A stretch of 64,000 bases of DNA from a bacterium. Lineage in GTDB: Bacteria > CLD3 > SB21. Each line of letters starts with the position of its first letter. Within the stretch, counting starts at the first letter, position 1. The position numbers and the translations under genes were made by a program. Shown piece by piece: positions 1-64,000 of this stretch. Location of the stretch: positions 1 to 64,000 of the forward strand of contig WBUR01000016.1 in NCBI GenBank assembly GCA_008933615.1. The letters are read 5' to 3'. The notes below the pieces were generated by a model. That model was given only the letters and a program-made list of their open reading frames with translations, was not told the origin of the DNA and did not search any database.

Positions 1-12
1 GTCTAGAAGGGG

Positions 13-60
13 ACGTACTGACTCAGATAGTACGTTCCCTCTCCTCATCGAGGAGAGGGA
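13..60. repeat. Double-hairpin palindromic repeat, copy 1
   Basis: Two adjacent hairpins lie just upstream of the first DUF559 gene. The first pairs ACGTACT (13-19) with AGTACGT (29-35). The second is a perfect 11-bp stem (36-46 with 50-60) around a 3-nt loop. The same 75-80 bp, including the stretch running into the start codon, recurs almost unchanged at 1988-2066 before the second DUF559 gene. The block is therefore a mobile or duplicated unit and not a one-off terminator. Confidence 0.85.
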
Positions 61-83
61 CAGGGTGAGGTTGGAGATAAACC

Positions 84-467
84 ATGAACAAAATATTCAA
101 TCAAAATGCTCGAAAAGAAAAACGCCGCTCCTTGCGTCGGCGCTCGACCAAGGCAGAACGGACGCTCTGGCAAAACCTGAGAAACCGCGGTTTTGAAGGG
201 TATAAATTCCGAAGGCAAGTCAGTGTCGGTTTTTTCGTGCTGGATTTCTACTGTCCCGAATTGAAACTCGCAATGGAAGTTGACGGATATACTCACGACT
301 CCGATGAGGCCAAAAAATACGATGCGGAAAGGCAGGAGATCATAGAGAACTATGGAGTTCGATTTCTTCATATCCGCGATGAAGAAGTTCATGAAGACAT
401 CGAAAAAACACTGAAAAATATCAAAACTGAAATCCTGAAGCGAATTGATGACGACAAAAAACTATGA
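84..467 (+). CDS. DUF559 endonuclease-like protein, copy 1
   Basis: Small (127 aa) protein of the DUF559 family, a Vsr/PD-(D/E)XK-type nuclease fold. A basic N-terminus (KEKRRSLRRRS) leads to E25, then the family core LDFYCPELKLAMEVDGYTHD (residues 53-72) with D54, E65 and D67 as likely metal ligands. Full family length. The ATG at 84 follows the palindromic repeat by about 20 bp and is matched exactly by the start of the copy at 2063. Its stop overlaps the ATG of the DUF2779 gene (464), so the two are translationally coupled. Substrate unknown; DUF559 genes are commonly sporadic and repeat-associated, which suits a mobile or accessory role. Confidence 0.85.
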   Translation: MNKIFNQNARKEKRRSLRRRSTKAERTLWQNLRNRGFEGYKFRRQVSVGFFVLDFYCPELKLAMEVDGYTHDSDEAKKYDAERQEIIENYGVRFLHIRDEEVHEDIEKTLKNIKTEILKRIDDDKKL

Positions 468-1945
468 TAACCACGCCCTTCCTCTCAAAATCAAAATACC
501 TCAACGGACTTCAGTGCCCCAAACTGCTTTGGCATTATTACAATGCGAAAGAAGAGATCCCCAAAACCGATGCCGAGACGCAGGCAATATTCGATCAGGG
601 GCATGAGGTAGGTGAGCTTGCGAAAAAACTTTACCCGGATGGGATAGAGGTAGCCAAAGGGCTTGTGGATTTTGAAAAAGTCATTGAGCAGACGCAGAAA
701 CTGATCTCTAAACGTAAGCCGCTATTTGAAGCCGCTTTCTTATATAAGAGCGCTTACGCCCGCGTGGACATTCTGAATCCGGTCGAAGACGATGGCTGGG
801 AGATCATCGAAGTCAAAAGTTCTACCAGGGTCAAGGATATTAACCTGCGCGATCTTTCACTCCAGTGGTATACCTATCAGGGCGCCGGGCTTTCGATCAA
901 ACGATCTTATATTTTGCACATTAATAACCAGTATGTTCGCAAAGGTGAAATCGATCCCGAAAAACTTTTTACGCTCACCGATATCACGGAAGAAGTGAAA
1001 GACCTACTGCCCTTGGTAGAACGTCAATTAGCTGATATGACGGAAACCATTTCGGGCAAAACTTGTCCCGAAGTGGCCATCGGCACCCATTGCAGTACTC
1101 CTTACGACTGTCCGCTGCAGCAGAAGTGTTTTGTTTTTCTTCCGGAACATAATTTGTTGACGCTCTATTATATAAATAAAGAAAAAGCCTTTGCACTGAT
1201 CCACCAGGGAGTGACTGATATTTTGGCGCTGAATGATCGTGTGGAGCTTTCCGATAAACAGAAACTTCAGGTTGAAAGCCTTAGGTCCAAAAAGCCATAT
1301 TTAAATAAAAGCGGTATTCGCACATTTCTGGACACGCTGGAATATCCGTTATATTTTCTTGATTTTGAAACGATCGGGCCTGCCATGCCGCTTTTTGATA
1401 ACACGATACCACATCAACCGATCCCATTCCAATTCTCTCTTCATATTCAGCGTTCAGCCGGAAAAGATACCGAGCATTACAGTTATCTCGCGGACGGGAA
1501 ACATGACCCGCGTCCGGAACTGCTGAAACTGCTGAAAAAACATTTAGGCCATCAGGGGTCGATCATCACGTATAGTGCGTCTTTTGAAAAGGATAAACTG
1601 AATCGCGCGTGCGAAGCGTTTCCGGAATTTGCGAAATGGAATGATGGAATTCAGAAACGTATCGTCGACCTGCTTGATCCGTTCAAGGCGTTCCACTTCT
1701 ATCATTATGATCAAAAAGGAAGCGCATCGATCAAGTCCGTCCTGCCCGTTCTGACCGGAACCGGCTATGAAGGTATGGCGATCTCGGAAGGAGGCATGGC
1801 CAGCCGGGAATTTCTGCGCGTAACTTTTGGCGAAAACATAACGGAGGAAGAACGAATGGCCGTTCGAAAAAATTTGGAAGACTATTGTTCGCTCGACACC
1901 ATGGCGATGGTGGAGATCGTGGAGAAGTTGAGGGAGATGGTGTGA
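464..1945 (+). CDS. DUF2779 protein: Cas4-like Fe-S nuclease domain plus DEDD exonuclease-like domain
   Basis: 493 aa, DUF2779 family. The N-terminal half has features of an iron-sulfur PD-(D/E)XK nuclease as in Cas4/AddB: C18 in LQCPKLLW, acidic and lysine residues D102, E116 and K118 (VDIL...EVKSS), and a cysteine set C210-x5-C216-x5-C222 that with C18 could hold a 4Fe-4S cluster. The C-terminal half has a DEDD exonuclease signature: YFLDFETIG (D300, E302) and a late YCSLDTMAMV motif. The ATG overlaps the upstream DUF559 stop, implying joint expression. Function is inferred from motifs; neither activity is known for this protein. A palindromic repeat starts right after the stop. Confidence 0.8.
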   Translation: MITTPFLSKSKYLNGLQCPKLLWHYYNAKEEIPKTDAETQAIFDQGHEVGELAKKLYPDGIEVAKGLVDFEKVIEQTQKLISKRKPLFEAAFLYKSAYARVDILNPVEDDGWEIIEVKSSTRVKDINLRDLSLQWYTYQGAGLSIKRSYILHINNQYVRKGEIDPEKLFTLTDITEEVKDLLPLVERQLADMTETISGKTCPEVAIGTHCSTPYDCPLQQKCFVFLPEHNLLTLYYINKEKAFALIHQGVTDILALNDRVELSDKQKLQVESLRSKKPYLNKSGIRTFLDTLEYPLYFLDFETIGPAMPLFDNTIPHQPIPFQFSLHIQRSAGKDTEHYSYLADGKHDPRPELLKLLKKHLGHQGSIITYSASFEKDKLNRACEAFPEFAKWNDGIQKRIVDLLDPFKAFHFYHYDQKGSASIKSVLPVLTGTGYEGMAISEGGMASREFLRVTFGENITEEERMAVRKNLEDYCSLDTMAMVEIVEKLREMV

Positions 1946-1950
1946 TGGTA

Positions 1951-2056
1951 ACCTCATCCCTGTCCCTTCTCCTTGAAAAGGAGAAGGGGACGTACTAACT
2001 CAGACAGTACGTTCCCTCTCCTCGTCGAGGAGAGGGACAGGGTGAGGTTGGAGACT
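1951..2056. repeat. Palindromic repeat cluster, copy 2
   Basis: Three hairpins in a row: an 11-bp stem at 1964-1974/1978-1988, the ACGTACT...AGTACGT-type hairpin (about 1990-2012), and a perfect 11-bp stem at 2013-2023/2027-2037. From about 1988 it repeats the window's first 80 bp with only a few substitutions. The ACCTCATCCC at 1951-1960 is an approximate inverse of the GGGTGAGG at 2040-2047, so the cluster is itself an outer inverted repeat. Confidence 0.85.
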
Positions 2057-2062
2057 AGAACC

Positions 2063-2458
2063 ATGAACAAAATATTCAATCAAAAAATTCAAAAAGAAAA
2101 ACGCAGGGCATTACGCAAGCGCTCGACACGCAGTGAACATATGCTTTGGCAAAACCTGAGGAATCGCGGGATCGACGGATTCAAATTCCGCCGGCAGTTC
2201 AGCGTTGGGCCGTTTGTCCTGGATTTTTATTGTCCGGAATTGAAGCTGGCGATTGAAGTAGATGGTTATTCACACGATTCCGAAGAAGCAAAGAAATACG
2301 ATGCGGAGCGCCAAGAGATCATTGAAACATACGGCGTCGTGTTTGTTCGTATTCGTGATGAGGAAGTAAAAGAAAATATAGAGCTAGCGATCATTAAGAT
2401 AAAAGATCAGGTCAAAAAATTAAATCCAACCTCACCCTTTTCTCTCCCTTTGAAATAG
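2063..2458 (+). CDS. DUF559 endonuclease-like protein, copy 2
   Basis: 131 aa paralogue of the protein at 84-467, sharing most of its sequence: MNKIFNQ start, SVGPFVLDFYCPELKLA, EVDGYSHDSEEAKKYDAERQ. The frame is open further upstream to 1973, but that stretch is palindromic repeat; the ATG at 2063 matches the start of copy 1 and is preferred. The last roughly 11 residues (NPTSPFSLPLK) are encoded by the left arm of the next palindromic repeat, so the native C-terminus seems to have been replaced or extended by repeat DNA. Predicted PD-(D/E)XK fold; substrate unknown. Confidence 0.82.
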   Translation: MNKIFNQKIQKEKRRALRKRSTRSEHMLWQNLRNRGIDGFKFRRQFSVGPFVLDFYCPELKLAIEVDGYSHDSEEAKKYDAERQEIIETYGVVFVRIRDEEVKENIELAIIKIKDQVKKLNPTSPFSLPLK

Positions 2459-2507
2459 TACGTGCCCTGCTCCTCTCCCAGGAGAAGAGATAGGGATGAG
2501 GTTGGAG
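2425..2507. repeat. Palindromic repeat, copy 3 (degenerate)
   Basis: CCAACCTCA (2427-2435) pairs with TGAGGTTGG (2497-2505), enclosing an imperfect CTCCTCTCCC/GGAGAAGAG hairpin and a relic of the AGTACGT motif (2457-2463). It overlaps the 3' end of the second DUF559 gene and closes the nuclease island. Confidence 0.75.
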
Positions 2508-2532
2508 AAAAATTAAATCCGGAGTCAACCTT

Positions 2533-3510
2533 ATGAAAGCAATCACCTACACTCAATACGGATCACCCGATGTGATTCGGTTCGAAGACGTAGAAAAACC
2601 CGTTGTCAAAAACGACGGAGTACTGGTAAAAATTTATGCGGCCTCGCTGAATGCGTACGACTGGCATTTTCTCACCGCGGACATATTTCTTGTTCGCCTC
2701 ATGGGCGTGGGCCTCTTCAAACCCAAGAACCCGCGGCTTGGCGCGGACTTCTCGGGACGTGTGGAAGCGGTGGGGAAGAACGTGACGCAGTTCAAGCCCG
2801 GTGACGAAGTGTACGGGGACGCCGCTTCGTTTGGGAATGGCGCTTTTGCGGAATACATAGCCCTGCCTGAAAAAGCAATGGCGCTGAAACCGTCGAATTT
2901 ATCTTTTGAAGAAGCCGCGGCTGTGCCGATGGCGGCGCTCACCGCTCTGCAGGGTTTGCGCGACGAAGGGAAGATCCAGGCGGGACAAAGAGTTTTGATC
3001 AACGGCGCATCCGGCGGAGTGGGAACGTATGCCGTGCAGATCGCGAAATGGTTCGGCGCGGAAGTGACTGCGGTGTGCAGTACGAGGAATATGGATCAGG
3101 CGCGCACGCTTGGGGCCGATCATGTTATCGACTATACGAAAGAAAATTTCACGCAAAGCGGCAAGTTGTACGACCTGATCTTTGCGGCGAATGGATATCA
3201 TCCGCTTTCCGCGTATAAGCGCGCGCTGACGCCGAAAGGCATTTATATCATGGCGGGTGGAACTGGAACTCAGATCTTCTCGGCCATGCTCCTGGGGCCT
3301 TTGATGTCAAATAAAGGCGGGAAGAAAATGGGCGGTGTGTCGGCGAAAATAAACCAAAAGGATCTGTTCATTATGAAAGAACTGCTGGAGTCGGGGAAAG
3401 TGGTACCGGTGATCGACCGGCGCTATCCTTTAAGTCAGACGGCGGATGCGCTGCGGTATCTTGGAACAGGGCATGCGCGGGGAAAGGTGGTTATTACGGT
3501 GGAGAAGTGA
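2533..3510 (+). CDS. NAD(P)-dependent zinc-less medium-chain alcohol dehydrogenase / quinone oxidoreductase
   Basis: 325 aa MDR-superfamily enzyme. Residues 1-130 form the GroES-like catalytic domain (GADFSGRVEAVGKNVTQFKPGDEVYGD). The Rossmann domain has the nucleotide motif INGASGGVGTYAVQIAKWFGAEVTAV near residue 157, followed by GADHVIDY. No Cys/His zinc-ligand pattern is visible, so it is of the quinone oxidoreductase-like, zinc-free type. A GGAG ribosome site (about 2521) precedes the ATG. The closest relatives in family terms are reductases of quinones or alpha,beta-unsaturated carbonyls; the real substrate cannot be told. Monocistronic, directly after the nuclease island. A second MDR gene lies at 38108. 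Confidence 0.85.
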   Translation: MKAITYTQYGSPDVIRFEDVEKPVVKNDGVLVKIYAASLNAYDWHFLTADIFLVRLMGVGLFKPKNPRLGADFSGRVEAVGKNVTQFKPGDEVYGDAASFGNGAFAEYIALPEKAMALKPSNLSFEEAAAVPMAALTALQGLRDEGKIQAGQRVLINGASGGVGTYAVQIAKWFGAEVTAVCSTRNMDQARTLGADHVIDYTKENFTQSGKLYDLIFAANGYHPLSAYKRALTPKGIYIMAGGTGTQIFSAMLLGPLMSNKGGKKMGGVSAKINQKDLFIMKELLESGKVVPVIDRRYPLSQTADALRYLGTGHARGKVVITVEK

Positions 3511-3640
3511 TGACCGCCCACCCCCGGCTTGTAAAGGCAAAAGATGCAATATTATTTCTGAGCTTTATTGTGTTTTGTATTAAGAAAGTACTTTATATTC
3601 TCAGTGAATAGTATTAACGGAGAATTTCTCTTATACGGAC

Positions 3641-4213
3641 ATGAAAAAAATTACTTTTCTAATGCTTATTGGGTTGTGTACTGCGAATCTTCTAGCGCAA
3701 GAAGAGTACATGGTAGTTTTTTCCGGTGGACTAGTCAGGCCAAACGATTCCAAATCCAAAAAATTCTGGAACCAGGGGAATTCTCTTGATTTGCGTACAA
3801 AATTCAAAAAAACGGATTTTGGTGCCATGTTTGCTGAAATAGGATATTTATGGAATCAACTCAAATCAAAAAACAGAATTAATGACCACTCTACGCATAG
3901 GAGCGATTTTCTTGTTGGGATTGGCACTGAGCTCAATTCGAAATTGTTAATTTTCAATTTGAATTCGTATTTTAGTGTTGGGGCATTATATGAAAAGAAA
4001 CCAGCTTATTATAATTTTGATCGGGGAGTTGATCCATATTTAGAAAAAAAAAGCACCGATACGAAATACTATTTTAATTCAAGCATTGGCTTAAGCCGAC
4101 CCGTTTCTAAGAATTTGGAAATCGGCATCAATTCTCGATTCCTTTTTTCGATACGCGGAGAGCCGCGAGGATTCTGGTTTCCCGTTACGTTGGATTCACG
4201 AATTCGCTTTTAG
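3641..4213 (+). CDS. Exported protein of unknown function, outer-membrane barrel-like
   Basis: 190 aa. A Sec signal peptide is clear (MKKITFLMLIGLCTANLLAQ, cleavage after about residue 20). The mature part alternates polar and aromatic residues in short strands (FAEIGYLWNQL, LLIFNLNSYFSVGALYE, YYFNSSIGLSRPV) and ends in SRIRF, a terminal-Phe pattern typical of outer membrane beta-barrels. I do not recognise the family. It is followed after about 100 bp by another exported PEGA/barrel protein and may form a pair with it. AT-richer than the preceding gene. Confidence 0.65.
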   Translation: MKKITFLMLIGLCTANLLAQEEYMVVFSGGLVRPNDSKSKKFWNQGNSLDLRTKFKKTDFGAMFAEIGYLWNQLKSKNRINDHSTHRSDFLVGIGTELNSKLLIFNLNSYFSVGALYEKKPAYYNFDRGVDPYLEKKSTDTKYYFNSSIGLSRPVSKNLEIGINSRFLFSIRGEPRGFWFPVTLDSRIRF

Positions 4214-4313
4214 ACTTTAATTTTTGTTCACGAAGAAATGTAAGATTGATTCATTGTGTTTTGTAGATTTCCCGGCATATGAAAACATGATTAAATACAC
4301 AGGCTATTATAAT

Positions 4314-5720
4314 ATGATTAAACAATACCTGCTCTTATTATTCAGCGGCGTCTGTTTATATGCTCAAACAGATTCCGTCGTCACGATAGAAATTAATTCC
4401 AACTATAAGAATGCTGTTATTTTTGTTGATGACCTCGAGACTTCTTACGTGACACCATCCGGAATTCCCAACATAAGAATAGGAAATCACAAGATCACGT
4501 TACGCTGGAACGACCTTCTTAACAATTCCGAATACATTGCTGAAGAGTTCATCGATGTTATGGACAAAGAAACCAACCGTTTCCAAATAGATTTTAAACC
4601 GGTCTCCGTCACATTGGTATGCAATGCTGAACAAACCGAGCTCTATCTTAATGGGCGACTTAAAGGTGAGGGCGGCGATCTGGTTATTGATAGGATCATT
4701 CCCGGCACTTATAACCTGCGCCTCAAACAGAATTTTGGAATGATGGCTGAGAAACAAGTCTATTTTCCTCCCAATAGCAGCGATTGTCCTCCCGAGTGTT
4801 TCATATTTGGTAATCTCCACGTGGTCTCGGAAGAGATCGATAACGTGCCGATTCACATCAATGGAATCAAAACGGATCGGCTCCTGCCTGCAAAATTCAA
4901 GAATCTGATTATCGGCGAGTATGAAGTTTCGGCAGAGGTACACGGGAAGCTTATTTCGAAAAGGGTCGTAGTGAAGAAGGACGAAGAAAATTACATACAC
5001 ATAAATCCGAAACAAATGGCAGAAGAAATCAAACAACAGGAATTAGCTCATGAAGCGTTTTTGAAACAGGAGCGAGCTTTGCAGAAGGAGAAAGAAAGAG
5101 CTGAAAGAGAACTTAGAAAAAGTCAAGAAGCTTTAAAGCCAAAAGAAAAGCTTCCTTTTCTTGTCGGAATTACTGCGGGACTAAATGGTTCATACACCAC
5201 GAAATTCTCAGGTGGTAAAAAGATCAATTACGGCAGACTTAACTATGGCGGATTTGTGTGCATTCCTGTCTTTGATCTATTATATGTCCAGAACGAAGTG
5301 AGGTATTTTCCAAAGAAATACGACGGGAAGATTACAGCAGGTTGGGAAAAAGAAACCTATACGTGTAACATTTCATATCTCTATGATTTTGTTCTATTGC
5401 GGAAGGATTTTCGAAATGGAATCTTTTTTATCGGCGGTGGCGGTATTGGTTTGGCCTTAAATAGTAAGAAAATTCTATATGAAACTGTTAATGACATTGC
5501 TCATTACACTAATGACAAAAGCGCCGACGCCGCTTGGGCAATAGGTTTCGGATTTGATCCATCGCATGATTTTTCAATTGAAGTAAGATTTGCCAGGAGC
5601 ATTGCGAGATTCAAGCCCGCCCATACAGACATCGATGTGCGACCAAAGACTATTTCATTAAACGCGGGATATTACCTGGATATCAATTCAATTTATAAGA
5701 AGGTCAAAAAATTATTTTGA
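4314..5720 (+). CDS. Exported PEGA-repeat protein with coiled coil and C-terminal beta-barrel
   Basis: 468 aa from the chosen ATG, which gives a clean signal peptide (MIKQYLLLLFSGVCLYAQ); the frame is open upstream to 4224 but that start would bury the signal. Three PEGA-like beta modules follow (about residues 20-95, 98-160, 165-230; e.g. TELYLNGRLKGEGG, VPIHINGIKTDRLLPAKF). Next come a charged coiled coil (about 235-280, EEIKQQELAHEAFLKQERAL) and a barrel-like region starting LPFLVGITAGLNGSY with glycine-rich strands (GIFFIGGGGIGLALN). This order suggests an outer membrane protein with a periplasmic or surface adhesive region. Weak ribosome site. Function unknown. Confidence 0.7.
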   Translation: MIKQYLLLLFSGVCLYAQTDSVVTIEINSNYKNAVIFVDDLETSYVTPSGIPNIRIGNHKITLRWNDLLNNSEYIAEEFIDVMDKETNRFQIDFKPVSVTLVCNAEQTELYLNGRLKGEGGDLVIDRIIPGTYNLRLKQNFGMMAEKQVYFPPNSSDCPPECFIFGNLHVVSEEIDNVPIHINGIKTDRLLPAKFKNLIIGEYEVSAEVHGKLISKRVVVKKDEENYIHINPKQMAEEIKQQELAHEAFLKQERALQKEKERAERELRKSQEALKPKEKLPFLVGITAGLNGSYTTKFSGGKKINYGRLNYGGFVCIPVFDLLYVQNEVRYFPKKYDGKITAGWEKETYTCNISYLYDFVLLRKDFRNGIFFIGGGGIGLALNSKKILYETVNDIAHYTNDKSADAAWAIGFGFDPSHDFSIEVRFARSIARFKPAHTDIDVRPKTISLNAGYYLDINSIYKKVKKLF

Positions 5721-5805
5721 TATCTGTGTGCCTATTTTATGTTGGGGGCGGCACGGCGTATCCCAAAAAAATCACTTGTCTTTACGCTCGGTCCTAATTA
5801 GATTT

Positions 5806-5960
5806 CATGCTTATCGGGTTGGCTCACAAATGGAAAAGAACACTTCAGTCTGAGCGAAGTCGAAGACTGATTTTACTAAACTTGGTCATGGTTCGACAAG
5901 CCTGTCCTGAGCCCTGCCGAAGGGCTCACCATGACGTATGTGAGTAAACCCGATAAGCAC
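5806..5960 (+). mobile_element. 155-bp MITE-like element, copy 1
   Basis: Non-coding element bounded by terminal inverted repeats (TGCTTATCGGGTT core, extending to about 21 bp with 2 mismatches). It is flanked by a perfect 9-bp direct repeat ATTAGATTT (5797-5805 and 5961-5969). Inside are nested hairpins: TCATGGT/ACCATGA, AGCCCT/AGGGCT and CAGTCT/AGACTG. An inverted copy at 26232-26386 has the same 155-bp length with about 4 substitutions and its own different 9-bp duplication. No transposase is encoded, so it would move only in trans. Confidence 0.9.
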
Positions 5961-6001
5961 ATTAGATTTTTATAAACAGTTCACATAGCCCAAAATTAGC
6001 T

Positions 6002-6499
6002 ATGCTATTCAATAAACTACTTTTTCAGTGCGGCATTATTGCCGCATCGAGTCTGCTTAGCGGAATGACGTTCAATCATTTTCATGACAACGGATTGGAT
6101 GTGATCCGAAAACCTGCTGTTAAATCGTCCTATCAACGGATGGAGACGCAGGATCCGAAAAAGAGCAAACAACTTTCCATCGACGAGGCCTACACATTAT
6201 TCAAGACCAAAGCCGCCGTATTTATCGATGCGCGCCAGGAAGTTCTCTATAAAATGTCGCATATTAAAGATGCGGAATGGATTTACCATCAAAACGCCAA
6301 AGAAAATCCGCGCCTGAAGGATTATAAAAAAGATCAACTGCTGATCATCTACTGCGGCGGGCCGAAATGCGAACAGGCCGAGCATTTAGTGAGTGAATTG
6401 GAAGAATTAGGTTTCACCGGCGTATTTCTCTTTCCGGGCGGTATGGATGAATGGCGCGCGGCCGGCTACCCCATAGTAGAACGTAACAAAAAAGAATAG
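6002..6499 (+). CDS. Exported rhodanese-like sulfurtransferase domain protein, copy 1
   Basis: 165 aa. An N-terminal hydrophobic segment (about residues 5-24, LLFQCGIIAASSLLSG) acts as signal or anchor, putting the single rhodanese domain (about 57-160) in the periplasm. The family hallmarks are FIDARQE, the active-site loop YCGGPKC with C118 as the expected persulfide cysteine and a second cysteine at C123, and FPGGMDEWRAAGYPI. A paralogue follows at 6598 and a MauE/DoxX-type protein at 7110. The CxGPxC loop could support thiol chemistry in addition to sulfur transfer (inference). A terminator separates it from the next gene. Confidence 0.85.
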   Translation: MLFNKLLFQCGIIAASSLLSGMTFNHFHDNGLDVIRKPAVKSSYQRMETQDPKKSKQLSIDEAYTLFKTKAAVFIDARQEVLYKMSHIKDAEWIYHQNAKENPRLKDYKKDQLLIIYCGGPKCEQAEHLVSELEELGFTGVFLFPGGMDEWRAAGYPIVERNKKE

Positions 6500-6531
6500 C
6501 GCGTATATTTAAGAATACGATTTAACGGTAT

Positions 6532-6560
6532 AAGCTCAGATGCTTCGTCTGAGCTTTTTT
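6532..6560 (+). terminator. Rho-independent terminator
   Basis: AAGCTCAGA (6532-6540) pairs perfectly with TCTGAGCTT (6548-6556) around a 7-nt loop, followed by a T run. It sits between the two rhodanese genes. Confidence 0.85.
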
Positions 6561-6597
6561 CTTGTCTATTATTTTTGGAAATCTTACTTTAACTTCC

Positions 6598-7098
6598 ATG
6601 ATAAAAAGAATCTCTATTCAATCGTCAATTGTGTTATTTGGAAGCCTTTTAGCCGGTTTGGCGTTTAACGGCTTCAACCCGGGCGGCATTTCATTACTGC
6701 CGTTACGCCATTCCACGTCAGCTGCTGCATCGGGCAATACGCTGACCCCTGATGAAATTTTAAGCAAACCGGGCCGAACGCTGTCGCTGGCAGAGACGCA
6801 TGTTTTGTTTGACCATAAGGCGGCGGTATTTATCGATGCCAGGCCCCCTTCATTTTATCAAGCGGAACATATACAGAACGCCATTTCAGTTTATTATAAA
6901 ACAGCGGGACTGAATCCTGCGCTGGACAAGCTCAAAAAAAATGATCCTTACGTCGTGTACTGCAAAGGCCCCGCATGTAATCAGGCGCAGTTACTCGCCG
7001 AGACCATGCACAAGGCAGGATTCACAAAAATATTTTTGTTTCCCGGCGGCATGCAGGAATGGCGCCTCGTACAGTATCCAATGGATCGAACACCCTGA
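6598..7098 (+). CDS. Exported rhodanese-like sulfurtransferase domain protein, copy 2
   Basis: 166 aa from ATG 6598, chosen because it gives a compact hydrophobic export segment (IVLFGSLLAGLAFNGF); the frame is open to 6562. Paralogue of the preceding gene, with AAVFIDARPPSFYQAEH, active-site loop YCKGPAC (C122, C127) and FPGGMQEWR. A low-complexity linker (about 38-60) is longer than in copy 1. It ends 11 bp before the MauE/DoxX-type gene and is probably co-transcribed with it, suggesting both act on the periplasmic side in thiol or sulfur transfer. Confidence 0.85.
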   Translation: MIKRISIQSSIVLFGSLLAGLAFNGFNPGGISLLPLRHSTSAAASGNTLTPDEILSKPGRTLSLAETHVLFDHKAAVFIDARPPSFYQAEHIQNAISVYYKTAGLNPALDKLKKNDPYVVYCKGPACNQAQLLAETMHKAGFTKIFLFPGGMQEWRLVQYPMDRTP

Positions 7099-7109
7099 GA
7101 GGTAACCCC

Positions 7110-7571
7110 ATGTTGGAAAAAATGAAATTACTAATGCAGGCCTATAACGGCGTCGTTTCCCTCATCGCGCGGGTTATACTGGGCTTAATTTTTGTTTATG
7201 CGAGCATTGAAAAAATAACTTACCCGGAGCCGTTCGCTCAGAATATTATCGCTTACGAGATACTTCCGCAGGCGCTGGTCAACATGGCCGCGATATGGCT
7301 TCCCTGGCTGGAAATGTTCTGCGGCCTTTTGCTGGTATTGGGAATCTGGGTTCGCGCCAATGCGGCGATTCTCAGTATATTATTGACGCTGTTTATTATC
7401 GCCATTGTCTCCGCTTTAATACGAGGCTTGGATATCAGTTGCGGCTGCTTTGAAGTTGGAGACAGCGAAGCGATGGTCGGATGGCGGCGAGTGATCGAAG
7501 ATGCCGGCATGATGTTCTTATCCCTGTGGCTGATGAAATTTCCAAGGTCGCACTGGGCTCTCGAAAAGTAA
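7110..7571 (+). CDS. MauE/DoxX-family redox-associated membrane protein
   Basis: 153 aa with four predicted membrane helices (about 14-32, 54-72, 78-98, 122-140). The start ATG 7110 is fixed by a GAGAGG ribosome site at 7097-7102; longer upstream frames overlap the rhodanese gene. The motif ISCGCFEVGD between helices 3 and 4 is characteristic of MauE-like members, which are linked to disulfide or thiol redox. Coupling to two exported rhodaneses suggests a small periplasmic sulfur/thiol relay (inference). A terminator follows. Confidence 0.8.
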   Translation: MLEKMKLLMQAYNGVVSLIARVILGLIFVYASIEKITYPEPFAQNIIAYEILPQALVNMAAIWLPWLEMFCGLLLVLGIWVRANAAILSILLTLFIIAIVSALIRGLDISCGCFEVGDSEAMVGWRRVIEDAGMMFLSLWLMKFPRSHWALEK

Positions 7572-7592
7572 ACTAAAACTGGATAACCGGTG

Positions 7593-7618
7593 AAGGCTAC
7601 GCTACAGTAGCCTTTTTC
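7593..7618 (+). terminator. Rho-independent terminator
   Basis: AAGGCTAC (7593-7600) pairs with GTAGCCTT (7607-7614), 6-nt loop, then a short T tract. Ends the rhodanese-MauE unit, just before the ispE ribosome site. Confidence 0.8.
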
Positions 7619-7632
7619 ATTTTAAAGGATAT

Positions 7633-8523
7633 ATGAACTTAGAACACGATTACGCCGTAACGCGCTCGTATGCCAAGATTAATATCGGCCTGAAGATCGG
7701 AGAACAAAGGGCCGACGGATACCACGATATTGAAACGATTTTCAAAGTTATCAGCCTGGCCGATACGATCACCTTCGAAAAAAACACCCTTAATAAGACC
7801 CGCCTGTTTTCAAAACAAACGACCATTCCTCTCGATGATACCAATATCTGCGCGAAAGCCGTCAGATTATTGGAGGAGGAAACCGGAGAGAAATTGGGTG
7901 CGGATATTCATCTCGAAAAATCCATTCCCATCGGCGCCGGGCTCGGCGGCGGAAGCAGTAACGGCGCATGCGTTTTGATGCAGATCAACAAGTTGTATGA
8001 ACTTCATCTCAGCGATGCTAAACTGATGGAACTGGGAGCCGCGTTGGGGTCCGATGTGCCCTTTTTTGTCGGATTTTTACTTGGGAAAGGCAATACGGCG
8101 ATCGGCAAAGGACGAGGTGAAATGCTGGAGTTTTTTCAGTGGGATTTGACAGAAAAAGTTCTCCTGATCTATCCGAATATTGAAATTTCAACGGCCTGGG
8201 CGTACAAAAATTTCCGGGCGGTTTTGGACTCGCAAAATACTGAAAATTCAAGTTTAAACTTGACAAATAAGGCAAAATCTATTATGTTTAGCGCACCTTT
8301 GGAAAAAAAGGCGTTTTTAGGCAATAATTTCGAGCCATTAGTCTTCGCAAAGCATAGTAAAATAAGGCTTCTACAGGAAATGCTTGAAAAAGAAAACGCC
8401 GTTTTTGCTAGGATGTCCGGAAGCGGTTCGGCCGTGTTCGGATTGTTCGATAAAGCCCGAAATCTTGAAAAATTGGTTTCTGACATTTCCGGAGATTTTG
8501 TTACGGTTTGTGAATTTGTCTGA
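7633..8523 (+). CDS. ispE: 4-diphosphocytidyl-2-C-methyl-D-erythritol kinase
   Basis: 296 aa GHMP kinase. It phosphorylates 4-diphosphocytidyl-2-C-methyl-D-erythritol at the 2-hydroxyl with ATP, in the MEP route to isoprenoids. It shows the N-terminal AKINIGLKIGEQRADGYHDIE motif split by the usual IspE spacing, the ATP-binding GHMP loop IPIGAGLGGGSSNGA (about residues 96-110), and the C-terminal ARMSGSGSAVFGLF loop. Length is normal. AAAGGA lies 4 nt before the ATG. The neighbours tRNA-Gln, prs, rplY and pth follow the common bacterial ispE-prs-rplY-pth order. Confidence 0.95.
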   Translation: MNLEHDYAVTRSYAKINIGLKIGEQRADGYHDIETIFKVISLADTITFEKNTLNKTRLFSKQTTIPLDDTNICAKAVRLLEEETGEKLGADIHLEKSIPIGAGLGGGSSNGACVLMQINKLYELHLSDAKLMELGAALGSDVPFFVGFLLGKGNTAIGKGRGEMLEFFQWDLTEKVLLIYPNIEISTAWAYKNFRAVLDSQNTENSSLNLTNKAKSIMFSAPLEKKAFLGNNFEPLVFAKHSKIRLLQEMLEKENAVFARMSGSGSAVFGLFDKARNLEKLVSDISGDFVTVCEFV

Positions 8524-8546
8524 TTTGTTCTTTTAAATTTTGCAAC

Positions 8547-8724
8547 TGCAACTACTCAGTGGTCAACCCTGATTGCCGGTCGTGTCATTCTGCAAGAATC
8601 TTTTTGAATCACAGGCCGCACTTTCAAAGTAAAAAGATTCTTATTGGATGACAACTTCGTTTTCAGATATTAATATCTTTAATCCTCTATGAGTGGAAAG
8701 CATCAGGACTGCTGAGTAGTTGCA
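8547..8724. repeat. Candidate small inverted-repeat element (178 bp) next to tRNA-Gln
   Basis: TGCAACTACTCAG (8547-8559) and its exact inverse CTGAGTAGTTGCA (8712-8724) bound a non-coding stretch. Inside, AAGAATCTTTTT (8594-8605) is the exact inverse of AAAAAGATTCTT (8631-8642). No clear target duplication and no second copy was seen, so a mobile origin is only a suggestion; it could be a structured leader for the downstream tRNA. Confidence 0.5.
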
Positions 8725-8733
8725 ATGTTTTAT

Positions 8734-8804
8734 TGGGGTGTAGCCAAGTGGTAAGGCAGAGGGTTTTGGTCCCTCCATCCGAGGTTCGAGTCCTTGCACC
8801 CCAA
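8734..8804 (+). tRNA. tRNA-Gln (anticodon TTG)
   Basis: Full cloverleaf: acceptor TGGGGTG (8734-8740) pairs with CACCCCA (8797-8803); anticodon arm GAGGG-TTTTGGT-CCCTC with TTG anticodon; T arm CGAGG-TTCGAGT-CCTTG; D arm starting at 8743. The CCA end is not encoded. Confidence 0.95.
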
Positions 8805-8849
8805 CTGGTTTTTGTTTTACGAATTTATTCTGATTGAGAACTGCTTGCA

Positions 8850-9785
8850 ATGGTTGATGTAAATGAAATAATGCTGGTATCCGGCCGCGCAAATCTTTCC
8901 TTTTCTGAAAAAGTTGCCAAGAGGTTAAACATAAATTTAGGAAAAGTGGAGGTCACCAATTTTAGTGACGGCGAGATATTTGCGAAATACGATGAGAACG
9001 TTCGCGGTAAAGACCTTTATATCGTTCAACCGACGATACCGCCGGCCGACAATCTGATGGAACTGTTGATCCTGATCGACGCGGCAAAACGTTCTTCGGC
9101 GTATCGCATCACCGCGGTCATTCCGTACTTCGGGTATGCGAGACAGGACCGCAAAGACCAGCCCCGCGTTCCGATCACGGCAAAACTGACGGCCAATTTA
9201 CTGACTACTGCCGGCGTAGACCGGATTCTTACGATGGACCTGCATTCTGCACAAATACAGGGATTTTTTGATATTCCGCTCGACCATTTATATTCCTCGG
9301 CGGTGCTGACCGAATATTGGAGAAACGTTTTGAAACCCGGCTCCGTTATTGTTTCGCCCGATATGGGCGGCGTGAAATTAGCCCGTGCGTATGCCAAACG
9401 GCTGGACGCAGATTTTGCCATTATTGATAAACGCCGTCCAAAGGCCAATGACGTGGAGATCATGAATATTATCGGCGACGTGGACGGCAGGGACGTCCTG
9501 ATGATCGACGATATGATCGATACGGCGGGAACGCTTACGCAGGCTGCAGCGGCATTGAAGACACAGGGCGCGCGGGAAATCTATGCGGCGTGCACGCATC
9601 CGATTCTCTCAGGCACCGCGATCCAAAAGATCATGGCGTCGCCGATAAAAAAAATCGTTGCCACCGATACGCTCCCGATGCGCAATTCGTGCGAGAAGAT
9701 CGAAGTCGTTTCGGTCGCGCATATTTTTGCCGAAGCGATCGCGCGTATTCACAAAGCGGAATCGATCAGCGTATTGTTTAACTAA
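8850..9785 (+). CDS. prs: Ribose-phosphate pyrophosphokinase (PRPP synthase)
   Basis: 311 aa. Makes PRPP from ribose 5-phosphate and ATP, feeding nucleotide, histidine and tryptophan synthesis. Visible signatures: FSDGEIFAKYDENVRGKD (N-terminal substrate region), YFGYARQDRKDQPR (ATP-binding flexible loop), the metal/PRPP region MDLHSAQIQGFFDIPLDHLY, and the PRPP loop DVLMIDDMIDTAGTLTQAA. Length is typical of class I enzymes. It lies between tRNA-Gln and rplY; the leaderless-looking ATG lacks a strong ribosome site. Confidence 0.96.
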   Translation: MVDVNEIMLVSGRANLSFSEKVAKRLNINLGKVEVTNFSDGEIFAKYDENVRGKDLYIVQPTIPPADNLMELLILIDAAKRSSAYRITAVIPYFGYARQDRKDQPRVPITAKLTANLLTTAGVDRILTMDLHSAQIQGFFDIPLDHLYSSAVLTEYWRNVLKPGSVIVSPDMGGVKLARAYAKRLDADFAIIDKRRPKANDVEIMNIIGDVDGRDVLMIDDMIDTAGTLTQAAAALKTQGAREIYAACTHPILSGTAIQKIMASPIKKIVATDTLPMRNSCEKIEVVSVAHIFAEAIARIHKAESISVLFN

Positions 9786-9837
9786 AATTATAATAACTAA
9801 TTCACATGTCTCATAATTAATATCAGGGGATGATACC

Positions 9838-10542
9838 ATGGCACAGATCGTTTTAAATGCGGAACGCAGAGACGCTGGCAAAAACAGCGCAACCGCCAGC
9901 CGCAGACAGGGGAAAGTACCCGGCGTATTTTACGGATTTGGACAAGAAAATATGACTATCCAATTTGACGCGTTGTCGTTGGTGAAGTTTCTTCAGTCTG
10001 AACACACGCTGGTGACGTTCACTTTGGATGGCAAAGAATACAAAGCACTAATTCGTGATTTTGACAAAGACCCGGTGACGGGTAAAGTCATTCACATCGA
10101 CATCATGAGCGTTCGCATGGACCGCGCCATCGATGTGCGCGTACCGATCGAATTCGTCGGAACGCCGATTGGCGTGAAGACCAAAGGCGGTATTTTGCAG
10201 CATGATATGAACGAATTTCATATTAAATGTTTGCCCGGTGATATCCCGCTGCATCTCGAGGTCAATGTGGAAAATATCGATATCGGAAAAGGTATCCACG
10301 TACGCGATTTGAAATACGACAAAATTACGATTTTAAATCCTCAGAGCGAATCCGTTTGTACTGTAGTAGTTCCGAAGGCTCTTGAATCCGTACTTGCGGA
10401 AGCGACCGCCGAACCGACCGAACCCGAATTGATCGGCGCGAAGGGTAAAGAAGAGGGCGCTGAAGGAGAGGCCAAAGAGGGAGCTCCGAAAGCGGCTAAA
10501 GAACCCGCTCCGAAAGCAGCAGAGAAGGCCGAAAAGAAATAG
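9838..10542 (+). CDS. rplY: 50S ribosomal protein L25 / general stress protein Ctc
   Basis: 234 aa long (Ctc/TL5) form of L25, which binds 5S rRNA. Residues 1-95 are the L25 domain (RRDAGKNSATASRRQGKVPGVFYG); about 96-185 form the second beta domain; the tail (about 190-234) is an Ala/Glu/Lys/Pro-rich low-complexity extension. A CAGGGGATG ribosome region precedes the ATG. Gene order prs-rplY-pth is the common bacterial arrangement. Confidence 0.94.
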   Translation: MAQIVLNAERRDAGKNSATASRRQGKVPGVFYGFGQENMTIQFDALSLVKFLQSEHTLVTFTLDGKEYKALIRDFDKDPVTGKVIHIDIMSVRMDRAIDVRVPIEFVGTPIGVKTKGGILQHDMNEFHIKCLPGDIPLHLEVNVENIDIGKGIHVRDLKYDKITILNPQSESVCTVVVPKALESVLAEATAEPTEPELIGAKGKEEGAEGEAKEGAPKAAKEPAPKAAEKAEKK

Positions 10543-10678
10543 TAATTCAAAGGCCGAATCAACCGTCCGGTTTGTTAATCCGTTGATTTCATTTTTGACA
10601 GGATGGGCAGGAGTTATCCTGCTAAGTTCTTGTCCGGTTCTGGGGCGGTGACGCCAAACGAGCGGCGGTTATCAGTTT

Positions 10679-11260
10679 ATGAAATTAATTGTAGGTTTAG
10701 GTAATCCGGGATCACGTTACGAGCGCACGCGCCACAACGCCGGATTTATGGTCATTGACAAGTTGACAAACGCTCTCGGTATTTCCTTGAGGGCCGGCAA
10801 AGGCGAATATGCCATAGGTGACGGCAATCACGCCGGTGAACGCGTATGGTTGATGAAACCGACCACGTATATGAATAACAGCGGAATGGCTGTTCGCGAG
10901 GTCGTTCAGTTTCATAAATTGGCTTTGCAGGACATACTGATAATCTGCGACGATGCGGCTTTGCCGGTAGGAAAGATTCGATTGAGAAAAAGCGGAAGCG
11001 ATGGCGGACAAAACGGACTGAAGTCGGTTATTTTTCATCTGAATAGCGACCAGTTTCCGAGACTGCGCGTCGGTATTGCCAATGACCTGATGCAGAAAAT
11101 GGACCTGGCCGATTTTGTTCTCTCACGATTTGACGCGTCGGAAATCGACACATTGCATGAAATGACCGAACATGCCAAAAATGCGGCGCTGGAATTTATC
11201 CAAACCGGCGATATTGAACTTTGTATGAACAAGTATAATAGTAACAAGAACAATGACTAA
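10679..11260 (+). CDS. pth: Peptidyl-tRNA hydrolase
   Basis: 193 aa. Recycles peptidyl-tRNA by hydrolysing the ester bond. The N-terminal LIVGLGNPGSRYERTRHNAGFMVID contains the family asparagine and catalytic histidine; KPTTYMNNSGMAV and the aspartate motif DDAALPVGKIRLRKSGSDGGQNGLKS are both present. Length is normal. It follows rplY after 136 bp with no obvious terminator, so it may be expressed from its own promoter in that gap. Confidence 0.95.
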   Translation: MKLIVGLGNPGSRYERTRHNAGFMVIDKLTNALGISLRAGKGEYAIGDGNHAGERVWLMKPTTYMNNSGMAVREVVQFHKLALQDILIICDDAALPVGKIRLRKSGSDGGQNGLKSVIFHLNSDQFPRLRVGIANDLMQKMDLADFVLSRFDASEIDTLHEMTEHAKNAALEFIQTGDIELCMNKYNSNKNND

Positions 11261-11320
11261 TATTAAAACGTTCAATGATAAATGTATAATCATCACACTA
11301 ACAGAAAGGATTCAACCAAA

Positions 11321-13792
11321 ATGAATCTATCACTCAAACCGGGTATCGGTGCGGTTAGTCGTTATTTGAAATTATTTATGTCCGGCCTGGCCATCGTGGC
11401 TACCAACGCCGCATGGGCAGTAGCTCAGGATGAACCCAAGCACTCGGGCGGCGAAGCCAGCCTCAAATTACCCGACCTTTCAACGGTGTCTTTCTTGGGA
11501 ATGGACGGCCACTCGATATTGTTGTACGGCTTGGTGATCTGCTTTCTGGGGTTGATGTTCGGACTCATGATGTACATGAACCTGAAAAATCTGCCCGTTC
11601 ATAAAGCGATGCTGGAAGTTTCAGATCTCATTTATGAGACTTGCAAAACCTACCTCGTTACGCAGGGTAAATTCATCCTGATCCTGTGGGCATTTATCGC
11701 GGTGATCATTTCGGCGTATTACGGCTGGTTATCGCCTGTTCCTGACAAGCCCATCGGCCTTACGCTTATGATCATTCTGCTGTTCTCGCTGGTGGGTATC
11801 GCAGGCAGCTACGGCGTAGCGTGGTTTGGAATCCGCGTCAACACGTTTGCCAATTCCCGCACCGCTTTTGCCAGCTTACGCGGTAAACCGCATGCGATCT
11901 ATGCGATTCCTCTACGCGCCGGTATGAGTATCGGTATGCTTCTGATCAGCGTGGAACTTTTGATTATGTTGTGTATCCTGTTATTTATTCCGGGCGATTA
12001 TGCCGGGCCGTGTTTTATCGGTTTTGCGATCGGTGAGTCCCTTGGCGCTGCGGCTCTGCGAATAGCCGGCGGGATTTTTACAAAGATCGCGGATATCGGC
12101 GCCGACCTCATGAAGATTGTATTTAAAATTAAAGAAGACGATGCGCGTAACCCCGGCGTGATTGCCGATTGTACCGGCGACAATGCCGGCGACTCGGTCG
12201 GACCCAGCGCGGACGGTTTTGAAACGTACGGTGTGACGGGCGTGGCATTGATCACGTTTATTCTGCTTGCTATTTCTGACCCGATGGTGCAGGTGCAGCT
12301 GCTGGTTTGGATCTTCATCATGCGCGTCATGATGGTCATCGCAAGCGCAGGCGCCTATTTTGTGAATGAAGCCGTCGCCAAAGCACGCTACGCGGATTCG
12401 GATGATATGAATTTTGAGGCGCCGCTGACGACCTTGGTTTGGCTCACGTCGATCACGTCCGTTCTTCTGACGTATTTAGCGTCGTATCTCATTATTCCTA
12501 ATCTCGGCGGCGATCCCACGTTGTGGTGGAAACTTTCAACGATCATCTCGTGCGGAACTTTAGCCGGCGCGATCATTCCTGAATTGGTAAAAGTTTTTAC
12601 GTCGACCGAATCCACGCATGTCAAAGAAGTGGTAGCATCGTCCAAAGAAGGCGGCGCGTCGCTCACGATTCTTTCCGGTTTTGTTGCCGGCAATTTCTCA
12701 GCCTATTGGCTGGGAATCAGCATCATGCTTCTGATGGCCATATCATATTATTTCAGCACTATGGGTTTAATGGCGATCATGCTCGCTCCGGGCGTGTTTG
12801 CGTTCGGCCTCGTTGCTTTCGGATTTTTGGGAATGGGTCCTGTGACTATTGCCGTGGATTCGTACGGCCCGGTGACGGACAATGCGCAGTCGGTGTATGA
12901 ATTGTCCCTGATCGAGCAAGTACCTAACGTGGCTGCGGATATGAAGAAGGAACACAATATCAGCGTCAATTTTGAACGCGCAAAACATTTACTTGAAGCC
13001 AATGACGGCGCCGGAAATACATTTAAAGCGACGGCCAAACCGGTTCTAATCGGCACCGCAGTGGTCGGCGCTACCACGATGATCTTCTCGATCATCATGG
13101 CGCTCACGGGCGGGCTGAGCCACGATGTGCAAAAACTTTCGCTCCTGCACGCTCCGTTTTTTCTAGGCCTTGTTACCGGCGGCGCAATGATCTACTGGTT
13201 CACCGGCGCTTCCACACAGGCTGTTACTACGGGAGCTTATCGTGCGGTAGAGTTTATCAAAGCAAACATTAAGTTAGAAGGCGTGGTGAAAGCGTCGGTA
13301 GAGGACAGCAAGAAGGTTGTCGAGATCTGTACGAAATACGCTCAAAAAGGCATGTTTAATATATTCCTTGCCGTATTCTTCGGAACGCTGGCATTTGCTT
13401 TCACGGAACCGTTTTTCTTTATCGGATATCTGATATCTATTGCGATCTTTGGATTATATCAGGCTATTTTTATGGCGAATGCCGGCGGCGCATGGGACAA
13501 TGCCAAGAAGATCGTAGAAGTGGATCTCAAACAAAAAGGCACGCCGCTGCATGACGCCACGGTGGTGGGCGATACGGTCGGCGATCCTTTCAAAGATACG
13601 TCTTCCGTTGCGATGAATCCCGTGATCAAATTTACGACGCTGTTCGGATTACTTGCAGTCGAATTGGCCGTAAAATTGGAAATGGATGCCGGCTCGGGAT
13701 TAACGCATGGTCTGGCAGTTGCCTTTTTCTTAGTGTCGGTCTATTTTGTTCACCGTTCGTTTTACGGTATGCGTATCGGCGGCGCGAAGTAG
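11321..13792 (+). CDS. hppA: Membrane-bound ion-translocating pyrophosphatase
   Basis: 823 aa integral membrane enzyme coupling pyrophosphate hydrolysis to proton (or sodium) export. ATG 11321 is chosen for the AGAAAGGA ribosome site; the frame is open to 11282. Catalytic segments are present in slightly divergent form: EDDARNPGVIADCTGDNAGD (about 272), GGAWDNAKKIVE, and VVGDTVGDPFKDTSS (about 747). The GNTFKATAK stretch (about 564) has Lys where K+-dependent enzymes have Ala, suggesting a K+-independent type. The N-terminal 45 residues, including a hydrophobic stretch ending AWAVAQDEP, extend beyond typical bacterial versions and look like a cleavable signal. H+ versus Na+ specificity cannot be settled here. 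Confidence 0.9.
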   Translation: MNLSLKPGIGAVSRYLKLFMSGLAIVATNAAWAVAQDEPKHSGGEASLKLPDLSTVSFLGMDGHSILLYGLVICFLGLMFGLMMYMNLKNLPVHKAMLEVSDLIYETCKTYLVTQGKFILILWAFIAVIISAYYGWLSPVPDKPIGLTLMIILLFSLVGIAGSYGVAWFGIRVNTFANSRTAFASLRGKPHAIYAIPLRAGMSIGMLLISVELLIMLCILLFIPGDYAGPCFIGFAIGESLGAAALRIAGGIFTKIADIGADLMKIVFKIKEDDARNPGVIADCTGDNAGDSVGPSADGFETYGVTGVALITFILLAISDPMVQVQLLVWIFIMRVMMVIASAGAYFVNEAVAKARYADSDDMNFEAPLTTLVWLTSITSVLLTYLASYLIIPNLGGDPTLWWKLSTIISCGTLAGAIIPELVKVFTSTESTHVKEVVASSKEGGASLTILSGFVAGNFSAYWLGISIMLLMAISYYFSTMGLMAIMLAPGVFAFGLVAFGFLGMGPVTIAVDSYGPVTDNAQSVYELSLIEQVPNVAADMKKEHNISVNFERAKHLLEANDGAGNTFKATAKPVLIGTAVVGATTMIFSIIMALTGGLSHDVQKLSLLHAPFFLGLVTGGAMIYWFTGASTQAVTTGAYRAVEFIKANIKLEGVVKASVEDSKKVVEICTKYAQKGMFNIFLAVFFGTLAFAFTEPFFFIGYLISIAIFGLYQAIFMANAGGAWDNAKKIVEVDLKQKGTPLHDATVVGDTVGDPFKDTSSVAMNPVIKFTTLFGLLAVELAVKLEMDAGSGLTHGLAVAFFLVSVYFVHRSFYGMRIGGAK

Positions 13793-13992
13793 CAAACATA
13801 TAAGGCGGAGAAACCACTGCGATCGCAGAGGCTGATAAAGGATTGTTTTGTGAATACGCTGTGCGAATATTTAGAAGTTTTTTGATTTTTGTTATTTAAT
13901 TTTTCTTTAAACCCTGCGTTAGAATTGAGGAATAATAATTGTCTTCTCAAACGCTAACGCCGAAATAAGTCCAAAGGGAGGAGTTAACGCTC

Positions 13993-14388
13993 ATGTCCAA
14001 AAAAACCCGCAGAGGTTTGCCCGGTCAGCTACGCAGTTATGAAACAGTCGTAGTGGTAGATCCGCAAATCGGCGACGATGTCATTAAAAGCATTGTCGAG
14101 AAAACAAAAGAAGTAATTGCCGGCCATAACGGCACCGTAACGAAAGTCGAAGACTGGGGAAAACGCAAACTTGCGTATATTATCGACAAAAAGACCTACG
14201 GGCAGTACACGTGCATCGAATTCGAAGGACCCGGAGAAGTCGTCAAAGGATTGACTGATTATTATCACATCTCCGAAAATATTTTACGCCATATTACCCT
14301 GCTGATCGATTCCCGCCTTCGTGAAGAACGTAAGCGCGAGAAGGCTCCGGCCAAAGAACCGGGCTCACAAGACGAAATGTTTGTCTGA
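13993..14388 (+). CDS. rpsF: 30S ribosomal protein S6
   Basis: 131 aa. S6 binds the 30S platform with S18. Recognisable by ETVVVVDPQIGDDVIKSIVEK, the GKRKLAYIIDKKTYGQYT strand pair, and LLIDSRLREERKREKAPAKE at the charged C-terminus. A strong AGGGAGGAG ribosome site precedes the ATG. First gene of the rpsF-rpsR-rplI group; the ssb gene usual between rpsF and rpsR is missing. Confidence 0.94.
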   Translation: MSKKTRRGLPGQLRSYETVVVVDPQIGDDVIKSIVEKTKEVIAGHNGTVTKVEDWGKRKLAYIIDKKTYGQYTCIEFEGPGEVVKGLTDYYHISENILRHITLLIDSRLREERKREKAPAKEPGSQDEMFV

Positions 14389-14551
14389 TCGGAGCGACCG
14401 TATATGGGAAATATCAAAACGCCGTACACGCTTGACGGTAAAATAACGGGTCATGAAAAGCTAAAACCATTCAGCCAACCGGGAATACAACGACGGGCGT
14501 GAAACGTTAGTACGGCGAATAAAATTAACGATTTTTAAAAAGGAAAATGTT
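14389..14551 (+). other. rpsF-rpsR spacer where ssb is usually found
   Basis: 163 bp without a convincing gene. One short open frame (ATG 14404 to TGA 14502, 32 codons, MGNIKTPYTLDGKITGHEKL...) lacks a ribosome site and matches nothing I know. No single-stranded DNA-binding protein motif is visible. Possibly a relic or leader. Confidence 0.4.
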
Positions 14552-14836
14552 ATGAATGCACGTGAGTTAAAAGAAAGACGCGACAAAAGAAAAGACCAGA
14601 GGAATCAAAAAAACGCGGCCCTCAAGCACAAGAATTGCCCTTTCTGCGAAGACAAGACCTTATTCGTGGATTACCGCGATACAAAACGGTTGTCAAAGTT
14701 CACATCCGAGCAAGGCCGTATTTTGACCCGCAGGACAAGCGGCGTATGCGCATTGCATCAGCGCCAGTTGGTCAATGCGATCAAACATGCGCGCCATCTC
14801 GCCATGCTGACATTTGTGTCGGACATGACGCGATAA
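14552..14836 (+). CDS. rpsR: 30S ribosomal protein S18, zinc-binding form
   Basis: 94 aa. Core S18 sequence KNCPFCEDKTLFVDYRDTKR and RTSGVCALHQRQLVNAIKHAR. C29, C32, C66 and H69 form a plausible zinc site, marking the C+ paralogue type; zinc-starved bacteria often carry a second C- copy elsewhere, none of which is in this window. A basic N-terminal extension of about 25 residues. AAGGAAA ribosome site. Followed by rplI after 47 bp. Confidence 0.94.
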   Translation: MNARELKERRDKRKDQRNQKNAALKHKNCPFCEDKTLFVDYRDTKRLSKFTSEQGRILTRRTSGVCALHQRQLVNAIKHARHLAMLTFVSDMTR

Positions 14837-14883
14837 ACGCCGGGGCAAGCAACGAACATTATTAAAACCATCGGAGAAAACGT

Positions 14884-15327
14884 ATGAAAGTAATATTAAG
14901 AAATAACGTCGAGAATCTGGGCAATGCCGGCGAGATCGTCGACGTCAAACCCGGATATGCGCGAAACTTCCTCGTTCCGCAGGGGCTTGCGTTGATCGCA
15001 ACCAAAGCGAACCAATCGGTATACGATAACGAGAAAAAACAAATTGCTTTGCGAATTGCAAAGGAAAAAGTTCTATCGGAAGAAATGGCGCAAAAATTAG
15101 AAGCTGCGTCGGTGACTATTGCGGTTTCGGTTGGCGAAGAAGATAAACTTTTTGGTTCCGTAACGTCACAGGACATTGCCGACAGCCTTATTTCGCAAGG
15201 ATTGGAAGTGGATAAACGAAAAATTATTTTAGATGAACCGATCAAAGCTCTCGGGCTCTACACAGTGGATATCAAACTCCATACCGACGTCGTCGGCAAG
15301 ATCAAAGTGTGGGTTGTCAAGAAATAA
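14884..15327 (+). CDS. rplI: 50S ribosomal protein L9
   Basis: 147 aa. N-terminal L9 domain MKVILRNNVENLGNAGEIVD VKPGYARNFLVPQGLA is diagnostic; a connecting helix (about 45-75) leads to the C-terminal domain with LFGSVTSQDIAD. Binds 23S rRNA domain V. GGAG ribosome site; last gene of the ribosomal group, closed by a strong terminator. Confidence 0.95.
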   Translation: MKVILRNNVENLGNAGEIVDVKPGYARNFLVPQGLALIATKANQSVYDNEKKQIALRIAKEKVLSEEMAQKLEAASVTIAVSVGEEDKLFGSVTSQDIADSLISQGLEVDKRKIILDEPIKALGLYTVDIKLHTDVVGKIKVWVVKK

Positions 15328-15359
15328 TCGTTTACTTGAAATTTCGATTAGATGATAAG

Positions 15360-15390
15360 AAGGCGGTTCTTTAACAAACCGCCTTTTTTT
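15360..15390 (+). terminator. Rho-independent terminator of rpsF-rpsR-rplI
   Basis: AAGGCGGTT (15360-15368) pairs perfectly with AACCGCCTT (15377-15385), followed by seven Ts. Confidence 0.92.
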
Positions 15391-15508
15391 ATTCTTTTTG
15401 TTTGATTTGCAGGTTCGGGTTTCATTATATTTGATAGTAAAGGTTTGCAAATCTCTCGATGAATTCCTGATCGCTGTTTTTGTATTCACCCAACCAAGGA
15501 AACGATCC

Positions 15509-16072
15509 GTGAAACGTTTATCATTTGTGCTTTTCATCCTTTCGGTATCATTTTATCCTGCAAATGCCCAAAAAGATACTTTGTTGGAGATTGGGTCGCC
15601 GGCTCCTAATTTTTTCCTAAAGGGATTGGACGGCAGCGAGTTTTTTTCCCGTGACTTCTACGGCGATACACGCAATATGCCCAAGGGCCGTAAGGAGCGT
15701 AATGACATGGTTTTCAGTTTTTTTGCAACGTGGTGCGTCCCATGCCGGAAAGAAATTCCTGAGTTGGAAGCCCTCTCAGAAAAATATACCGATGTTAAGT
15801 TTTATCTTATCAATGTGGCGGAGAACAAAGAAAAGATTAACGATTACCTGGCCAAGACGCCTATCCGTCTGCCGATTCTTCTCGACATCTATGGGAAGGT
15901 TTCTGAAAAATTTAACGTCAAGGACGGAGGAAATGCGCTGGCCGTTCTCCCGACGCTCGTCATGATCAATAAAGAAGGCATTATCCATTTCTACAAAAAA
16001 GGATACGTCGAAGGAGACGAAAAAAAGATGGAAGGCGAGATCCTGAAGATGCTGAATGCGACAAGCAGGTAA
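15509..16072 (+). CDS. TlpA/ResA-type exported thioredoxin-like protein
   Basis: 187 aa from a GTG start at 15509, supported by AAGGA 8-9 nt upstream and by a clean signal peptide (VKRLSFVLFILSVSFYPANA). The frame runs upstream to 15398 but that part has no such support. Mature domain: IGSPAPNFFLKGLDGSEFF, then FFATWCVPCRKEIPELEAL with the WCVPC redox centre and the AVLPTLVMINKEGII cis-proline region. Likely a periplasmic thiol-disulfide reductase, for example in cytochrome c or secreted-protein maturation. No partner genes adjoin it. Confidence 0.87.
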   Translation: MKRLSFVLFILSVSFYPANAQKDTLLEIGSPAPNFFLKGLDGSEFFSRDFYGDTRNMPKGRKERNDMVFSFFATWCVPCRKEIPELEALSEKYTDVKFYLINVAENKEKINDYLAKTPIRLPILLDIYGKVSEKFNVKDGGNALAVLPTLVMINKEGIIHFYKKGYVEGDEKKMEGEILKMLNATSR

Positions 16073-16714
16073 GAGTTGACTGAATGCAATCATGCCAGAA
16101 TGGCAATATCATGGTTGCAGTTAACGGATTCCGTTTTGCAAAAAAAAAAGCGGATTTGCATCTTGAATACTTTTGGCCGGCTTGCCGATGAGCAAATCAA
16201 TTTTTTTTAATTGATAACTTAGCCCTGAATGGTTATATTGAAACCGATTTTACCTATCTTTAGGACCGAACCAGCACGATTAAGGGACTAATTCTTTTTT
16301 CTTGGAAAATAAAAAGTGTTCTCGCAGTGAGTTTCTAAGAGATTAGTCAGTCCTTTTCTAATCAAAAAAGCCTTTCTTGCACTTTAGTTTGTGTTGTTTC
16401 GTCTTATTTTGTGAATATAATATCGATCCGACAACGATTAACTGCGCGGAGAAAAAGATGGAAAATCTGCCTCCCCGGTTTCCACTGATTCTGTATACTT
16501 CTTCCAAGTCGGCCCATCCGTCCAACTTATCCGAAATACATTCTATCCACCGTCGTCCTTCACCTGATGAAGTATATTCCTTAGGGGTCGTATTTCTTTC
16601 CAACCATGTTCCATTATCGAATGGCGTCGAAACACAGCCGCGTTCAGAATTTGTGTTCAAAGACAAAATAGAACCCGAAGTATCGTCCAGATATATGAAT
16701 AAAGGAGTGTGATT
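16073..16714. other. Long non-coding leader region upstream of CsgG-like gene 1
   Basis: About 640 bp without a convincing gene. A 111-codon frame at 16377-16712 has no ribosome site and atypical composition. A good -10 box TATAAT (16416-16421) with TTGTTT 16 bp upstream is a plausible promoter, giving a roughly 300-nt leader. The blocks around 16403-16440 and TTCAAAGACAAAATA (16656-16670) recur upstream of the second CsgG-like gene. Confidence 0.5.
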
Positions 16715-17686
16715 ATGAAACCATTACTGCTGTTACTTATGTTGGCGTTTGTTACGGCAAACGTTTTATCGCAGGGGAAGAAAACCACAGTTGCCGTGTT
16801 GGATTTCCAAAGCACAGGAGATCTTGATAAAAAAGAGGTAGCAACTCTAACCAATCGATTTCGCAATATTCTCGTCAAAACAAGAGCCTTCGAAGTCGTG
16901 GAACGTGAAAAAATGAATGAAGTTCTCAAAGCGCAGGACTTTAATATCTCCGACGCGTGCAATACTGCCGAATGCGCAGTGCAGGTGGGGCAATTGCTCG
17001 GCGTGCAGGCGATGATGGCCGGGGATCTCGGCAAGATTGGCGAAACATTTACGATTGATCTGCGGATGGTTGATGTAGCAACGGGTAAGATCCTGCAAAC
17101 CCAGACAGAGGATTATGTAGGCAAGTTGGACGGACTTTTGGGCGTCATGCAATCGATGGCCAACGCCTTCGCAGGCACCGTCGAGACGCGTGTTGCCGTA
17201 AGAAAATTCAATCTGACCGTCACGACAGCCTTACCTGCGAACAGCAAGGGAGGCGATATTGGGATCTTCATAGACGGCCATCAAGCGGGACAGAATAAAG
17301 TAACGCAGTCGTTGGCGGAAGGAAAACATTCCTTGCTTGTCAAAACGGATTCGCCCGACTTTAATGAATTCAGACAAGATATCAATCTGACGGCGGATCA
17401 GAAGATCGAGGCCAAGCTCGAATTTTCTGAAAGTTACAAGATACGTATGGCGGGTGATGCAGCCAAAGCGGCAGCAACAAAAGAACTTGCTGCAAAAGAA
17501 AAAGCAGATCGGGAAAAGGCAAAGGCGCAGTCAGGGGATTCTAAAGGCGGCAGTAAGAAACTCTGGTACATCATTGGAGGTGCCGCAGTTCTAGGCGGAG
17601 GCGCCGCGGTACTTCTTGGTGGAGGCGGTGGAGGCGGTACAAAAAGCCTTAAGATCAATAACCCGGTATTACCGCCGAATCCATAA
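16715..17686 (+). CDS. CsgG-like exported protein with PEGA-like domain, copy 1
   Basis: 323 aa. ATG 16715 is favoured because AAAGGAG (16701-16707) sits 7 nt away; the GTG at 16709 is too close. Signal peptide MKPLLLLLMLAFVTANVLSQ. Residues about 23-150 resemble the CsgG/FlgO-type domain: TVAVLDFQSTGDL, FEVVEREKMNEVLKAQDFN, NTAECAVQVGQLLGVQAMMAGDLG. A PEGA-like beta module (about 168-235, GIFIDGHQAGQNKV) and an Ala/Lys-rich helix follow, then a glycine-rich hydrophobic segment (LWYIIGGAAVLGGGAAVLLGG). It lies 47 bp upstream of a 1420-aa type IX cargo; the pair recurs at 22516/23227. May help assemble or anchor the cargo (inference). Confidence 0.75.
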   Translation: MKPLLLLLMLAFVTANVLSQGKKTTVAVLDFQSTGDLDKKEVATLTNRFRNILVKTRAFEVVEREKMNEVLKAQDFNISDACNTAECAVQVGQLLGVQAMMAGDLGKIGETFTIDLRMVDVATGKILQTQTEDYVGKLDGLLGVMQSMANAFAGTVETRVAVRKFNLTVTTALPANSKGGDIGIFIDGHQAGQNKVTQSLAEGKHSLLVKTDSPDFNEFRQDINLTADQKIEAKLEFSESYKIRMAGDAAKAAATKELAAKEKADREKAKAQSGDSKGGSKKLWYIIGGAAVLGGGAAVLLGGGGGGGTKSLKINNPVLPPNP

Positions 17687-17733
17687 TGAAACCACACTAT
17701 AACGCTTAACTCTGCAATCGGAGGAACAGCATC

Positions 17734-20700
17734 ATGAATAAAAAAATTATTTTACGAAGCATCCTGATCCCGTTCGCATTTTTATTTACAAACCTAAGCA
17801 CCGTGGATGCGCAATGGAACAACGACCCAGCTCAGGGCCTTCCGGTCAGCACGGCCCTGTATGAACAAGGGTTCAAACAAATGACCAGTGACGGGGCCGA
17901 TGGGGTTATCATCACTTGGCAGGATTCGTCATCAGCCAACGGTTTTGACATCCGCGCGCAGCGTTTTAACAACCTGGGCGTGGCGCAATGGGCTACCAAC
18001 GGAATTATTGTTTGCAATGCTGCCGGGGATCAATTCAGACCGGACATCGTCAGCGACGGCTCCGGCGGCGCGATCATTACTTGGTATGATCAGAGAAACG
18101 GCACAACCAATTCAGATATTTATGCTCAGCAAGTTAGTAGTACCGGCTCACTCGCCTGGGCCGCAAACGGTGTGGCGATCTGCACCGCCGCAAATAACCA
18201 ATTACTCCCGAATCTTGCCTCCGATAATAACGGCGGGGCCATCATTGCCTGGCAGGATTTTCGAAGCGCTACTACATACGACATTTACGCACAGCGAATA
18301 GGCAGCGCCGGAGCGGTGATGTGGAATGCGGACGGTGTCGTGGTATCAAATGCAGCCAGTAACCAAACAAATGTCGCTATAACTACAGACGGTTCTGCCG
18401 GTGCCATCATGGTGTGGAGTGATATACGAAACGGTAACAACGATATTTATGCGCAAAGATGTAACAGCTTAGGAAATGTCCAATGGACCGTAAACGGAGT
18501 GCCGGTTTGTTCAGAACCTGGAATTCAAATCAGTCATGTCATTAAGAGAGATGGATCAGGCGGCGCGTTTGTATGCTGGGCTGATGGCCGCGCCGATGTT
18601 AAGTATGACATTTATGCTCAGTATTTAAATTCGTCGGGTGTGAATCAATGGATAGTCGATGGAGCGGTTGTGGTTGCCGGTGCGAATCGGCAGCAAACGC
18701 CAAGATTGGAGACGGACGGGCAAGGAGGGATTATCGTAGCATGGCAGGACTCATCCGTGACCACCGGCTACGACATCCGTGCCCAGCGCTTGAGTGCCGC
18801 AGGGTCACCTCAATGGATCGCACAGGGTGTTGCTGTTTGCGCCGCGGCCAACGATCAAATCAATGTACGTATGGACGACGACGGGCGGGGCGGCATTATC
18901 GCGGTTTGGTCGGATAAACGGAACGGGACTGATTATAATATTTTTGCTCAGCGGATACTTGGAAACGGCACGCCGCATTGGGCGACCGATGGTGTAGTCA
19001 TTTGTTCCGCGCCTAACGACCAGAATTTTTCCCGTCAGGTAAGCACCAGTCTGGCCGGCTCCATTATCAGTTGGAATGATAACCGAACGGATGCTTACGG
19101 TGATATTTACGCCGCCATGGTAGACAGCAACGGCGTTCTTGTAGGAGGTAATCGGTTGCAGGATTCACTTGCGCTAGTCGCTCTCTATGACAGCACGGGC
19201 GGACCGACATGGACGAATAAAACTAACTGGAAAACGAATAACCCCATCACTAATTGGGCCGGAGTGGGAGTGACTGGAGGAAGGGTTGTGTCGGTTGAAT
19301 TAGACAACAACAATCTAGTTGGTTTCATTCCGTCAGCTATCGGAAATCTTACGGCGATGTATTATTTGCGCTTGGGTTTTAATCAAATTACCGGCCAGCT
19401 TCCAAATTCTTTTTCCAATCTCATTGGGCTTGAATATCTACTAATGGAAAATAATTTGCTCAATGGTGCGTTGTTTTCCTCGATCGGGTCGATGACAAAT
19501 CTGAAACAGATCAGCCTTGAAAATAATGGTATCTCGGGAGCATTACCCCTCGAAATGGGTAATCTGACAAATGTATTTTATGTCAACATTAGCAATAATA
19601 ATCTTACCGGTGCGATTCCGGCGTCATTTGGAAATTTGGGAAAACTTGAACAGTTATATTTGTTTGATAATTTATTAACCGGGGATTTACCCCCGCAAAT
19701 CGTCAATGCTTCGAAAATCAAAGTATTATCTTTTGGCGCGAATAGGTTAACCGGACTTCCAAATCTCAACCCACTGGATTCATTACAATCGCTTTCCGTA
19801 GAGCTGAATCGTTTAACATTTGAAGACATCGAACCCAACTTAAGTGCCGCGAGTCAAACATTTAACTACTCCCCTCAAGACAGCATCGGCCTTTACAAAG
19901 ATACGTCGATTGTACAAGGCAATAATTTAAATTTGTCGGTCACGGTTGGCGGGGCAAACAATCAGTACCAATGGTTCCGCAATGGAAACACGATCCCCGG
20001 CGCGACGTCCGATTCGTATTCTTATTCTGCAGCATCTGCGGCAGATACCGGCAATTATTATTGTCGAATTACGAACACACTTGCGACCGCTCTGACACTG
20101 TTCGGCCGGCGAACTAGGATTGCCGTGTTGGCCCTGCCCACCACGCCGGGAAGCCTTTCAGCCAATGCGGTATCCTCTTCGCAGATCAATCTGAGTTGGG
20201 GAGCGTCTTCTGATGTTACGAAGTACCGCATATTCCGATCCTTAACGTCGGGCACCGGTTTTGCCCAGATCGATTCCGTCAATGCGCCTGCCGGGAGCTA
20301 TAATAACACAGGGCTCACAGCCTTTACAACTTATTTTTACCGCGTTGTTGCGGTGAATCAATACGGAGTATCACCCAATTCCAACGAAACCAGCGCTACG
20401 ACAAATGCAACTGCGTTAGTGCTTGGTACTCCAAATTTATCCAATCCCTCACCGATTCCAAGCGCAGCCGTCACTGTGACCGTGACATGCAGTGGTACGA
20501 ATCCGACGGTTAAGCTCTTTTATGGAAAGACATCGCAGGTAATCGGGGATTCTATTGCAATGACGTTTAACGGAACAAATTATAGCGGGACGATTCCAGG
20601 ACCGTCCATCACACAAGAAGGTGTGTGGTATCGTATTCGAGCACAGAATATTGCAGGGGCTACATATTATCCAAGTGCGGCAGGGAAAGCTGGTATTCCG

Positions 20701-21996
20701 GTGACAATCAATGATCTGACTACTATATGGGATAACAGCCTCTACTATGGCGGCATTCCGGACAAGCAGTATTTTTCGATCGCGTTATCGATGGAGGGAT
20801 CGTTGTCATTAGTTAGTTTGTGGGGCGCTCAGACGCTTGAAGACGGTGTGCCTACCAACTGGCGCGCCTGGCGATTTGATACCGGCTCACAGTCATTCCT
20901 TGATGTTTCAACGCTAACGGGGAATGAAGCATATTTTGTATTTCATCGTCGAGGTTCGCCTCAGGAAATATTTAATAGTGTCACCACGCCGAAAACCAAT
21001 GACCCGCTCCTGTTCAATAATTTCGTTCTGAAGGGCGGTTGGAACTCGGTTCCATGGCCATACACTTTTCCAGCTAATTTGGTTGTCAAAGACGCTAACC
21101 AGGATTCCATCGGATCGGTGTGGAAATTATACGGTAATGCAGGATGGGAACAGGTCACGGAACTGAGATCATTCGGCGGCTATATGATATACAATAAGAC
21201 AGGCGGCGATATCCTATTGGGCAACGTCGTCGGTTGGGCGCAGCTAACGCCGAAACGAAACGTTGATCGGAACGATGGTTGGCGGTTGCGATTTATCGCT
21301 GAATCAGGAGAATACCGCGATTCGTATAATTTTGCCGGCGTGGATCAGGATTATCAAACGCTGAGCGAACCCGAGCCTTTGAATATGGACAAGAGCGTCG
21401 CTTTACATTTCAAACAAAATGCAGCGGCTTTATCGAGCGATATCCGATCTATTAGTGAAGACGGACATGTTTGGGAAATGGTTATTCACAATACAACCGG
21501 CAATGATAAATCGAAATTGATCTGGGACATGCAGCAAGTTCCGCCGGATGTCAATGCGGTTCTCATCGATATCACAAACAATAAGATCATTGAACTGAGC
21601 GGCCACATCTTTGGTTACGATTATCGAAGCCAGAAACAGAACACATTCAAACTGGTTGCAGGTAAAGCGGAGTATGTAGCTAGCGAAGTGAAAAAAATCC
21701 GTGCAGAACTTCCGGATGAATTTCGTTTAACCCAGAATTACCCGAATCCATTCAATCCGGAAACACGAATCCGGTTTGATGTGGCCAGATCGGGAAATGT
21801 GAAATTAAAAGTATACAACATTCTCGGACAAGAGATAATCACGCTGGTTAATGGTTATTATGAAACAGGGAGGAATTACTCGGTTAACTGGAATGGGAAA
21901 GACCAATTAGGCCGCCCGGTTGCAAGCGGGCTGTATATTTACAGATTGGAGGCCGGCAAGATCGCGAAAACAAAGAAGATGTTGCTGGTTAAATAG
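17734..21996 (+). CDS. Giant secreted protein: YDIYAQ-type repeats, LRR, Ig, Fn3 and type IX sorting domain
   Basis: 1420 aa with GGAGG ribosome site. Order: signal peptide (to about 27, ending VDAQ); about eight repeats of some 50 residues with GGAIITWQD...YDIYAQR (about 45-470), suggesting a beta-propeller; plant-type leucine-rich repeats (about 485-700, NNLVGFIPSAIGNLTAMYYL); an Ig-like domain (about 712-799, QYQWFRNGNTIPGA...GNYYCRI); Fn3 (about 802-890); further beta domains; and an 86-residue C-terminal sorting domain (1335-1420) of the Por/type IX family. Likely cell-surface or released, for adhesion or polymer binding; no catalytic motif seen. A terminator follows. Confidence 0.85.
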   Translation: MNKKIILRSILIPFAFLFTNLSTVDAQWNNDPAQGLPVSTALYEQGFKQMTSDGADGVIITWQDSSSANGFDIRAQRFNNLGVAQWATNGIIVCNAAGDQFRPDIVSDGSGGAIITWYDQRNGTTNSDIYAQQVSSTGSLAWAANGVAICTAANNQLLPNLASDNNGGAIIAWQDFRSATTYDIYAQRIGSAGAVMWNADGVVVSNAASNQTNVAITTDGSAGAIMVWSDIRNGNNDIYAQRCNSLGNVQWTVNGVPVCSEPGIQISHVIKRDGSGGAFVCWADGRADVKYDIYAQYLNSSGVNQWIVDGAVVVAGANRQQTPRLETDGQGGIIVAWQDSSVTTGYDIRAQRLSAAGSPQWIAQGVAVCAAANDQINVRMDDDGRGGIIAVWSDKRNGTDYNIFAQRILGNGTPHWATDGVVICSAPNDQNFSRQVSTSLAGSIISWNDNRTDAYGDIYAAMVDSNGVLVGGNRLQDSLALVALYDSTGGPTWTNKTNWKTNNPITNWAGVGVTGGRVVSVELDNNNLVGFIPSAIGNLTAMYYLRLGFNQITGQLPNSFSNLIGLEYLLMENNLLNGALFSSIGSMTNLKQISLENNGISGALPLEMGNLTNVFYVNISNNNLTGAIPASFGNLGKLEQLYLFDNLLTGDLPPQIVNASKIKVLSFGANRLTGLPNLNPLDSLQSLSVELNRLTFEDIEPNLSAASQTFNYSPQDSIGLYKDTSIVQGNNLNLSVTVGGANNQYQWFRNGNTIPGATSDSYSYSAASAADTGNYYCRITNTLATALTLFGRRTRIAVLALPTTPGSLSANAVSSSQINLSWGASSDVTKYRIFRSLTSGTGFAQIDSVNAPAGSYNNTGLTAFTTYFYRVVAVNQYGVSPNSNETSATTNATALVLGTPNLSNPSPIPSAAVTVTVTCSGTNPTVKLFYGKTSQVIGDSIAMTFNGTNYSGTIPGPSITQEGVWYRIRAQNIAGATYYPSAAGKAGIPVTINDLTTIWDNSLYYGGIPDKQYFSIALSMEGSLSLVSLWGAQTLEDGVPTNWRAWRFDTGSQSFLDVSTLTGNEAYFVFHRRGSPQEIFNSVTTPKTNDPLLFNNFVLKGGWNSVPWPYTFPANLVVKDANQDSIGSVWKLYGNAGWEQVTELRSFGGYMIYNKTGGDILLGNVVGWAQLTPKRNVDRNDGWRLRFIAESGEYRDSYNFAGVDQDYQTLSEPEPLNMDKSVALHFKQNAAALSSDIRSISEDGHVWEMVIHNTTGNDKSKLIWDMQQVPPDVNAVLIDITNNKIIELSGHIFGYDYRSQKQNTFKLVAGKAEYVASEVKKIRAELPDEFRLTQNYPNPFNPETRIRFDVARSGNVKLKVYNILGQEIITLVNGYYETGRNYSVNWNGKDQLGRPVASGLYIYRLEAGKIAKTKKMLLVK
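21736..21996 (+). repeat. Sorting-domain repeat, copy 1
   Basis: 261-bp 3' end of the 1420-aa gene. It matches 25003-25263 with six differences, all synonymous by direct reading; the first about 150 bp are identical. Confidence 0.92.
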
Positions 21997-22018
21997 TCCC
22001 CATTTCATATCGATTCTA

Positions 22019-22054
22019 TTCCCTTCACAAAACTAAAAGTGAGGGGAATTTTTT
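22019..22054 (+). terminator. Rho-independent terminator
   Basis: TTCCCTTCAC (22019-22028) pairs with GTGAGGGGAA (22039-22048, one G-T pair), followed by a T run. Ends the first CsgG-like/cargo cassette. Confidence 0.85.
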
Positions 22055-22515
22055 ATTTGATAAACAATTCACAATATATTATATTTAAATATGTCGGAGG
22101 AACGGAGACTGCAGGATTGACTTAATGGTCGTTTCTGCAATGGTCGAATATGGTGTTTTAGCCAAATTTGAAATCCTATACTTACAGCGGCTACCGTATT
22201 GTCCTGCGTTCTTCCATAAATAGATTATGTAATTAAAAACGCCTAACCCTTGAGCAGGGTTCCATGAAAAAGTCAGAAGCGGCGTTTGACTCTGCGGAGA
22301 ATCCCCGTTTCGGAGAACAGGGTTTGTGGGCCCTTCACGAATACCATTACCTCCCGTATACCCATTTATTTTGTAATGTACAATCGACCGATCATGAATC
22401 CGCGATCAGTCCGAATACGCCGGCACGCGACGAGAGGTGGCCTGATTTGCAACATGTATTCAAAGACAAAATAAATGTCAAAAGATTTACAAGAATTCAT
22501 ACATAAAGGAGCGCG
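22055..22515. other. Non-coding leader region upstream of CsgG-like gene 2
   Basis: About 460 bp. An 80-codon frame (22264-22506) has no convincing ribosome site or family resemblance and is not called. A TTATTTTGT...ATCGACCGATCATGA stretch (about 22366-22398) resembles the stretch at 16403-16440, and TTCAAAGACAAAATA (22459-22473) is identical to 16656-16670, both about 40 bp before the following gene. Confidence 0.5.
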
Positions 22516-23130
22516 ATGATGAAATCTATATTTCCAGTAATCTTGATACTGATCTTAACAGCGGATTCTTCTGCCCAGGAAAAGAAGATCACTGTCGCAG
22601 TACTGGATTTCCGCGCGCTGACCATTTTGAAACAAGAGGAAATCGTGGCGTTAACCAGCAAGTTCCGCGCCTCACTTGCCGAAACAAAAAAATTTACTAT
22701 GCTCGAACGCGCTGATATGGAAGTGATTCTAAAAGAACAGGATTTTTCGTTGAGCGATGTGTGTAACACGGCCGAGTGCGCCGTCCAAGTAGGGCAATTA
22801 CTTGCAGCTGAAAAAATAATCACCGGCGATCTGGGGAAAGTTGGTCAATCGTATACGGTAACTGTTCGCATCATAGATGTGTCGACGGGGAAGGTGGAGC
22901 AAACAGCAAGTGAGGAATATAAAGGCGTCAGTGAAGGATTGATCCATACATTTGATGTATTAGCCCAAAAACTCACGGGTATCTACCGCAAGAATAACAC
23001 CGTTTGGTATATATTGGGAGGAGCCGCCATTGCCGGCAGCAGTGCGGTAACAGTGTCGTTGCTCTTTGGAGGGAAAAACGGAACGAGTAAGCATGTCGGC
23101 ATTCCTCCCGAAACACCGCAGGTACCTTAA
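22516..23130 (+). CDS. CsgG-like exported protein, copy 2 (short)
   Basis: 204 aa paralogue of the protein at 16715. Signal peptide MMKSIFPVILILILTADSSAQ; CsgG/FlgO-type domain (about 24-150) with TVAVLDFRALTILK, NTAECAVQVGQLLAAEKIITGDLG and RIIDVSTGKVEQTASEEY. It lacks the PEGA-like module and helix of copy 1 and goes straight to the hydrophobic WYILGGAAIAGSSAVTVSLLFGG tail. AAAGGA ribosome site. Followed after 96 bp by a second type IX cargo gene. Duplicated with its neighbour from an ancestral two-gene unit, then shortened, or copy 1 gained a domain. Confidence 0.75.
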   Translation: MMKSIFPVILILILTADSSAQEKKITVAVLDFRALTILKQEEIVALTSKFRASLAETKKFTMLERADMEVILKEQDFSLSDVCNTAECAVQVGQLLAAEKIITGDLGKVGQSYTVTVRIIDVSTGKVEQTASEEYKGVSEGLIHTFDVLAQKLTGIYRKNNTVWYILGGAAIAGSSAVTVSLLFGGKNGTSKHVGIPPETPQVP

Positions 23131-23226
23131 AAAAAACGTGAATGACATGAGTTCTCGTAATGAAACAAAATATGTTCACCGCGCCAGGCTTTATGGCGGC
23201 TGTGGCATAAAGAGGAGATCAGTAAA

Positions 23227-25263
23227 ATGTTACGTACTCTATTGTTTCTTCTGACGGTAACCAGCACGTTGTATGGGCAGATGGCTACCGAACCCACAGC
23301 CCAACCAACAAACCTTATATTCTCAAATATCGGTTATACAAAAATGACATTAAGTTTTACGCCATCTGTTGGGGGAGCGGATGGTTACATTGTTCTAAAA
23401 TTCAAAGCATCATCTCCGCCCGCTGGTATTCCAGAAGATGGCCAAGATTATGGCGAAGGTTCTTGGTGGGTGTGGCGACAAGGAGCATCAACCAGTCTAA
23501 ATGATTCTAACTTAGATATTGGTGCGACTTACACATATGAGATTTTTGCCTACAACGGCTCAGGCAATACGATTAACTATTTAACAACCTCACCGCTGAT
23601 CGGTACTCAAGCGACCATGGTCGACTCGGAAGCTCCAAGCATAGGTACTGTTAGTGTAAACCCTTACCCAGCGACGTATCCAGGTCATGTTGTTGTTACG
23701 GCAACGATCACAGATAACTACTCTGTCTGGACAACTTTACTGGATTACCGAAATGGCACGGAGACAAGTTTTGAAAATACTGTCGGCGTGTGGAACAGAA
23801 CCGGCGACTTGTTTTCTTTTATTATTCCTGAGTCAGGGGTGACTAAGCAGGGGCTATTTTATCGCATCAGAACATCAGATATTTCAGGCAACATTGAATC
23901 GATGATGGGCTCGATCCCGGTTTTTTTTTCTGAGGGCACGGTATCCACATTGTCCCCCGAAGGAGGCGCTTATCCGATCGGTTTTCCGTCGGACCAATGG
24001 CGAATGTTTTCCATACCGCTCAAATTGGACAATGGCTCTGTGTCATCCGTTCTTGCCGATTTTGGCGAATCGGGGAACTCCTCGTGGAGACTTTTTGACG
24101 GAAGTAATGAAGTGCGTTCTACTGACCAGTTTAAGTTGGGTCAATCATTTTGGTTCAAGCAAATTATTTTTCCAGCCGGTAAACAGATCGCATTAGGCTC
24201 TGGAAGAACGGCTTCAGTGGCGGATGGAATTATAACACTCCGCCCAGGCTGGAATCAAATTGCTAATCCATTTACTTTTTCGATTGATTGGGCTTTGGAC
24301 ACTGACGCGGGAAATAATGTGAACATCAAAGGCCCGATCGCCTATGATGGTAGCAAGTATATTGGCATCGGCCAAACCAGTGGAGATAATACACCGTTCA
24401 CAGAACTCAAACCGTGGGATGGATATTGGGTCTACAATGCTGCAACAACCAACCAAATCTTAACAATCGATCCGTCCGGCGCCATTGGGGCCGCTAAGTC
24501 TTTACAACAATCATTCGCCGATGCCGACTGGCGTGTGCAGATTACCGTTAGAAATGACAAGTATGAGGACCAGTTCAACTATGTTGGAGCGGCTGTCGAT
24601 GCGTCGGATGACGACGACCGGTATGACTTACCGGAATTACCAACGATTGGCGATTTTGTCAGTGTTTCATTTGACCACAAAAAGTCCGGAAAGACAATGC
24701 AGAACACTATTGATTACTGTACTATTGGAAAAAAAGGCTACTCATGGGATATGCAGGTCGCCTCCAATCTATCAGGTGAAAACGTTCTGTCATGGATGCC
24801 GGATCGAGTTCCTCAGGGATTCATCATTCGCATGATGAATGTAAGTCGTCATGAGATGGTGGAAGGGAATGAGTATCGTTTCAGAAGCGAAAACATGCAT
24901 TATCCAGTACGATTCAAAGTTTGGATCGGCACTGAAGAATATGTTACCAAAATGACGGCAAGTTTTGAAAATGAACTCCCAAACTCGTTTGAGCTTCATG
25001 CGAATTACCCGAATCCATTCAATCCGGAAACACGAATCCGGTTTGATGTGGCCAGATCGGGAAATGTGAAATTAAAAGTATACAACATTCTCGGACAAGA
25101 GATAATCACGCTGGTTAATGGTTATTATGAAACAGGGAGGAATTACTCTGTTAATTGGAACGGAAAAGACCAATTAGGTCGCCCGGTTGCAAGCGGGCTG
25201 TATATTTACAGATTGGAGGCAGGCAAGATCGCGAAAACAAAGAAGATGTTGCTGGTTAAATAG
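23227..25263 (+). CDS. Secreted protein with type IX sorting domain, cassette 2
   Basis: 678 aa, AGAGGAG ribosome site. Signal peptide (MLRTLLFLLTVTSTLYGQ), an Fn3-like domain (about 22-130, PTNLIFSNIGYTKMTLSFTP), a second beta domain (about 140-235), a region shared with the 1420-aa protein (FPSDQWRMFSIPLKLDNGSV; DWRVQITVRNDKYEDQFNYV), and an 86-residue C-terminal sorting domain (593-678) identical in protein sequence to that of the 1420-aa cargo. No catalytic motif recognised; probably a surface protein delivered by the same secretion system. Confidence 0.82.
   Translation: MLRTLLFLLTVTSTLYGQMATEPTAQPTNLIFSNIGYTKMTLSFTPSVGGADGYIVLKFKASSPPAGIPEDGQDYGEGSWWVWRQGASTSLNDSNLDIGATYTYEIFAYNGSGNTINYLTTSPLIGTQATMVDSEAPSIGTVSVNPYPATYPGHVVVTATITDNYSVWTTLLDYRNGTETSFENTVGVWNRTGDLFSFIIPESGVTKQGLFYRIRTSDISGNIESMMGSIPVFFSEGTVSTLSPEGGAYPIGFPSDQWRMFSIPLKLDNGSVSSVLADFGESGNSSWRLFDGSNEVRSTDQFKLGQSFWFKQIIFPAGKQIALGSGRTASVADGIITLRPGWNQIANPFTFSIDWALDTDAGNNVNIKGPIAYDGSKYIGIGQTSGDNTPFTELKPWDGYWVYNAATTNQILTIDPSGAIGAAKSLQQSFADADWRVQITVRNDKYEDQFNYVGAAVDASDDDDRYDLPELPTIGDFVSVSFDHKKSGKTMQNTIDYCTIGKKGYSWDMQVASNLSGENVLSWMPDRVPQGFIIRMMNVSRHEMVEGNEYRFRSENMHYPVRFKVWIGTEEYVTKMTASFENELPNSFELHANYPNPFNPETRIRFDVARSGNVKLKVYNILGQEIITLVNGYYETGRNYSVNWNGKDQLGRPVASGLYIYRLEAGKIAKTKKMLLVK
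25003..25263 (+). repeat. Sorting-domain repeat, copy 2
   Basis: Near-identical partner of 21736-21996 in direct orientation, 3.3 kb apart; six silent substitutions only, all in the last 110 bp. Confidence 0.92.
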
Positions 25264-25332
25264 GCAGAGGTAAAACCCAAGGCGGCAAACATGTAAGAGA
25301 CGTGTCACATTTTCCATGAAGATCTATTTTTG

Positions 25333-25370
25333 ATTCCCTCGTTTACATTCAAGCGAGGGAATTTATTTTT
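25333..25370 (+). terminator. Rho-independent terminator
   Basis: ATTCCCTCG (25333-25341) pairs perfectly with CGAGGGAAT (25354-25362), then TTATTTTTT. Ends cassette 2. Confidence 0.85.
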
Positions 25371-25442
25371 TAGGTTTGATTTAAGTTGAGCAAATGATAT
25401 ATTTTGCATGAAAAGTCATTTATTATGGAAAGGAGATTGCAC

Positions 25443-26222
25443 ATGCCTTATCAATTCCTGCAGCTAGAAATTGCCGATAAAATTGCGGTCGTATCGCTTA
25501 ATAATCCGCCCGGCAATAGTTTAAAAATGCCCCTGCTTCAGGAGCTCGATAAGATGTTGGATGAACTTCACACTAATGCAGCCGTTAAGGTAATTATTAT
25601 TACCGGCGCCGGCAAAATGTTTGCCAGCGGCGCAGACATTGACGAAATATCAAAACTCACATCAAAGGATCTGGCAAAGGAAATGTCGGCCTTCGGACAA
25701 AAAGTATTCTTGAAATTGGAGAACGGACCTAAGCCCGTCATCGCCGCAATCAACGGGTTTTGCCTTGGCGGTGGATTGGAACTGGCGATGAGTTGTCATA
25801 TTCGAATCGCGTCCGACCGAGCGCTGATGGGCTTGCCTGAGATCGCCCTTGGAATTATTCCGGGCTTCGGCGGCACGCAAAGGCTTCCACGTATCGTCGG
25901 GCTGAGTAAAGCAACTGAAATGATTCTAAGCGCGGATCAGGTTCGTGCGGAAGAAGCCCTGGCGATCGGTTTGGTGAATAAAGTGGTTTCCAAGGATACC
26001 TTACTCGACGATGCTAAGAAAGTTGCTATGAAAATGGTTTCCAAAAGCGGCATGGCCATGTCGCGCGCATTGAAATCCATTGCAAACGGAAGTCAGGTTG
26101 ACATCGTTAAGGCCATGGATGTTGAGTCGACGTGTTTTGGTGAACTATACGGAACCCACGACATGAAAGAAGGCGTTTCGGCATTTCTTGAAAAGAGAAA
26201 AGCCGATTTTCAGGACAAATAA
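25443..26222 (+). CDS. Enoyl-CoA hydratase/isomerase (crotonase family)
   Basis: 259 aa from ATG 25443, set by GGAAAGGAG (25427-25434). Crotonase fold: the oxyanion-hole loops FASGADIDEISKL and INGFCLGGGLELAMSCH, and the second glutamate region MGLPEIALGIIPGFGGTQRLP, where both catalytic-type glutamates of hydratases are present. Length is normal. Probable role in fatty acid or short-chain acyl-CoA oxidation, complementing the fused FadB/FadJ-type enzyme at 57663. Substrate chain length cannot be inferred. The TAA stop directly abuts the target duplication of the second MITE copy. Confidence 0.88.
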   Translation: MPYQFLQLEIADKIAVVSLNNPPGNSLKMPLLQELDKMLDELHTNAAVKVIIITGAGKMFASGADIDEISKLTSKDLAKEMSAFGQKVFLKLENGPKPVIAAINGFCLGGGLELAMSCHIRIASDRALMGLPEIALGIIPGFGGTQRLPRIVGLSKATEMILSADQVRAEEALAIGLVNKVVSKDTLLDDAKKVAMKMVSKSGMAMSRALKSIANGSQVDIVKAMDVESTCFGELYGTHDMKEGVSAFLEKRKADFQDK

Positions 26223-26231
26223 TTTATTTAT

Positions 26232-26386
26232 GTGCTTATCGGGTTTACTCACATACGTCATGGTGAGCCCTTCGGCAGGGCTCAGGACAGGCTTGTCGAA
26301 CCATGACCAAGTTTAGTAAAATCAGTCTTCGACTTCGCTCAGACTGAAGTGTTCTCTTCCATTTGTGAGTCAACCAGATAAGCACG
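26232..26386 (-). mobile_element. 155-bp MITE-like element, copy 2 (inverted)
   Basis: Reverse-complement copy of 5806-5960, same length, about 97 percent identical. Flanked by a perfect 9-bp duplication TTTATTTAT (26223-26231 and 26387-26395), different from that of copy 1, which shows independent insertion. Terminal GCTTATC repeats at both ends. It lies between the crotonase stop codon and trmB. Confidence 0.9.
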
Positions 26387-26416
26387 TTTATTTATCATAC
26401 GAAGTAGTTTTTATAA

Positions 26417-27136
26417 TTGAATACCTATATCATTGACTGGCACAAAGAGGAGGTTAAGCGCCTTATTCAGGAGGGTGTTCCTGTTGACTGGCAGGATGTA
26501 TTTGAAAATAAGTATCCGCTGGATCTGGAGATAGGAATCGGTAACGGAAGTTTTTTGGTTCCTTTTGCGAAGGATCACCCTGACCGAAATATGGTAGGCA
26601 TTGAGATTGAGGGTGTCTATCTGAAAAAGGCGAACAAAAAGCTGATCAAGCAGGCCATTTCTAATGCACGGTTACTTATCGGCGATGCTAAATTCCTCAC
26701 GTGGAAATTGTTTGCCGACGAAAGTATTGAAGATGTATATATCAATTATCCCGATCCGTGGTTTAAAAAACGGCACAAAAAACGCCGTCTGATCAATCCG
26801 ATCTCTTTGCGTTTGCTTGCGTTAAAAATGCGTTCCATTCTGACTATTGCAACCGATGATGAAGAATATCGGGATTGGGTGATCGCAAGTATTAAAGAGA
26901 CGCAATGCTTTGAGCCGATGCTTCAGAAAATATTTGTGACTGAATTGGAAAATTATTATCCGACTAAATATGAAAAAAAATGGAAAGATCAGGGAAAACC
27001 GGTTTTTTATATGAAGTTCAGAAAAAATCAAAATCCTGAAATAGACTGGGCGGAATATATCGAAACACAAAACTTACAATTTACGCTCAATAAAGTCATG
27101 GGTCATCATCATAGGATGAAATCTGCGAAGAGCTAA
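26417..27136 (+). CDS. trmB: tRNA (guanine-N7-)-methyltransferase
   Basis: 239 aa SAM-dependent enzyme that makes m7G46 in tRNA. Motifs: LEIGIGNGSFLVPFAKDHPD (SAM loop), VGIEIEGVYLKKA, and the TrmB signature INYPDPWFKKRHKKRRLI. No ATG is available at the N-terminus: the frame begins with TTG 26417, with only 30 bp and no good ribosome site between it and the MITE copy. The insertion may therefore have removed the original start region or promoter (inference). Followed after 20 bp by adk. Confidence 0.93.
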   Translation: MNTYIIDWHKEEVKRLIQEGVPVDWQDVFENKYPLDLEIGIGNGSFLVPFAKDHPDRNMVGIEIEGVYLKKANKKLIKQAISNARLLIGDAKFLTWKLFADESIEDVYINYPDPWFKKRHKKRRLINPISLRLLALKMRSILTIATDDEEYRDWVIASIKETQCFEPMLQKIFVTELENYYPTKYEKKWKDQGKPVFYMKFRKNQNPEIDWAEYIETQNLQFTLNKVMGHHHRMKSAKS

Positions 27137-27156
27137 TTTGAATAGGAGACAGGATC

Positions 27157-27810
27157 ATGCGATTATTACTACTGGGAGCGCCGGGAGTAGGAAAAGGGAC
27201 TCAGGCCAGAAAACTGGTTGACACTTTTAATATTCCTCAGATATCAACCGGAGACATGCTGCGTGAAGCGATCAAGAACAACAGTCCGCTGGGCATAGAG
27301 GCAAAAACTTATATGGACGACGGCCGGCTCGTTCCGGACAGACTAATTATCGCGCTGGTTGAAGAAAGGCTTAAAACAGACGATGCTCAGAAAGGTTTTA
27401 TATTAGACGGTTTCCCGCGAACATTACCTCAGGCCGAAGCGCTTGAGCATTCGTTGCACAAGATGCAAATTAAACTGGATGCGGTGATTGATTTTAATGT
27501 GCCTTACAAAAATCTCGTAGAGCGGCTCGCAAACCGTCTTGTGTGCAGAAGTTGCGGAACGGTGTATAACGTAGTTACTCACCCTCCAAAAAAAGAAAAA
27601 GTCTGCGACGTTTGCGGAGGAGAAATCTATCAACGTTCCGACGATACGCGCGAGGCAATAGAAAATCGGTTAAAAGTATATGAGCATGAAACGGCGCCTT
27701 TGCGGGATTTTTATAAATCGCTTGGTAAACTAACCTACCTTAACGGGGAACGCTCTGAAGAACAGGTTTATGATGATATTATGGCAATTATTCGTCCTCC
27801 AAAAAAGTAA
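27157..27810 (+). CDS. adk: Adenylate kinase, zinc-lid type
   Basis: 217 aa. Interconverts ATP + AMP and 2 ADP. P-loop GAPGVGKGTQ, AMP-binding ISTGDMLREAI, catalytic DGFPRTLPQAEAL, and a long-form lid with four cysteines (CRSCG... CDVCGG) expected to hold structural zinc. AGGAGAC ribosome site. Likely co-transcribed with trmB and the two small genes that follow. Confidence 0.96.
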   Translation: MRLLLLGAPGVGKGTQARKLVDTFNIPQISTGDMLREAIKNNSPLGIEAKTYMDDGRLVPDRLIIALVEERLKTDDAQKGFILDGFPRTLPQAEALEHSLHKMQIKLDAVIDFNVPYKNLVERLANRLVCRSCGTVYNVVTHPPKKEKVCDVCGGEIYQRSDDTREAIENRLKVYEHETAPLRDFYKSLGKLTYLNGERSEEQVYDDIMAIIRPPKK

Positions 27811-27849
27811 TTGATAATGCCGTTAATAGTTTGAAGTCGGGATGTTATT

Positions 27850-28275
27850 ATGATCCAGCGTGATTTTATCATGCGCATGACTGAGATGCTCGCAAAGGCG
27901 CTTGCAAAAATCTTACTGTTAAAAGAAAATAAAGAATACGATAAGGCGCTGAATGAAATTGATATCACCGGCAAAGAGTTGCTCGGCGATTATTATCAAA
28001 TCATCAAAAATTTATCCGATACCGATCTTGTCAAATGGTTGTCTTCAGGCGGATATAATGATTCCGAAAAATGCATTTTGTTGTCCAAATTGTTAATGGC
28101 CGAAGGAGAGGTTTTTGAGTTGATGGGTGAAAATAGACGCGGCTTCATTCGTTACCTGCAATCACTGAATTTGTTAAATGAAGCTGTAGCTCAGGACGAT
28201 AAAATCAAAAGCGAGGAAAATTTAGAAATGATGAAATACCTCATGAATAAAACAGTCAATGGAAGGACAAAGTAA
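27850..28275 (+). CDS. Small helical protein, resembles DUF6483
   Basis: 141 aa, all-helical by appearance. The opening IQRDFIMRMTEMLAKALAKIL, followed by NKEYDKALNEIDITGKELLG and a TPR-like arrangement of paired helices, resembles the DUF6483 family; no function is known. Its stop overlaps the start of the CDGSH gene (TAATG), so the two are coupled. It follows adk by 39 bp. Confidence 0.65.
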   Translation: MIQRDFIMRMTEMLAKALAKILLLKENKEYDKALNEIDITGKELLGDYYQIIKNLSDTDLVKWLSSGGYNDSEKCILLSKLLMAEGEVFELMGENRRGFIRYLQSLNLLNEAVAQDDKIKSEENLEMMKYLMNKTVNGRTK

Positions 28276-28466
28276 TGTCAGAAAATAAAGTTGAAATAAA
28301 GTTTGCTAAGAATGGACCCATCTTGGTAAAAGGCGAATGTGAAATGGTTGATTCGGAAGGAAAAAAAATTGCGGCCAAAGAATCTTTTGCATTATGCCGC
28401 TGCGGGGGTTCCAAAAATAAACCATTCTGCGACGGTACTCATAAGACAAACGGATTTCAGGGGTGA
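28275..28466 (+). CDS. CDGSH iron-sulfur domain protein
   Basis: 63 aa. The core LCRCGGSKNKPFCDGTHK holds the C-x-C...C-x3-H ligand set (CRC, FCDGTH) that binds a redox-active, pH-labile 2Fe-2S cluster, as in mitoNEET-like and bacterial CDGSH proteins. A single short domain, full family length for small bacterial forms. Start overlaps the previous stop. Likely role in iron-sulfur or redox homeostasis; partner unknown. Confidence 0.88.
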   Translation: MSENKVEIKFAKNGPILVKGECEMVDSEGKKIAAKESFALCRCGGSKNKPFCDGTHKTNGFQG

Positions 28467-28519
28467 CGCGGATCGGCAGTTGATTATATTTTCGTTATTA
28501 GTACGAATCCTCGTTAATC

Positions 28520-30127
28520 TTAAGCGACAATCAGATCGTCTTTGTAGGAAAGTTTTGAAAGTGGAACTGTGGGATTCTTTTCCATAAAGTAATTGCAGGA
28601 CCACTCATCACCGAACAAAATGGCCGTTTGATGGGAGGTATCTTCAGCTAATACCGCTCCTGTCGGCAAATAAAGTTTTGATAATGTTTTATCGCCGATT
28701 TCAGGTGAAACCCAACGAACCAGTTTCCAGTTGGTTGGTTCCAGTCTGCATTCCGCCCCGTATTCACTTTCCAAACGAAATTGTACTACTTCAAATTGCA
28801 GCGGGCCGACTGCGGCCAAAAGGGGAGTCTTTTCATAGGAGTTCTTGATATAAAAACTTTGGACCACGCCTTCCTGCAGCAATTGATCCAATCCCTCGCG
28901 GAATCGCTTAAATTTAGACGAATTCGGATTGTGCAGAAATACAAAACTTTCGGGAGGAAATCGAGGAATTTCCATATAAACGATGGCTGGATCTTCTGTT
29001 AACGTATCCCCGATACCGAAATCAGAATGTCCCACCAGTCCTACGATATCTCCGGGAAACGCGTCGTCGACTGTTTTACGCTGCTGACCGAATAACTTTG
29101 TGGAATTTGACAAGCGTACTTTCTTTTTAGTCCGCGAATGGGTGACCAGCATATCGCGGGTGAATCGGCCGGAACATATTCTCATAAATGCGATGCGGTC
29201 ACGGTGCCGAGGATCCATATTTGCCTGAATCTTAAAAATGAAACCTGAGAAAATTTCATTTTCCGGATCGATTGTCATTGAACCGGCACTGCGCGGAGCA
29301 GGGGAACCTGCATGCGCAAGAAAACCGTCGAGCAGAAGCTGTACGCCAAAGTTGTTTGCCGCACTGCCAAAATAAACGGGCGTTTGATTACCGGTCAAAA
29401 CCCCGCCGGGATCAAAAGAATGTCCCGCCGTATCCAGCATTTCCAATTCCTCAGCCACGGCATTATACGTGTTAACATTCATTTGGTTTTTCACCAGAGG
29501 ATCTGAAAAATCAAATATGGAAACCGGCGCCTGATAAGCCCCGCCGATAGTTCGTTCGAACACATGAATTTCTTTCTTTTGCCGATCCAGCACGCCTCGA
29601 AAATCAATACCTGTTCCAAGCGGCCAATTCATAGGGTATGCGCCAATTCCCAAAACATTTTCCAAATCGTCTATCAACGCCAACGGGTCTAAAGTCGGGC
29701 GGTCTAATTTATTCATGAAGGTGAATATCGGTATGGCTCTGCGGCGGCATACCTCGAAGAGTTTCCGCGTTTGAGTTTCAATTCCCTTTGCTGCATCGAT
29801 AACCATTACTACGGCATCCACGGCCGTTAAAACACGGTAAGTATCTTCAGAAAAATCCTGATGTCCCGGTGTGTCAAGAAGATTGATCTTATAACCCTGA
29901 TAATCAAATTGCAGCACAGTGGAACTGATCGAAATGCCGCGTTGCTTTTCCAGCTCCATCCAGTCGGAACGGGAGGATCGTTGGTTTTTCCTTGCTGTGA
30001 CTGATCCGGCTAATTGGACGGCGCCGCCATAGAGAAGAAATTTTTCAGTCAGCGTCGTTTTACCGGCGTCAGGATGTGAGATAATGGCAAAAGTTCGCCG
30101 TCGTTTTATTTCATCGCTTGTTTTCAT
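28520..30127 (-). CDS. prfC: Peptide chain release factor 3
   Basis: 535 aa GTPase that removes RF1/RF2 from the ribosome after termination. G1 SHPDAGKTTLTEKFLL, switch region QRGISISSTV, G3 DTPGHQDF, G4 FMNKLDR; RF3-specific features include QLAGSVTARKN and the EVVQFRLESEYGAEC segment. Full length. Convergent with the CDGSH gene and divergent from the phosphodiesterase gene, so it is transcribed alone. Confidence 0.95.
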   Translation of the reverse strand: MKTSDEIKRRRTFAIISHPDAGKTTLTEKFLLYGGAVQLAGSVTARKNQRSSRSDWMELEKQRGISISSTVLQFDYQGYKINLLDTPGHQDFSEDTYRVLTAVDAVVMVIDAAKGIETQTRKLFEVCRRRAIPIFTFMNKLDRPTLDPLALIDDLENVLGIGAYPMNWPLGTGIDFRGVLDRQKKEIHVFERTIGGAYQAPVSIFDFSDPLVKNQMNVNTYNAVAEELEMLDTAGHSFDPGGVLTGNQTPVYFGSAANNFGVQLLLDGFLAHAGSPAPRSAGSMTIDPENEIFSGFIFKIQANMDPRHRDRIAFMRICSGRFTRDMLVTHSRTKKKVRLSNSTKLFGQQRKTVDDAFPGDIVGLVGHSDFGIGDTLTEDPAIVYMEIPRFPPESFVFLHNPNSSKFKRFREGLDQLLQEGVVQSFYIKNSYEKTPLLAAVGPLQFEVVQFRLESEYGAECRLEPTNWKLVRWVSPEIGDKTLSKLYLPTGAVLAEDTSHQTAILFGDEWSCNYFMEKNPTVPLSKLSYKDDLIVA

Positions 30128-30290
30128 TATTTACACTTAAAAAACGTTTCCTTGCATAATGGGCGCAATTATAAGCAAAAAGGCGGAATGAATCAAACTG
30201 TAAATTATACAAAATAAACCTTGTGCAATTTTTTAGAAAAAGTGTACATTGTAGCGTTTGAATTGTAACTGCAATCAATGAGGAATGGAA

Positions 30291-31523
30291 ATGGCGAAAA
30301 TTCGAGTACTTATTTTATTGTTTGTTTCTTGCGGATGCGCGTCAGCGCCATCATCCCAGAACACCTATTCGGACAGCAAGCCCACCGTCATTCTCATTTC
30401 ATTTGACGGTTTTCGTTGGGATTATATGGAGAAAACCGATACGCCCAATTTACACCGCCTTGCTGCGAATGGTGTACGAGCAAAAAGAATGATCCCGTCT
30501 TTTCCATCAAAAACATTTCCAAATCATTATACGCTCGTAACGGGATTATACCCCGAAAATCACGGCATTGTTTCCAACCGTATGTGGGATCCGAAACTCA
30601 ACAAAGCGTTCGTATATAAAGATAGCCTCAATAATCTTGAAAGTGTTTGGTGGGGAGGCGAGCCAATCTGGTCGACAGCCGTTAAGCAGGGGCAGCTTAG
30701 CGCAACTTTCTTTTGGCCGGGTTCGGAAGCGGAAATCGGTAACACGCGACCGACTTATTTTAGACCGTATGAAGGGAAAACACCGGATTCATCACGCGTT
30801 GACCAAGTCTTGCAATGGCTCGATCTTCCGGTGGAGCAGCGGCCGACATTGATCACTCTTTATTTCAGCCTTACCGATGAAATAGGACATAAATATGGCC
30901 CGGAATCAAAAGAGATTTTATCAGCAATCCGCGCGATGGATACGGTGGCGGGGCGGCTCATTGGAGGTTTAAAAGCGCGCAGCCTGTTTAACAAGGTGAA
31001 TATTATCGTTACGGCCGATCATGGATTTGCAACGGTCAGTGCGGACAGTCTTATTTTTCTGGATGATTACATCGATATGAGTAGCGTTAACGCAATCATG
31101 GAATCCCCCGTGGTAGGTTTACGCAGCAAGGACGGAGATAATCAGAAACTATTTGATATCATGGCTAATGCACATACGCACATGCATGCATACAATAAGG
31201 ATAATATGCCTCCCCGCTTTCATTATTCTAAAAATGACCGAATTTCTCCGGTGGTTCTAGTAGCCGACGAAGGATGGTCCATTACCACAAAAAGTTATCT
31301 TAATAAATACAAAGATTATCAATTTGGCGGAAACCATGGATTTGATAATGAATTGCTTTGCATGGGCGCAATATTCGTAGCGCACGGCCCAGCCTTTAAG
31401 AAAGGGTATTTGGCCGAGCCCTTCCAGAATATCCATGTATACGAACTCATGGCTCATATACTTGGCTTAAACCCTGCCCCAAACGACGGATCTTTTGACG
31501 CTGTAAAAAATATGTTAAAGTAG
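30291..31523 (+). CDS. Ectonucleotide pyrophosphatase/phosphodiesterase-type lipoprotein
   Basis: 410 aa from ATG 30291 (GAGGA 6 nt away; the ATG at 30285 is too close). The N-terminus MAKIRVLILLFVSCGCASA suggests a lipoprotein. Alkaline phosphatase superfamily, NPP branch: ISFDGFRWDYM metal site, the Thr nucleophile in FPSKTFPNHYTLVTGLYPENHG, TDEIGHKYGP, TADHGFATV, and GGNHGFDNE. Probably hydrolyses nucleotide or phosphodiester substrates outside the cytoplasm. Four base pairs before the deacetylase gene, so likely an operon. Confidence 0.88.
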   Translation: MAKIRVLILLFVSCGCASAPSSQNTYSDSKPTVILISFDGFRWDYMEKTDTPNLHRLAANGVRAKRMIPSFPSKTFPNHYTLVTGLYPENHGIVSNRMWDPKLNKAFVYKDSLNNLESVWWGGEPIWSTAVKQGQLSATFFWPGSEAEIGNTRPTYFRPYEGKTPDSSRVDQVLQWLDLPVEQRPTLITLYFSLTDEIGHKYGPESKEILSAIRAMDTVAGRLIGGLKARSLFNKVNIIVTADHGFATVSADSLIFLDDYIDMSSVNAIMESPVVGLRSKDGDNQKLFDIMANAHTHMHAYNKDNMPPRFHYSKNDRISPVVLVADEGWSITTKSYLNKYKDYQFGGNHGFDNELLCMGAIFVAHGPAFKKGYLAEPFQNIHVYELMAHILGLNPAPNDGSFDAVKNMLK

Positions 31524-31527
31524 ACAG

Positions 31528-32358
31528 ATGAATTTGCATTCGGTAGTTAAGTATTATTTTGTTTTAATTTTGTTTCTTAGTGCCGGATGTATTCAACCAA
31601 AAGATACCAACACTTTTTTTTCTCACACAATGAGCGAATGCAAGGATCGTATTGTAGTTCAATACGATATTGCGACATTCAGTGAAGAAAACTTTCCCGC
31701 ACCACGGCTTCTGCTAAGAAAAGTACCTCCGAGTAAAACGCAAAAACCCATTGAAATTCAAAATGGCGATCGATTGTCCGGAAAGGTAGCTCTGACTTTT
31801 GATGCATGTTCCACGCTTCAGCCAAGCCGGTTTGACAGCGCCGTTGCGGAAATTCTTATTGCTGCACGAACGCCCGCTACGATATTTTTTGGCGGCAAGT
31901 GGGTTCTCGATCGCCCGAAAGATGCCGTGTTTCTCGCCTCAATACCTTTTTTTGAGATTGGCAACCACTCCTACCTTCACGGTCATTTAACTAAAGTATC
32001 GGACGATCGTTTGTATCACGAAATTTTATGGACGCAGGAAATTATCTATACGGTTACTGGCCGAATCCCCTCGGTATTCCGGCCTCCGTATCTGGAAAAC
32101 AATAGCAGAGTTACTGATGCTGCAGGGCGTTTGGGGTTAAAAACGATTTGCGGAGACTTGCCATCCGGAGATCCGCACGAACTCGCCGGCAAACTGCGGC
32201 TCATCGACGGTATTAGATACCAAGTTCAAAGCGGTTCTATCATAATCATGCATATTAATAAAGGCGGGAAACACACAGCCGAAGCGCTTCCGGATATCAT
32301 TCTATTACTAAAAAACATGGGATATGAACTGGTTACGGTTAGTCAATTGTTTGATTAA
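31528..32358 (+). CDS. Polysaccharide deacetylase (NodB domain) lipoprotein
   Basis: 276 aa. Lipobox FLSAGC (C21). NodB homology motifs: VALTFDAC (the usual second aspartate is Ala), HSYLHGH with the two metal histidines, RPPYLENN, and a late IIMHINKGGKH. Acts on acetylated sugars of the cell envelope or extracellular glycans. The Ala in motif 1 deviates from the TFDDG consensus but occurs in some members. Its 3' end overlaps the convergent histidine kinase gene by 4 bp. Confidence 0.85.
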   Translation: MNLHSVVKYYFVLILFLSAGCIQPKDTNTFFSHTMSECKDRIVVQYDIATFSEENFPAPRLLLRKVPPSKTQKPIEIQNGDRLSGKVALTFDACSTLQPSRFDSAVAEILIAARTPATIFFGGKWVLDRPKDAVFLASIPFFEIGNHSYLHGHLTKVSDDRLYHEILWTQEIIYTVTGRIPSVFRPPYLENNSRVTDAAGRLGLKTICGDLPSGDPHELAGKLRLIDGIRYQVQSGSIIIMHINKGGKHTAEALPDIILLLKNMGYELVTVSQLFD

Positions 32359-33929
32359 ATTTGTTTTTGTTTGGGCAGCGCAAAATAGAACGTCGTTCCA
32401 AATCCCGGCTTACTCTTGAACCAAATCTGGCCCCCATGCAATTCAATTATGTATTTGGCGGTATACAAACCCAACCCCGTTCCGGATGCCGTATCCGAAT
32501 TGACTTGCCTTGCATACTTTTGAAAAATGTGAGGCTGAAGTTCATGAGGAATTCCTCCTCCGCTGTCTTTGATTCGAACCTGTGTCTTATCATTTTGATC
32601 TTCAATTTCGATCGAAATGGTCGAATCTGTTGGTGAAAATCTAATCGCATTGCTTAAAAGATTGTCCATAACGCGGCGAATTTTAATTGCATCACAGTTG
32701 ATCTGAAAATCAGCATCTGTAAATTTCACAAAAAAATTGATATTTTTTCTAATCGCCGTTGGCCGCTGAAGTTGTATACGCTCTTTAATTAACTCTCTAA
32801 GGTCGGTTAATTGGAAAGTAAGAGTGGATTGGCCTGCAATCAATTTCGATTCTTCCAATTGGTTCTGCACCATATTTCTAAGCTCACCCGCGCTTCTTTG
32901 AATTATATCGACAAATTTTTTCTGTTGCGTTGTGAGCGTCGCGCCCGCCATATCCTTCGCAAGGACAGCGCACGACTGTTTAATATTATCAAGCGGGCTT
33001 TTGAAGTCATGTACCAGTTTATTAAAAAAATCGGATTTTAGTTTTTCAACTTCTTCGAGTTGCTGTATCATACGGTTAAAGGCGTTCCCGAGATTATTCA
33101 ATTCCGCAAAATTCCTGATTTCCAGTTTTCGGTCAAACGTGCCTAACCCAACGCTCTGTGTAGCAATTGTGATTTGTTCGATACTTTTCATGATTTTACG
33201 AACATCAAATATTGCCGCGATAATCAAAACGATCAAAAATGAAAAAACGACATAGGTGAAAACTGAAATGAGTTCGCTAAATCTGCTGAGAGTCTCAGTT
33301 TTTGAAAGAGTATGGAGCACGGCTACTTTCTCAAAATTGCGTAATACATGCCTTGCGGAGTCTATCGAAGGAATGATTTCTTCGTCCATCGGCTTTATAG
33401 CTTTTTTTCTGTCTTTCTGAACCGTATTTCGTTTTTCAAATTCAATTTTCGTTGAGAGAACAGTTGTCAAATTTTGTATCGTTTCGATGAGCCGAGTCTC
33501 TTTTTCATAAGGGATCGGTTCGTAAGACGCAGGGTCAGTAACTCCTGTAGCTGCGGCGATTGCGGCAAAAAAACGTATTGTCGCATTCTCCAACATCTTC
33601 GGATTAAGTTCAAATTGACTGATATATACGAGAGCGGTCATACTGTCGCAATAGCGGCGTATAGCTAAAATCTCTTTCGCTGCTAACTCGGATTCTCGAA
33701 TCAGTTCTTTACGTTCCGAAATGGTGCTAAGCAACAGCGCTTTGTTTTGCAAATGGTCAAAACTCGCCCCAAGCTTATCTACGTAGTGAGTCTTTGTGAA
33801 ATCAGTTTTTGAGATGGAATCCAGAAGGGTGTCGCGCAGTGCCGTTTGATAGAAGATGTAAACTGCCGCCACGATGCAAAAAAGAAGCGCAGCAATGTAT
33901 CCGCCGTATATCTTTGTGCGGAGGGTCAT
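32355..33929 (-). CDS. Membrane sensor histidine kinase with HAMP domain
   Basis: 524 aa. TM1 (about 9-28), a 190-residue helical periplasmic sensor, TM2 (about 223-245), HAMP (about 246-298), HisKA with LVHDFKSPLDNIKQSC (phospho-His), and HATPase with DNLLSNAIRFSP, DSGGGIP and GTGLGLYTAKYI. No response regulator lies nearby. It is downstream of efp-accB (32 bp from accB) and may share that transcript. The ligand is unknown. Confidence 0.88.
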   Translation of the reverse strand: MTLRTKIYGGYIAALLFCIVAAVYIFYQTALRDTLLDSISKTDFTKTHYVDKLGASFDHLQNKALLLSTISERKELIRESELAAKEILAIRRYCDSMTALVYISQFELNPKMLENATIRFFAAIAAATGVTDPASYEPIPYEKETRLIETIQNLTTVLSTKIEFEKRNTVQKDRKKAIKPMDEEIIPSIDSARHVLRNFEKVAVLHTLSKTETLSRFSELISVFTYVVFSFLIVLIIAAIFDVRKIMKSIEQITIATQSVGLGTFDRKLEIRNFAELNNLGNAFNRMIQQLEEVEKLKSDFFNKLVHDFKSPLDNIKQSCAVLAKDMAGATLTTQQKKFVDIIQRSAGELRNMVQNQLEESKLIAGQSTLTFQLTDLRELIKERIQLQRPTAIRKNINFFVKFTDADFQINCDAIKIRRVMDNLLSNAIRFSPTDSTISIEIEDQNDKTQVRIKDSGGGIPHELQPHIFQKYARQVNSDTASGTGLGLYTAKYIIELHGGQIWFKSKPGFGTTFYFALPKQKQI

Positions 33930-33961
33930 GAAAAGGGGCCTTGCGGGGAAGGGTCAGGAAA

Positions 33962-34489
33962 CTATGCTTTATCTAATAGGAATAACGTTTGGTTATATTC
34001 GACCGGTTGTCCTATCTCAACAAGGATCTTAACTACCTTGCCTGTTACTTCACTTTCAATTTCGTTCATAATTTTCATGGCCTCAATAATGCAGAGAGTT
34101 TGTCCCGGTTTTACTGATGAACCGATTTCCACGTATGGATCCGCATCAGGAGCGGGGGAACGGTAGAAGGTTCCGACAATGGGCGACTTGATCTCAATAA
34201 AATTTCCCGATTCCACGAAGTCTTTGGGACGTTCCGCATGGGACTTTTCTATAGTTTCTTTGCTTTCGAACTGCACGGATTGAGGAATCTGAGGTGGTTG
34301 TGATTGTGTATATTGAACCGGTTGGTGTTGTGACTGCGGAACGAATGTCATTGCCGTCATGCCGTTATTCTTGCTGATCCGGATTTTGAGGCGGCCTTTT
34401 GTTTTACTCTGATCTTGTTCAATCTCTATTTCGCTGACATTGCTCTCATCAACCATTTTGATAAGGCTTTTAAGATCTTTTAGGTCCAT
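33962..34489 (-). CDS. accB: Acetyl-CoA carboxylase biotin carboxyl carrier protein
   Basis: 175 aa. The C-terminal biotinyl domain has the biotin-lysine motif [10 protein letters not shown] and [16 protein letters not shown]; the N-terminal helix ([23 protein letters not shown]) is typical of AccB, with a Gln/Pro-rich linker between. GGAG ribosome site. Downstream of efp by 35 bp, the usual efp-accB pairing, but accC does not follow; a histidine kinase gene stands in its place. Confidence 0.93.
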
Positions 34490-34524
34490 TATCTCCGCTC
34501 TCCATCTGATGGGTTAAAACAAAA

Positions 34525-35088
34525 TTATTTAGCCACCCGTTCAAGATAATCACCCGTTCGGGTATCAATCTTGACCATGTCGCCTTCATTTATGAAAAAG
34601 GGTACATTAACGGTCGCGCCGCTTTCAAGTTCCGCCGGTTTCGATCCGCCGGTCACAGTGTCGCCTCTTACACCGGGAGCTGTACTTACAACTTTTAACT
34701 CGACGGTGATGGGCATTTCAATGCTGACCGCATTACCTTCATAAAACAAAATTTTTGGTGTAATGCCTTCTTTCATGAAATTGGCAGCTTCACCAACGGT
34801 CTCGTTTGGAATTCCAACCTGTTCAAATGACTGATTATCCATAAAATGCATCATGCTTCCGTCATTGTAGAGGAACTGCATTTCTTTGCTTTCAGCACGA
34901 ACCTCTTCCAATTTGTCATGAGAACGAAACGTCTTTTCAATAACTCTGCCTGTTTTGACGTTTTTTAGCTTAGCGACAACAAATGCGCGCCAATTACCGG
35001 GGTTGCGATGCTGGAATTCCGTAACAACATACAAATTCCCGTCCATAAGAATGGTCATCCCTGTTCTGAAATCTGAAACACCTGCCAT
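34525..35088 (-). CDS. efp: Elongation factor P, with Asn at the modified loop position
   Basis: 187 aa. EF-P relieves ribosome stalling at proline stretches. Three domains: KOW-like (1-65), OB (about 66-130), and a C-terminal OB ending NVPFFINEGDMVKIDTRTGDYLERV. The tip of domain 1 reads HRNPGNWRAF, so Asn32 stands where E. coli has the modified Lys34 and other groups an Arg. No EpmA/EpmB or EarP gene is nearby. This loop type is seen in some other phyla, but its modification is unclear. Confidence 0.93.
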   Translation of the reverse strand: MAGVSDFRTGMTILMDGNLYVVTEFQHRNPGNWRAFVVAKLKNVKTGRVIEKTFRSHDKLEEVRAESKEMQFLYNDGSMMHFMDNQSFEQVGIPNETVGEAANFMKEGITPKILFYEGNAVSIEMPITVELKVVSTAPGVRGDTVTGGSKPAELESGATVNVPFFINEGDMVKIDTRTGDYLERVAK

Positions 35089-35273
35089 TTAAGTTGTACA
35101 ATTCTTCATGTGATAAAAAATGATTATTTAGTCCTGAAAAGGTTTGCCAAGGTAAAAACTCTGCCCAATAAAGTCAAGTTTTTTTAAAGTTACACTGACT
35201 TCGTAATCAGAATACCATTGTTTCTCGCTTTTTTTTTAATTATAATAAAATATTCAAAAGGAGGGTTTTCGAG

Positions 35274-35606
35274 ATGTTCACATTTAATGCCAAAACAAAA
35301 AAAGCAGTGTTTCAATTAGAGTTACCAGAAGCACATTCGGTCAGCCTTTTAGGTGATTTTAATGAGTGGGATCATACGAAAAACGCCATGAAAAAAAGCA
35401 AAAATGGGATTTGGAAGGCAGAGATCAAACTTGCGCCCGGGGAATACCAGTTTTTGTATTTTGCAGATGAAAGCAAATGGCTAACGGATGATCAATGCCC
35501 CCGTACAACAAGCGAGGTAGGAACGGAAAATTCAATTGCGCTCATCGAAGAAACAAAGCCTGTTAGAACAGCAGCTAAGAAAGTTCGCGCTACGAAAAAG
35601 AAATAG
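35274..35606 (+). CDS. Stand-alone CBM48/AMPK-type glycogen-binding domain protein
   Basis: 110 aa. Residues 5-80 match the isoamylase N-terminal/AMPK-beta glycogen-binding fold: FQLELPEAHSVSLLGDFNEWD, NGIWKAEIKLAPGEYQFLYFAD, and DDQCPRTTSEVGTENS. A basic tail (AAKKVRATKKK) follows. No catalytic domain is attached. A strong AAAGGAGGG ribosome site implies high translation. Probably binds alpha-glucan or serves as an adaptor; no glycogen genes are in the window. Confidence 0.85.
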   Translation: MFTFNAKTKKAVFQLELPEAHSVSLLGDFNEWDHTKNAMKKSKNGIWKAEIKLAPGEYQFLYFADESKWLTDDQCPRTTSEVGTENSIALIEETKPVRTAAKKVRATKKK

Positions 35607-35607
35607 T

Positions 35608-35895
35608 TTATTGATTAACGTACTGCCGGAAGGTCTTCCTGAAATTTTCTGGTGTGGGCAGTTGTGTGATAGGAGACCTCGTGCTGAGTTTGGATATGGA
35701 TTTGGCTCCTTCGGCGTCAATTGCGTAACGGTTTCCCGATTTGAACGCCTTCTTTCTGTTGACTAGTCTTTCAAGTTCGTTCTTCAAAATATCCAGATTA
35801 CGATCTGTTTCTGAGATACCGATTCGTTTAGCGATGATGTTTAAAGAAGCCGGTGCGTAATTTAGACCGTATTTTAGTATCATATATTCAATCAA
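35608..35895 (-). CDS. Small protein, possible winged-helix
   Basis: 95 aa, convergent with and only 1 bp from the CBM48 gene. ASLNIIAKRIGISETDRNLDILKNELERLVNRKKAFKSGN looks like a helix-turn-helix followed by a wing (NRYAIDAEGAK), as in small transcription regulators, but I cannot assign a family. Basic, no signal peptide. Start codon support is weak. Confidence 0.5.
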   Translation of the reverse strand: MIEYMILKYGLNYAPASLNIIAKRIGISETDRNLDILKNELERLVNRKKAFKSGNRYAIDAEGAKSISKLSTRSPITQLPTPENFRKTFRQYVNQ

Positions 35896-35970
35896 GGTAT
35901 TGCCCTCATTTCGTTGTTTGTTTATAAGTAAATAACGTGGATCAAATTACCTGAGTAAAAACGCGAGTAC

Positions 35971-37077
35971 TTAAAAATAAAAAGTATGGTATACGGTTTG
36001 ATCTCCTAATTTTGGGTCTATTTCAGCAAACCGAACGGTCTTAATTTGGAGCATGACCCTGTCCGCCAGGTCTTCACTAAAACTATTATATGTTACCTTA
36101 ACATCTTTGACCATGCCTCTGGATGAAATCTGAAATTTCATTGAGATCCGGCCGTTCTTTTTCTGGCTGTTTTTCTTATAAATATTAAAGCAATTGTATA
36201 TGCGATGGTCATTTTGTGCAATAATGCGTTGAACATCTCCGATTGGCCTGAGTTCGCCGCTATATCTGCTCACACTGAGGCGGCTTTCTTTTGTGTTAAC
36301 GGCAACCGGAGCGTGCTGAATGATCCTTCGCTGTAAATCCACATACACAGTTTGAGAAGGCTTGGCTGCATTAGATATGTTTGTATTCATCGCGGCGGAA
36401 CTCGGTTTCACTTTAGTCGCGGCGACCATTTTTTTCTCATTTACGGCATCGTTGGATTTCATTACGTTTTGAGTCAAGTTAGCGAAATCCTCATCAGAAT
36501 ATTTTCTTACTGTCTTTAAAGCTCTTAGCAATTCCGAGCTGTTATCACCGTTATGAACGCTCTCAACATGATTTTTCGTATCGAGTTTCATAGCATTTAG
36601 CTCCATCACTTCCACGGAAGCAAGGTACGGCGGGTGAACTGCAATGGAGTAGGTGAGAACCGTATTGGCGACAATCGGTTCAACGGTTGTCTTAATGAAT
36701 CTTACAGGCTTTAGGATTGCCCAGTTTAGTGCAAATCCGGCATACTTTGCAGCATTTTCAAAATGCCTTTTGATCACATCTTTGATCTTTTCGTGAATGT
36801 TTTTTTCCAGTTCAATACTTAGGTTTAACCGCTCTTCGGCAAGTGCATAATTGAACTTCGCAGATAAGAGAACCTGAATATTTTCCCGCAATTCGAGTTT
36901 TTCTTCAAAAGTATTACATTGTTCTAAAAAATGATCCACCATAGGCTCGATCTTCAGTGGATCAAGTTTTTTCACGATTCCATTAGTGGACTGTTCATCC
37001 ATTTCGCGAACAAACTCAGAAAAGAGTTTTTCGGGCTTATCGAATGCAGGTATTTTCTTTCCCTGATTGTTACTCAT
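35971..37077 (-). CDS. AgmX/PglI-type C-terminal domain protein, possible sigma-factor partner
   Basis: 368 aa. The C-terminal about 85 residues (ISMKFQISSRGMVKDVKVTY, ending HTFYF) match the AgmX/PglI C-terminal domain, a TonB-C-like fold common in FCB and delta-proteobacterial gliding or secretion proteins. The N-terminal third is helical (EEKLELRENIQVLLSAKF), with one weak hydrophobic stretch (about 118-150). AAAGGA ribosome site. It follows an ECF sigma gene by 35 bp, the place where an anti-sigma factor usually sits; I infer a possible regulatory partner but see no zinc-binding anti-sigma motif. Confidence 0.7.
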   Translation of the reverse strand: MSNNQGKKIPAFDKPEKLFSEFVREMDEQSTNGIVKKLDPLKIEPMVDHFLEQCNTFEEKLELRENIQVLLSAKFNYALAEERLNLSIELEKNIHEKIKDVIKRHFENAAKYAGFALNWAILKPVRFIKTTVEPIVANTVLTYSIAVHPPYLASVEVMELNAMKLDTKNHVESVHNGDNSSELLRALKTVRKYSDEDFANLTQNVMKSNDAVNEKKMVAATKVKPSSAAMNTNISNAAKPSQTVYVDLQRRIIQHAPVAVNTKESRLSVSRYSGELRPIGDVQRIIAQNDHRIYNCFNIYKKNSQKKNGRISMKFQISSRGMVKDVKVTYNSFSEDLADRVMLQIKTVRFAEIDPKLGDQTVYHTFYF

Positions 37078-37112
37078 CGTGTGAGTCCTTTTTAACTTTG
37101 CCAGTGAGACAT

Positions 37113-37868
37113 CTATTTGACCGAGACCCGAATATTCAAGTTCTTTATCTGAGACAAGGTGGTTGAATTCAAGTATTCCGGGTATCGTTTATTCAGAAAT
37201 TTCTTAAAACTCTTTATCGTCCGATTTAGCCGGGCTCTTACGGCGTCCTGAGTATTGCCAACTAAATTAGCTATGTTTTTTGTATGCAAGTTCTGTAAAT
37301 ACAGCAAAAAAACTTCTCTGTCTTCTTTCGTCTTAAGGGATTGTACAAAAACTATCACGATTCGTTCAAATTCTTTTAGCTCAAATTCAATATCCGGTTC
37401 CCTGCAATCTGAACTAAGAGAATAGGATTCAGCTGTATCGTCAAAGCCAAGAGTTTTGCCGTTATACTTTTGGGTTTCACGGACATAACGGACGAAATGC
37501 TTGTTGGTGATATTATAAATCCAGGTTGAAACTTCGAACTTAGGGTTGTACTCTTTTAGATTTTCGATAACATCGCAAAACGTATTTTGAATTATGTCTT
37601 CGATAATATACTTTTCTTGCTCTTCACCGGCGTATCTATTTTTATTAAGTTTATATTTTACATATAAATAAAGTCTTTTTTTATAACGATTCCATAACTC
37701 CACTATTGATTTTTCGGCCAGTGTTTTATCGCTCAAAGCAAAACGAACCAGTTCCCTCTCCGATGTTGCGCTCAATACGGTCATATGGGAAACCGAAGAT
37801 CTGGAATGCGAATCAGGATGCTTAATCAATGACCTATGTTCGCTATTCTTTGTTTTTGTAATAGCCAT
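37113..37868 (-). CDS. ECF-type RNA polymerase sigma factor
   Basis: 251 aa from ATG 37868 (the TTG at 37877 is also in frame; ATG 37784 is possible). No ribosome site is visible for any of these. Sigma region 2: IVELWNRYKKRLYLYVKYKL, DIIQNTFCDVIENLKEY, STWIYNITNKHFVRYVRE. Sigma region 4: EVFLLYLQNLHTKNIANLVGN followed by the recognition helix. A charged linker of about 60 residues separates them. Downstream gene may be its partner. Divergent from the quinone oxidoreductase gene across a 240-bp AT-rich region. Confidence 0.85.
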   Translation of the reverse strand: MAITKTKNSEHRSLIKHPDSHSRSSVSHMTVLSATSERELVRFALSDKTLAEKSIVELWNRYKKRLYLYVKYKLNKNRYAGEEQEKYIIEDIIQNTFCDVIENLKEYNPKFEVSTWIYNITNKHFVRYVRETQKYNGKTLGFDDTAESYSLSSDCREPDIEFELKEFERIVIVFVQSLKTKEDREVFLLYLQNLHTKNIANLVGNTQDAVRARLNRTIKSFKKFLNKRYPEYLNSTTLSQIKNLNIRVSVK

Positions 37869-38107
37869 ACAATGCAATGCAAAAAATTTGAGTTATTTAT
37901 CGTATATGGAATGGGCAGAAACTCATGAAATCTACAAAATAATACATTGGGTCGCTGTGACGTATATCACATACTGAAGTGAATTTTTACATAAAAAATA
38001 ACAGAAATGCGATTGATAACAAAATTTACAAATATTCAGGTTTGAGTCAACAAAAAAACCTTTAAAAAAGACGGCGGTTTCCTTAAATTCAAAAAAGGAA
38101 TAAACAG

Positions 38108-39088
38108 TTGAGAGCAATAATAATTAAAGATGCCGGCAAAAGCAGCAGTTTGGAATGGACAGAAGTTCCGATGGTTAGACGCAAAGCCGGTGAAGTTATC
38201 GTAAAGGTACGTTCAACGGCTGTCAATCGGGCCGATCTGCTGCAACGTCGCGGTTTGTACCCGTCGCCGGATGGTGAATCAGAGATAATAGGACTTGAAT
38301 GCGCTGGTGAAATTGTGGAAACCGGACCGGAAGTGACGAATTGCAAAGTTGGAGACCGGGTGTGCGCATTGCTTGCAGGAGGCGGGTATGCGGACTACAT
38401 TAACATTCATCAGGATATGATTCTGCCGATTCCAACCAATCTGTCGTTTGATGAGGCTGCGGCTATTCCGGAGGCCTTTTATACTGCGTATTTGAATTTG
38501 TTCGATCTGGGCGAACTCAAGCCAGGTGAAACGTGTTTGATCTATTCCGGTGGAAGTGGTGTTGGAACTGCCGCGATTCAAATTGCAAAATTTGCCAAAG
38601 CCACTGTTCTTACAACAGCAGGAAGCCCTGAAAAAATGAGAAGGTGTATAGAACTTGGCGCAGATCATGTTTTTGATTATAAAGAAGATCAATTAATAAG
38701 CAAAATCAAACAGTTGACCAAAGTCACCGGTGTCGATCTCATTTTGGACACTGTCGGTGCGAAATATTCTGCAAATAACATCGATTTATTGGGGTATCGT
38801 GGGCGCTTGATCTTAATTGGGCTTTTGAGTGGTTCAGTAGCAGCAGTAGATTTGAGTCAAGTATTGAAGAAGAATATTCTGATACGGGGCAGTACTTTAC
38901 GTAACCGGCCGATTCGGGAAAAAATTATATTAACTCAACAAATAAAATCCTTTGTTTTGCCTCTATTCGAAGATGGAGTTTTAAAACCGGTAATTGATTC
39001 CGTTTATCCGATTCAGCAGATCGAAGATGCGCATCAGCGTATGTTGGGAAATAAGAATTTCGGCAAGATCGTTATTTCCGTGGGTTAG
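38108..39088 (+). CDS. PIG3-type NAD(P)H quinone oxidoreductase
   Basis: 326 aa zinc-free MDR enzyme of the QOR/PIG3 type. TTG start at 38108, supported by AAAGGAA about 8 nt upstream. Signatures: VNRADLLQRRGLYPSPDGES, GLECAGEIVETGPEV, and the Rossmann loop IYSGGSGVGTAAIQIAKFAKATV. Paralogue of 2533-3510 but clearly distinct. Probably reduces quinones or reactive carbonyls with NADPH. Stands alone. Confidence 0.88.
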   Translation: MRAIIIKDAGKSSSLEWTEVPMVRRKAGEVIVKVRSTAVNRADLLQRRGLYPSPDGESEIIGLECAGEIVETGPEVTNCKVGDRVCALLAGGGYADYINIHQDMILPIPTNLSFDEAAAIPEAFYTAYLNLFDLGELKPGETCLIYSGGSGVGTAAIQIAKFAKATVLTTAGSPEKMRRCIELGADHVFDYKEDQLISKIKQLTKVTGVDLILDTVGAKYSANNIDLLGYRGRLILIGLLSGSVAAVDLSQVLKKNILIRGSTLRNRPIREKIILTQQIKSFVLPLFEDGVLKPVIDSVYPIQQIEDAHQRMLGNKNFGKIVISVG

Positions 39089-39236
39089 TTAAAATAACCG
39101 GATTACGATTTCTTACCCTAGGCTTGCCGGTACGAAGCCTTAGGTAAATTGGTTTACTGAGAAATTTTATCTAATTCGGACAGATATTCCAAGATTTATT
39201 GTTATATTGCAGTTATTGTTAATTCAATTTTGTAAG

Positions 39237-40064
39237 ATGTTTCGAAAAAACAAAACATTGCCGGTCGTTATTTTTACTGATTTAGACGGGACATTGCTTA
39301 ATTATTATGACTATTCCTATCGTGATGCACTGCCCATCATAGCGCGTATTCGCGAGCAATCAATCCCGCTCATTATTTGTACCAGTAAAACCCGACACGA
39401 AGTTCTTGACTTTCGAAAAGAATTAAACATAGAGGATCCGTTTATCACTGAAAACGGCGGCGGTATTTTTTTTCAAAAAAACCATGAGCATGAGGTTTTC
39501 AACGAGAGTGATTACTATGAGGGTTATCGGCTGATACGGTTGGGTAAATATTATTCGGAAATCCGCGCGTTTTTTATAGAGCTAAAAAAAAGTTTTGCTA
39601 TCACCGGTTTCGGCGATATGGGCGTAAGCGCCATTCAAAATTTGACCGGTTTGTCAATGGATCAGGCGACCAAAGCGAAACGTAGAGAGTTTACCGAACC
39701 GTTTATTTTTGAGTCCGAACAAGACGTTTTTCTTGTAGATCAAATGGCTAGGCAAAAAGGATTTAAAGTCGTTCAAGGAGGGCGATTTTATCACTTGATC
39801 GGTTCTGAACAGGATAAAAGTGTAGCAGTCGAGCGCGTCATTCAGATCTACGAAAATATGTTTCAGTCAAAGATTATATCAATCGGCGCGGGCGACAGCA
39901 TGAATGACTACGGCATGCTGAAGGTCGTTCAATATCCGGTATTCATTCCGCATCCGGATGGAAAATTTGAATCGATGGATATTCCCAATCTAATCAAAGC
40001 GCCTTATGCCGGCAGCAAAGGTTGGAATGCGGCAATCGAAATGGTTTTAAACTCGATAAAATAA
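39237..40064 (+). CDS. Mannosyl-/glucosyl-3-phosphoglycerate phosphatase (HAD, MpgP/GpgP type)
   Basis: 275 aa from ATG 39237 (an in-frame TTG lies 30 bp upstream). HAD-IIB phosphatase: DLDGTLLNYYDYSYRDALPI with the nucleophile Asp, ICTSKTR, ENGGGIFF, and GAGDSMNDYGML. The cap sequence GFGDMGVSAIQNLTGLSMDQA and FIPHPDGKFES are typical of mannosyl-3-phosphoglycerate phosphatases, which yield mannosyl- or glucosylglycerate. Context supports that: glycerate kinase follows and a GpgS-like glycosyltransferase lies at 43635. The sugar is not determinable from sequence. Start unsupported by a ribosome site. Confidence 0.82.
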   Translation: MFRKNKTLPVVIFTDLDGTLLNYYDYSYRDALPIIARIREQSIPLIICTSKTRHEVLDFRKELNIEDPFITENGGGIFFQKNHEHEVFNESDYYEGYRLIRLGKYYSEIRAFFIELKKSFAITGFGDMGVSAIQNLTGLSMDQATKAKRREFTEPFIFESEQDVFLVDQMARQKGFKVVQGGRFYHLIGSEQDKSVAVERVIQIYENMFQSKIISIGAGDSMNDYGMLKVVQYPVFIPHPDGKFESMDIPNLIKAPYAGSKGWNAAIEMVLNSIK

Positions 40065-40104
40065 GACAGACTGTACATGAATACTAAAAACATAAAATAA
40101 TCAG

Positions 40105-41412
40105 ATGAATTATAAAAACACAGCCAGAGAGATATTTACCGCAGCTTTTCAATCAGTATTACCCGCACAACTCATTAATGAATCCGTTCGTTTTGATGGA
40201 CAATCACTGCGCATTCAAGAGCATGAATATCTGATACCGGCGCAAAGCCGTATTTTTATATTTGGTAGCGGTAAAGCGTCCGTAGCCATGGCCAATGTGC
40301 TTTATCAAATTCTGAGCGATCGCATTACCGGCGGAATGATGTTAGCCAGTGATCCCGGGCGGGACATTGGACCCATCCGTGTTTTAGAAAGCTCACACCC
40401 TGTTCCGACACAAAAAACACTAGACGCGACCAATCAATTGATAGCCGCAATGTCCGATTTGAGTGACAAGGATTTTTTTATTTATTTATTATCCGGTGGA
40501 AGCTCGGCAATTGTTGAAAAGCCAATTTCCCCGATTACTTTAGACGATTTTCAACATACAACATCTTTACTACTGCGTTCAGGTGCGCCTATTGACGAAA
40601 TGAACATTGTTCGCAAACATCTGTCCATGGTTAAAGGCGGCCGACTAGTGCAATTATCGAGCGGTACTGGGCTGGTACTCGTTTTATCGGACGTAATCGG
40701 AGATGACCTATCTACTATCGGTTCGGCGCTTTTGTATAAGGATGATTCAACGTATCAGGATACTGTTACAATTTTAAATAAATATGATCTGATGCAAAAG
40801 GTTCCGGCCAATGTACTGGCGGTGATCGATCAAGGACTTGCCCGACAAATTCCTGAAACACCTAAAACAACTCATTCCAACATTATTCATCATATCATAG
40901 GCAATAATTATACCGCTTTAATTCGTGCGCAGGAGAAGGCGAATCAATTAGGTTTACCTGCGCATATTATGACTTCCCGGTTAGACGGCGAGGCGCGCGA
41001 AGCCGCTAAAGCAATCACAGCAATAGGAAAAGAAATTCACATATCCGGGAATCCGTTTTCTCCTCCGGTCTGCCTTATATTTGGCGGGGAAACAACCGTG
41101 ACAGTGCGTGGAAAAGGAAAAGGCGGCCGCAATCAAGAATTATGCTTATCCGCTTTGAATGAATTTCGTTCTATGGCATTTCTCACTATTTTAAGCGCTG
41201 GTACGGACGGTATCGACGGCCAATGCGATGCAGCGGGAACAGCAGCCGATTGCGAGACATTTTGGAAAGCGCAAGAACTTCAACTCAATATCGACGAGTA
41301 TTTGGCCGCCAATGATTCGTACAATTTTTTCAAGAAAACAAATGATCTAATTATGACCGGACCTACGGGAACGAATGTGGGAGATATAACACTGATGATC
41401 ATTCATGAGTAG
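40105..41412 (+). CDS. Glycerate 2-kinase (DUF4147/MOFRL family)
   Basis: 435 aa. N-terminal DUF4147: FIFGSGKASVAMANVL, LSGGSSAIVEKP, MNIVRKHLSMVKGGRL. C-terminal MOFRL: IFGGETTVTVRGKGKGGRNQ and SAGTDGIDGQCDAAGTAAD. The enzyme phosphorylates glycerate to 2-phosphoglycerate. Following the sugar-phosphoglycerate phosphatase by 40 bp, it could recycle glycerate released from a glycerate-based solute (inference). Convergent with the MscS-type gene. Confidence 0.88.
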   Translation: MNYKNTAREIFTAAFQSVLPAQLINESVRFDGQSLRIQEHEYLIPAQSRIFIFGSGKASVAMANVLYQILSDRITGGMMLASDPGRDIGPIRVLESSHPVPTQKTLDATNQLIAAMSDLSDKDFFIYLLSGGSSAIVEKPISPITLDDFQHTTSLLLRSGAPIDEMNIVRKHLSMVKGGRLVQLSSGTGLVLVLSDVIGDDLSTIGSALLYKDDSTYQDTVTILNKYDLMQKVPANVLAVIDQGLARQIPETPKTTHSNIIHHIIGNNYTALIRAQEKANQLGLPAHIMTSRLDGEAREAAKAITAIGKEIHISGNPFSPPVCLIFGGETTVTVRGKGKGGRNQELCLSALNEFRSMAFLTILSAGTDGIDGQCDAAGTAADCETFWKAQELQLNIDEYLAANDSYNFFKKTNDLIMTGPTGTNVGDITLMIIHE

Positions 41413-41478
41413 ATTAGCCAGAACCCGCGCTATCTTGTTAGTATTAATAAGGCGTTGAACCGCGTTCTTTATCGGCGA

Positions 41479-42168
41479 TCATAAATAATCGATTTCGTCT
41501 TTTTCGCCGTTGAGTCTTTTTTCCATGAATCCTTTTGCGAGATCCTTACCCCCCAACCCGAATGATATAGCCAAAGCCAGCACCACTCCACCAAATGTAA
41601 TTGCGAATGTTACCAAAACCGTATCTTTTCCAATTCCCAGTTGTTCGAGTGCAACAGACAACGCAAAGAAAAATATCGCATACTTGGCGAAGCGGCTAAT
41701 AATACCGGCCGTTTTTATTCCGGCATTGACACATGTGATTAACACGGCTCGTCCTATAAAATTACCAAGTAAATAACCGAAAAGCATTATCAATAAGGCC
41801 GTAAAGATATACGGAAGGTACAGAACCAAACGTTCTACTAATAATTGCACTGGCTTAAGTTTCATCGCCTGGAGAGAAATCAAAGTGAACAAAACGAACA
41901 AAGTCCAGCCGAAAATCTTTCCGATAATGCCCGATAAGGTATCTTTAATGCCTCCTTTAAGAAGCGCTTCGGGGATATTCAATTTCTGGGACACCCGATC
42001 TAATTTGCTAAACCTCAGAATTCTAGACAATAGTTTCGATAACAGGACGCTGAGAATAATCCCTAATATAAAAATAATGAAAGCGGACGTCAGTGTCGGT
42101 AAATACAGCAGAAAATTATTAAAATAAACCTCTATAGGTTCTATGATTAAATCATTCAACCAATCCAT
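41479..42168 (-). CDS. MscS-type transmembrane-helix membrane protein
   Basis: 229 aa with four to five hydrophobic helices (about 18-42, 72-98, 106-130, 146-162, 178-200). Repeated glycine-rich TM segments resemble the conserved TM helix found in MscS-like and CmpX-type channels (PF05552-like): AFIIFILGIILSVLLSKLL, LLIMLFGYLLGNFIGRAVL, ITFGGVVLALAISFGLGGKD. The MscS beta domain is missing, so a full mechanosensitive channel cannot be claimed. Eighteen bp downstream of a glycosyltransferase gene, the same transcript, consistent with osmotic function. Confidence 0.78.
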   Translation of the reverse strand: MDWLNDLIIEPIEVYFNNFLLYLPTLTSAFIIFILGIILSVLLSKLLSRILRFSKLDRVSQKLNIPEALLKGGIKDTLSGIIGKIFGWTLFVLFTLISLQAMKLKPVQLLVERLVLYLPYIFTALLIMLFGYLLGNFIGRAVLITCVNAGIKTAGIISRFAKYAIFFFALSVALEQLGIGKDTVLVTFAITFGGVVLALAISFGLGGKDLAKGFMEKRLNGEKDEIDYL

Positions 42169-42186
42169 CTCGCACCTCCGATTAGG

Positions 42187-43446
42187 TTATGACCAGTGGT
42201 CGATAATATTTAATTTTTCTTTTTCAAAAGCCAAACAAAGTTGTTCCAATCGCTGTTCAACTTCATCGGCATTGCTATCCCAGACTTCCATGATAAATGA
42301 AGCCGTCCTGCCCAGGTATAAGGGTGTTAACGACTTCAATAAGTGCTCACGATGAATCACTTTGTTCTTAAATGCTAAGGCGAAGTTGAACACTATTTTT
42401 ACCCAGACTTCATCTGAAAAATGAAAATCATTCTTCGATGCATGTTGCAGGCGGCTTAGAGTTGCTAATATATCATCCGGTAGAAACATTTCCCAAATTG
42501 GTCTGAGGTCTTTGACGCCCATGTTATATTTTTCGATCAGTCGGTCAACATTCACAGCGATTGGCTCAAGCCCGACGGCATATTGAAATCCGAAAGTCGG
42601 CACCGGTTTTGATTCGGTAACATTATGCCAAACCGGTATGTACTGCGCCATCAATTCAAACGTTGAATCAACTACTTGGAATAACATATTGCTCAGATCG
42701 ACGCCGGGATCCTTGGCATCATGTATTTTGGCTCCCAAAAAGGATTGACATACTTTGAAGGAATTGGCGATCGCCGTGGTAGTCATCCAGATATCGATTC
42801 CAAACCGAGCTACGTCGCTTTCCCATACATCCTGTTTTAGAAAAAATTTTGCTAAGGAGCCTGAAAAACCAAATTCGCCGCCGATGGGCTGGCGAATCCG
42901 CTGTCCGTACAAAGCGCGTGTTAACGGATATACGATGCCGTTGGTAATCGTGCCGTCAAATTTATGGCGAAGATACATCGGCGCAACATAATCAAAATTT
43001 GACTCCAGTACCGGTTTTAACAATAACTCTATCCATTCAGGAGTAATGCTTCGCAAATCAGAATCGACCACGCAGCATGCTTTGACATTTAATCGTTTTG
43101 CCGTCTCAAATATGGTTCGGAATGCACTTCCTTTTCCAGGAATTCCGTGATAAGGTGTTGCAATTTTAAGAAAGGTTTTTGAAGAATGAGTGATTAAAAG
43201 CGTATCTGAGCTTTCGATGGTTGTATTTCTAACAACATCCATCGTCTGATCATTTGATCCTCCGTCGGAATTTAGCAGTACCGCTTTATAGTTCGGGAAA
43301 TACTTTGCCAACCCGGCCTGCGTGGCGCGTGCAACATGCCCAATCGTTCCCGCGTTGTTGTAACTCGGAATGCCGACTAATATATCTGCAGAACCGATTC
43401 TCTCAACCTGCTCAACCAATGCCTTTTCTAATGAAATTTCTTTCAT
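42187..43446 (-). CDS. GT78/GT81-like glycosyltransferase (mannosylglycerate-synthase-like)
   Basis: 419 aa GT-A fold enzyme. ILVGIPSYNNAGTIGHV nucleotide-sugar region, GIPGKGSAFR (103-106 PGKG), metal motif VVDSDLRSITPEWI (D128-x-D130), and QPIGGEFGF...RFGIDIW, which parallels the acceptor and active-site regions of mannosylglycerate synthase (GT78) and glucosyl-3-phosphoglycerate synthase (GT81). The C-terminal helical domain (about 290-419) is of the length expected for that group. Divergent from the GT81-like gene at 43635. Might add the second sugar of mannosylglucosylglycerate or act on another acceptor; unproven. Confidence 0.72.
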   Translation of the reverse strand: MKEISLEKALVEQVERIGSADILVGIPSYNNAGTIGHVARATQAGLAKYFPNYKAVLLNSDGGSNDQTMDVVRNTTIESSDTLLITHSSKTFLKIATPYHGIPGKGSAFRTIFETAKRLNVKACCVVDSDLRSITPEWIELLLKPVLESNFDYVAPMYLRHKFDGTITNGIVYPLTRALYGQRIRQPIGGEFGFSGSLAKFFLKQDVWESDVARFGIDIWMTTTAIANSFKVCQSFLGAKIHDAKDPGVDLSNMLFQVVDSTFELMAQYIPVWHNVTESKPVPTFGFQYAVGLEPIAVNVDRLIEKYNMGVKDLRPIWEMFLPDDILATLSRLQHASKNDFHFSDEVWVKIVFNFALAFKNKVIHREHLLKSLTPLYLGRTASFIMEVWDSNADEVEQRLEQLCLAFEKEKLNIIDHWS

Positions 43447-43547
43447 AACTTATCTGTTTTAAACAAAAAAATCAGTTTGTCAATAGTATTTGTAGATGAA
43501 AATAATCATTTGAATGACCTCGATAAATTTACTCAAAATTAAAACGC

Positions 43548-43565
43548 ATTGCAATGTATTGCAAT
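43548..43565. promoter_or_regulatory. Tandem ATTGCAAT palindrome, candidate operator
   Basis: Two copies of the self-complementary octamer ATTGCAAT (43548-43555, 43558-43565), 10 bp apart, i.e. on one face of the helix. Located in the 188-bp divergent intergenic region, about 70 bp from the right-hand gene and 100 bp from the left-hand one. Could serve both glycosyltransferase promoters. Confidence 0.4.
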
Positions 43566-43634
43566 AATTATCTTAATTATTTAACTTAACAGTGCAAATC
43601 GAATTCAAGTATTCAAGAAAATAAGTAATACAAT

Positions 43635-44843
43635 ATGGCTGATTTTTTTCAAAATGGCAGCGTAACCACTTTACAAAAACTGAAGGATCGACCGATCGAG
43701 GAGATAGAAGAAGAACTACGGCAGTTTGCTAAGAAGAAAAATGTGGTTTTATTGCTCCCGTCCTTGTATTCGGAATTTGAAGGTCCCGCGATGCCGCACA
43801 TCGTCGAGGAATTGCGTCATGTCGATTATTTATTTCAGATCGTGTTATCGCTGGATAGTGCCGATGACCGGCAGTTTCAAAAAGTAAAATCGATTTTCGC
43901 GGATTTCCCGTCTAAAGTGAAAATCATCTGGCATGATGGACCGAAAATGTCCGAAATGTATCATAAGTTGAAAGGTAGCGGTTTTGATATCAGTACCCCG
44001 GGCAAAGGTCGTTCTGTTTGGGTCACATTGTTATATATCCTTGCGGATAATGATGTGGATGTTATTGCGCTCCACGATTGTGATATTGTGAATTACAAAC
44101 GGGAGTTGCCGGCACGTTTGATCTATCCCCTGGTTCATCCGGCGCTTCATTATGAATTCAGTAAAGGGTATTATGCGCGTGTGACTCACAAGCTATACGG
44201 CCGCGTTACACGCTTATTTTATACCCCGATCATACGCGCGTTAAAAAAAATAATCGGGCTAAACTCTTTTCTTGAATACCTGGACAGTTTCCGTTATCCG
44301 CTTTCCGGAGAATTTGCTTTTGTTCGGACATTAGCTAAAGGAATCCGCATCTCCCCGACGTGGGGACTCGAAGTATCCATGTTGAGCGAGGTATATCAAA
44401 ATGCATCCGTTAACAGGATCTGTCAGGTTGAAATTCAGGAAACCTATGAACACAAACACCAGGAACTGAAAAAAGACAAACCAAATGAAGGTTTAGTCCG
44501 CATGGCCAATGACATTTCCCTAACTCTTTTCCGGGTATTGAGTCAGGATGGGATAGTCATGTCACGCGCTTTCTACTCAACATTGCTCACCACGTACATT
44601 CAGGAATCACGGAAAGCCATAGATATTTTTAATGCGGTCTCCGTGATCAACGGGCTATCTTATGACCGTAACAGTGAGCTTGAAGCCGTTGACGCCTTTG
44701 TAAACGCCCTGAAATCTGCTGTGCAGGAGTTCACGCAGGATCCGATAGGCGTACGGATGCTCCCGGCGTTTGTACGAATTGTAGCTGCGCTTCCCGAATT
44801 TACCAATCAGTTGGTCGAACACGTCAATCATGATAATGCGTGA
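43635..44843 (+). CDS. Glucosyl-3-phosphoglycerate synthase-like glycosyltransferase (GT81)
   Basis: 402 aa. Features shared with GpgS: LLLPSLYSEFEGPAMPHIVE, the PGKG loop in DISTPGKGRSVW (122-125), the divalent metal motif ALHDCDIVNYKRE (D148-C-D150), RYPLSGEFAFVRTLAKG, and TWGLEVSMLSEVYQ, where the last two match the active-site glycine/aspartate/glutamate regions. In the family the enzyme transfers glucose from a nucleotide sugar to 3-phosphoglycerate. The phosphatase at 39237 would complete glucosylglycerate synthesis. Sugar donor cannot be told. Confidence 0.8.
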   Translation: MADFFQNGSVTTLQKLKDRPIEEIEEELRQFAKKKNVVLLLPSLYSEFEGPAMPHIVEELRHVDYLFQIVLSLDSADDRQFQKVKSIFADFPSKVKIIWHDGPKMSEMYHKLKGSGFDISTPGKGRSVWVTLLYILADNDVDVIALHDCDIVNYKRELPARLIYPLVHPALHYEFSKGYYARVTHKLYGRVTRLFYTPIIRALKKIIGLNSFLEYLDSFRYPLSGEFAFVRTLAKGIRISPTWGLEVSMLSEVYQNASVNRICQVEIQETYEHKHQELKKDKPNEGLVRMANDISLTLFRVLSQDGIVMSRAFYSTLLTTYIQESRKAIDIFNAVSVINGLSYDRNSELEAVDAFVNALKSAVQEFTQDPIGVRMLPAFVRIVAALPEFTNQLVEHVNHDNA

Positions 44844-45036
44844 TTGACACATCCATGCAGCTCATCGTTTATTATTTTTCAATTTAATAATCCACTTAAT
44901 CGTATTGACTGAAAAATAATGATCAGCTAAGATTTTTATTCCATCGGATTTATTGGAATTCATCATAATCAGTTTTACATCTCAACAAATTTCGGACGAT
45001 TGATTTTGCAGTTGCCTTTAATTTGATGGCAAAGTT

Positions 45037-46653
45037 ATGGAACAAATAGACTGGATCATCGTTTTCGGCTACATCGTTTTGATTATTGGCATCAGTATAA
45101 TAATTGGACGTCGCCAAAAAACGCAGGAGGACTATTATCTGGCAGGGCGCTCGATGGGTGCCTGGAAAATTGCTCTGTCCATCGTTGCCACGCAGGTCAG
45201 TGCGATAAGTTTGATAGGCGTTCCGGCATTTGTCGCCGCAAATCCGAGCGGCGGCTTAGTATGGCTTCAATACGAATTTGCCGTACCCCTCGCGATGATT
45301 CTGATCATGACCGTATTATTACCTGTCTATCATCGTTTGCGCGTAATCAGTATTTATGAGTATCTTGAAAAGCGGTTTGGCCGTCAAGTCCGGTTATTGT
45401 TAAGTATGGTTTTTCTGATCAGCCGCGGGCTGGGAAGCGGCGTGATGCTTCTCGCCACTTCAATTTTGACCGCCGCCTGCCTCGGCCTTGATATTATTAC
45501 AACTATTCTGATCATGGGAGTGGTGTCTATCATCTATACATCCATCGGCGGAATCACGGCAGACATATACAGCGACATTATCCAGTTAATCGTTCTCTGG
45601 ATCAGCACATTTATCCTGGTTGGGATTGTCATATCCTTGCTAAATTTTGACACATTGAGTTTGACGTCCATAGAACAACAGCGGTTAAATATTTTCGATT
45701 TTCAATCCACGGGTTTAGGTGATGGGCAGACCTTTGGGTTTTGGCCGATGCTTTTCGGCGGCATATTTTTATATTTCTCATATTACGGGTGTGATCAAAG
45801 TCAGGCGCAGCGATTATTAACGACTCCGACAGTTCAGGAAGCCCGAAAATCCTTATTTCTGAACGGTCTGTTACGATTTCCGTTGGTGTTGACCTACTGT
45901 GCCTTTGGAGTATTATTAATTCCTTATTTGGCTCAAAATTCCGTTATGGCGGAAAAAATAAAAGAGGTCGGGCCTGATTATTTGGTGCCTTATTTTCTGC
46001 TCGAGTACGTGCCTAAAGGTTTTCTGGGGCTTACAGTTTCCGGTATTTTTGCCGCTTCCATGTCCAGTTTAGACAGTTCGTTAAATTCGTTAAGTGCTTC
46101 GACTTGGCGGGATGTTATTTTAAACTACCATCGTTCTGCATTGAATTGGACTCCCCGGAATTCTGTGCTGATCTCCAGAGTTTTGACCGTTGTATGGGGA
46201 GTCATTTGCACCGGATTCGCCGTATTGCTTACCGTGAGTTCAGATACAGTCATCGAACTGATTAACAAAATCGGTTCTGTTTTTTACGGGCCGGTCGCCG
46301 CTATCTTCGTTTTAGGCATCCTAATTCGATCGGCCAATCAAACCGGCGCAATTATTGGGTTAGTAGCAGGAGTTAGTGTCAACATAGGATTGTGGGTTTT
46401 TGCCGGACAATCTGTTTCCTGGCTCTGGTGGAACCCCATTGGCTTTCTTATTTCATTCTTCACCGGTATGGTTCTCGGGAGGATAACAGGTTTGAATAAA
46501 TACGTTGTAGTTCAGGGATCGACCGGAATTAATAAGAATGATATTTACTCTGAAAAAACGGTATTTTATTCAATTGGCTTAACCGTTGGATTTGTTTTCA
46601 TACTGATAATCTGCCTGCTGACTGAATCCTTTCTGCAGAAATTCTTGATGTAG
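45037..46653 (+). CDS. Sodium:solute symporter (SSS family)
   Basis: 538 aa, about 13 membrane helices. Family features: YYLAGRSMGAWKIALSIVAT near the first helices, SAISLIGVPAFVA, GGITADIYSDIIQLIVLW, and ASMSSLDSSLNSLSA around TM8, where SSS members place Na+-site serines. Substrate not determinable (sugars, proline, betaine, carboxylates are all possible). Placement right after the GpgS-like gene suggests uptake of a compatible solute or precursor (inference). It is followed by a stress-signalling module. Confidence 0.85.
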   Translation: MEQIDWIIVFGYIVLIIGISIIIGRRQKTQEDYYLAGRSMGAWKIALSIVATQVSAISLIGVPAFVAANPSGGLVWLQYEFAVPLAMILIMTVLLPVYHRLRVISIYEYLEKRFGRQVRLLLSMVFLISRGLGSGVMLLATSILTAACLGLDIITTILIMGVVSIIYTSIGGITADIYSDIIQLIVLWISTFILVGIVISLLNFDTLSLTSIEQQRLNIFDFQSTGLGDGQTFGFWPMLFGGIFLYFSYYGCDQSQAQRLLTTPTVQEARKSLFLNGLLRFPLVLTYCAFGVLLIPYLAQNSVMAEKIKEVGPDYLVPYFLLEYVPKGFLGLTVSGIFAASMSSLDSSLNSLSASTWRDVILNYHRSALNWTPRNSVLISRVLTVVWGVICTGFAVLLTVSSDTVIELINKIGSVFYGPVAAIFVLGILIRSANQTGAIIGLVAGVSVNIGLWVFAGQSVSWLWWNPIGFLISFFTGMVLGRITGLNKYVVVQGSTGINKNDIYSEKTVFYSIGLTVGFVFILIICLLTESFLQKFLM

Positions 46654-46854
46654 TTTAAAATTTTGTAATGAATGTATTCCAAATACTTCTCACTTCTCCG
46701 GTCCGATTTTGATATTTTTCACCCATACGATGTATTCATGCTTGAATGTGACTTTTTGTTTATCTACTTTTCTAAATTAATGAGAAACATAAATTTCGAT
46801 TATTCGTAGATAATCTCCAGAAGCGATCACTGAAAGCTCTGAAATACTATTCGA

Positions 46855-49119
46855 ATGGAAAATCCCTCCAAAATATTACGGCTGAATATCGTTTTTATTA
46901 TTTTATTGTTCCTTACGGGACTTGGTATCAGTTCATTTCTTTTTTATGCTCGTATCCGTTTTACTCTTGGAGTTGTTCTCAATGAAGCCGTCATAATTGG
47001 TGTTTTAGTGCTCGTTCTATACACCGTATTTACCAATGGCCGGCTTGATGAAATGAGCATTACCCGCAAACTCAGATCAGGTCTCTTACTCATGTTGGCA
47101 ATTTATACTGTGGGGTTCGTGATAGCGTTTATGCTGCAGCCTGAGTATAAACCCCCAAGATATGCCGGCGGTAATGTGATGGAACCCAACTCTTTATCGG
47201 CCGTGCTAGTGGCGCATGTGATCGGAATCGTAGCGGTCGTATGTCTTTCGATTATGCTGAGGTTGATTCAGACGCTTATTTTTCACCGTCGAAAAAAAAA
47301 CACACAGAATCACTTTTTTGTGTTTGTTCTCCTTGCCGGACTCACCATTCTCTCAACTGCTTTAACCGGCAAACCGTTGCGGTATGATCCTTCCGCCAAC
47401 CATGTTGTCACGTTCGTGCTGCTTATTCTGACGACCATTTTCATGTCACTGAACGTGGTACGGGTCGGCTGGGTCACGGTACTTAACCGGCGGCAAAAAT
47501 TATTTACATTCCTTGGCGGCATTATCTTCACTGTAGTGGCGTCGGGCCTTTTAGGCGCGCCGATCGGCGGAGGCATTACGTTCTCGGACATAGTCGAATC
47601 TTACAGCCTGTCGGCCGGCTCGTTCCTGTTCATCGTAGCGATTTTCGTTTTTTTCTACAGTATTACAACGACCGTCAATACGTTGATGCATTTGCCGACA
47701 GCTGCAATTTATGACAAGAAAGTGCGCGAGATTAATTCCATCTACAGCCTCAGCCGAACGATCAATTCCCTTTTTGATTTTGACAAGATCGTTGTTACCG
47801 TTACCGATCTGGTTTGCGAAGCCACGAACGCGCAGGCATCGTGGCTGGAGATGACTAAGGCCAAAAATCCGTCATTCCGAGGCCAGTTTGATTTTGTTGC
47901 ATTAAAAACAAAAGACAATTTTCATGTTCACTTTTTGGAACTGAGTTCAAAAAAATATCTTACCAAAGGCGGGGATTCACAATTATTTCCATCGAACGAT
48001 CTTGATTACTTGCATTATTTAGTTCAGCCGGTCGAAATGATTTTACAAACAAAGAAACCGATTGTCATTAATCAGGTTAAAAAGGATAAAACGACTAAGG
48101 ATCTGAAACGTACGCCAATGGAGTCTCTTGTAGGTGTTCCTCTTATTTCCAACGATGAAATTGTAGGCGTACTCTATGCTGCAAAAGCGCAGCAATTTGG
48201 ATTTGACCAGGATGATATTGCGATCATATCCGCATTTGCAAACCAGACTACCGTTGCTCTGGAGAATACGAGGCTTGTCAAAGAATCCTTGGAAAAAGAA
48301 CGGTTGGAGCAGGAATTGCGCATTGCGCACGAAGTGCAGATGAGGCTGATCCCACAACAAATTCCCACGATCAGAAACGAAACCGGCACGAAAGGACTCG
48401 ATATAGGCGCAATGACGCTTCCCGCCAATGAAGTCGGCGGGGACTATTACGATTTCGTTAAGTTGGCGGATTGGCGTCTAGGCATTGTGGTTGCTGATGT
48501 TTCCGGAAAAGGTACTTCGGCTGCATTTTATATGGCGGAAATCAAAGGAATTATTCAGGCGTTAGCTGGAATTTATTCTGCACCAAAGGACCTGATGATT
48601 GCGGTCAATGAAGTTTTATATGGAAGCATGGATCGAAAATCTTTTATTACCGTTCTCTATGTTGACTTTGATATTTCAAAAAACGAATTACGTTTTGCGC
48701 GCGCAGGGCATTGTCCGCTGCTGCACGTTTGCGGTGAAGAAAATAATTTTGTTCGTCCGGACGGCATCGGACTTGGGCTGGACAACGGGTTGCTTTTTCG
48801 TAATTCGATGGAGGAACATGTGATAAAGGTTCAAAATGAGGACATTTTCGTTATGTACTCTGACGGATTAATTGAGGCGCGAAATCCAAATGGCGAGGAA
48901 TTTGGGGAGGACAGACTATGCGCGTCAGTTCAATCAGTTCGCAGCCTCGATGCTCAAACGATCAAAGATAAGATCATTCAGGACGTCAGTTTTTTCGAAA
49001 ACGGATCTAAGGCGCACGACGATTTGACTTGCGTTGTATTAAAATTGAAAGAACTTTCGGTTGATGCGGAAACGCACGTTTCATCGCCGCGCAAAGATGC
49101 CGTGCTTGTACAGGGTTGA
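46855..49119 (+). CDS. Membrane GAF-SpoIIE (RsbU-like) serine phosphatase
   Basis: 754 aa. Eight or so membrane helices occupy residues 10-280. Then come a GAF domain (about 295-465), a short coiled coil (EKERLEQELRIAHEVQMRLIP) and a PP2C-type SpoIIE domain (about 505-735) with AMTLPANEVGGDYYDFVKL, VADVSGKGTSAAFY, MYSDGLIEARN and AHDDLTCVVLKL, giving the full metal-ligand set. It would dephosphorylate a STAS antagonist, which is encoded next (49235), with the anti-sigma kinase after it, forming a partner-switching module. The sensor signal is unknown. Confidence 0.88.
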   Translation: MENPSKILRLNIVFIILLFLTGLGISSFLFYARIRFTLGVVLNEAVIIGVLVLVLYTVFTNGRLDEMSITRKLRSGLLLMLAIYTVGFVIAFMLQPEYKPPRYAGGNVMEPNSLSAVLVAHVIGIVAVVCLSIMLRLIQTLIFHRRKKNTQNHFFVFVLLAGLTILSTALTGKPLRYDPSANHVVTFVLLILTTIFMSLNVVRVGWVTVLNRRQKLFTFLGGIIFTVVASGLLGAPIGGGITFSDIVESYSLSAGSFLFIVAIFVFFYSITTTVNTLMHLPTAAIYDKKVREINSIYSLSRTINSLFDFDKIVVTVTDLVCEATNAQASWLEMTKAKNPSFRGQFDFVALKTKDNFHVHFLELSSKKYLTKGGDSQLFPSNDLDYLHYLVQPVEMILQTKKPIVINQVKKDKTTKDLKRTPMESLVGVPLISNDEIVGVLYAAKAQQFGFDQDDIAIISAFANQTTVALENTRLVKESLEKERLEQELRIAHEVQMRLIPQQIPTIRNETGTKGLDIGAMTLPANEVGGDYYDFVKLADWRLGIVVADVSGKGTSAAFYMAEIKGIIQALAGIYSAPKDLMIAVNEVLYGSMDRKSFITVLYVDFDISKNELRFARAGHCPLLHVCGEENNFVRPDGIGLGLDNGLLFRNSMEEHVIKVQNEDIFVMYSDGLIEARNPNGEEFGEDRLCASVQSVRSLDAQTIKDKIIQDVSFFENGSKAHDDLTCVVLKLKELSVDAETHVSSPRKDAVLVQG

Positions 49120-49234
49120 AATGACGGCCATGGGTTTAACTTTCGGCTTGAATTAAATGAAAAATAGGATTACAATACTCATACTCTAAAATGTATTCTA
49201 TTTTTCATCCATTAACTAATGTAGGAATGGTTCA

Positions 49235-49600
49235 ATGAGCGGATTCGAAGTCTTTCGAAAAGACAACCAGGACGTTTCAGTACTCTTCTTAAAAGGGTAT
49301 CTGGATGCCCATACGTATCCTAATTTTGAAGCAGAGCTTCAAAAATTGGTTGATGAAAAGCGATATAAAATTATCGTCGACTTCAATGACCTGAGCTACA
49401 TTTCAAGTGCGGGGCTGGGCGTTTTCATGGGCTTCATCGAAACGGTCCGTGATAATTCCGGCGACATCAAGCTATGCTCCATGTCGAGCAAGGTGTTTAA
49501 GGTTTTTGATTTGTTGGGTTTTCCGACGATCTATCAGATTTTGAAAGATGCGGAAGAAGCTCATAACAAATTTAAGGACACCGGCAGTGTATCCGGATAA
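49235..49600 (+). CDS. STAS-domain anti-sigma factor antagonist
   Basis: 121 aa. Core ALSO named region: YKIIVDFNDLSYISSAGLGVFMGFIE contains the phospho-acceptor serine of SpoIIAA/RsbV-like proteins (YISSAGL). Dephosphorylated antagonist would bind the anti-sigma kinase encoded 43 bp downstream. AGGA ribosome site. C-terminal SVSG tail is ordinary. Confidence 0.9.
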   Translation: MSGFEVFRKDNQDVSVLFLKGYLDAHTYPNFEAELQKLVDEKRYKIIVDFNDLSYISSAGLGVFMGFIETVRDNSGDIKLCSMSSKVFKVFDLLGFPTIYQILKDAEEAHNKFKDTGSVSG

Positions 49601-49643
49601 TGACTCAAAGATGTAATATAGGGTGAATTGAAGAGGTTTTAGA

Positions 49644-50075
49644 GTGAAAAAGAAATCGGCAAATATTTTTACGTTAAATATTCCCAGTCGAACGGATAAT
49701 CTGGAGATCATCAGGGAGTTTATCATTGGGATTGCAAAAAAATTCGGATTTGATGATGAAGGAATCAGTGAAATTGAGCTGGCCGTAGATGAAGCTTGCG
49801 CAAACGTGATCAAACATGCATACAATTACGATGAAAATAAAAAGATAGATATAACCGTAGAAACCAATTTGTCTAAACTCACCATTACGATAAGCGATCA
49901 GGGCCGAGGATTCGATCCCGGCAAATTGGAAAGCCCGGAACAACGCCTACAAAAACACGCGCGCGGCGGTTTGGGCATCGCGCTGATCAAAAAGGTTATG
50001 GATGAAGTAAGTTTCGATCTTCATCCCGGCAGTAACCACGTTAAAATGGTAAAATATATTTCTAATCCTAATTAA
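49644..50075 (+). CDS. RsbW/SpoIIAB-like anti-sigma kinase (HATPase)
   Basis: 143 aa, GTG start with AGAGG upstream. GHKL ATPase with N box IELAVDEACANVIKHAYNY, G1 DQGRGFDP and G2 ARGGLGIALIKKVMDEV. Phosphorylates the STAS partner and binds a sigma factor or other target. No sigma factor gene is adjacent; the ECF-type gene at 37113 is 12 kb away and not of the usual sigma-B type. The controlled output is therefore unknown. Confidence 0.9.
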   Translation: MKKKSANIFTLNIPSRTDNLEIIREFIIGIAKKFGFDDEGISEIELAVDEACANVIKHAYNYDENKKIDITVETNLSKLTITISDQGRGFDPGKLESPEQRLQKHARGGLGIALIKKVMDEVSFDLHPGSNHVKMVKYISNPN

Positions 50076-50152
50076 TTCCTTCCTTGCATTTCTTTTAATT
50101 CCCGCTCTATATTAATCATGATCTTTGCACATAACGAAAAGTAATCGTACTC

Positions 50153-51769
50153 ATGACGTTCGCTTTGTCAGATATTATAACATACCTGAGCCCCGTGGTG
50201 TTTTTGTATCCGGAAATTCATTATGTGTTTAAGTGGCTTCCATTCAGCCGTTATCGTATTGGCGAACCGGAAATAATCGCTGACGCCCCCTATCGCGTCG
50301 AACCGAATCGTGATTTACCCGTTCTACTTTTGGTTAAGGATGCGGATAAGCACCCGGTCAGGCTTATCAGAGCCGTAATTACATTATGCGGAGGATCGAA
50401 TACAGCCGTTCATGAAATTGGGATAAATGAACTGGTGGATTCGCCCTGGTGGCGGAAGATTTTTAACGTAAACATTCCACCGGACTGGCGTGGTCAAGTT
50501 TTGTCGGTCGACGTTCAAATTGATTATCAAATTGGGGGAAATCATAAAACACTCCATAATGATAATTGCTTTGGATTGAGTCAAGATCCTTTGAAAGTCT
50601 TAGCTGCAAAAGATCCGACGCCGGCATTTGAAAACTGGTTTCAGGGTGATTTGCATTTCCACACGGATTATACCAGCGATCAGGTTGAATTCGGAGCGCC
50701 GATGGATGCGGCGGTAGAAATGGCCCATGCGCTTGGGCTGAGTTTTTTTGCTGCAACAGATCATTCTTATGATCTGGATGACTATGAAGATAATTATTTG
50801 CTGAATGATCCGGTGTTAAAAAAATGGAAGAGATCGCGGGAAGAAATCAAAACACTCAATACAGTAAATAAAGATCGGATGGTCATCATTCCAGGGGAAG
50901 AAGTGTCCTGTTCAAATGAGGAAGGGCGTAACGTGCACTGTTTGGTGCTTGATCATGACGATTTTCTTCCAGGTTCGGGCGACAGCGCTGAGCGTTGGTT
51001 TCGGACCGATGCCGAGATGACCATCGGTGATGTTGCAAAAAAAGTAAGTTCTTCCGGATTAATGATAGCCGCTCATCCGAAAGATCCGGTGCCGTTGTTA
51101 GAAAAGTTTCTTATTCGCCGGGGACAATGGGCAGATACGGACTGCCGAACGAAGGGGATCAGCGGGCTGCAAATATTAAACGGACTTGACAACGACGCAT
51201 TTACAGAAGGATTAGCGCAATGGGTTCGGCAATTACGGGACGGCGGCCGGAGCTACCTTTTTGCCGGAAATGATGCGCATGGAAATTTTAATCGGTATCG
51301 ACAGGTCAAAATACCCATGCTTTTGCTGAATGAAATTGAAAACCATCAGGCTTTTGGGTGGGCTAGGACCGTGGTATGGTTGGGTCAAGATACTTTAACG
51401 GCAAAAAATATCATAAAACATTTACAATGCGGCCACGCAGTGATCAGTAACGGCCCACTCACCGTGTTCACCGTTCAAAATGAACATGGAGGTATATTCC
51501 AGATCGGAGAAACAGCAAACGGAAACAATTTAAAACTCATGCTTCGATGTAAGACTAATGCCGCATTGGGGAATTTTGCAGAAATAAAAATTATCGCCGG
51601 ACAAATTGGAAAAGCAGAAGTCGTAATCGGCAATTTCCAATCCCTGCGGCATTTTATAGAATATGAAATTAAAGTACGTTCAGCCGCATACAGTTATTTC
51701 CGATGCGAAGCGAGAACCTCTGAAAATTTATTTTGCTACACCAATCCGATATGGGTTGAAAAGAGGTGA
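50153..51769 (+). CDS. PHP-domain metallohydrolase (CehA/McbA-like)
   Basis: 538 aa. A beta-rich N-terminal domain of about 150 residues precedes the PHP domain: QGDLHFHTDYTSDQ (about 163), FFAATDHSYDLDD, IPGEEVSCSNEEGRNVHCL, IAAHPKDP, and FAGNDAHGNFNRY, matching the metal-binding motifs. CehA/McbA members hydrolyse phosphoesters or carbamate esters; the substrate here is unknown. It ends with a C-terminal beta domain. No signal peptide is obvious. Stands 80 bp after the RsbW-like gene. Confidence 0.85.
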   Translation: MTFALSDIITYLSPVVFLYPEIHYVFKWLPFSRYRIGEPEIIADAPYRVEPNRDLPVLLLVKDADKHPVRLIRAVITLCGGSNTAVHEIGINELVDSPWWRKIFNVNIPPDWRGQVLSVDVQIDYQIGGNHKTLHNDNCFGLSQDPLKVLAAKDPTPAFENWFQGDLHFHTDYTSDQVEFGAPMDAAVEMAHALGLSFFAATDHSYDLDDYEDNYLLNDPVLKKWKRSREEIKTLNTVNKDRMVIIPGEEVSCSNEEGRNVHCLVLDHDDFLPGSGDSAERWFRTDAEMTIGDVAKKVSSSGLMIAAHPKDPVPLLEKFLIRRGQWADTDCRTKGISGLQILNGLDNDAFTEGLAQWVRQLRDGGRSYLFAGNDAHGNFNRYRQVKIPMLLLNEIENHQAFGWARTVVWLGQDTLTAKNIIKHLQCGHAVISNGPLTVFTVQNEHGGIFQIGETANGNNLKLMLRCKTNAALGNFAEIKIIAGQIGKAEVVIGNFQSLRHFIEYEIKVRSAAYSYFRCEARTSENLFCYTNPIWVEKR

Positions 51770-51856
51770 AGAAACTTTTAGCTTCCAAAATCACATTGCT
51801 TTTATGTGTTATCTTTTTTAAGTTTTTACAAGTAATTTTCCATAAAAAACAATTTG

Positions 51857-53170
51857 ATGCGACCATTTGATATTCATTGTTCAAACGGCATTCACGTTGA
51901 TAAGGAACTTCCGGGCGACAAATCGATCTCGCATCGCGTTGCGATCATTGCAGCGATAGCAGAAGGCGAATCGATTATACAAAATATGGCAACCGGCGCT
52001 GATGTTATATCTACGCTGCAATGTTTATCTCAATTGGGTGTGGAAATTGAAACTTCAGCGCGTGAAATACGGGTTAAAGGTAAAGGACTAAACGGGCTTC
52101 GAAAAACAGATCGGCATTTGGACTGCGGTAATTCCGGAACCACAGCACGTTTATTGGCCGGCGTTCTTGCTGGACAACCATTTGAGTCAGTTCTTGCAGG
52201 CGATGAGTCGCTTTCTAGAAGACCTATGAGACGCATTGCGAACCCATTGGGACGGATGGGAGCCGGAATCCAAATATCTGAAGGCGGAACTCTCCCCATG
52301 GCAATTTCCGGAACTGTATTGAAGGGATTGAGCCATACACTTGAAGTTGCAAGCGCGCAGGTAAAATCCTGTATACTCCTTGCCGGCATGTATGCTCAAG
52401 GGGAGACCACTATACTCGAAACGATTCCAACCCGTGACCATACGGAGAGGTTATTGCCCTTTATCCGGAAGGAATTTTTGCCTGATGCACATAAGTTGAC
52501 CGTACACGGCGGCTGTAGTATATCGCCGTTCCATATGGCCGTGCCGGGAGATTTTTCATCGGCGGCATTTCTAATTGCAGCGGGAATCCTGATTCCCGAT
52601 TCGAAGATTCGGTTACGTCGCGTGGGATTAAATCCGACGCGCACCGGATTGCTGGATGTTTTGAGAAGGATGGGAGCGCAGGTCACGATAGAGAACCAAG
52701 TTGAGGAAGCAATTGAACCATTTGGAGACATAGTTGTTTCTTATAATGGTCAGACGCTGCAAGGATGTTTACTGGATAAAAAAATAATCGCAAGTATTAT
52801 TGATGAAATTCCGATTCTTGCAGTGCTTGGAACCCAAACCGATTCGGGTTTGGAAATAAGAAATGCATCTGAACTTCGAAATAAAGAATGTGACCGCATC
52901 ACGGCGCTTGCGTATAATTTACGTCAAATGGGAGCTGAAGTTGACGAATTTGAAGACGGTTTATTTGTTCATCCATCTACTTTGAAGCCTGCTTCAATAA
53001 AGACTTTCGGTGATCACAGGATTGCGATGGCCTTTACCATTGCTGCCATGGCGGCCGGTGGCGTATCGACCATAGACGATAGCGAATGTATCGCGATCTC
53101 TTTCCCCGGGTTTATGAAGTATCTCGATATTGAACCAACCGATCGCCATCGGGAACTTTTATCGTGTTAA
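51857..53170 (+). CDS. aroA: 3-phosphoshikimate 1-carboxyvinyltransferase (EPSP synthase)
   Basis: 437 aa. Sixth step of the shikimate pathway: shikimate 3-phosphate + PEP to EPSP. Motifs PGDKSISHRVAII, LDCGNSGTTARLLAGVLAG, and SLSRRPMRRIANPLGRMGA, which is the class II (Bacillus-like) pattern; DHRIAMAFTIAAMAAGG near the end is also diagnostic. Start ATG 51857; a TTG sits just before it in the same frame. Alone, without other aro genes nearby. Confidence 0.94.
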   Translation: MRPFDIHCSNGIHVDKELPGDKSISHRVAIIAAIAEGESIIQNMATGADVISTLQCLSQLGVEIETSAREIRVKGKGLNGLRKTDRHLDCGNSGTTARLLAGVLAGQPFESVLAGDESLSRRPMRRIANPLGRMGAGIQISEGGTLPMAISGTVLKGLSHTLEVASAQVKSCILLAGMYAQGETTILETIPTRDHTERLLPFIRKEFLPDAHKLTVHGGCSISPFHMAVPGDFSSAAFLIAAGILIPDSKIRLRRVGLNPTRTGLLDVLRRMGAQVTIENQVEEAIEPFGDIVVSYNGQTLQGCLLDKKIIASIIDEIPILAVLGTQTDSGLEIRNASELRNKECDRITALAYNLRQMGAEVDEFEDGLFVHPSTLKPASIKTFGDHRIAMAFTIAAMAAGGVSTIDDSECIAISFPGFMKYLDIEPTDRHRELLSC

Positions 53171-53207
53171 AATTTTGAACAGAATCTTGTAACATAGCGG
53201 AGGAATT

Positions 53208-54242
53208 ATGGCCAAGGAAAAAGCGAAAAACGGAAAAATCAGAATCGGTGTTATTGGTTGCGGCGCCATAACGCAGATCATTCACTTTCCTATTCTGTCC
53301 AAAATGGAAGACGTCGAGATTGTGGCAATTGCCGATACGGATAAAACCAAAGTTCAGGCGCTTGGAGAAAAATACCATATAGAAAACAACTTTACCGATC
53401 ATACCAAGCTGCTGGAACTGGATGATATTGACGCGGTACATATTTGCACGCCGAATAGTATGCATGCGGAGATGACGATCGATGCATTAGCTGCCGGAAA
53501 GCACGTGATGGTTGAAAAGCCGATTGCACGTACGTACGAAGAAGCAAAAAGTATGGCAGATGAGGCTCGAAAACGTAAAATGAAATTAATGGTAGGGATG
53601 AATCACCGATTCAGGCCGGATGCGATGATCTTGAAGAACTTTGTAAAAGGCAAAGAACTGGGAAAGATTTTTTATACGAAAGCAGGCTGGCTGCGCCGGC
53701 GCGGCAGTTGGAATGAAACCGAATGGGCGAAGAAAAAACAAATGGCCGGCGGCGGAGTTTTTATGGATCTCGGAATCCCCATGCTGGACCTGTCGTTATG
53801 GCTTATGGACAATCCAAAAGTGAAAAGCGTATACAGCGCAATGTACAATCATTATCAAAAAGAAGGCATTGAGGATTCGGCAACTGTTTTGATTCGCTTT
53901 GAAAATGACGCGATTCTGAGTCTTGAAGTGAGTTGGACGCTCTTGATGGAAAATGATTTTATGTACACCAATTTATTCGGAACGTTAGGCGGGGCTTTGC
54001 TCAATCCGCTTCGGATTCACAAAGAAATGCACGGCAATTTAGTCAATGTGACGCCGACGAAGATGGAGCGGCCTGAAAATAATTATAAAAAATCTTATGA
54101 ATATGAAATAAAACATTTTGTCGAATGCGTCAAGCACGACCGGCCAGTTTTATCCAGCGCGGATGAAGCGGCAGAAGTCATGCGGATTTCCGAGGCCATT
54201 TACCAGTCGGCCAGAGAGAAAAAAGAGATTGTAATGAAATAA
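53208..54242 (+). CDS. Gfo/Idh/MocA family NAD(P)-dependent oxidoreductase
   Basis: 344 aa. N-terminal Rossmann fold RIGVIGCGAITQIIHFPILS, then AIADTDKTK and the family EKP motif in GKHVMVEKPIARTYEEA (about 98-114), followed by the C-terminal alpha/beta domain with GGGVFMDLGIPMLDLSLWL. GGAGG ribosome site. Acts on sugars, inositols or related polyols; inositol is plausible because an inositol-3-phosphate synthase is in the window, but that gene is 9 kb away. Substrate unknown. Confidence 0.88.
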   Translation: MAKEKAKNGKIRIGVIGCGAITQIIHFPILSKMEDVEIVAIADTDKTKVQALGEKYHIENNFTDHTKLLELDDIDAVHICTPNSMHAEMTIDALAAGKHVMVEKPIARTYEEAKSMADEARKRKMKLMVGMNHRFRPDAMILKNFVKGKELGKIFYTKAGWLRRRGSWNETEWAKKKQMAGGGVFMDLGIPMLDLSLWLMDNPKVKSVYSAMYNHYQKEGIEDSATVLIRFENDAILSLEVSWTLLMENDFMYTNLFGTLGGALLNPLRIHKEMHGNLVNVTPTKMERPENNYKKSYEYEIKHFVECVKHDRPVLSSADEAAEVMRISEAIYQSAREKKEIVMK

Positions 54243-54283
54243 AATTTAATAGACTGAAGCTCTCATAAGCGAAAGCTTCAGGA

Positions 54284-55570
54284 TTAATTCTGTCGGACGA
54301 TCTTTACTTGCTGAATTTGTTTTGGCGACTTTTTGGTTATTTTGAACAAGATATTGCCGTGCCGTATTTCCTCGGATAAACTTGGAATGTGGCCGGCTTT
54401 TTCATTTAAAAAACCTGCCAGTGTTTCATAATCCCTGTCGGCAGGAAGATCCGAATGAAATTGTTCGTTGAAGGCGTCTATGCGCATTTTTGCATCTACG
54501 GTGAAACTTCCATCCGCGTGAGCTTCGAACTCTTTCTTTTCATCGTCGTATTCATCTTGAATTTGCCCCACAATTTTCTCTAGAATATTTTCAAGAGTGA
54601 TGAGCCCGCTCGTCCCGCCAAATTCATCAATCACTATACCAATGTGAATCTTTTGCTGCTGAAAATCGTGCATCAGCCGGCTAATACTCGTTGTTTCCGG
54701 TGCAAAATAGACAGACCGTAAAATCTTTGTAAGATCGTGTTCGCTTGACCTGTCGATTTTAAAAAGGTCTTTGACATATAAAATGCCGATCAACGTGTCA
54801 ACAGTTTCACGGAAAACGGGAATACGCGTAAACCCGCTGTCTACTGCCATCTTGAAGTTCTCATCAAAACTGCGATCTATATCCAGAGCAAACATCTGCG
54901 TGCGGGGCACCATGATTTCCTTGACGGTAGTCTCAGTAAAATCAAAAATATTCTCAATAAGTTTAAACTCCGTTGCATCAATTACGCCGCTTTTGCGTCC
55001 ATCAGCAATTAGTAAACGAATTTCCGCTTCGGAGTGGCTGAGTTCGTGCTCTCCAACAGGCCGGATCCCAATGACCCGCAACATTAAATTGGCGCTGCCA
55101 TTTAAGAAAAAAATAAACGGTTTAAAGATAATATAGAAAACGCGTAACGGATATGAGACCCAAAGAGTTGTATTCTTCGGGTACTGAATTGCCGCAGACT
55201 TGGGTGCGAGTTCTCCCAGAGTGATGTGTAAAAATGTTATAATCGAAAACCCGATTATAAATGAGACGGCGTGAATGATCTGCGGATTCACAATCCCAAA
55301 AAAATCGATCAATGGCGCAATCATACGTGAGACAGCCGGTTCACCGAACCATCCAAGGCCGATGCTGGCGATGGTAATACCAAGCTGTGTTGCCGATAAA
55401 TACGCGTCGAGATGGGAAATCACCTCTTTTGCAATTTTAGCTCTGGCGTTCTTTTCATGCAGCAGCGTTTCTATCTGCGTCGACCGGACTTTTACAATTG
55501 CAAATTCTGCGGCTACAAAAAAACCGTTAGCCAGAACGAGAAAAAAAATGGCAAATATCTCAAAAACCAC
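54284..55570 (-). CDS. CNNM/CorC-type transporter-associated protein (HlyC/CorC, CBS)
   Basis: 428 aa. Three to four membrane helices in the DUF21/CNNM domain (residues 1-180), an acidic helix (GEHELSHSEAEIRLLI), two CBS domains (about 205-325, EIMVPRTQMFALD...TLIGILYVKDLF), then the CorC_HlyC C-terminal domain (FTVDAKMRIDAFNEQF; YETLAGFLNEKAGHIP). Linked to magnesium or cobalt efflux in related bacteria. AAGGAG ribosome site. A short GC-rich inverted repeat lies between it and the convergent oxidoreductase gene. Confidence 0.88.
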   Translation of the reverse strand: MVFEIFAIFFLVLANGFFVAAEFAIVKVRSTQIETLLHEKNARAKIAKEVISHLDAYLSATQLGITIASIGLGWFGEPAVSRMIAPLIDFFGIVNPQIIHAVSFIIGFSIITFLHITLGELAPKSAAIQYPKNTTLWVSYPLRVFYIIFKPFIFFLNGSANLMLRVIGIRPVGEHELSHSEAEIRLLIADGRKSGVIDATEFKLIENIFDFTETTVKEIMVPRTQMFALDIDRSFDENFKMAVDSGFTRIPVFRETVDTLIGILYVKDLFKIDRSSEHDLTKILRSVYFAPETTSISRLMHDFQQQKIHIGIVIDEFGGTSGLITLENILEKIVGQIQDEYDDEKKEFEAHADGSFTVDAKMRIDAFNEQFHSDLPADRDYETLAGFLNEKAGHIPSLSEEIRHGNILFKITKKSPKQIQQVKIVRQN

Positions 55571-55587
55571 ATGACTCCTTGTATTAA

Positions 55588-55627
55588 TAAAAAAGAAAAG
55601 GTAATCCCGCAGTTGAGCGGAATTACC
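55588..55627 (-). terminator. Rho-independent terminator of the aldehyde dehydrogenase gene
   Basis: GGTAATTCCGC on the minus strand (55617-55627) pairs with GCGGGATTACC (55600-55610), one mismatch; a T-rich run follows on the minus strand (55588-55599). Confidence 0.75.
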
Positions 55628-55656
55628 TATTAAATATGTAGATGCGGCAGACGATA

Positions 55657-57216
55657 CTATTTTCTACTCTTGATAAATTCATCCACGATTCTATCGATAT
55701 CTGTTTCTTTTAATGCTGATGAGCCATAGGTGCGTTCCCCTGAGCCCGACGGAATAGGCGTTTCCGATTTTTGTTTTTTGGGACGTGAGTCGAAGGCCGG
55801 CTGTTCGTATTTTGAGTCCGTACCTGAAGGTACGATTGGTGAAGGGGTTGTTTGGTGCACCAATGTCGATCTGAACGGACGAATTTCAAACGCCAATCTC
55901 TTGACATTGATCAGGTGCGTAGGCATGATGTTGTCCGTAGTGATTGAACCTCCGAGAGTTCCGGGCCCCAGTGTCATAGAAGGCGCAAGCCCCGTCGTAT
56001 ATCCGACTGCTCCCAGTGTCGAGACCGTATTTACACAAATGCGAAAGGCCGGTTTTTCAAGGCCAAAACGCATGATCACATCATGATCGTTGGAGTGAAT
56101 GGACATCGTGTGCCCAATACCGCCGAAGTTCAGGATTTTGACTGCGAGATCGCATCCGGCTTCCCAACCGTCCACATAAAATAAGGACAAGACCGGGGAC
56201 AGTTTTTCTGCCGACAAGGGTTCCTGTTTACCTACTTCTTTGCATGGCGCAACAAGTATCGTTGTATTTGCAGGAACTGAAAACCCGGCTTTCTCGGCGA
56301 TGACGGACGCCGGCATGCCGATAATTTCCGTATTGAGTCTTCCGCGGCCAAACATGAGTTTTTCAAGTTTAGTTTTTTCGTCATCCGAACAGAGGTGCGC
56401 GCGATTGTTTTTTAATTCCGCCAATGCCTGTTCTTTCAGGGAGATATCCACGATCATGGAATTTTCGGACGAGCAAAGAAGGCCGTAATCAAAACATTTA
56501 CCGGCAACGATATCCGCAACGGCTTTCTTGACGTTCGCCGTTTTTTCAATAAATGCCGGCGCGTTGCCGGATCCAACACCGTAAGCCGGTTTTCCGGAGC
56601 TGTATGCTGCATGAACAATTCCATGGCCGCCCGTGGCAAGTATCACGGCAATTTCGGGACAATGCATCAGCGCCTGTGTTCCCTCGATCGTCGGCGTTTG
56701 TATACAGCCGATCAGTCCTTTAGGAGCGCCGTGCATTTCCGCGGCTTTTCTTAGTATTTCAGAGGCCTCGAACGTGCATTTCGCTGCACGCGGGTGAGGC
56801 GCGACAGCAACGCCGTTACCTGCTTTGAGCGAGATCAGTATTTTATACATCACAGTTGACGTCGGGTTGGTAGTCGGGATAATGGCGGCAACGACACCCA
56901 TCGGCCAGCCGATTTCATAAATCTTTTTCTTTTCGTCATGACGGATAACGCCGACGGTTTTCATATCCTTGATATAGTCGTATACATCCCTGGTGCCAAA
57001 CTGATTCTTGACAATCTTGTCTTCATAACGGCCCATCCGTGTTTCTTCATAAGCTAATTTTGCCAGACGCTCGGCGGCTTCAAAACCTGCATCCGCCATG
57101 GCTTTGACAATCGCGTCAACCTGATTTTGTGAGAACTTTGCAAATTCTTTTTGAGCGGCGGCGGCTAAACGCGCCACGTCGCGCGCTTCCTGCATTGAAA
57201 TAAGATCTTTGTCCAT
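55657..57216 (-). CDS. CoA-acylating aldehyde dehydrogenase with C-terminal encapsulation-like tail
   Basis: 519 aa from ATG 57216 (the frame opens at 57252). EutE/PduP/MhpF-like enzyme: IPTTNPTSTVMYKILISLK, GSGNAPAFIEKTANVKKAV, and the catalytic cysteine in FDYGLLCSSENS (C248). It would convert an aldehyde plus CoA and NAD+ to acyl-CoA. After the domain end (about residue 450) lies a Pro/Ser/Gly-rich linker and an amphipathic helix (LKETDIDRIVDEFIKSR, 502-518). Such tails target enzymes to bacterial microcompartments; no shell gene is in the window. Confidence 0.85.
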   Translation of the reverse strand: MDKDLISMQEARDVARLAAAAQKEFAKFSQNQVDAIVKAMADAGFEAAERLAKLAYEETRMGRYEDKIVKNQFGTRDVYDYIKDMKTVGVIRHDEKKKIYEIGWPMGVVAAIIPTTNPTSTVMYKILISLKAGNGVAVAPHPRAAKCTFEASEILRKAAEMHGAPKGLIGCIQTPTIEGTQALMHCPEIAVILATGGHGIVHAAYSSGKPAYGVGSGNAPAFIEKTANVKKAVADIVAGKCFDYGLLCSSENSMIVDISLKEQALAELKNNRAHLCSDDEKTKLEKLMFGRGRLNTEIIGMPASVIAEKAGFSVPANTTILVAPCKEVGKQEPLSAEKLSPVLSLFYVDGWEAGCDLAVKILNFGGIGHTMSIHSNDHDVIMRFGLEKPAFRICVNTVSTLGAVGYTTGLAPSMTLGPGTLGGSITTDNIMPTHLINVKRLAFEIRPFRSTLVHQTTPSPIVPSGTDSKYEQPAFDSRPKKQKSETPIPSGSGERTYGSSALKETDIDRIVDEFIKSRK

Positions 57217-57354
57217 AAAGTATGTCGTTCGAATTGTTTCGAAAGAAATCAATTAAAAAAATATAGAGATTATAGAAACGACTTTCAAGGAATATGTACC
57301 AAAAATGATGAACAGTCTCTAGTTAAACATGAGGACTCCCATTAGCAACCGTAA

Positions 57355-57385
57355 AAAACAAAAAAGTCCAATCCGCTTCCGGACT
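57355..57385 (-). terminator. Possible terminator
   Basis: Minus-strand AGTCC (57381-57385) can pair with GGACT (57365-57369); T-rich run follows on that strand. Short stem, so low confidence. It lies downstream of the 51-aa gene. Confidence 0.4.
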
Positions 57386-57414
57386 GAACTTTCATTGCTT
57401 TCAAAAGGAATCTA

Positions 57415-57570
57415 TTATTTCAGAGCGGCATCAATTTGCGCGGCCGTGCAAAAGCCTTTGGCTACCAAAACTTCGCCGATTTTTTTACCGCTGGCCGCCT
57501 GATCCTTCAAAGCTTCATCAAGCTGCGCCTGTGTAATTACGCCCTGACTGACTAATTTGTCACCTAACAT
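57415..57570 (-). CDS. 51-residue MshEN/GspE N-terminal-like protein
   Basis: Short gene (51 aa). ATG at 57570 (CAT 57568-57570), stop TAA at 57415-57417. The sequence MLGDKLVSQGVITQAQLDEA... GKKIGEVLVAKGFCTAAQIDAALK resembles the repeat unit of the MshEN/type II secretion ATPase N-terminal domain (LG.LLV..G.I...QL..AL..Q...G..LGE.LV..G), which in other proteins binds c-di-GMP. GAAAGGGA about 8 nt upstream is a strong ribosome site. Here it is a stand-alone unit between aldehyde dehydrogenase and the FadB/FadJ-like gene. Confidence 0.75.
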   Translation of the reverse strand: MLGDKLVSQGVITQAQLDEALKDQAASGKKIGEVLVAKGFCTAAQIDAALK

Positions 57571-57662
57571 GTTATTGTCCCTTTCTTGGTTTAATTATGT
57601 GAATAACCGTTAATTCATAAGGTCGTGAAGACGCTGTAAAAAAATACGCAGCCCTTTATTGT

Positions 57663-59798
57663 TTAGTTATAGAACTTTTTGCCTGATTTTTTCATTTCAA
57701 GAAGGAAATCACACGGTTTGAATCTGGCGCCGAATTTCTGTGTATAGGTTTCCAGAACATTAACTATCTTTTCAATTCCTTCCGAATCGGCATATCTCAT
57801 CAGACCGCCGCGGAATGGAGGAAATCCCGTCCCGAAAATCATTCCGATTTCAATATCATCTACCGAATTGACAATACCTTCAGCAAGACACATGGCGGCT
57901 TCGTTGATCATCGGATAGGTCATGCGTTGTACCATTTCTTCTTTGCTGACGGAACCGTCGCCTTTAACATCAATGAGTGAATATACTTTTTCGTCAACCA
58001 CGGCGCGTTTGTCGCCATGCACATAAAAACCTAATCCTCCCTTTTTCCCGAGCCGTTTGTCGGCATTTAGTTTTTCAAGCGCATGGGAACCTTGTACACG
58101 CGCACCGAATGCGTTTTCGAATATTTTTCCGACTTTATAGGCAACGTCTATTCCTACTTCGTCGATCAGCAACGCCGGTCCCATGGGCATGCCGAAATCC
58201 GTCATTACTTTGTCCATAGTTTCAATTTTGACGCCTTCTTCGAGTAAGAAGCCGGCTTCATTCAGATACGGCATTAAAAGGCGGTTAACTAGAAATCCGG
58301 CTCCGTCATTTACGACAATAGGTGTTTTGCCTAATCTTTTTGAAAACGAATAAATGGCAGCAACCGCTGTGTCGGATGTTTTCTTGCCGCGGATAATTTC
58401 TACCAGCGGCATACGGTGAACGGGATTGAAAAAATGCATGCCAATGAAATTTTCAGGCTTCTTGTAAGCCGTGGCCATTTCTGTTATCGATAAGGACGAC
58501 GTATTGGATGCTACGATACATTCGTCATTAACATGCTTCGATAATTCGGCGATCACCTGTTTCTTAATATCCATATTTTCCACGATCGCTTCTACAATAA
58601 GTTCAGATCTTCCGAATCCCTGATAATCCAAAGTGCCTGTGATGTAGGCCATTTTCCGTTTCAGTTCCATTTTTGTGAGACGTCGGCGTTTCAGTTTTCG
58701 TTCGTATAACTTTCTTGATGCATCCAAGCCCAAGCCGATCGCTTGATGATTGATGTCCTTCAGGCGCACTTCAACATTATTATCCGAAAATAAATAGGCA
58801 ATACCGCCGCCCATGACGCCTGCGCCCAAAACGCCGGAGTAACGTATCTGCGGCGCAGTAATCTTTTTATCGGTGACGCCCGTGTTCTTTTTGATATCTT
58901 CTGTTAACCGGAAAATACGGATGAGGTTTTTCGAAATCGGGGTAACGATCATTTCACCCAGGTATTTTGCTTCGATCTTCAAACCGTCTTCGAGGGATTT
59001 AGAAAAACCTTCCTTAACGGATTGTAAGGCGCGCAGCGGCGCCGGGTAATGTCCTTTGGTTTCTTTCAACACACTTTTTTTAGCCTGACTGAATATCACG
59101 CCTTTTCCGACGGTTTCCAGGAGAAAATTAACAACGCCTTTGACTTTTCTTCGTTCGGTATATTTCTTCGACTTGCCGTTGAGAAGTTCCGTGACAAATT
59201 CTAGCGCGTATTTTTCGTAAAAGTTTGCAGGTATGACTTTATCGACCAGGCAGGTCTTGTAGGCACGTATGGCGTCCAATGTTTTGCCTGACAGAATAAG
59301 CGGCAACGATCGCTGCAAACCGATCAGGCGCGGCAAGCGTTGGGTTCCTCCAAAACCGGGTATGATGCCGAGCATAACTTCCGGCAAGCCGATTTTCGTT
59401 TTTGGGCTGTCCGTGGCAAGCCGGTAATGACAGGCAAGCGAGAGTTCCGTTCCGCCTCCCATACAAGCGCCGTTGATGACACAGACGACAGGAAAGGGAA
59501 GCTTTTCCAGTTTGCTGAAAATCGCTTGACCGGCTGCTGCGCCTTGCTCGCCTACTTTTGCATCCGTAATGTTCTTGATCTCATCGATGTCTGCTCCAAC
59601 AATAAAAATACCGTCTTTGGCGCTGGAAATAATACATGCCTTAATAGTTAAAGCATTGTTATTCATCCAATCGGTCGCGCGATTCAGTGACTCCATGACG
59701 GGCGTGGAGAGTTTATTAAATTTTTCATTCGGGAAATCAAAAACCAGATAAGCAATCTGGTCTCTGACGCTGAGCGTGAGTCCAAAATATGTTTCCAT
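57663..59798 (-). CDS. Fused enoyl-CoA hydratase/3-hydroxyacyl-CoA dehydrogenase (FadB/FadJ-like)
   Basis: 711 aa from ATG 59798 (AGG ribosome site; the frame opens at TTG 59834). N-terminal crotonase (1-300): INGACMGGGTELSLACHYRL, GLPEVMLGIIPGFGGTQRLPRL. Central HCDH NAD-binding: GVLGAGVMGGGIAYLFSDNN, SNTSSLSITEM, FFNPVHRMPLVEI. C-terminal HCDH (about 490-705): GFLVNRLLMPYLNEA, GMIFGTGFPPFRGG. Two steps of beta-oxidation. No thiolase is in the window; the crotonase at 25443 may supplement it. Confidence 0.92.
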   Translation of the reverse strand: METYFGLTLSVRDQIAYLVFDFPNEKFNKLSTPVMESLNRATDWMNNNALTIKACIISSAKDGIFIVGADIDEIKNITDAKVGEQGAAAGQAIFSKLEKLPFPVVCVINGACMGGGTELSLACHYRLATDSPKTKIGLPEVMLGIIPGFGGTQRLPRLIGLQRSLPLILSGKTLDAIRAYKTCLVDKVIPANFYEKYALEFVTELLNGKSKKYTERRKVKGVVNFLLETVGKGVIFSQAKKSVLKETKGHYPAPLRALQSVKEGFSKSLEDGLKIEAKYLGEMIVTPISKNLIRIFRLTEDIKKNTGVTDKKITAPQIRYSGVLGAGVMGGGIAYLFSDNNVEVRLKDINHQAIGLGLDASRKLYERKLKRRRLTKMELKRKMAYITGTLDYQGFGRSELIVEAIVENMDIKKQVIAELSKHVNDECIVASNTSSLSITEMATAYKKPENFIGMHFFNPVHRMPLVEIIRGKKTSDTAVAAIYSFSKRLGKTPIVVNDGAGFLVNRLLMPYLNEAGFLLEEGVKIETMDKVMTDFGMPMGPALLIDEVGIDVAYKVGKIFENAFGARVQGSHALEKLNADKRLGKKGGLGFYVHGDKRAVVDEKVYSLIDVKGDGSVSKEEMVQRMTYPMINEAAMCLAEGIVNSVDDIEIGMIFGTGFPPFRGGLMRYADSEGIEKIVNVLETYTQKFGARFKPCDFLLEMKKSGKKFYN

Positions 59799-59932
59799 AG
59801 GAACCTGTTTGATTTTTGTGAAATTAAATGCCAAAAATCAAAACTTAAAATGATAAATAAAAAATCACAAATGGTTTTGCTCATCATCATCGATTTTTTT
59901 ATCATTTTTCACTTTTTTGATTTTTGATTTAG

Positions 59933-60919
59933 TTAAGGCACTTCTATCTTATTAATGATTTGAGTCACGACTTCTTCGCTTGTTAGTTCCTCCGCCTCGG
60001 CCTCATACGTGAGAATAACCCTATGCCGAAAAACATCCATCGCGATGGCGCGAACATCCTCCGGAATAACATATCCACGACGTTTGATGAACGCGTAGGC
60101 TTTGGATGCAAGGATCAGATTGATCGAGGCACGCGGCGAGGCGCCGAATGAGATCAGGGGTTTAAGATCCGGTAATCCGTATTTTTCCGGCTGACGCGTC
60201 GCAAAAACCAAATCGACAATATAGTTTTCAATTTTTTCATCCAGATAAATGTCATTAACCGTTTTACGGGCCTGCAGGATCTGCTGAGGATTGATCACGG
60301 CGTTAACGCCCGTCGTACCTGTTGTTTTTGCCATACGCCGGATGATCTCGAGTTCTTCTTCACGTGAAGGATAACCGATCTTGAGCTTTAACATGAAGCG
60401 ATCCACCTGCGCTTCCGGCAAAGGATAGGTTCCTTCCTGTTCAATCGGATTCTGCGTGGCAAGAACAAGAAACGGTTCATCTAACTTATGCGTCGTATCG
60501 CTGATAGTAACTTGTCTTTCCTGCATCGCTTCGAGCAGAGCGCTTTGTACTTTGGCCGGAGAACGGTTGATTTCATCGGCCAGAATCAGATTGGAAAAAA
60601 TAGGCCCTTTTCGCGTGAAAAAATTGCCTTCTTTTTGATTATAAATTAATGTGCCGAGAAGATCCGCAGGCAAGAGGTCAGGCGTAAATTGGATACGCTG
60701 AAATTTTGTTTGTACGGTTTCCGCCAGCGTTTTGATTGCCAACGTCTTGGCTAATCCGGGTACGCCTTCCAGCAATACATGTCCGTTAGAAAATAGTGCG
60801 ACCATCAACCGTTCGACCATATACTTTTGACCGACAATGACTCGTCCGATTTCCTTGATGATCCCGTCAATAAAAGCACTTTCGAGGTGAATACGTTCAT
60901 TGAGTTCACGAATGTCCAT
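59933..60919 (-). CDS. MoxR-family AAA+ ATPase
   Basis: 328 aa. Walker [17 protein letters not shown], Walker [27 protein letters not shown], sensor [21 protein letters not shown], plus the conserved C-terminal lid [21 protein letters not shown]. MoxR ATPases act as chaperones for metal or redox centres. They usually precede DUF58 and VWA genes, and none is adjacent here. Its ribosome site GGAG sits inside the 3' end of the SpoIIE gene, 3 bp away, so the two are coupled. Confidence 0.92.
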
Positions 60920-60922
60920 AAT

Positions 60923-62890
60923 CTAACTCCATGGGGTTTGCTGTTCAACTTTAATCACGACGAGCGTGATGTCATCTTGCTGATCTGTATCCGGCGCAAA
61001 ATTCCGAACATGTTCGATGATATGATTTTGAATTTCTTTTGCGGATAGATGCGCATGTTCCGAAATGATTTTCTTCAAGCGGTCGTCGCCGAATAATTCG
61101 TCGCGGTCGTTAAATACTTCCGTGACTCCATCGGTGTAAAGTACAATAATATCGCCGTGGTCGATCAGTTTTGTCATCTGCCGGTATTCCTGATCTGGCA
61201 GAAAACCCAGCACAACTCCTCCTTCGCGAAGACTTATCCAATCGCCGGATTTTTTCAAGATCATCGGAGGGTTATGTCCGGCATTGGTGTAATACATAAC
61301 CAGGCGTTCAAAATCAAGAGTGCAATAAAAAAAAGTTGCGAACCGGCCTTCCGCCGTATTGATACACAAAATATTATTAAGCGAGGAAACCATTTCTGCG
61401 GTGGTTTTGTATTCAAAAACTTTTCCCCTAAAACTCGTGTATAAAACCGACATCATGATTGCGCCGGGAACGCCTTTCCCGGAAACGTCGCCGATGCAGA
61501 TACCAACTTGAGAATCATTTAGTTTCAGTATGTCATAAAAGTCGCCGCCGACGGCTTGACAGGGAATACTTTTGCCTGCTATGTCCAGATTTTCAATATG
61601 TGGAAATTCATGCGGAAGGATCGCTTGCTGAATTTTTCCGGCGATTTCCATTTCCTTATGCAGTTCCTCGCTTTTGATGGCGGCTTCGTTAAGCTGGGCA
61701 TTCTTGATAGCGATGCCCGCTTCGCTTGCAAGGGCAACCAGGATGTCCAGAAATCCTTCATGGTAGGTGCCTAACGTATCGCTCTCCAGGTTGAGAACGC
61801 CAATGACACGATCGCCGTGGCTGATCGGAATCGTAATTTCCGACTGTGTATCGTCACGTACCGCTACATAATGTTCGTCAAAACTCACGTCTTTCACAAT
61901 AACCGGCTTGGCAATTTTGGCAACATGACCGATCAGGCCTTGTCCCACATTCATTTTAATATCTTCAAGCACCTGTTCGTCATAACCTCGAATGACGGCG
62001 CTCTCAATTTCCTGATTGTCTTCATTCACGAGAAATATCCCGGCAGCATCGTATGGCACGATCGTTTTGATCGAATCGAGGATCATGTCGAGTAATTTTT
62101 CAAGGTGAATGGTGGAGTTGAACGTCTTTGCAATACTCAGAACCAGTTCTTTTTCGGTAGCGCTTTTTTTCAGCTGCGCATACAATCTGGCATTCTCGAG
62201 CGTATGGCCTACGCGCTGCAACGAAGTCCACAGAATTTTTTTATCTTCGCCGGTCAATTCGTAACGGGAACTCGTTTCTTTGCTCAGCGCAATGATTCCC
62301 GTCAATCCTTCTTTTTTCAGCATCGGAACGATATACCGATGTCCTTCGTATTTCAGTACGTCCAGTTTAAACTCCGGCTCCGTTCCGTTTTGAAAAGCAA
62401 GAAGGTCATCAACATCAAAAACTTTGCGTACACCCATCATTTTAATGTCGTATAGAAGATCCGTTCTTATTTTTTTTGAGATCAATCCGTCGCCGCCGGT
62501 TGAACTGATGAGTGAAAACATTTCAGGTCCGCGAAAATATAACGACACCTGCTGAACATTGAGGATTTTTCTTAATTTATCGGTGACTTTATCCGCTAAT
62601 TCTTTATAGGAAGAGTTAGCCGATAAGGCGGAATCGAGACTCCGGATGCGTTCCTGACGGACGTAGTAATAGTTGTAAAGTATTTTCTTAATATACAGTT
62701 CGATCAATTTACGAAGCGGTTCATAAATGATCACTATAAGCGCGGCTTCGACGGTGTAGGCGGAGAAATCGTTGACGCGGGGAAAAAAACTATTAAACAC
62801 ATGCTCGCTTACCAGAAAAATAATAATAAAAATAAAAGCAAGGAGCGTATAGAGTATAAGGTTATTGAATTGTCGGAAAAACTTGAGCAT
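60923..62890 (-). CDS. Membrane double-GAF SpoIIE serine phosphatase
   Basis: 655 aa. Two N-terminal membrane helices (about 10-30 and 43-60), two GAF domains (about 92-235 and 248-405), a linker (AIKSEELHKEMEIAGKIQQAIL), and the SpoIIE domain with DIAGKSIPCQAVGGDFYDI, IGDVSGKGVPGAIMM, LYTDGVTEVFND and QQDDITLVVIKV. Unlike 46855-49119 it is not next to STAS or kinase genes. It precedes a MoxR ATPase by 3 bp. The link to a partner-switching target is uncertain. Confidence 0.88.
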   Translation of the reverse strand: MLKFFRQFNNLILYTLLAFIFIIIFLVSEHVFNSFFPRVNDFSAYTVEAALIVIIYEPLRKLIELYIKKILYNYYYVRQERIRSLDSALSANSSYKELADKVTDKLRKILNVQQVSLYFRGPEMFSLISSTGGDGLISKKIRTDLLYDIKMMGVRKVFDVDDLLAFQNGTEPEFKLDVLKYEGHRYIVPMLKKEGLTGIIALSKETSSRYELTGEDKKILWTSLQRVGHTLENARLYAQLKKSATEKELVLSIAKTFNSTIHLEKLLDMILDSIKTIVPYDAAGIFLVNEDNQEIESAVIRGYDEQVLEDIKMNVGQGLIGHVAKIAKPVIVKDVSFDEHYVAVRDDTQSEITIPISHGDRVIGVLNLESDTLGTYHEGFLDILVALASEAGIAIKNAQLNEAAIKSEELHKEMEIAGKIQQAILPHEFPHIENLDIAGKSIPCQAVGGDFYDILKLNDSQVGICIGDVSGKGVPGAIMMSVLYTSFRGKVFEYKTTAEMVSSLNNILCINTAEGRFATFFYCTLDFERLVMYYTNAGHNPPMILKKSGDWISLREGGVVLGFLPDQEYRQMTKLIDHGDIIVLYTDGVTEVFNDRDELFGDDRLKKIISEHAHLSAKEIQNHIIEHVRNFAPDTDQQDDITLVVIKVEQQTPWS

Positions 62891-62970
62891 GAGCGTGTTG
62901 GGAAAAATGTGTCTGATAAAAACGGTTTAATATAACCGCCGTGACGCTAAAATTCAAGCACAGATGTAAA

Positions 62971-63000
62971 TGAAAAGTCTCCGTATTTAGCGGAGACTTT
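62971..63000 (-). terminator. Rho-independent terminator of the inositol-3-phosphate synthase gene
   Basis: AAAGTCTCCG (62974-62983) pairs perfectly with CGGAGACTTT (62991-63000) around a 7-nt loop; on the minus strand it is followed by a short T tract. Confidence 0.75.
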
Positions 63001-63037
63001 ATAACGATGCTTGATAAGATGTTATTTAGAAAATGGA

Positions 63038-64000
63038 TTAATCGTAATAATCCAAACCCAAGTGCGTGATGAGGTCTTCGCCTTTCATCCAGCGAAGTGT
63101 GTTCTTCATTTTCATCAATTGGATAAAAAGATCGTGTTCAGGATACACGGAGGAAGCGTGCTGGGGGCTCTTCCAATAAAATGAAAGCCATTCCTGAATG
63201 CCTTTGAAGCCAACGCGTGATGCGAGGTCCAAAAAGATCGCCAGATCCAGTACGATCGGCGCGGCAAGAATCGAATCGCGGCAAAGAAAATTCACTTTGA
63301 TCTGCATCGGATACCCAAGCCAGCCGAAAATATCGATATTGTCCCATCCTTCTTTATTATCCCCGCGCGGCGGATAATAGTTAATTCGCACTACATGTGA
63401 AATATTGCCGTACAAGTCGGGATATAATTCCGGTTGAAGAATATGTTCCAATACGGAAAGTTTACTTTCTTCTTTTGTCTTAAATGACTCCGGATCGTCC
63501 AGAACTTCTCCGTCGCGGTTGCCAAGAATATTGGTTGAATACCAGCCGTTGACTCCCAACAGACGCGCCTTAAAGCCCGGCGCCAGAATGGTTTTCATCA
63601 ACGTTTGCCCGGTCTTAAAATCTTTACCGCAGATTGGTACATTCTTATCCAGGGCAAGCTGCATCAATGCAGGAATGTCTGCAGATAAATTAGGCGCGCC
63701 ATTGGCATACGGAACGCCTTCCATGATCGCGGCATAGGCGTATATCATACTGGAAGGGATGTTCGGATCATTTTCACGCATACCTTTTTCCAGACTCTCA
63801 ATGGTATTATGAACTTCGGAGGGCTTGATAAATATTTCCGTAGAACCGCACCACACCATCACGAGACGGTCGCAACCGTTGTTTTTCCTAAAATCCTGTA
63901 TGTCTTTTCTAAGTTGGTCAGCCAGGTCCATCTTATTCTTGCCGGTCTTGACGTTGGGCCCGGTCAGTCGTTTCACATATTTCTGATCGAAAACGGCTTT
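63038..64000 (-). CDS. ino1: Inositol-3-phosphate synthase (partial, 5' end beyond window)
   Basis: 321 codons visible. The frame stays open through the right edge (KAVFDQKYVKRLTGPN), so the internal GTG at 63976 is not the start; the family is about 440 aa and roughly 100 residues are missing. Motifs: DKNVPICGKDFKTGQTL, LLGVNGWYSTNILGNRDGE, KVNFLCRDSILAAPIVLDLA. Converts glucose 6-phosphate to myo-inositol 1-phosphate (3-phosphate numbering) with internal NAD+. Feeds inositol lipids or solutes. A terminator follows. Confidence 0.93.
   Translation of the reverse strand, partial: KAVFDQKYVKRLTGPNVKTGKNKMDLADQLRKDIQDFRKNNGCDRLVMVWCGSTEIFIKPSEVHNTIESLEKGMRENDPNIPSSMIYAYAAIMEGVPYANGAPNLSADIPALMQLALDKNVPICGKDFKTGQTLMKTILAPGFKARLLGVNGWYSTNILGNRDGEVLDDPESFKTKEESKLSVLEHILQPELYPDLYGNISHVVRINYYPPRGDNKEGWDNIDIFGWLGYPMQIKVNFLCRDSILAAPIVLDLAIFLDLASRVGFKGIQEWLSFYWKSPQHASSVYPEHDLFIQLMKMKNTLRWMKGEDLITHLGLDYYD

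Follow-up and report, generated by a model that had tools for sequence, protein, structure and literature searches.

In many bacterial phyla, genes of the DUF559 family show a physical and genomic association with BoxC-type repeats. BoxC/PIT/triplex repeats have been known from Escherichia coli since the 1990s, the DUF559 family is widespread but functionally little characterized, and with this pairing each of the two gains a partner. We propose, with a probability of about 0.58, that a DUF559 gene and the repeats that bracket it constitute a minimal element that is selfish or once was, with the repeats as the cognate substrate of the encoded protein. By analogy, the best reading is an element that would work like REP-RAYT with an unrelated enzyme, namely, a Vsr-like nuclease whose cognate repeats are of the triplex type. 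Because the pairing recurs in many phyla, DUF559 may be an enzyme by which the repeats are spread or maintained. In the open-access PMC literature, we found no paper linking DUF559, YcjD, or COG2852 to BoxC-type repeats.

The window analyzed here is a stretch of 64,000 nucleotides, the first base of which is base 1 of contig C16 in a 3.77-Mb draft genome (G000). An island of three open reading frames (ORFs) and three double-hairpin repeats lies at the contig start (Table 1). The first-pass annotation had described two DUF559 genes and one DUF2779 gene among three such repeats, and Pfam and the coordinates both agree with it. DUF559-1 and the DUF2779 gene overlap by 4 nt (ATGA), and the stop codon of DUF559-2 (2456-2458) is located within rep3, so the last residues of this protein (NPTSPFSLPLK) are encoded by the repeat. 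The near identity of the ∼80 bp before each DUF559 start, also noticed at first pass, was confirmed: rep1 and the leader up to the ATG (positions 5-83) match positions 1982-2062 at 76/81 positions, with a core of 73 bp at 96%. A 26-bp core was found at six sites in the 3.77 Mb when up to three mismatches were allowed, versus none for the reversed control. The likeness of the repeat copies is far beyond chance.

Table 1. Features of the island at the start of the window and of the gene that follows it.
Feature	Coordinates	Strand	Description	Pfam E value
rep1	1..72	.	3' part of a two-hairpin BoxC/triplex element; 5' side lost to the contig start	
rep1 parts	hairpin 36-60; third block 62-70		third block AGGGTGAGG	
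DUF559-1	84..467	+	Vsr-like PD-(D/E)XK nuclease family, 127 aa	2.6e-30
DUF2779 protein	464..1945	+	493 aa	2.6e-38
rep2	1950..2049	.	complete 100-bp element; terminal inverted repeats AACCTCA...TGAGGTT	
rep2 parts	hairpins 1964-1988, 2013-2037		third blocks on the outer sides; GTACGT hairpin in the center	
leader, rep2 to DUF559-2 start	2050..2062	+		
DUF559-2	2063..2458	+	Vsr-like nuclease family, 131 aa	1.8e-28
rep3	2428..2503	.	degenerate two-hairpin element; hairpin order is the reverse of that in rep2	
flanking gene	2533..3510	+	zinc-type alcohol dehydrogenase/quinone reductase; DUF2779 neighbor kept in sister species	

Judged by their sequence, the window repeats are predicted intrastrand-triplex motifs of the BoxC/PIT type. 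A pyrimidine arm, a loop, and a purine arm are followed by a third block as mirror image, and the repeats thereby show the arrangement of BoxC/TM motifs (Y-arm, loop, R-arm, short spacer, and mirror third block). The purine arm GGAGAGGGA and the third block AGGGTGAGG reach a triplex-rule score of 1.0 in three hairpins, and across the 64 kb we found three triplex-type hairpins, every one of them in the island. The E. coli BoxC/PIT/TM_ECO repeats share the three-block motif (CCCTCNCCC, loop, GGGNGAGGG, N3, GGGNGAGGG) (PMC4666352), and they resemble the window repeats in their ∼100-bp inverted pairs, their dispersed intergenic copies, and the instability of their loci. The third blocks, however, point outward (<>) in the window and inward in most E. 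coli BoxC pairs, and the window repeats adjoin DUF559 genes, whereas no associated mobility gene has been reported for the published E. coli BoxC. The study that defined BoxC as an intrastrand triplex motif, present in >260 genomes, found no transposase or integrase remnants at BoxC, and a nuclease goes unmentioned in it; triplex formation in vitro is known for the E. coli sequence, and footprinting gave no support for a triplex in vivo (PMC4666352).

The flanks of DUF559 genes in other phyla carry the same kind of repeat. A genome scan yielded 80 DUF559 loci, best matches to queries from the window's lineage, which span Cyanobacteria, Bacteroidota, Nitrospinota, Patescibacteria, Chloroflexi, Deltaproteobacteria, Ignavibacteria, and others; 341 ORFs from the same loci were used as controls. 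We scored hairpins with a C-rich pyrimidine 5' arm and a 7-bp stem at no more than 200 bp from the gene. Such a hairpin was present at 87.5% of the 80 DUF559 loci versus 9.1% of the control ORFs, and hairpins on both sides were present at 49% versus 1.2%. Arm-exchanged hairpins (mirror hairpins with a purine arm) occurred at 3.7% of the DUF559 loci versus 0.6% of the controls. Terminal inverted repeats between the two flanks (score of at least 12) were found in 54% versus 1%, and long direct repeats between the flanks were found in 37/76 cases versus 2/76 with swapped partners. These direct repeats are mostly two complete copies of the element, one on each side of the gene; some are other sequence (e.g., at loci L098 and L141).

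The full triplex motif, third block included, was found at 71/80 DUF559 loci. Over the 80 loci, a third block was present for 85% of the hairpins versus 10% at shifted positions, and it matched its own purine arm better than a swapped one (0.949 versus 0.871, z = 9.0; for 32 unique arms, 0.938 versus 0.850), while the direct-orientation (direct-repeat) control of this swap gave a z of only 2.5. From this covariation of third block and purine arm, the three-block geometry appears to be under constraint, on comparative evidence for part of which related loci account. In paired motifs, the third blocks point outward in 40/44 pairs, like those of rep2. Motif similarity follows DUF559 protein similarity (Mantel P = 5e-4), a relation that is weak past a distance of 0.5. 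We considered a passive association, in which triplex-prone intergenic DNA would be a fragile site catching small nuclease genes and insertion sequence (IS) elements with no functional tie between gene and repeat. The unstable BoxC loci are indeed known hot spots of rearrangement (PMC4666352), and an IS3-type element lies within the repeat on contig C170 of a sister species (G001), but the hairpins are specific to DUF559 genes compared with other ORFs of the same loci (9%), they cover both flanks, and their sequence tracks that of DUF559, all of which makes this account very improbable.

We then examined the copies within G000. A 19-mer core of the repeat was found at 12 sites with up to two mismatches, every one of which has at most one; these dispersed copies, some of them in inverted pairs, are another trait of BoxC/TM. 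Four core copies directly precede DUF559 genes that all belong to one subfamily (two on C16 and one each on C22 and C8, with the DUF559 gene on C8 being frameshifted), and two on C57 are part of a tandem repeat array, the sequence of which matches the end of the C8 contig. All the other core copies are solo, and four complete solo elements in G000 have 98 to 101 bp. The DUF559 genes on C3 and C20 have different C-rich palindromes of their own on both flanks.

At the genome level, we counted the palindrome pattern in 148 genomes, all from the order that includes Cyclobacterium; the reversed control was near zero. Among the genomes with at least three repeats (up to 186), 21/24 contain DUF559 and 3/24 lack it, versus 36/108 containing it among those with no repeat (Fisher P = 1.3e-6, with the kinship of the genomes ignored). 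With strong DUF559 matches only, the gene was counted in 28/108 repeat-free genomes (P = 2.8e-8, kinship again ignored). The repeats of the 36 DUF559-containing, repeat-free genomes may be of another sequence type. In a set of 41 genomes from many families, G000, G017, G026, G037, and G039 were clearly rich in the triplex-type pattern and all contain DUF559; G027, without DUF559, had a high triplex-pattern score, but its control was high too. The first-pass annotation had named repeats occurring widely without DUF559 as grounds against the pairing, and here the results go both ways: 8/12 core copies in G000 have no adjoining DUF559 gene, while repeat-rich genomes nearly always encode DUF559.

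We then analyzed the DUF559 proteins. Those of the window match Pfam entry PF04480 with 104.9 and 99 bits (cutoff, 20.6) and contain the D...ExDG..H core of Vsr-like PD-(D/E)XK proteins, in which E65, D67, and G68 are invariant and D54 and H71 nearly so among 13 diverse members. An AlphaFold2 model of DUF559-1 (pLDDT 83) matches NGO0050 (3hrl), the catalytic domain of I-Bth0305I (3r3p), and PvuRts1I and, weakly, Vsr; in a profile search, 3hrl and 3r3p were retrieved at 4e-35 and 5e-7, respectively. Sequence and model together identify DUF559 as a putative single-domain nuclease of the Vsr/I-Bth0305I-like PD-(D/E)XK type. YcjD (E. coli b1289) and VsrA (Caulobacter) belong to the same family, and ycjD is likewise flanked by BoxC; both proteins have so far been treated solely as putative Vsr-like nucleases, and the link to the repeats has gone unremarked.

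Such a protein could instead be a host structure-repair nuclease (VSP-like or fork processing) that resolves BoxC/triplex DNA and is kept in genomes that have the repeats, its gene remaining beside them for regulation and the repeats being spread by other means. The Vsr-like character of the family fits this view, as YcjD has been placed beside Vsr within the PD-(D/E)XK superfamily (PMC1189080) and detects Vsr at 1e-5, with the model fold also matching Vsr; so do the ties of VsrA to DNA damage and cytosine methylation (PMC12907096) and the conservation of ycjD in whole E. coli phylogroups (PMC12817139). However, a trans-acting enzyme needs no repeat bracketing its own gene, yet this is found at about 9/10 of the loci across phyla, nor does it need a full element on either side of the gene, both in the same orientation. 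We thus consider a host repair role unlikely.

The sister species G001 and G002 offered a view of the DUF559-2 unit in related genomes. The DUF2779 and dehydrogenase genes adjoin in G000, G001, and G002, and the main contigs of the latter two (G001:C31 and G002:C256) lack the intervening DUF559-2 unit. On a second G001 contig (C170), the DUF559-2 unit is joined to a G001-type dehydrogenase start. The repeat-DUF559-repeat unit (1993-2532) is 99.6% identical (539/541) to that of G001:C170, whereas the DUF2779 and dehydrogenase (ADH) genes are 88.5% and 90.2% identical between the two species. Identity on C170 turns G001-type inside ADH, the first 75 bases of which have 98.7% identity with G001's own contig and 90.7% with the window. 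A unit conserved at 99.6%, flanks conserved at only 88 to 90%, and an allele without the unit suggest a recent homing-like transfer of the DUF559-2 unit; one unit appears to have moved recently between related genomes or to have been kept alike by conversion. The G001 assembly has 620 contigs with 9% contamination, and C170 could be chimeric. The dehydrogenase gene of G002 has a decayed DUF559 tail in front of it, and the absence of the unit from this site therefore represents a loss; DUF559-1 is located upstream of DUF2779 in G002 also, so that this arrangement is old. Conservation of the island in relatives had been put forward at first pass as an argument against mobility, and it applies to DUF559-1/DUF2779, common to G002, but not to the DUF559-2 unit, absent from the main G001 and G002 contigs. 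A solo element at the C25 site is found in all three species, shortened in G002 and apparently inverted in G001 (83/100 identical to the reverse complement; score of 62 versus 41). For the G006 copy, no homologous region was found in G003-G005 and G007 for an empty-site comparison.

A homing variant would also account for the DUF559-2 data: DUF559 would cut either an allele lacking the repeat or a solo repeat copy, and the unit would spread by gene conversion between homologous loci and not by transposition. The closest characterized functional fold to the DUF559 model is I-Bth0305I (PDB 3r3p), a Vsr-like EDxHD homing endonuclease; the population bin that contains the nearly identical unit also contains an unoccupied allele; and the position of the gene between two complete direct element copies, seen at many loci, is expected from landing in a solo element. 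We nevertheless regard homing as quite improbable, since the four same-subfamily DUF559 copies at unrelated sites of one genome would need ectopic movement too. I-Bth0305I sits in a group I intron, whereas the window DUF559 ORFs are free-standing, without the intron or intein location of homing endonucleases; Rfam was blank over positions 1-4000, and we rejected a group I intron or a known structured RNA there.

We favor the selfish-element reading, for which REP/REPIN-RAYT (TnpA_REP) is the nearest model. The likeness lies in short palindromes dispersed in inverted pairs and in a gene that is flanked by the same palindromes and co-occurs with the repeat at the genome level. In contrast, the RAYT enzyme is an HUH (Y1) tyrosine transposase and DUF559 is PD-(D/E)XK Vsr-like, and with an unrelated enzyme the unit falls outside the REP-RAYT family. 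By inspection, the foot of the window hairpins has no GTAG/CGTC tag of REP, the termini being AACC/GGTT, and the mirror third block of the DUF559-linked hairpins is a further difference from REP.

In the mechanism that we propose, the cognate substrate of DUF559 would be the flanking ∼100-bp repeats with their paired BoxC-type motifs. The repeat strands would be able to form a hairpin to which a third G-rich block is added, giving an intrastrand triplex, and DUF559 would recognize one of these structures (triplex or hairpin), for instance at replication forks, and cut at or near it. In the course of break repair, the element would then be copied into sites that are cleaved or homologous, and the gene might or might not be included. 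Solo repeats would be nonautonomous copies or leftovers, with the same relation to the DUF559 units as that of REPINs to RAYTs and of solo long terminal repeats (LTRs) to LTR elements. Recognition and cleavage of the repeat by DUF559 and copying by repair are steps that we infer; a nuclease that recognizes intrastrand triplex DNA would be unusual, and DUF559 would be one if it reads the triplex geometry. Of the REP-like mobile unit suggested by the first-pass annotation, the repeat-plus-DUF559 unit is real and its anatomy is well matched (dispersed solo and gene-linked copies and a genome-level link), but the sites compared did not clearly demonstrate transposition. In G001 and G002, where the copies are mostly shared or decayed, and at the E. 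coli sites, we saw no virgin empty site that was clean and accompanied by a consistent target duplication; the search for target site duplications and empty sites yielded a single direct repeat of 8 bp, in E. coli at a polymorphic site, and the other sites were degenerate.

The three proteins of the island had also been considered as nucleases that could form a defense module. For DUF2779, the basis of this prediction is a weak Cas4-like match of its N-terminal half (6e-7). PADLOC identified no system on the island and yielded weak shared-fold matches alone, nothing that favors the module. All three proteins may be nucleases, and DUF559 and DUF2779 are also found near hsdS-like genes in G008:C7, but DUF559 is mostly alone and DUF2779 homologues occur without an adjacent DUF559 gene (G001:C31 and G008:C27); the chance that the three proteins make up a defense or restriction module seems to us close to negligible. 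In the sister species, the DUF2779 gene is duplicated and disrupted, with partial 5' copies in G001 and G002. This and the homologues lacking an adjacent DUF559 rule out DUF2779 as a member of the unit, and it is probably a bystander or target gene.

More broadly, DUF559 and BoxC-type repeats might represent a pan-bacterial minimal selfish class with the intrastrand triplex as the mobility end, in which structure, and not sequence alone, would define the element and E. coli ycjD with its ∼20 to 30 BoxC copies would be an example, whether living or fossil. We put this forward tentatively, as a possibility with somewhat less than an even chance of being correct. In K-12, ycjD (1351407-1351760), annotated as DUF559 protein YcjD, is located between sapF and fabI, and TCCCCTCGCCCCTCTGGGGAGAGGGTTAGGGTGAGGGG downstream of it is BoxC/TM no. 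9 (1351204-1351239; PMC4666352, Table 1), 168 bp from the ycjD stop. With a DUF559 gene beside a published BoxC copy, the origin of BoxC repeats becomes testable in K-12. A 40-nt BoxC query matches 5395/5426 E. coli genomes, at a median of 19 places. At two E. coli sites examined for a target site duplication, no virgin allele appeared among the matches listed. At a further site, pstA-pstB, the BoxC copy is polymorphic, ACACGGTT being present once in the empty allele and several times in the occupied allele, a pattern compatible both with an insertion that duplicated 8 bp and with a precise deletion.

The repeat, a double hairpin of about 100 bp, extends into the coding sequence of many DUF559 genes: the C-terminal tail of a DUF559 protein (Vsr-like nuclease family) in the window is translated repeat, as are those of many DUF559 proteins at loci L097-L176, examples of such tails being NPTSPFSLPLK, SPSPQPSP, and NHPPLTPPIKGG. 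Database proteins with similar tails may mark BoxC-type repeats nearby.

Possible traces of duplication were found at several loci (coordinates in the table). In both sister species, G001 and G002, the full DUF2779 gene is preceded upstream by partial 5' copies with inserted sequence between, a pattern resembling partial duplication of the target gene. In genome G006, a diverged copy (∼52 bp) of the following gene's start stands before the repeat-DUF559 unit; a lengthy target duplication is one possibility, regeneration of the gene another.

The element itself also occurs in tandem copies, which adjoin a frameshifted DUF559 gene in the source genome, G000. The tandem-element sequence is common to the ends of contigs C8 and C57, and the two contigs probably join there. 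In G001, the DUF559-2 unit has an IS3-type element within its left repeat.

Location of the features
Feature	Contig	Locus	Positions
Repeat-encoded tail	window		2425-2458
DUF2779 5' copies	G001:C31	L084	5557-7195
DUF2779 5' copies	G002:C307	L065	826-2348
Copied gene start		L098 (G006)	4826-5410
Tandem element	G000:C8	L056	5780-6424
Tandem element	G000:C57	L087	1-330
Interrupted repeat	G001:C170	L061	1700-2940
hsdS-like neighbor	G008:C7	L093	2300-6560
hsdS-like neighbor	G000:C22	L052	

Type I restriction specificity (hsdS-like) genes adjoin DUF559 genes in G000 and in G008, a genome of the same class, where the repeat is an AT-richer version (CATCTCCCTAAATCCCTCTTCAAAGAGGGA). Elsewhere, the Escherichia coli sapF-fabI interval (L202, L203, and L210) carries either the DUF559 gene ycjD or the eefRABCD pump operon, depending on lineage (PMC12817139), and a transposase/DUF559 segment was a hot spot of mutation and recombination during experimental evolution of Legionella (PMC12308824).
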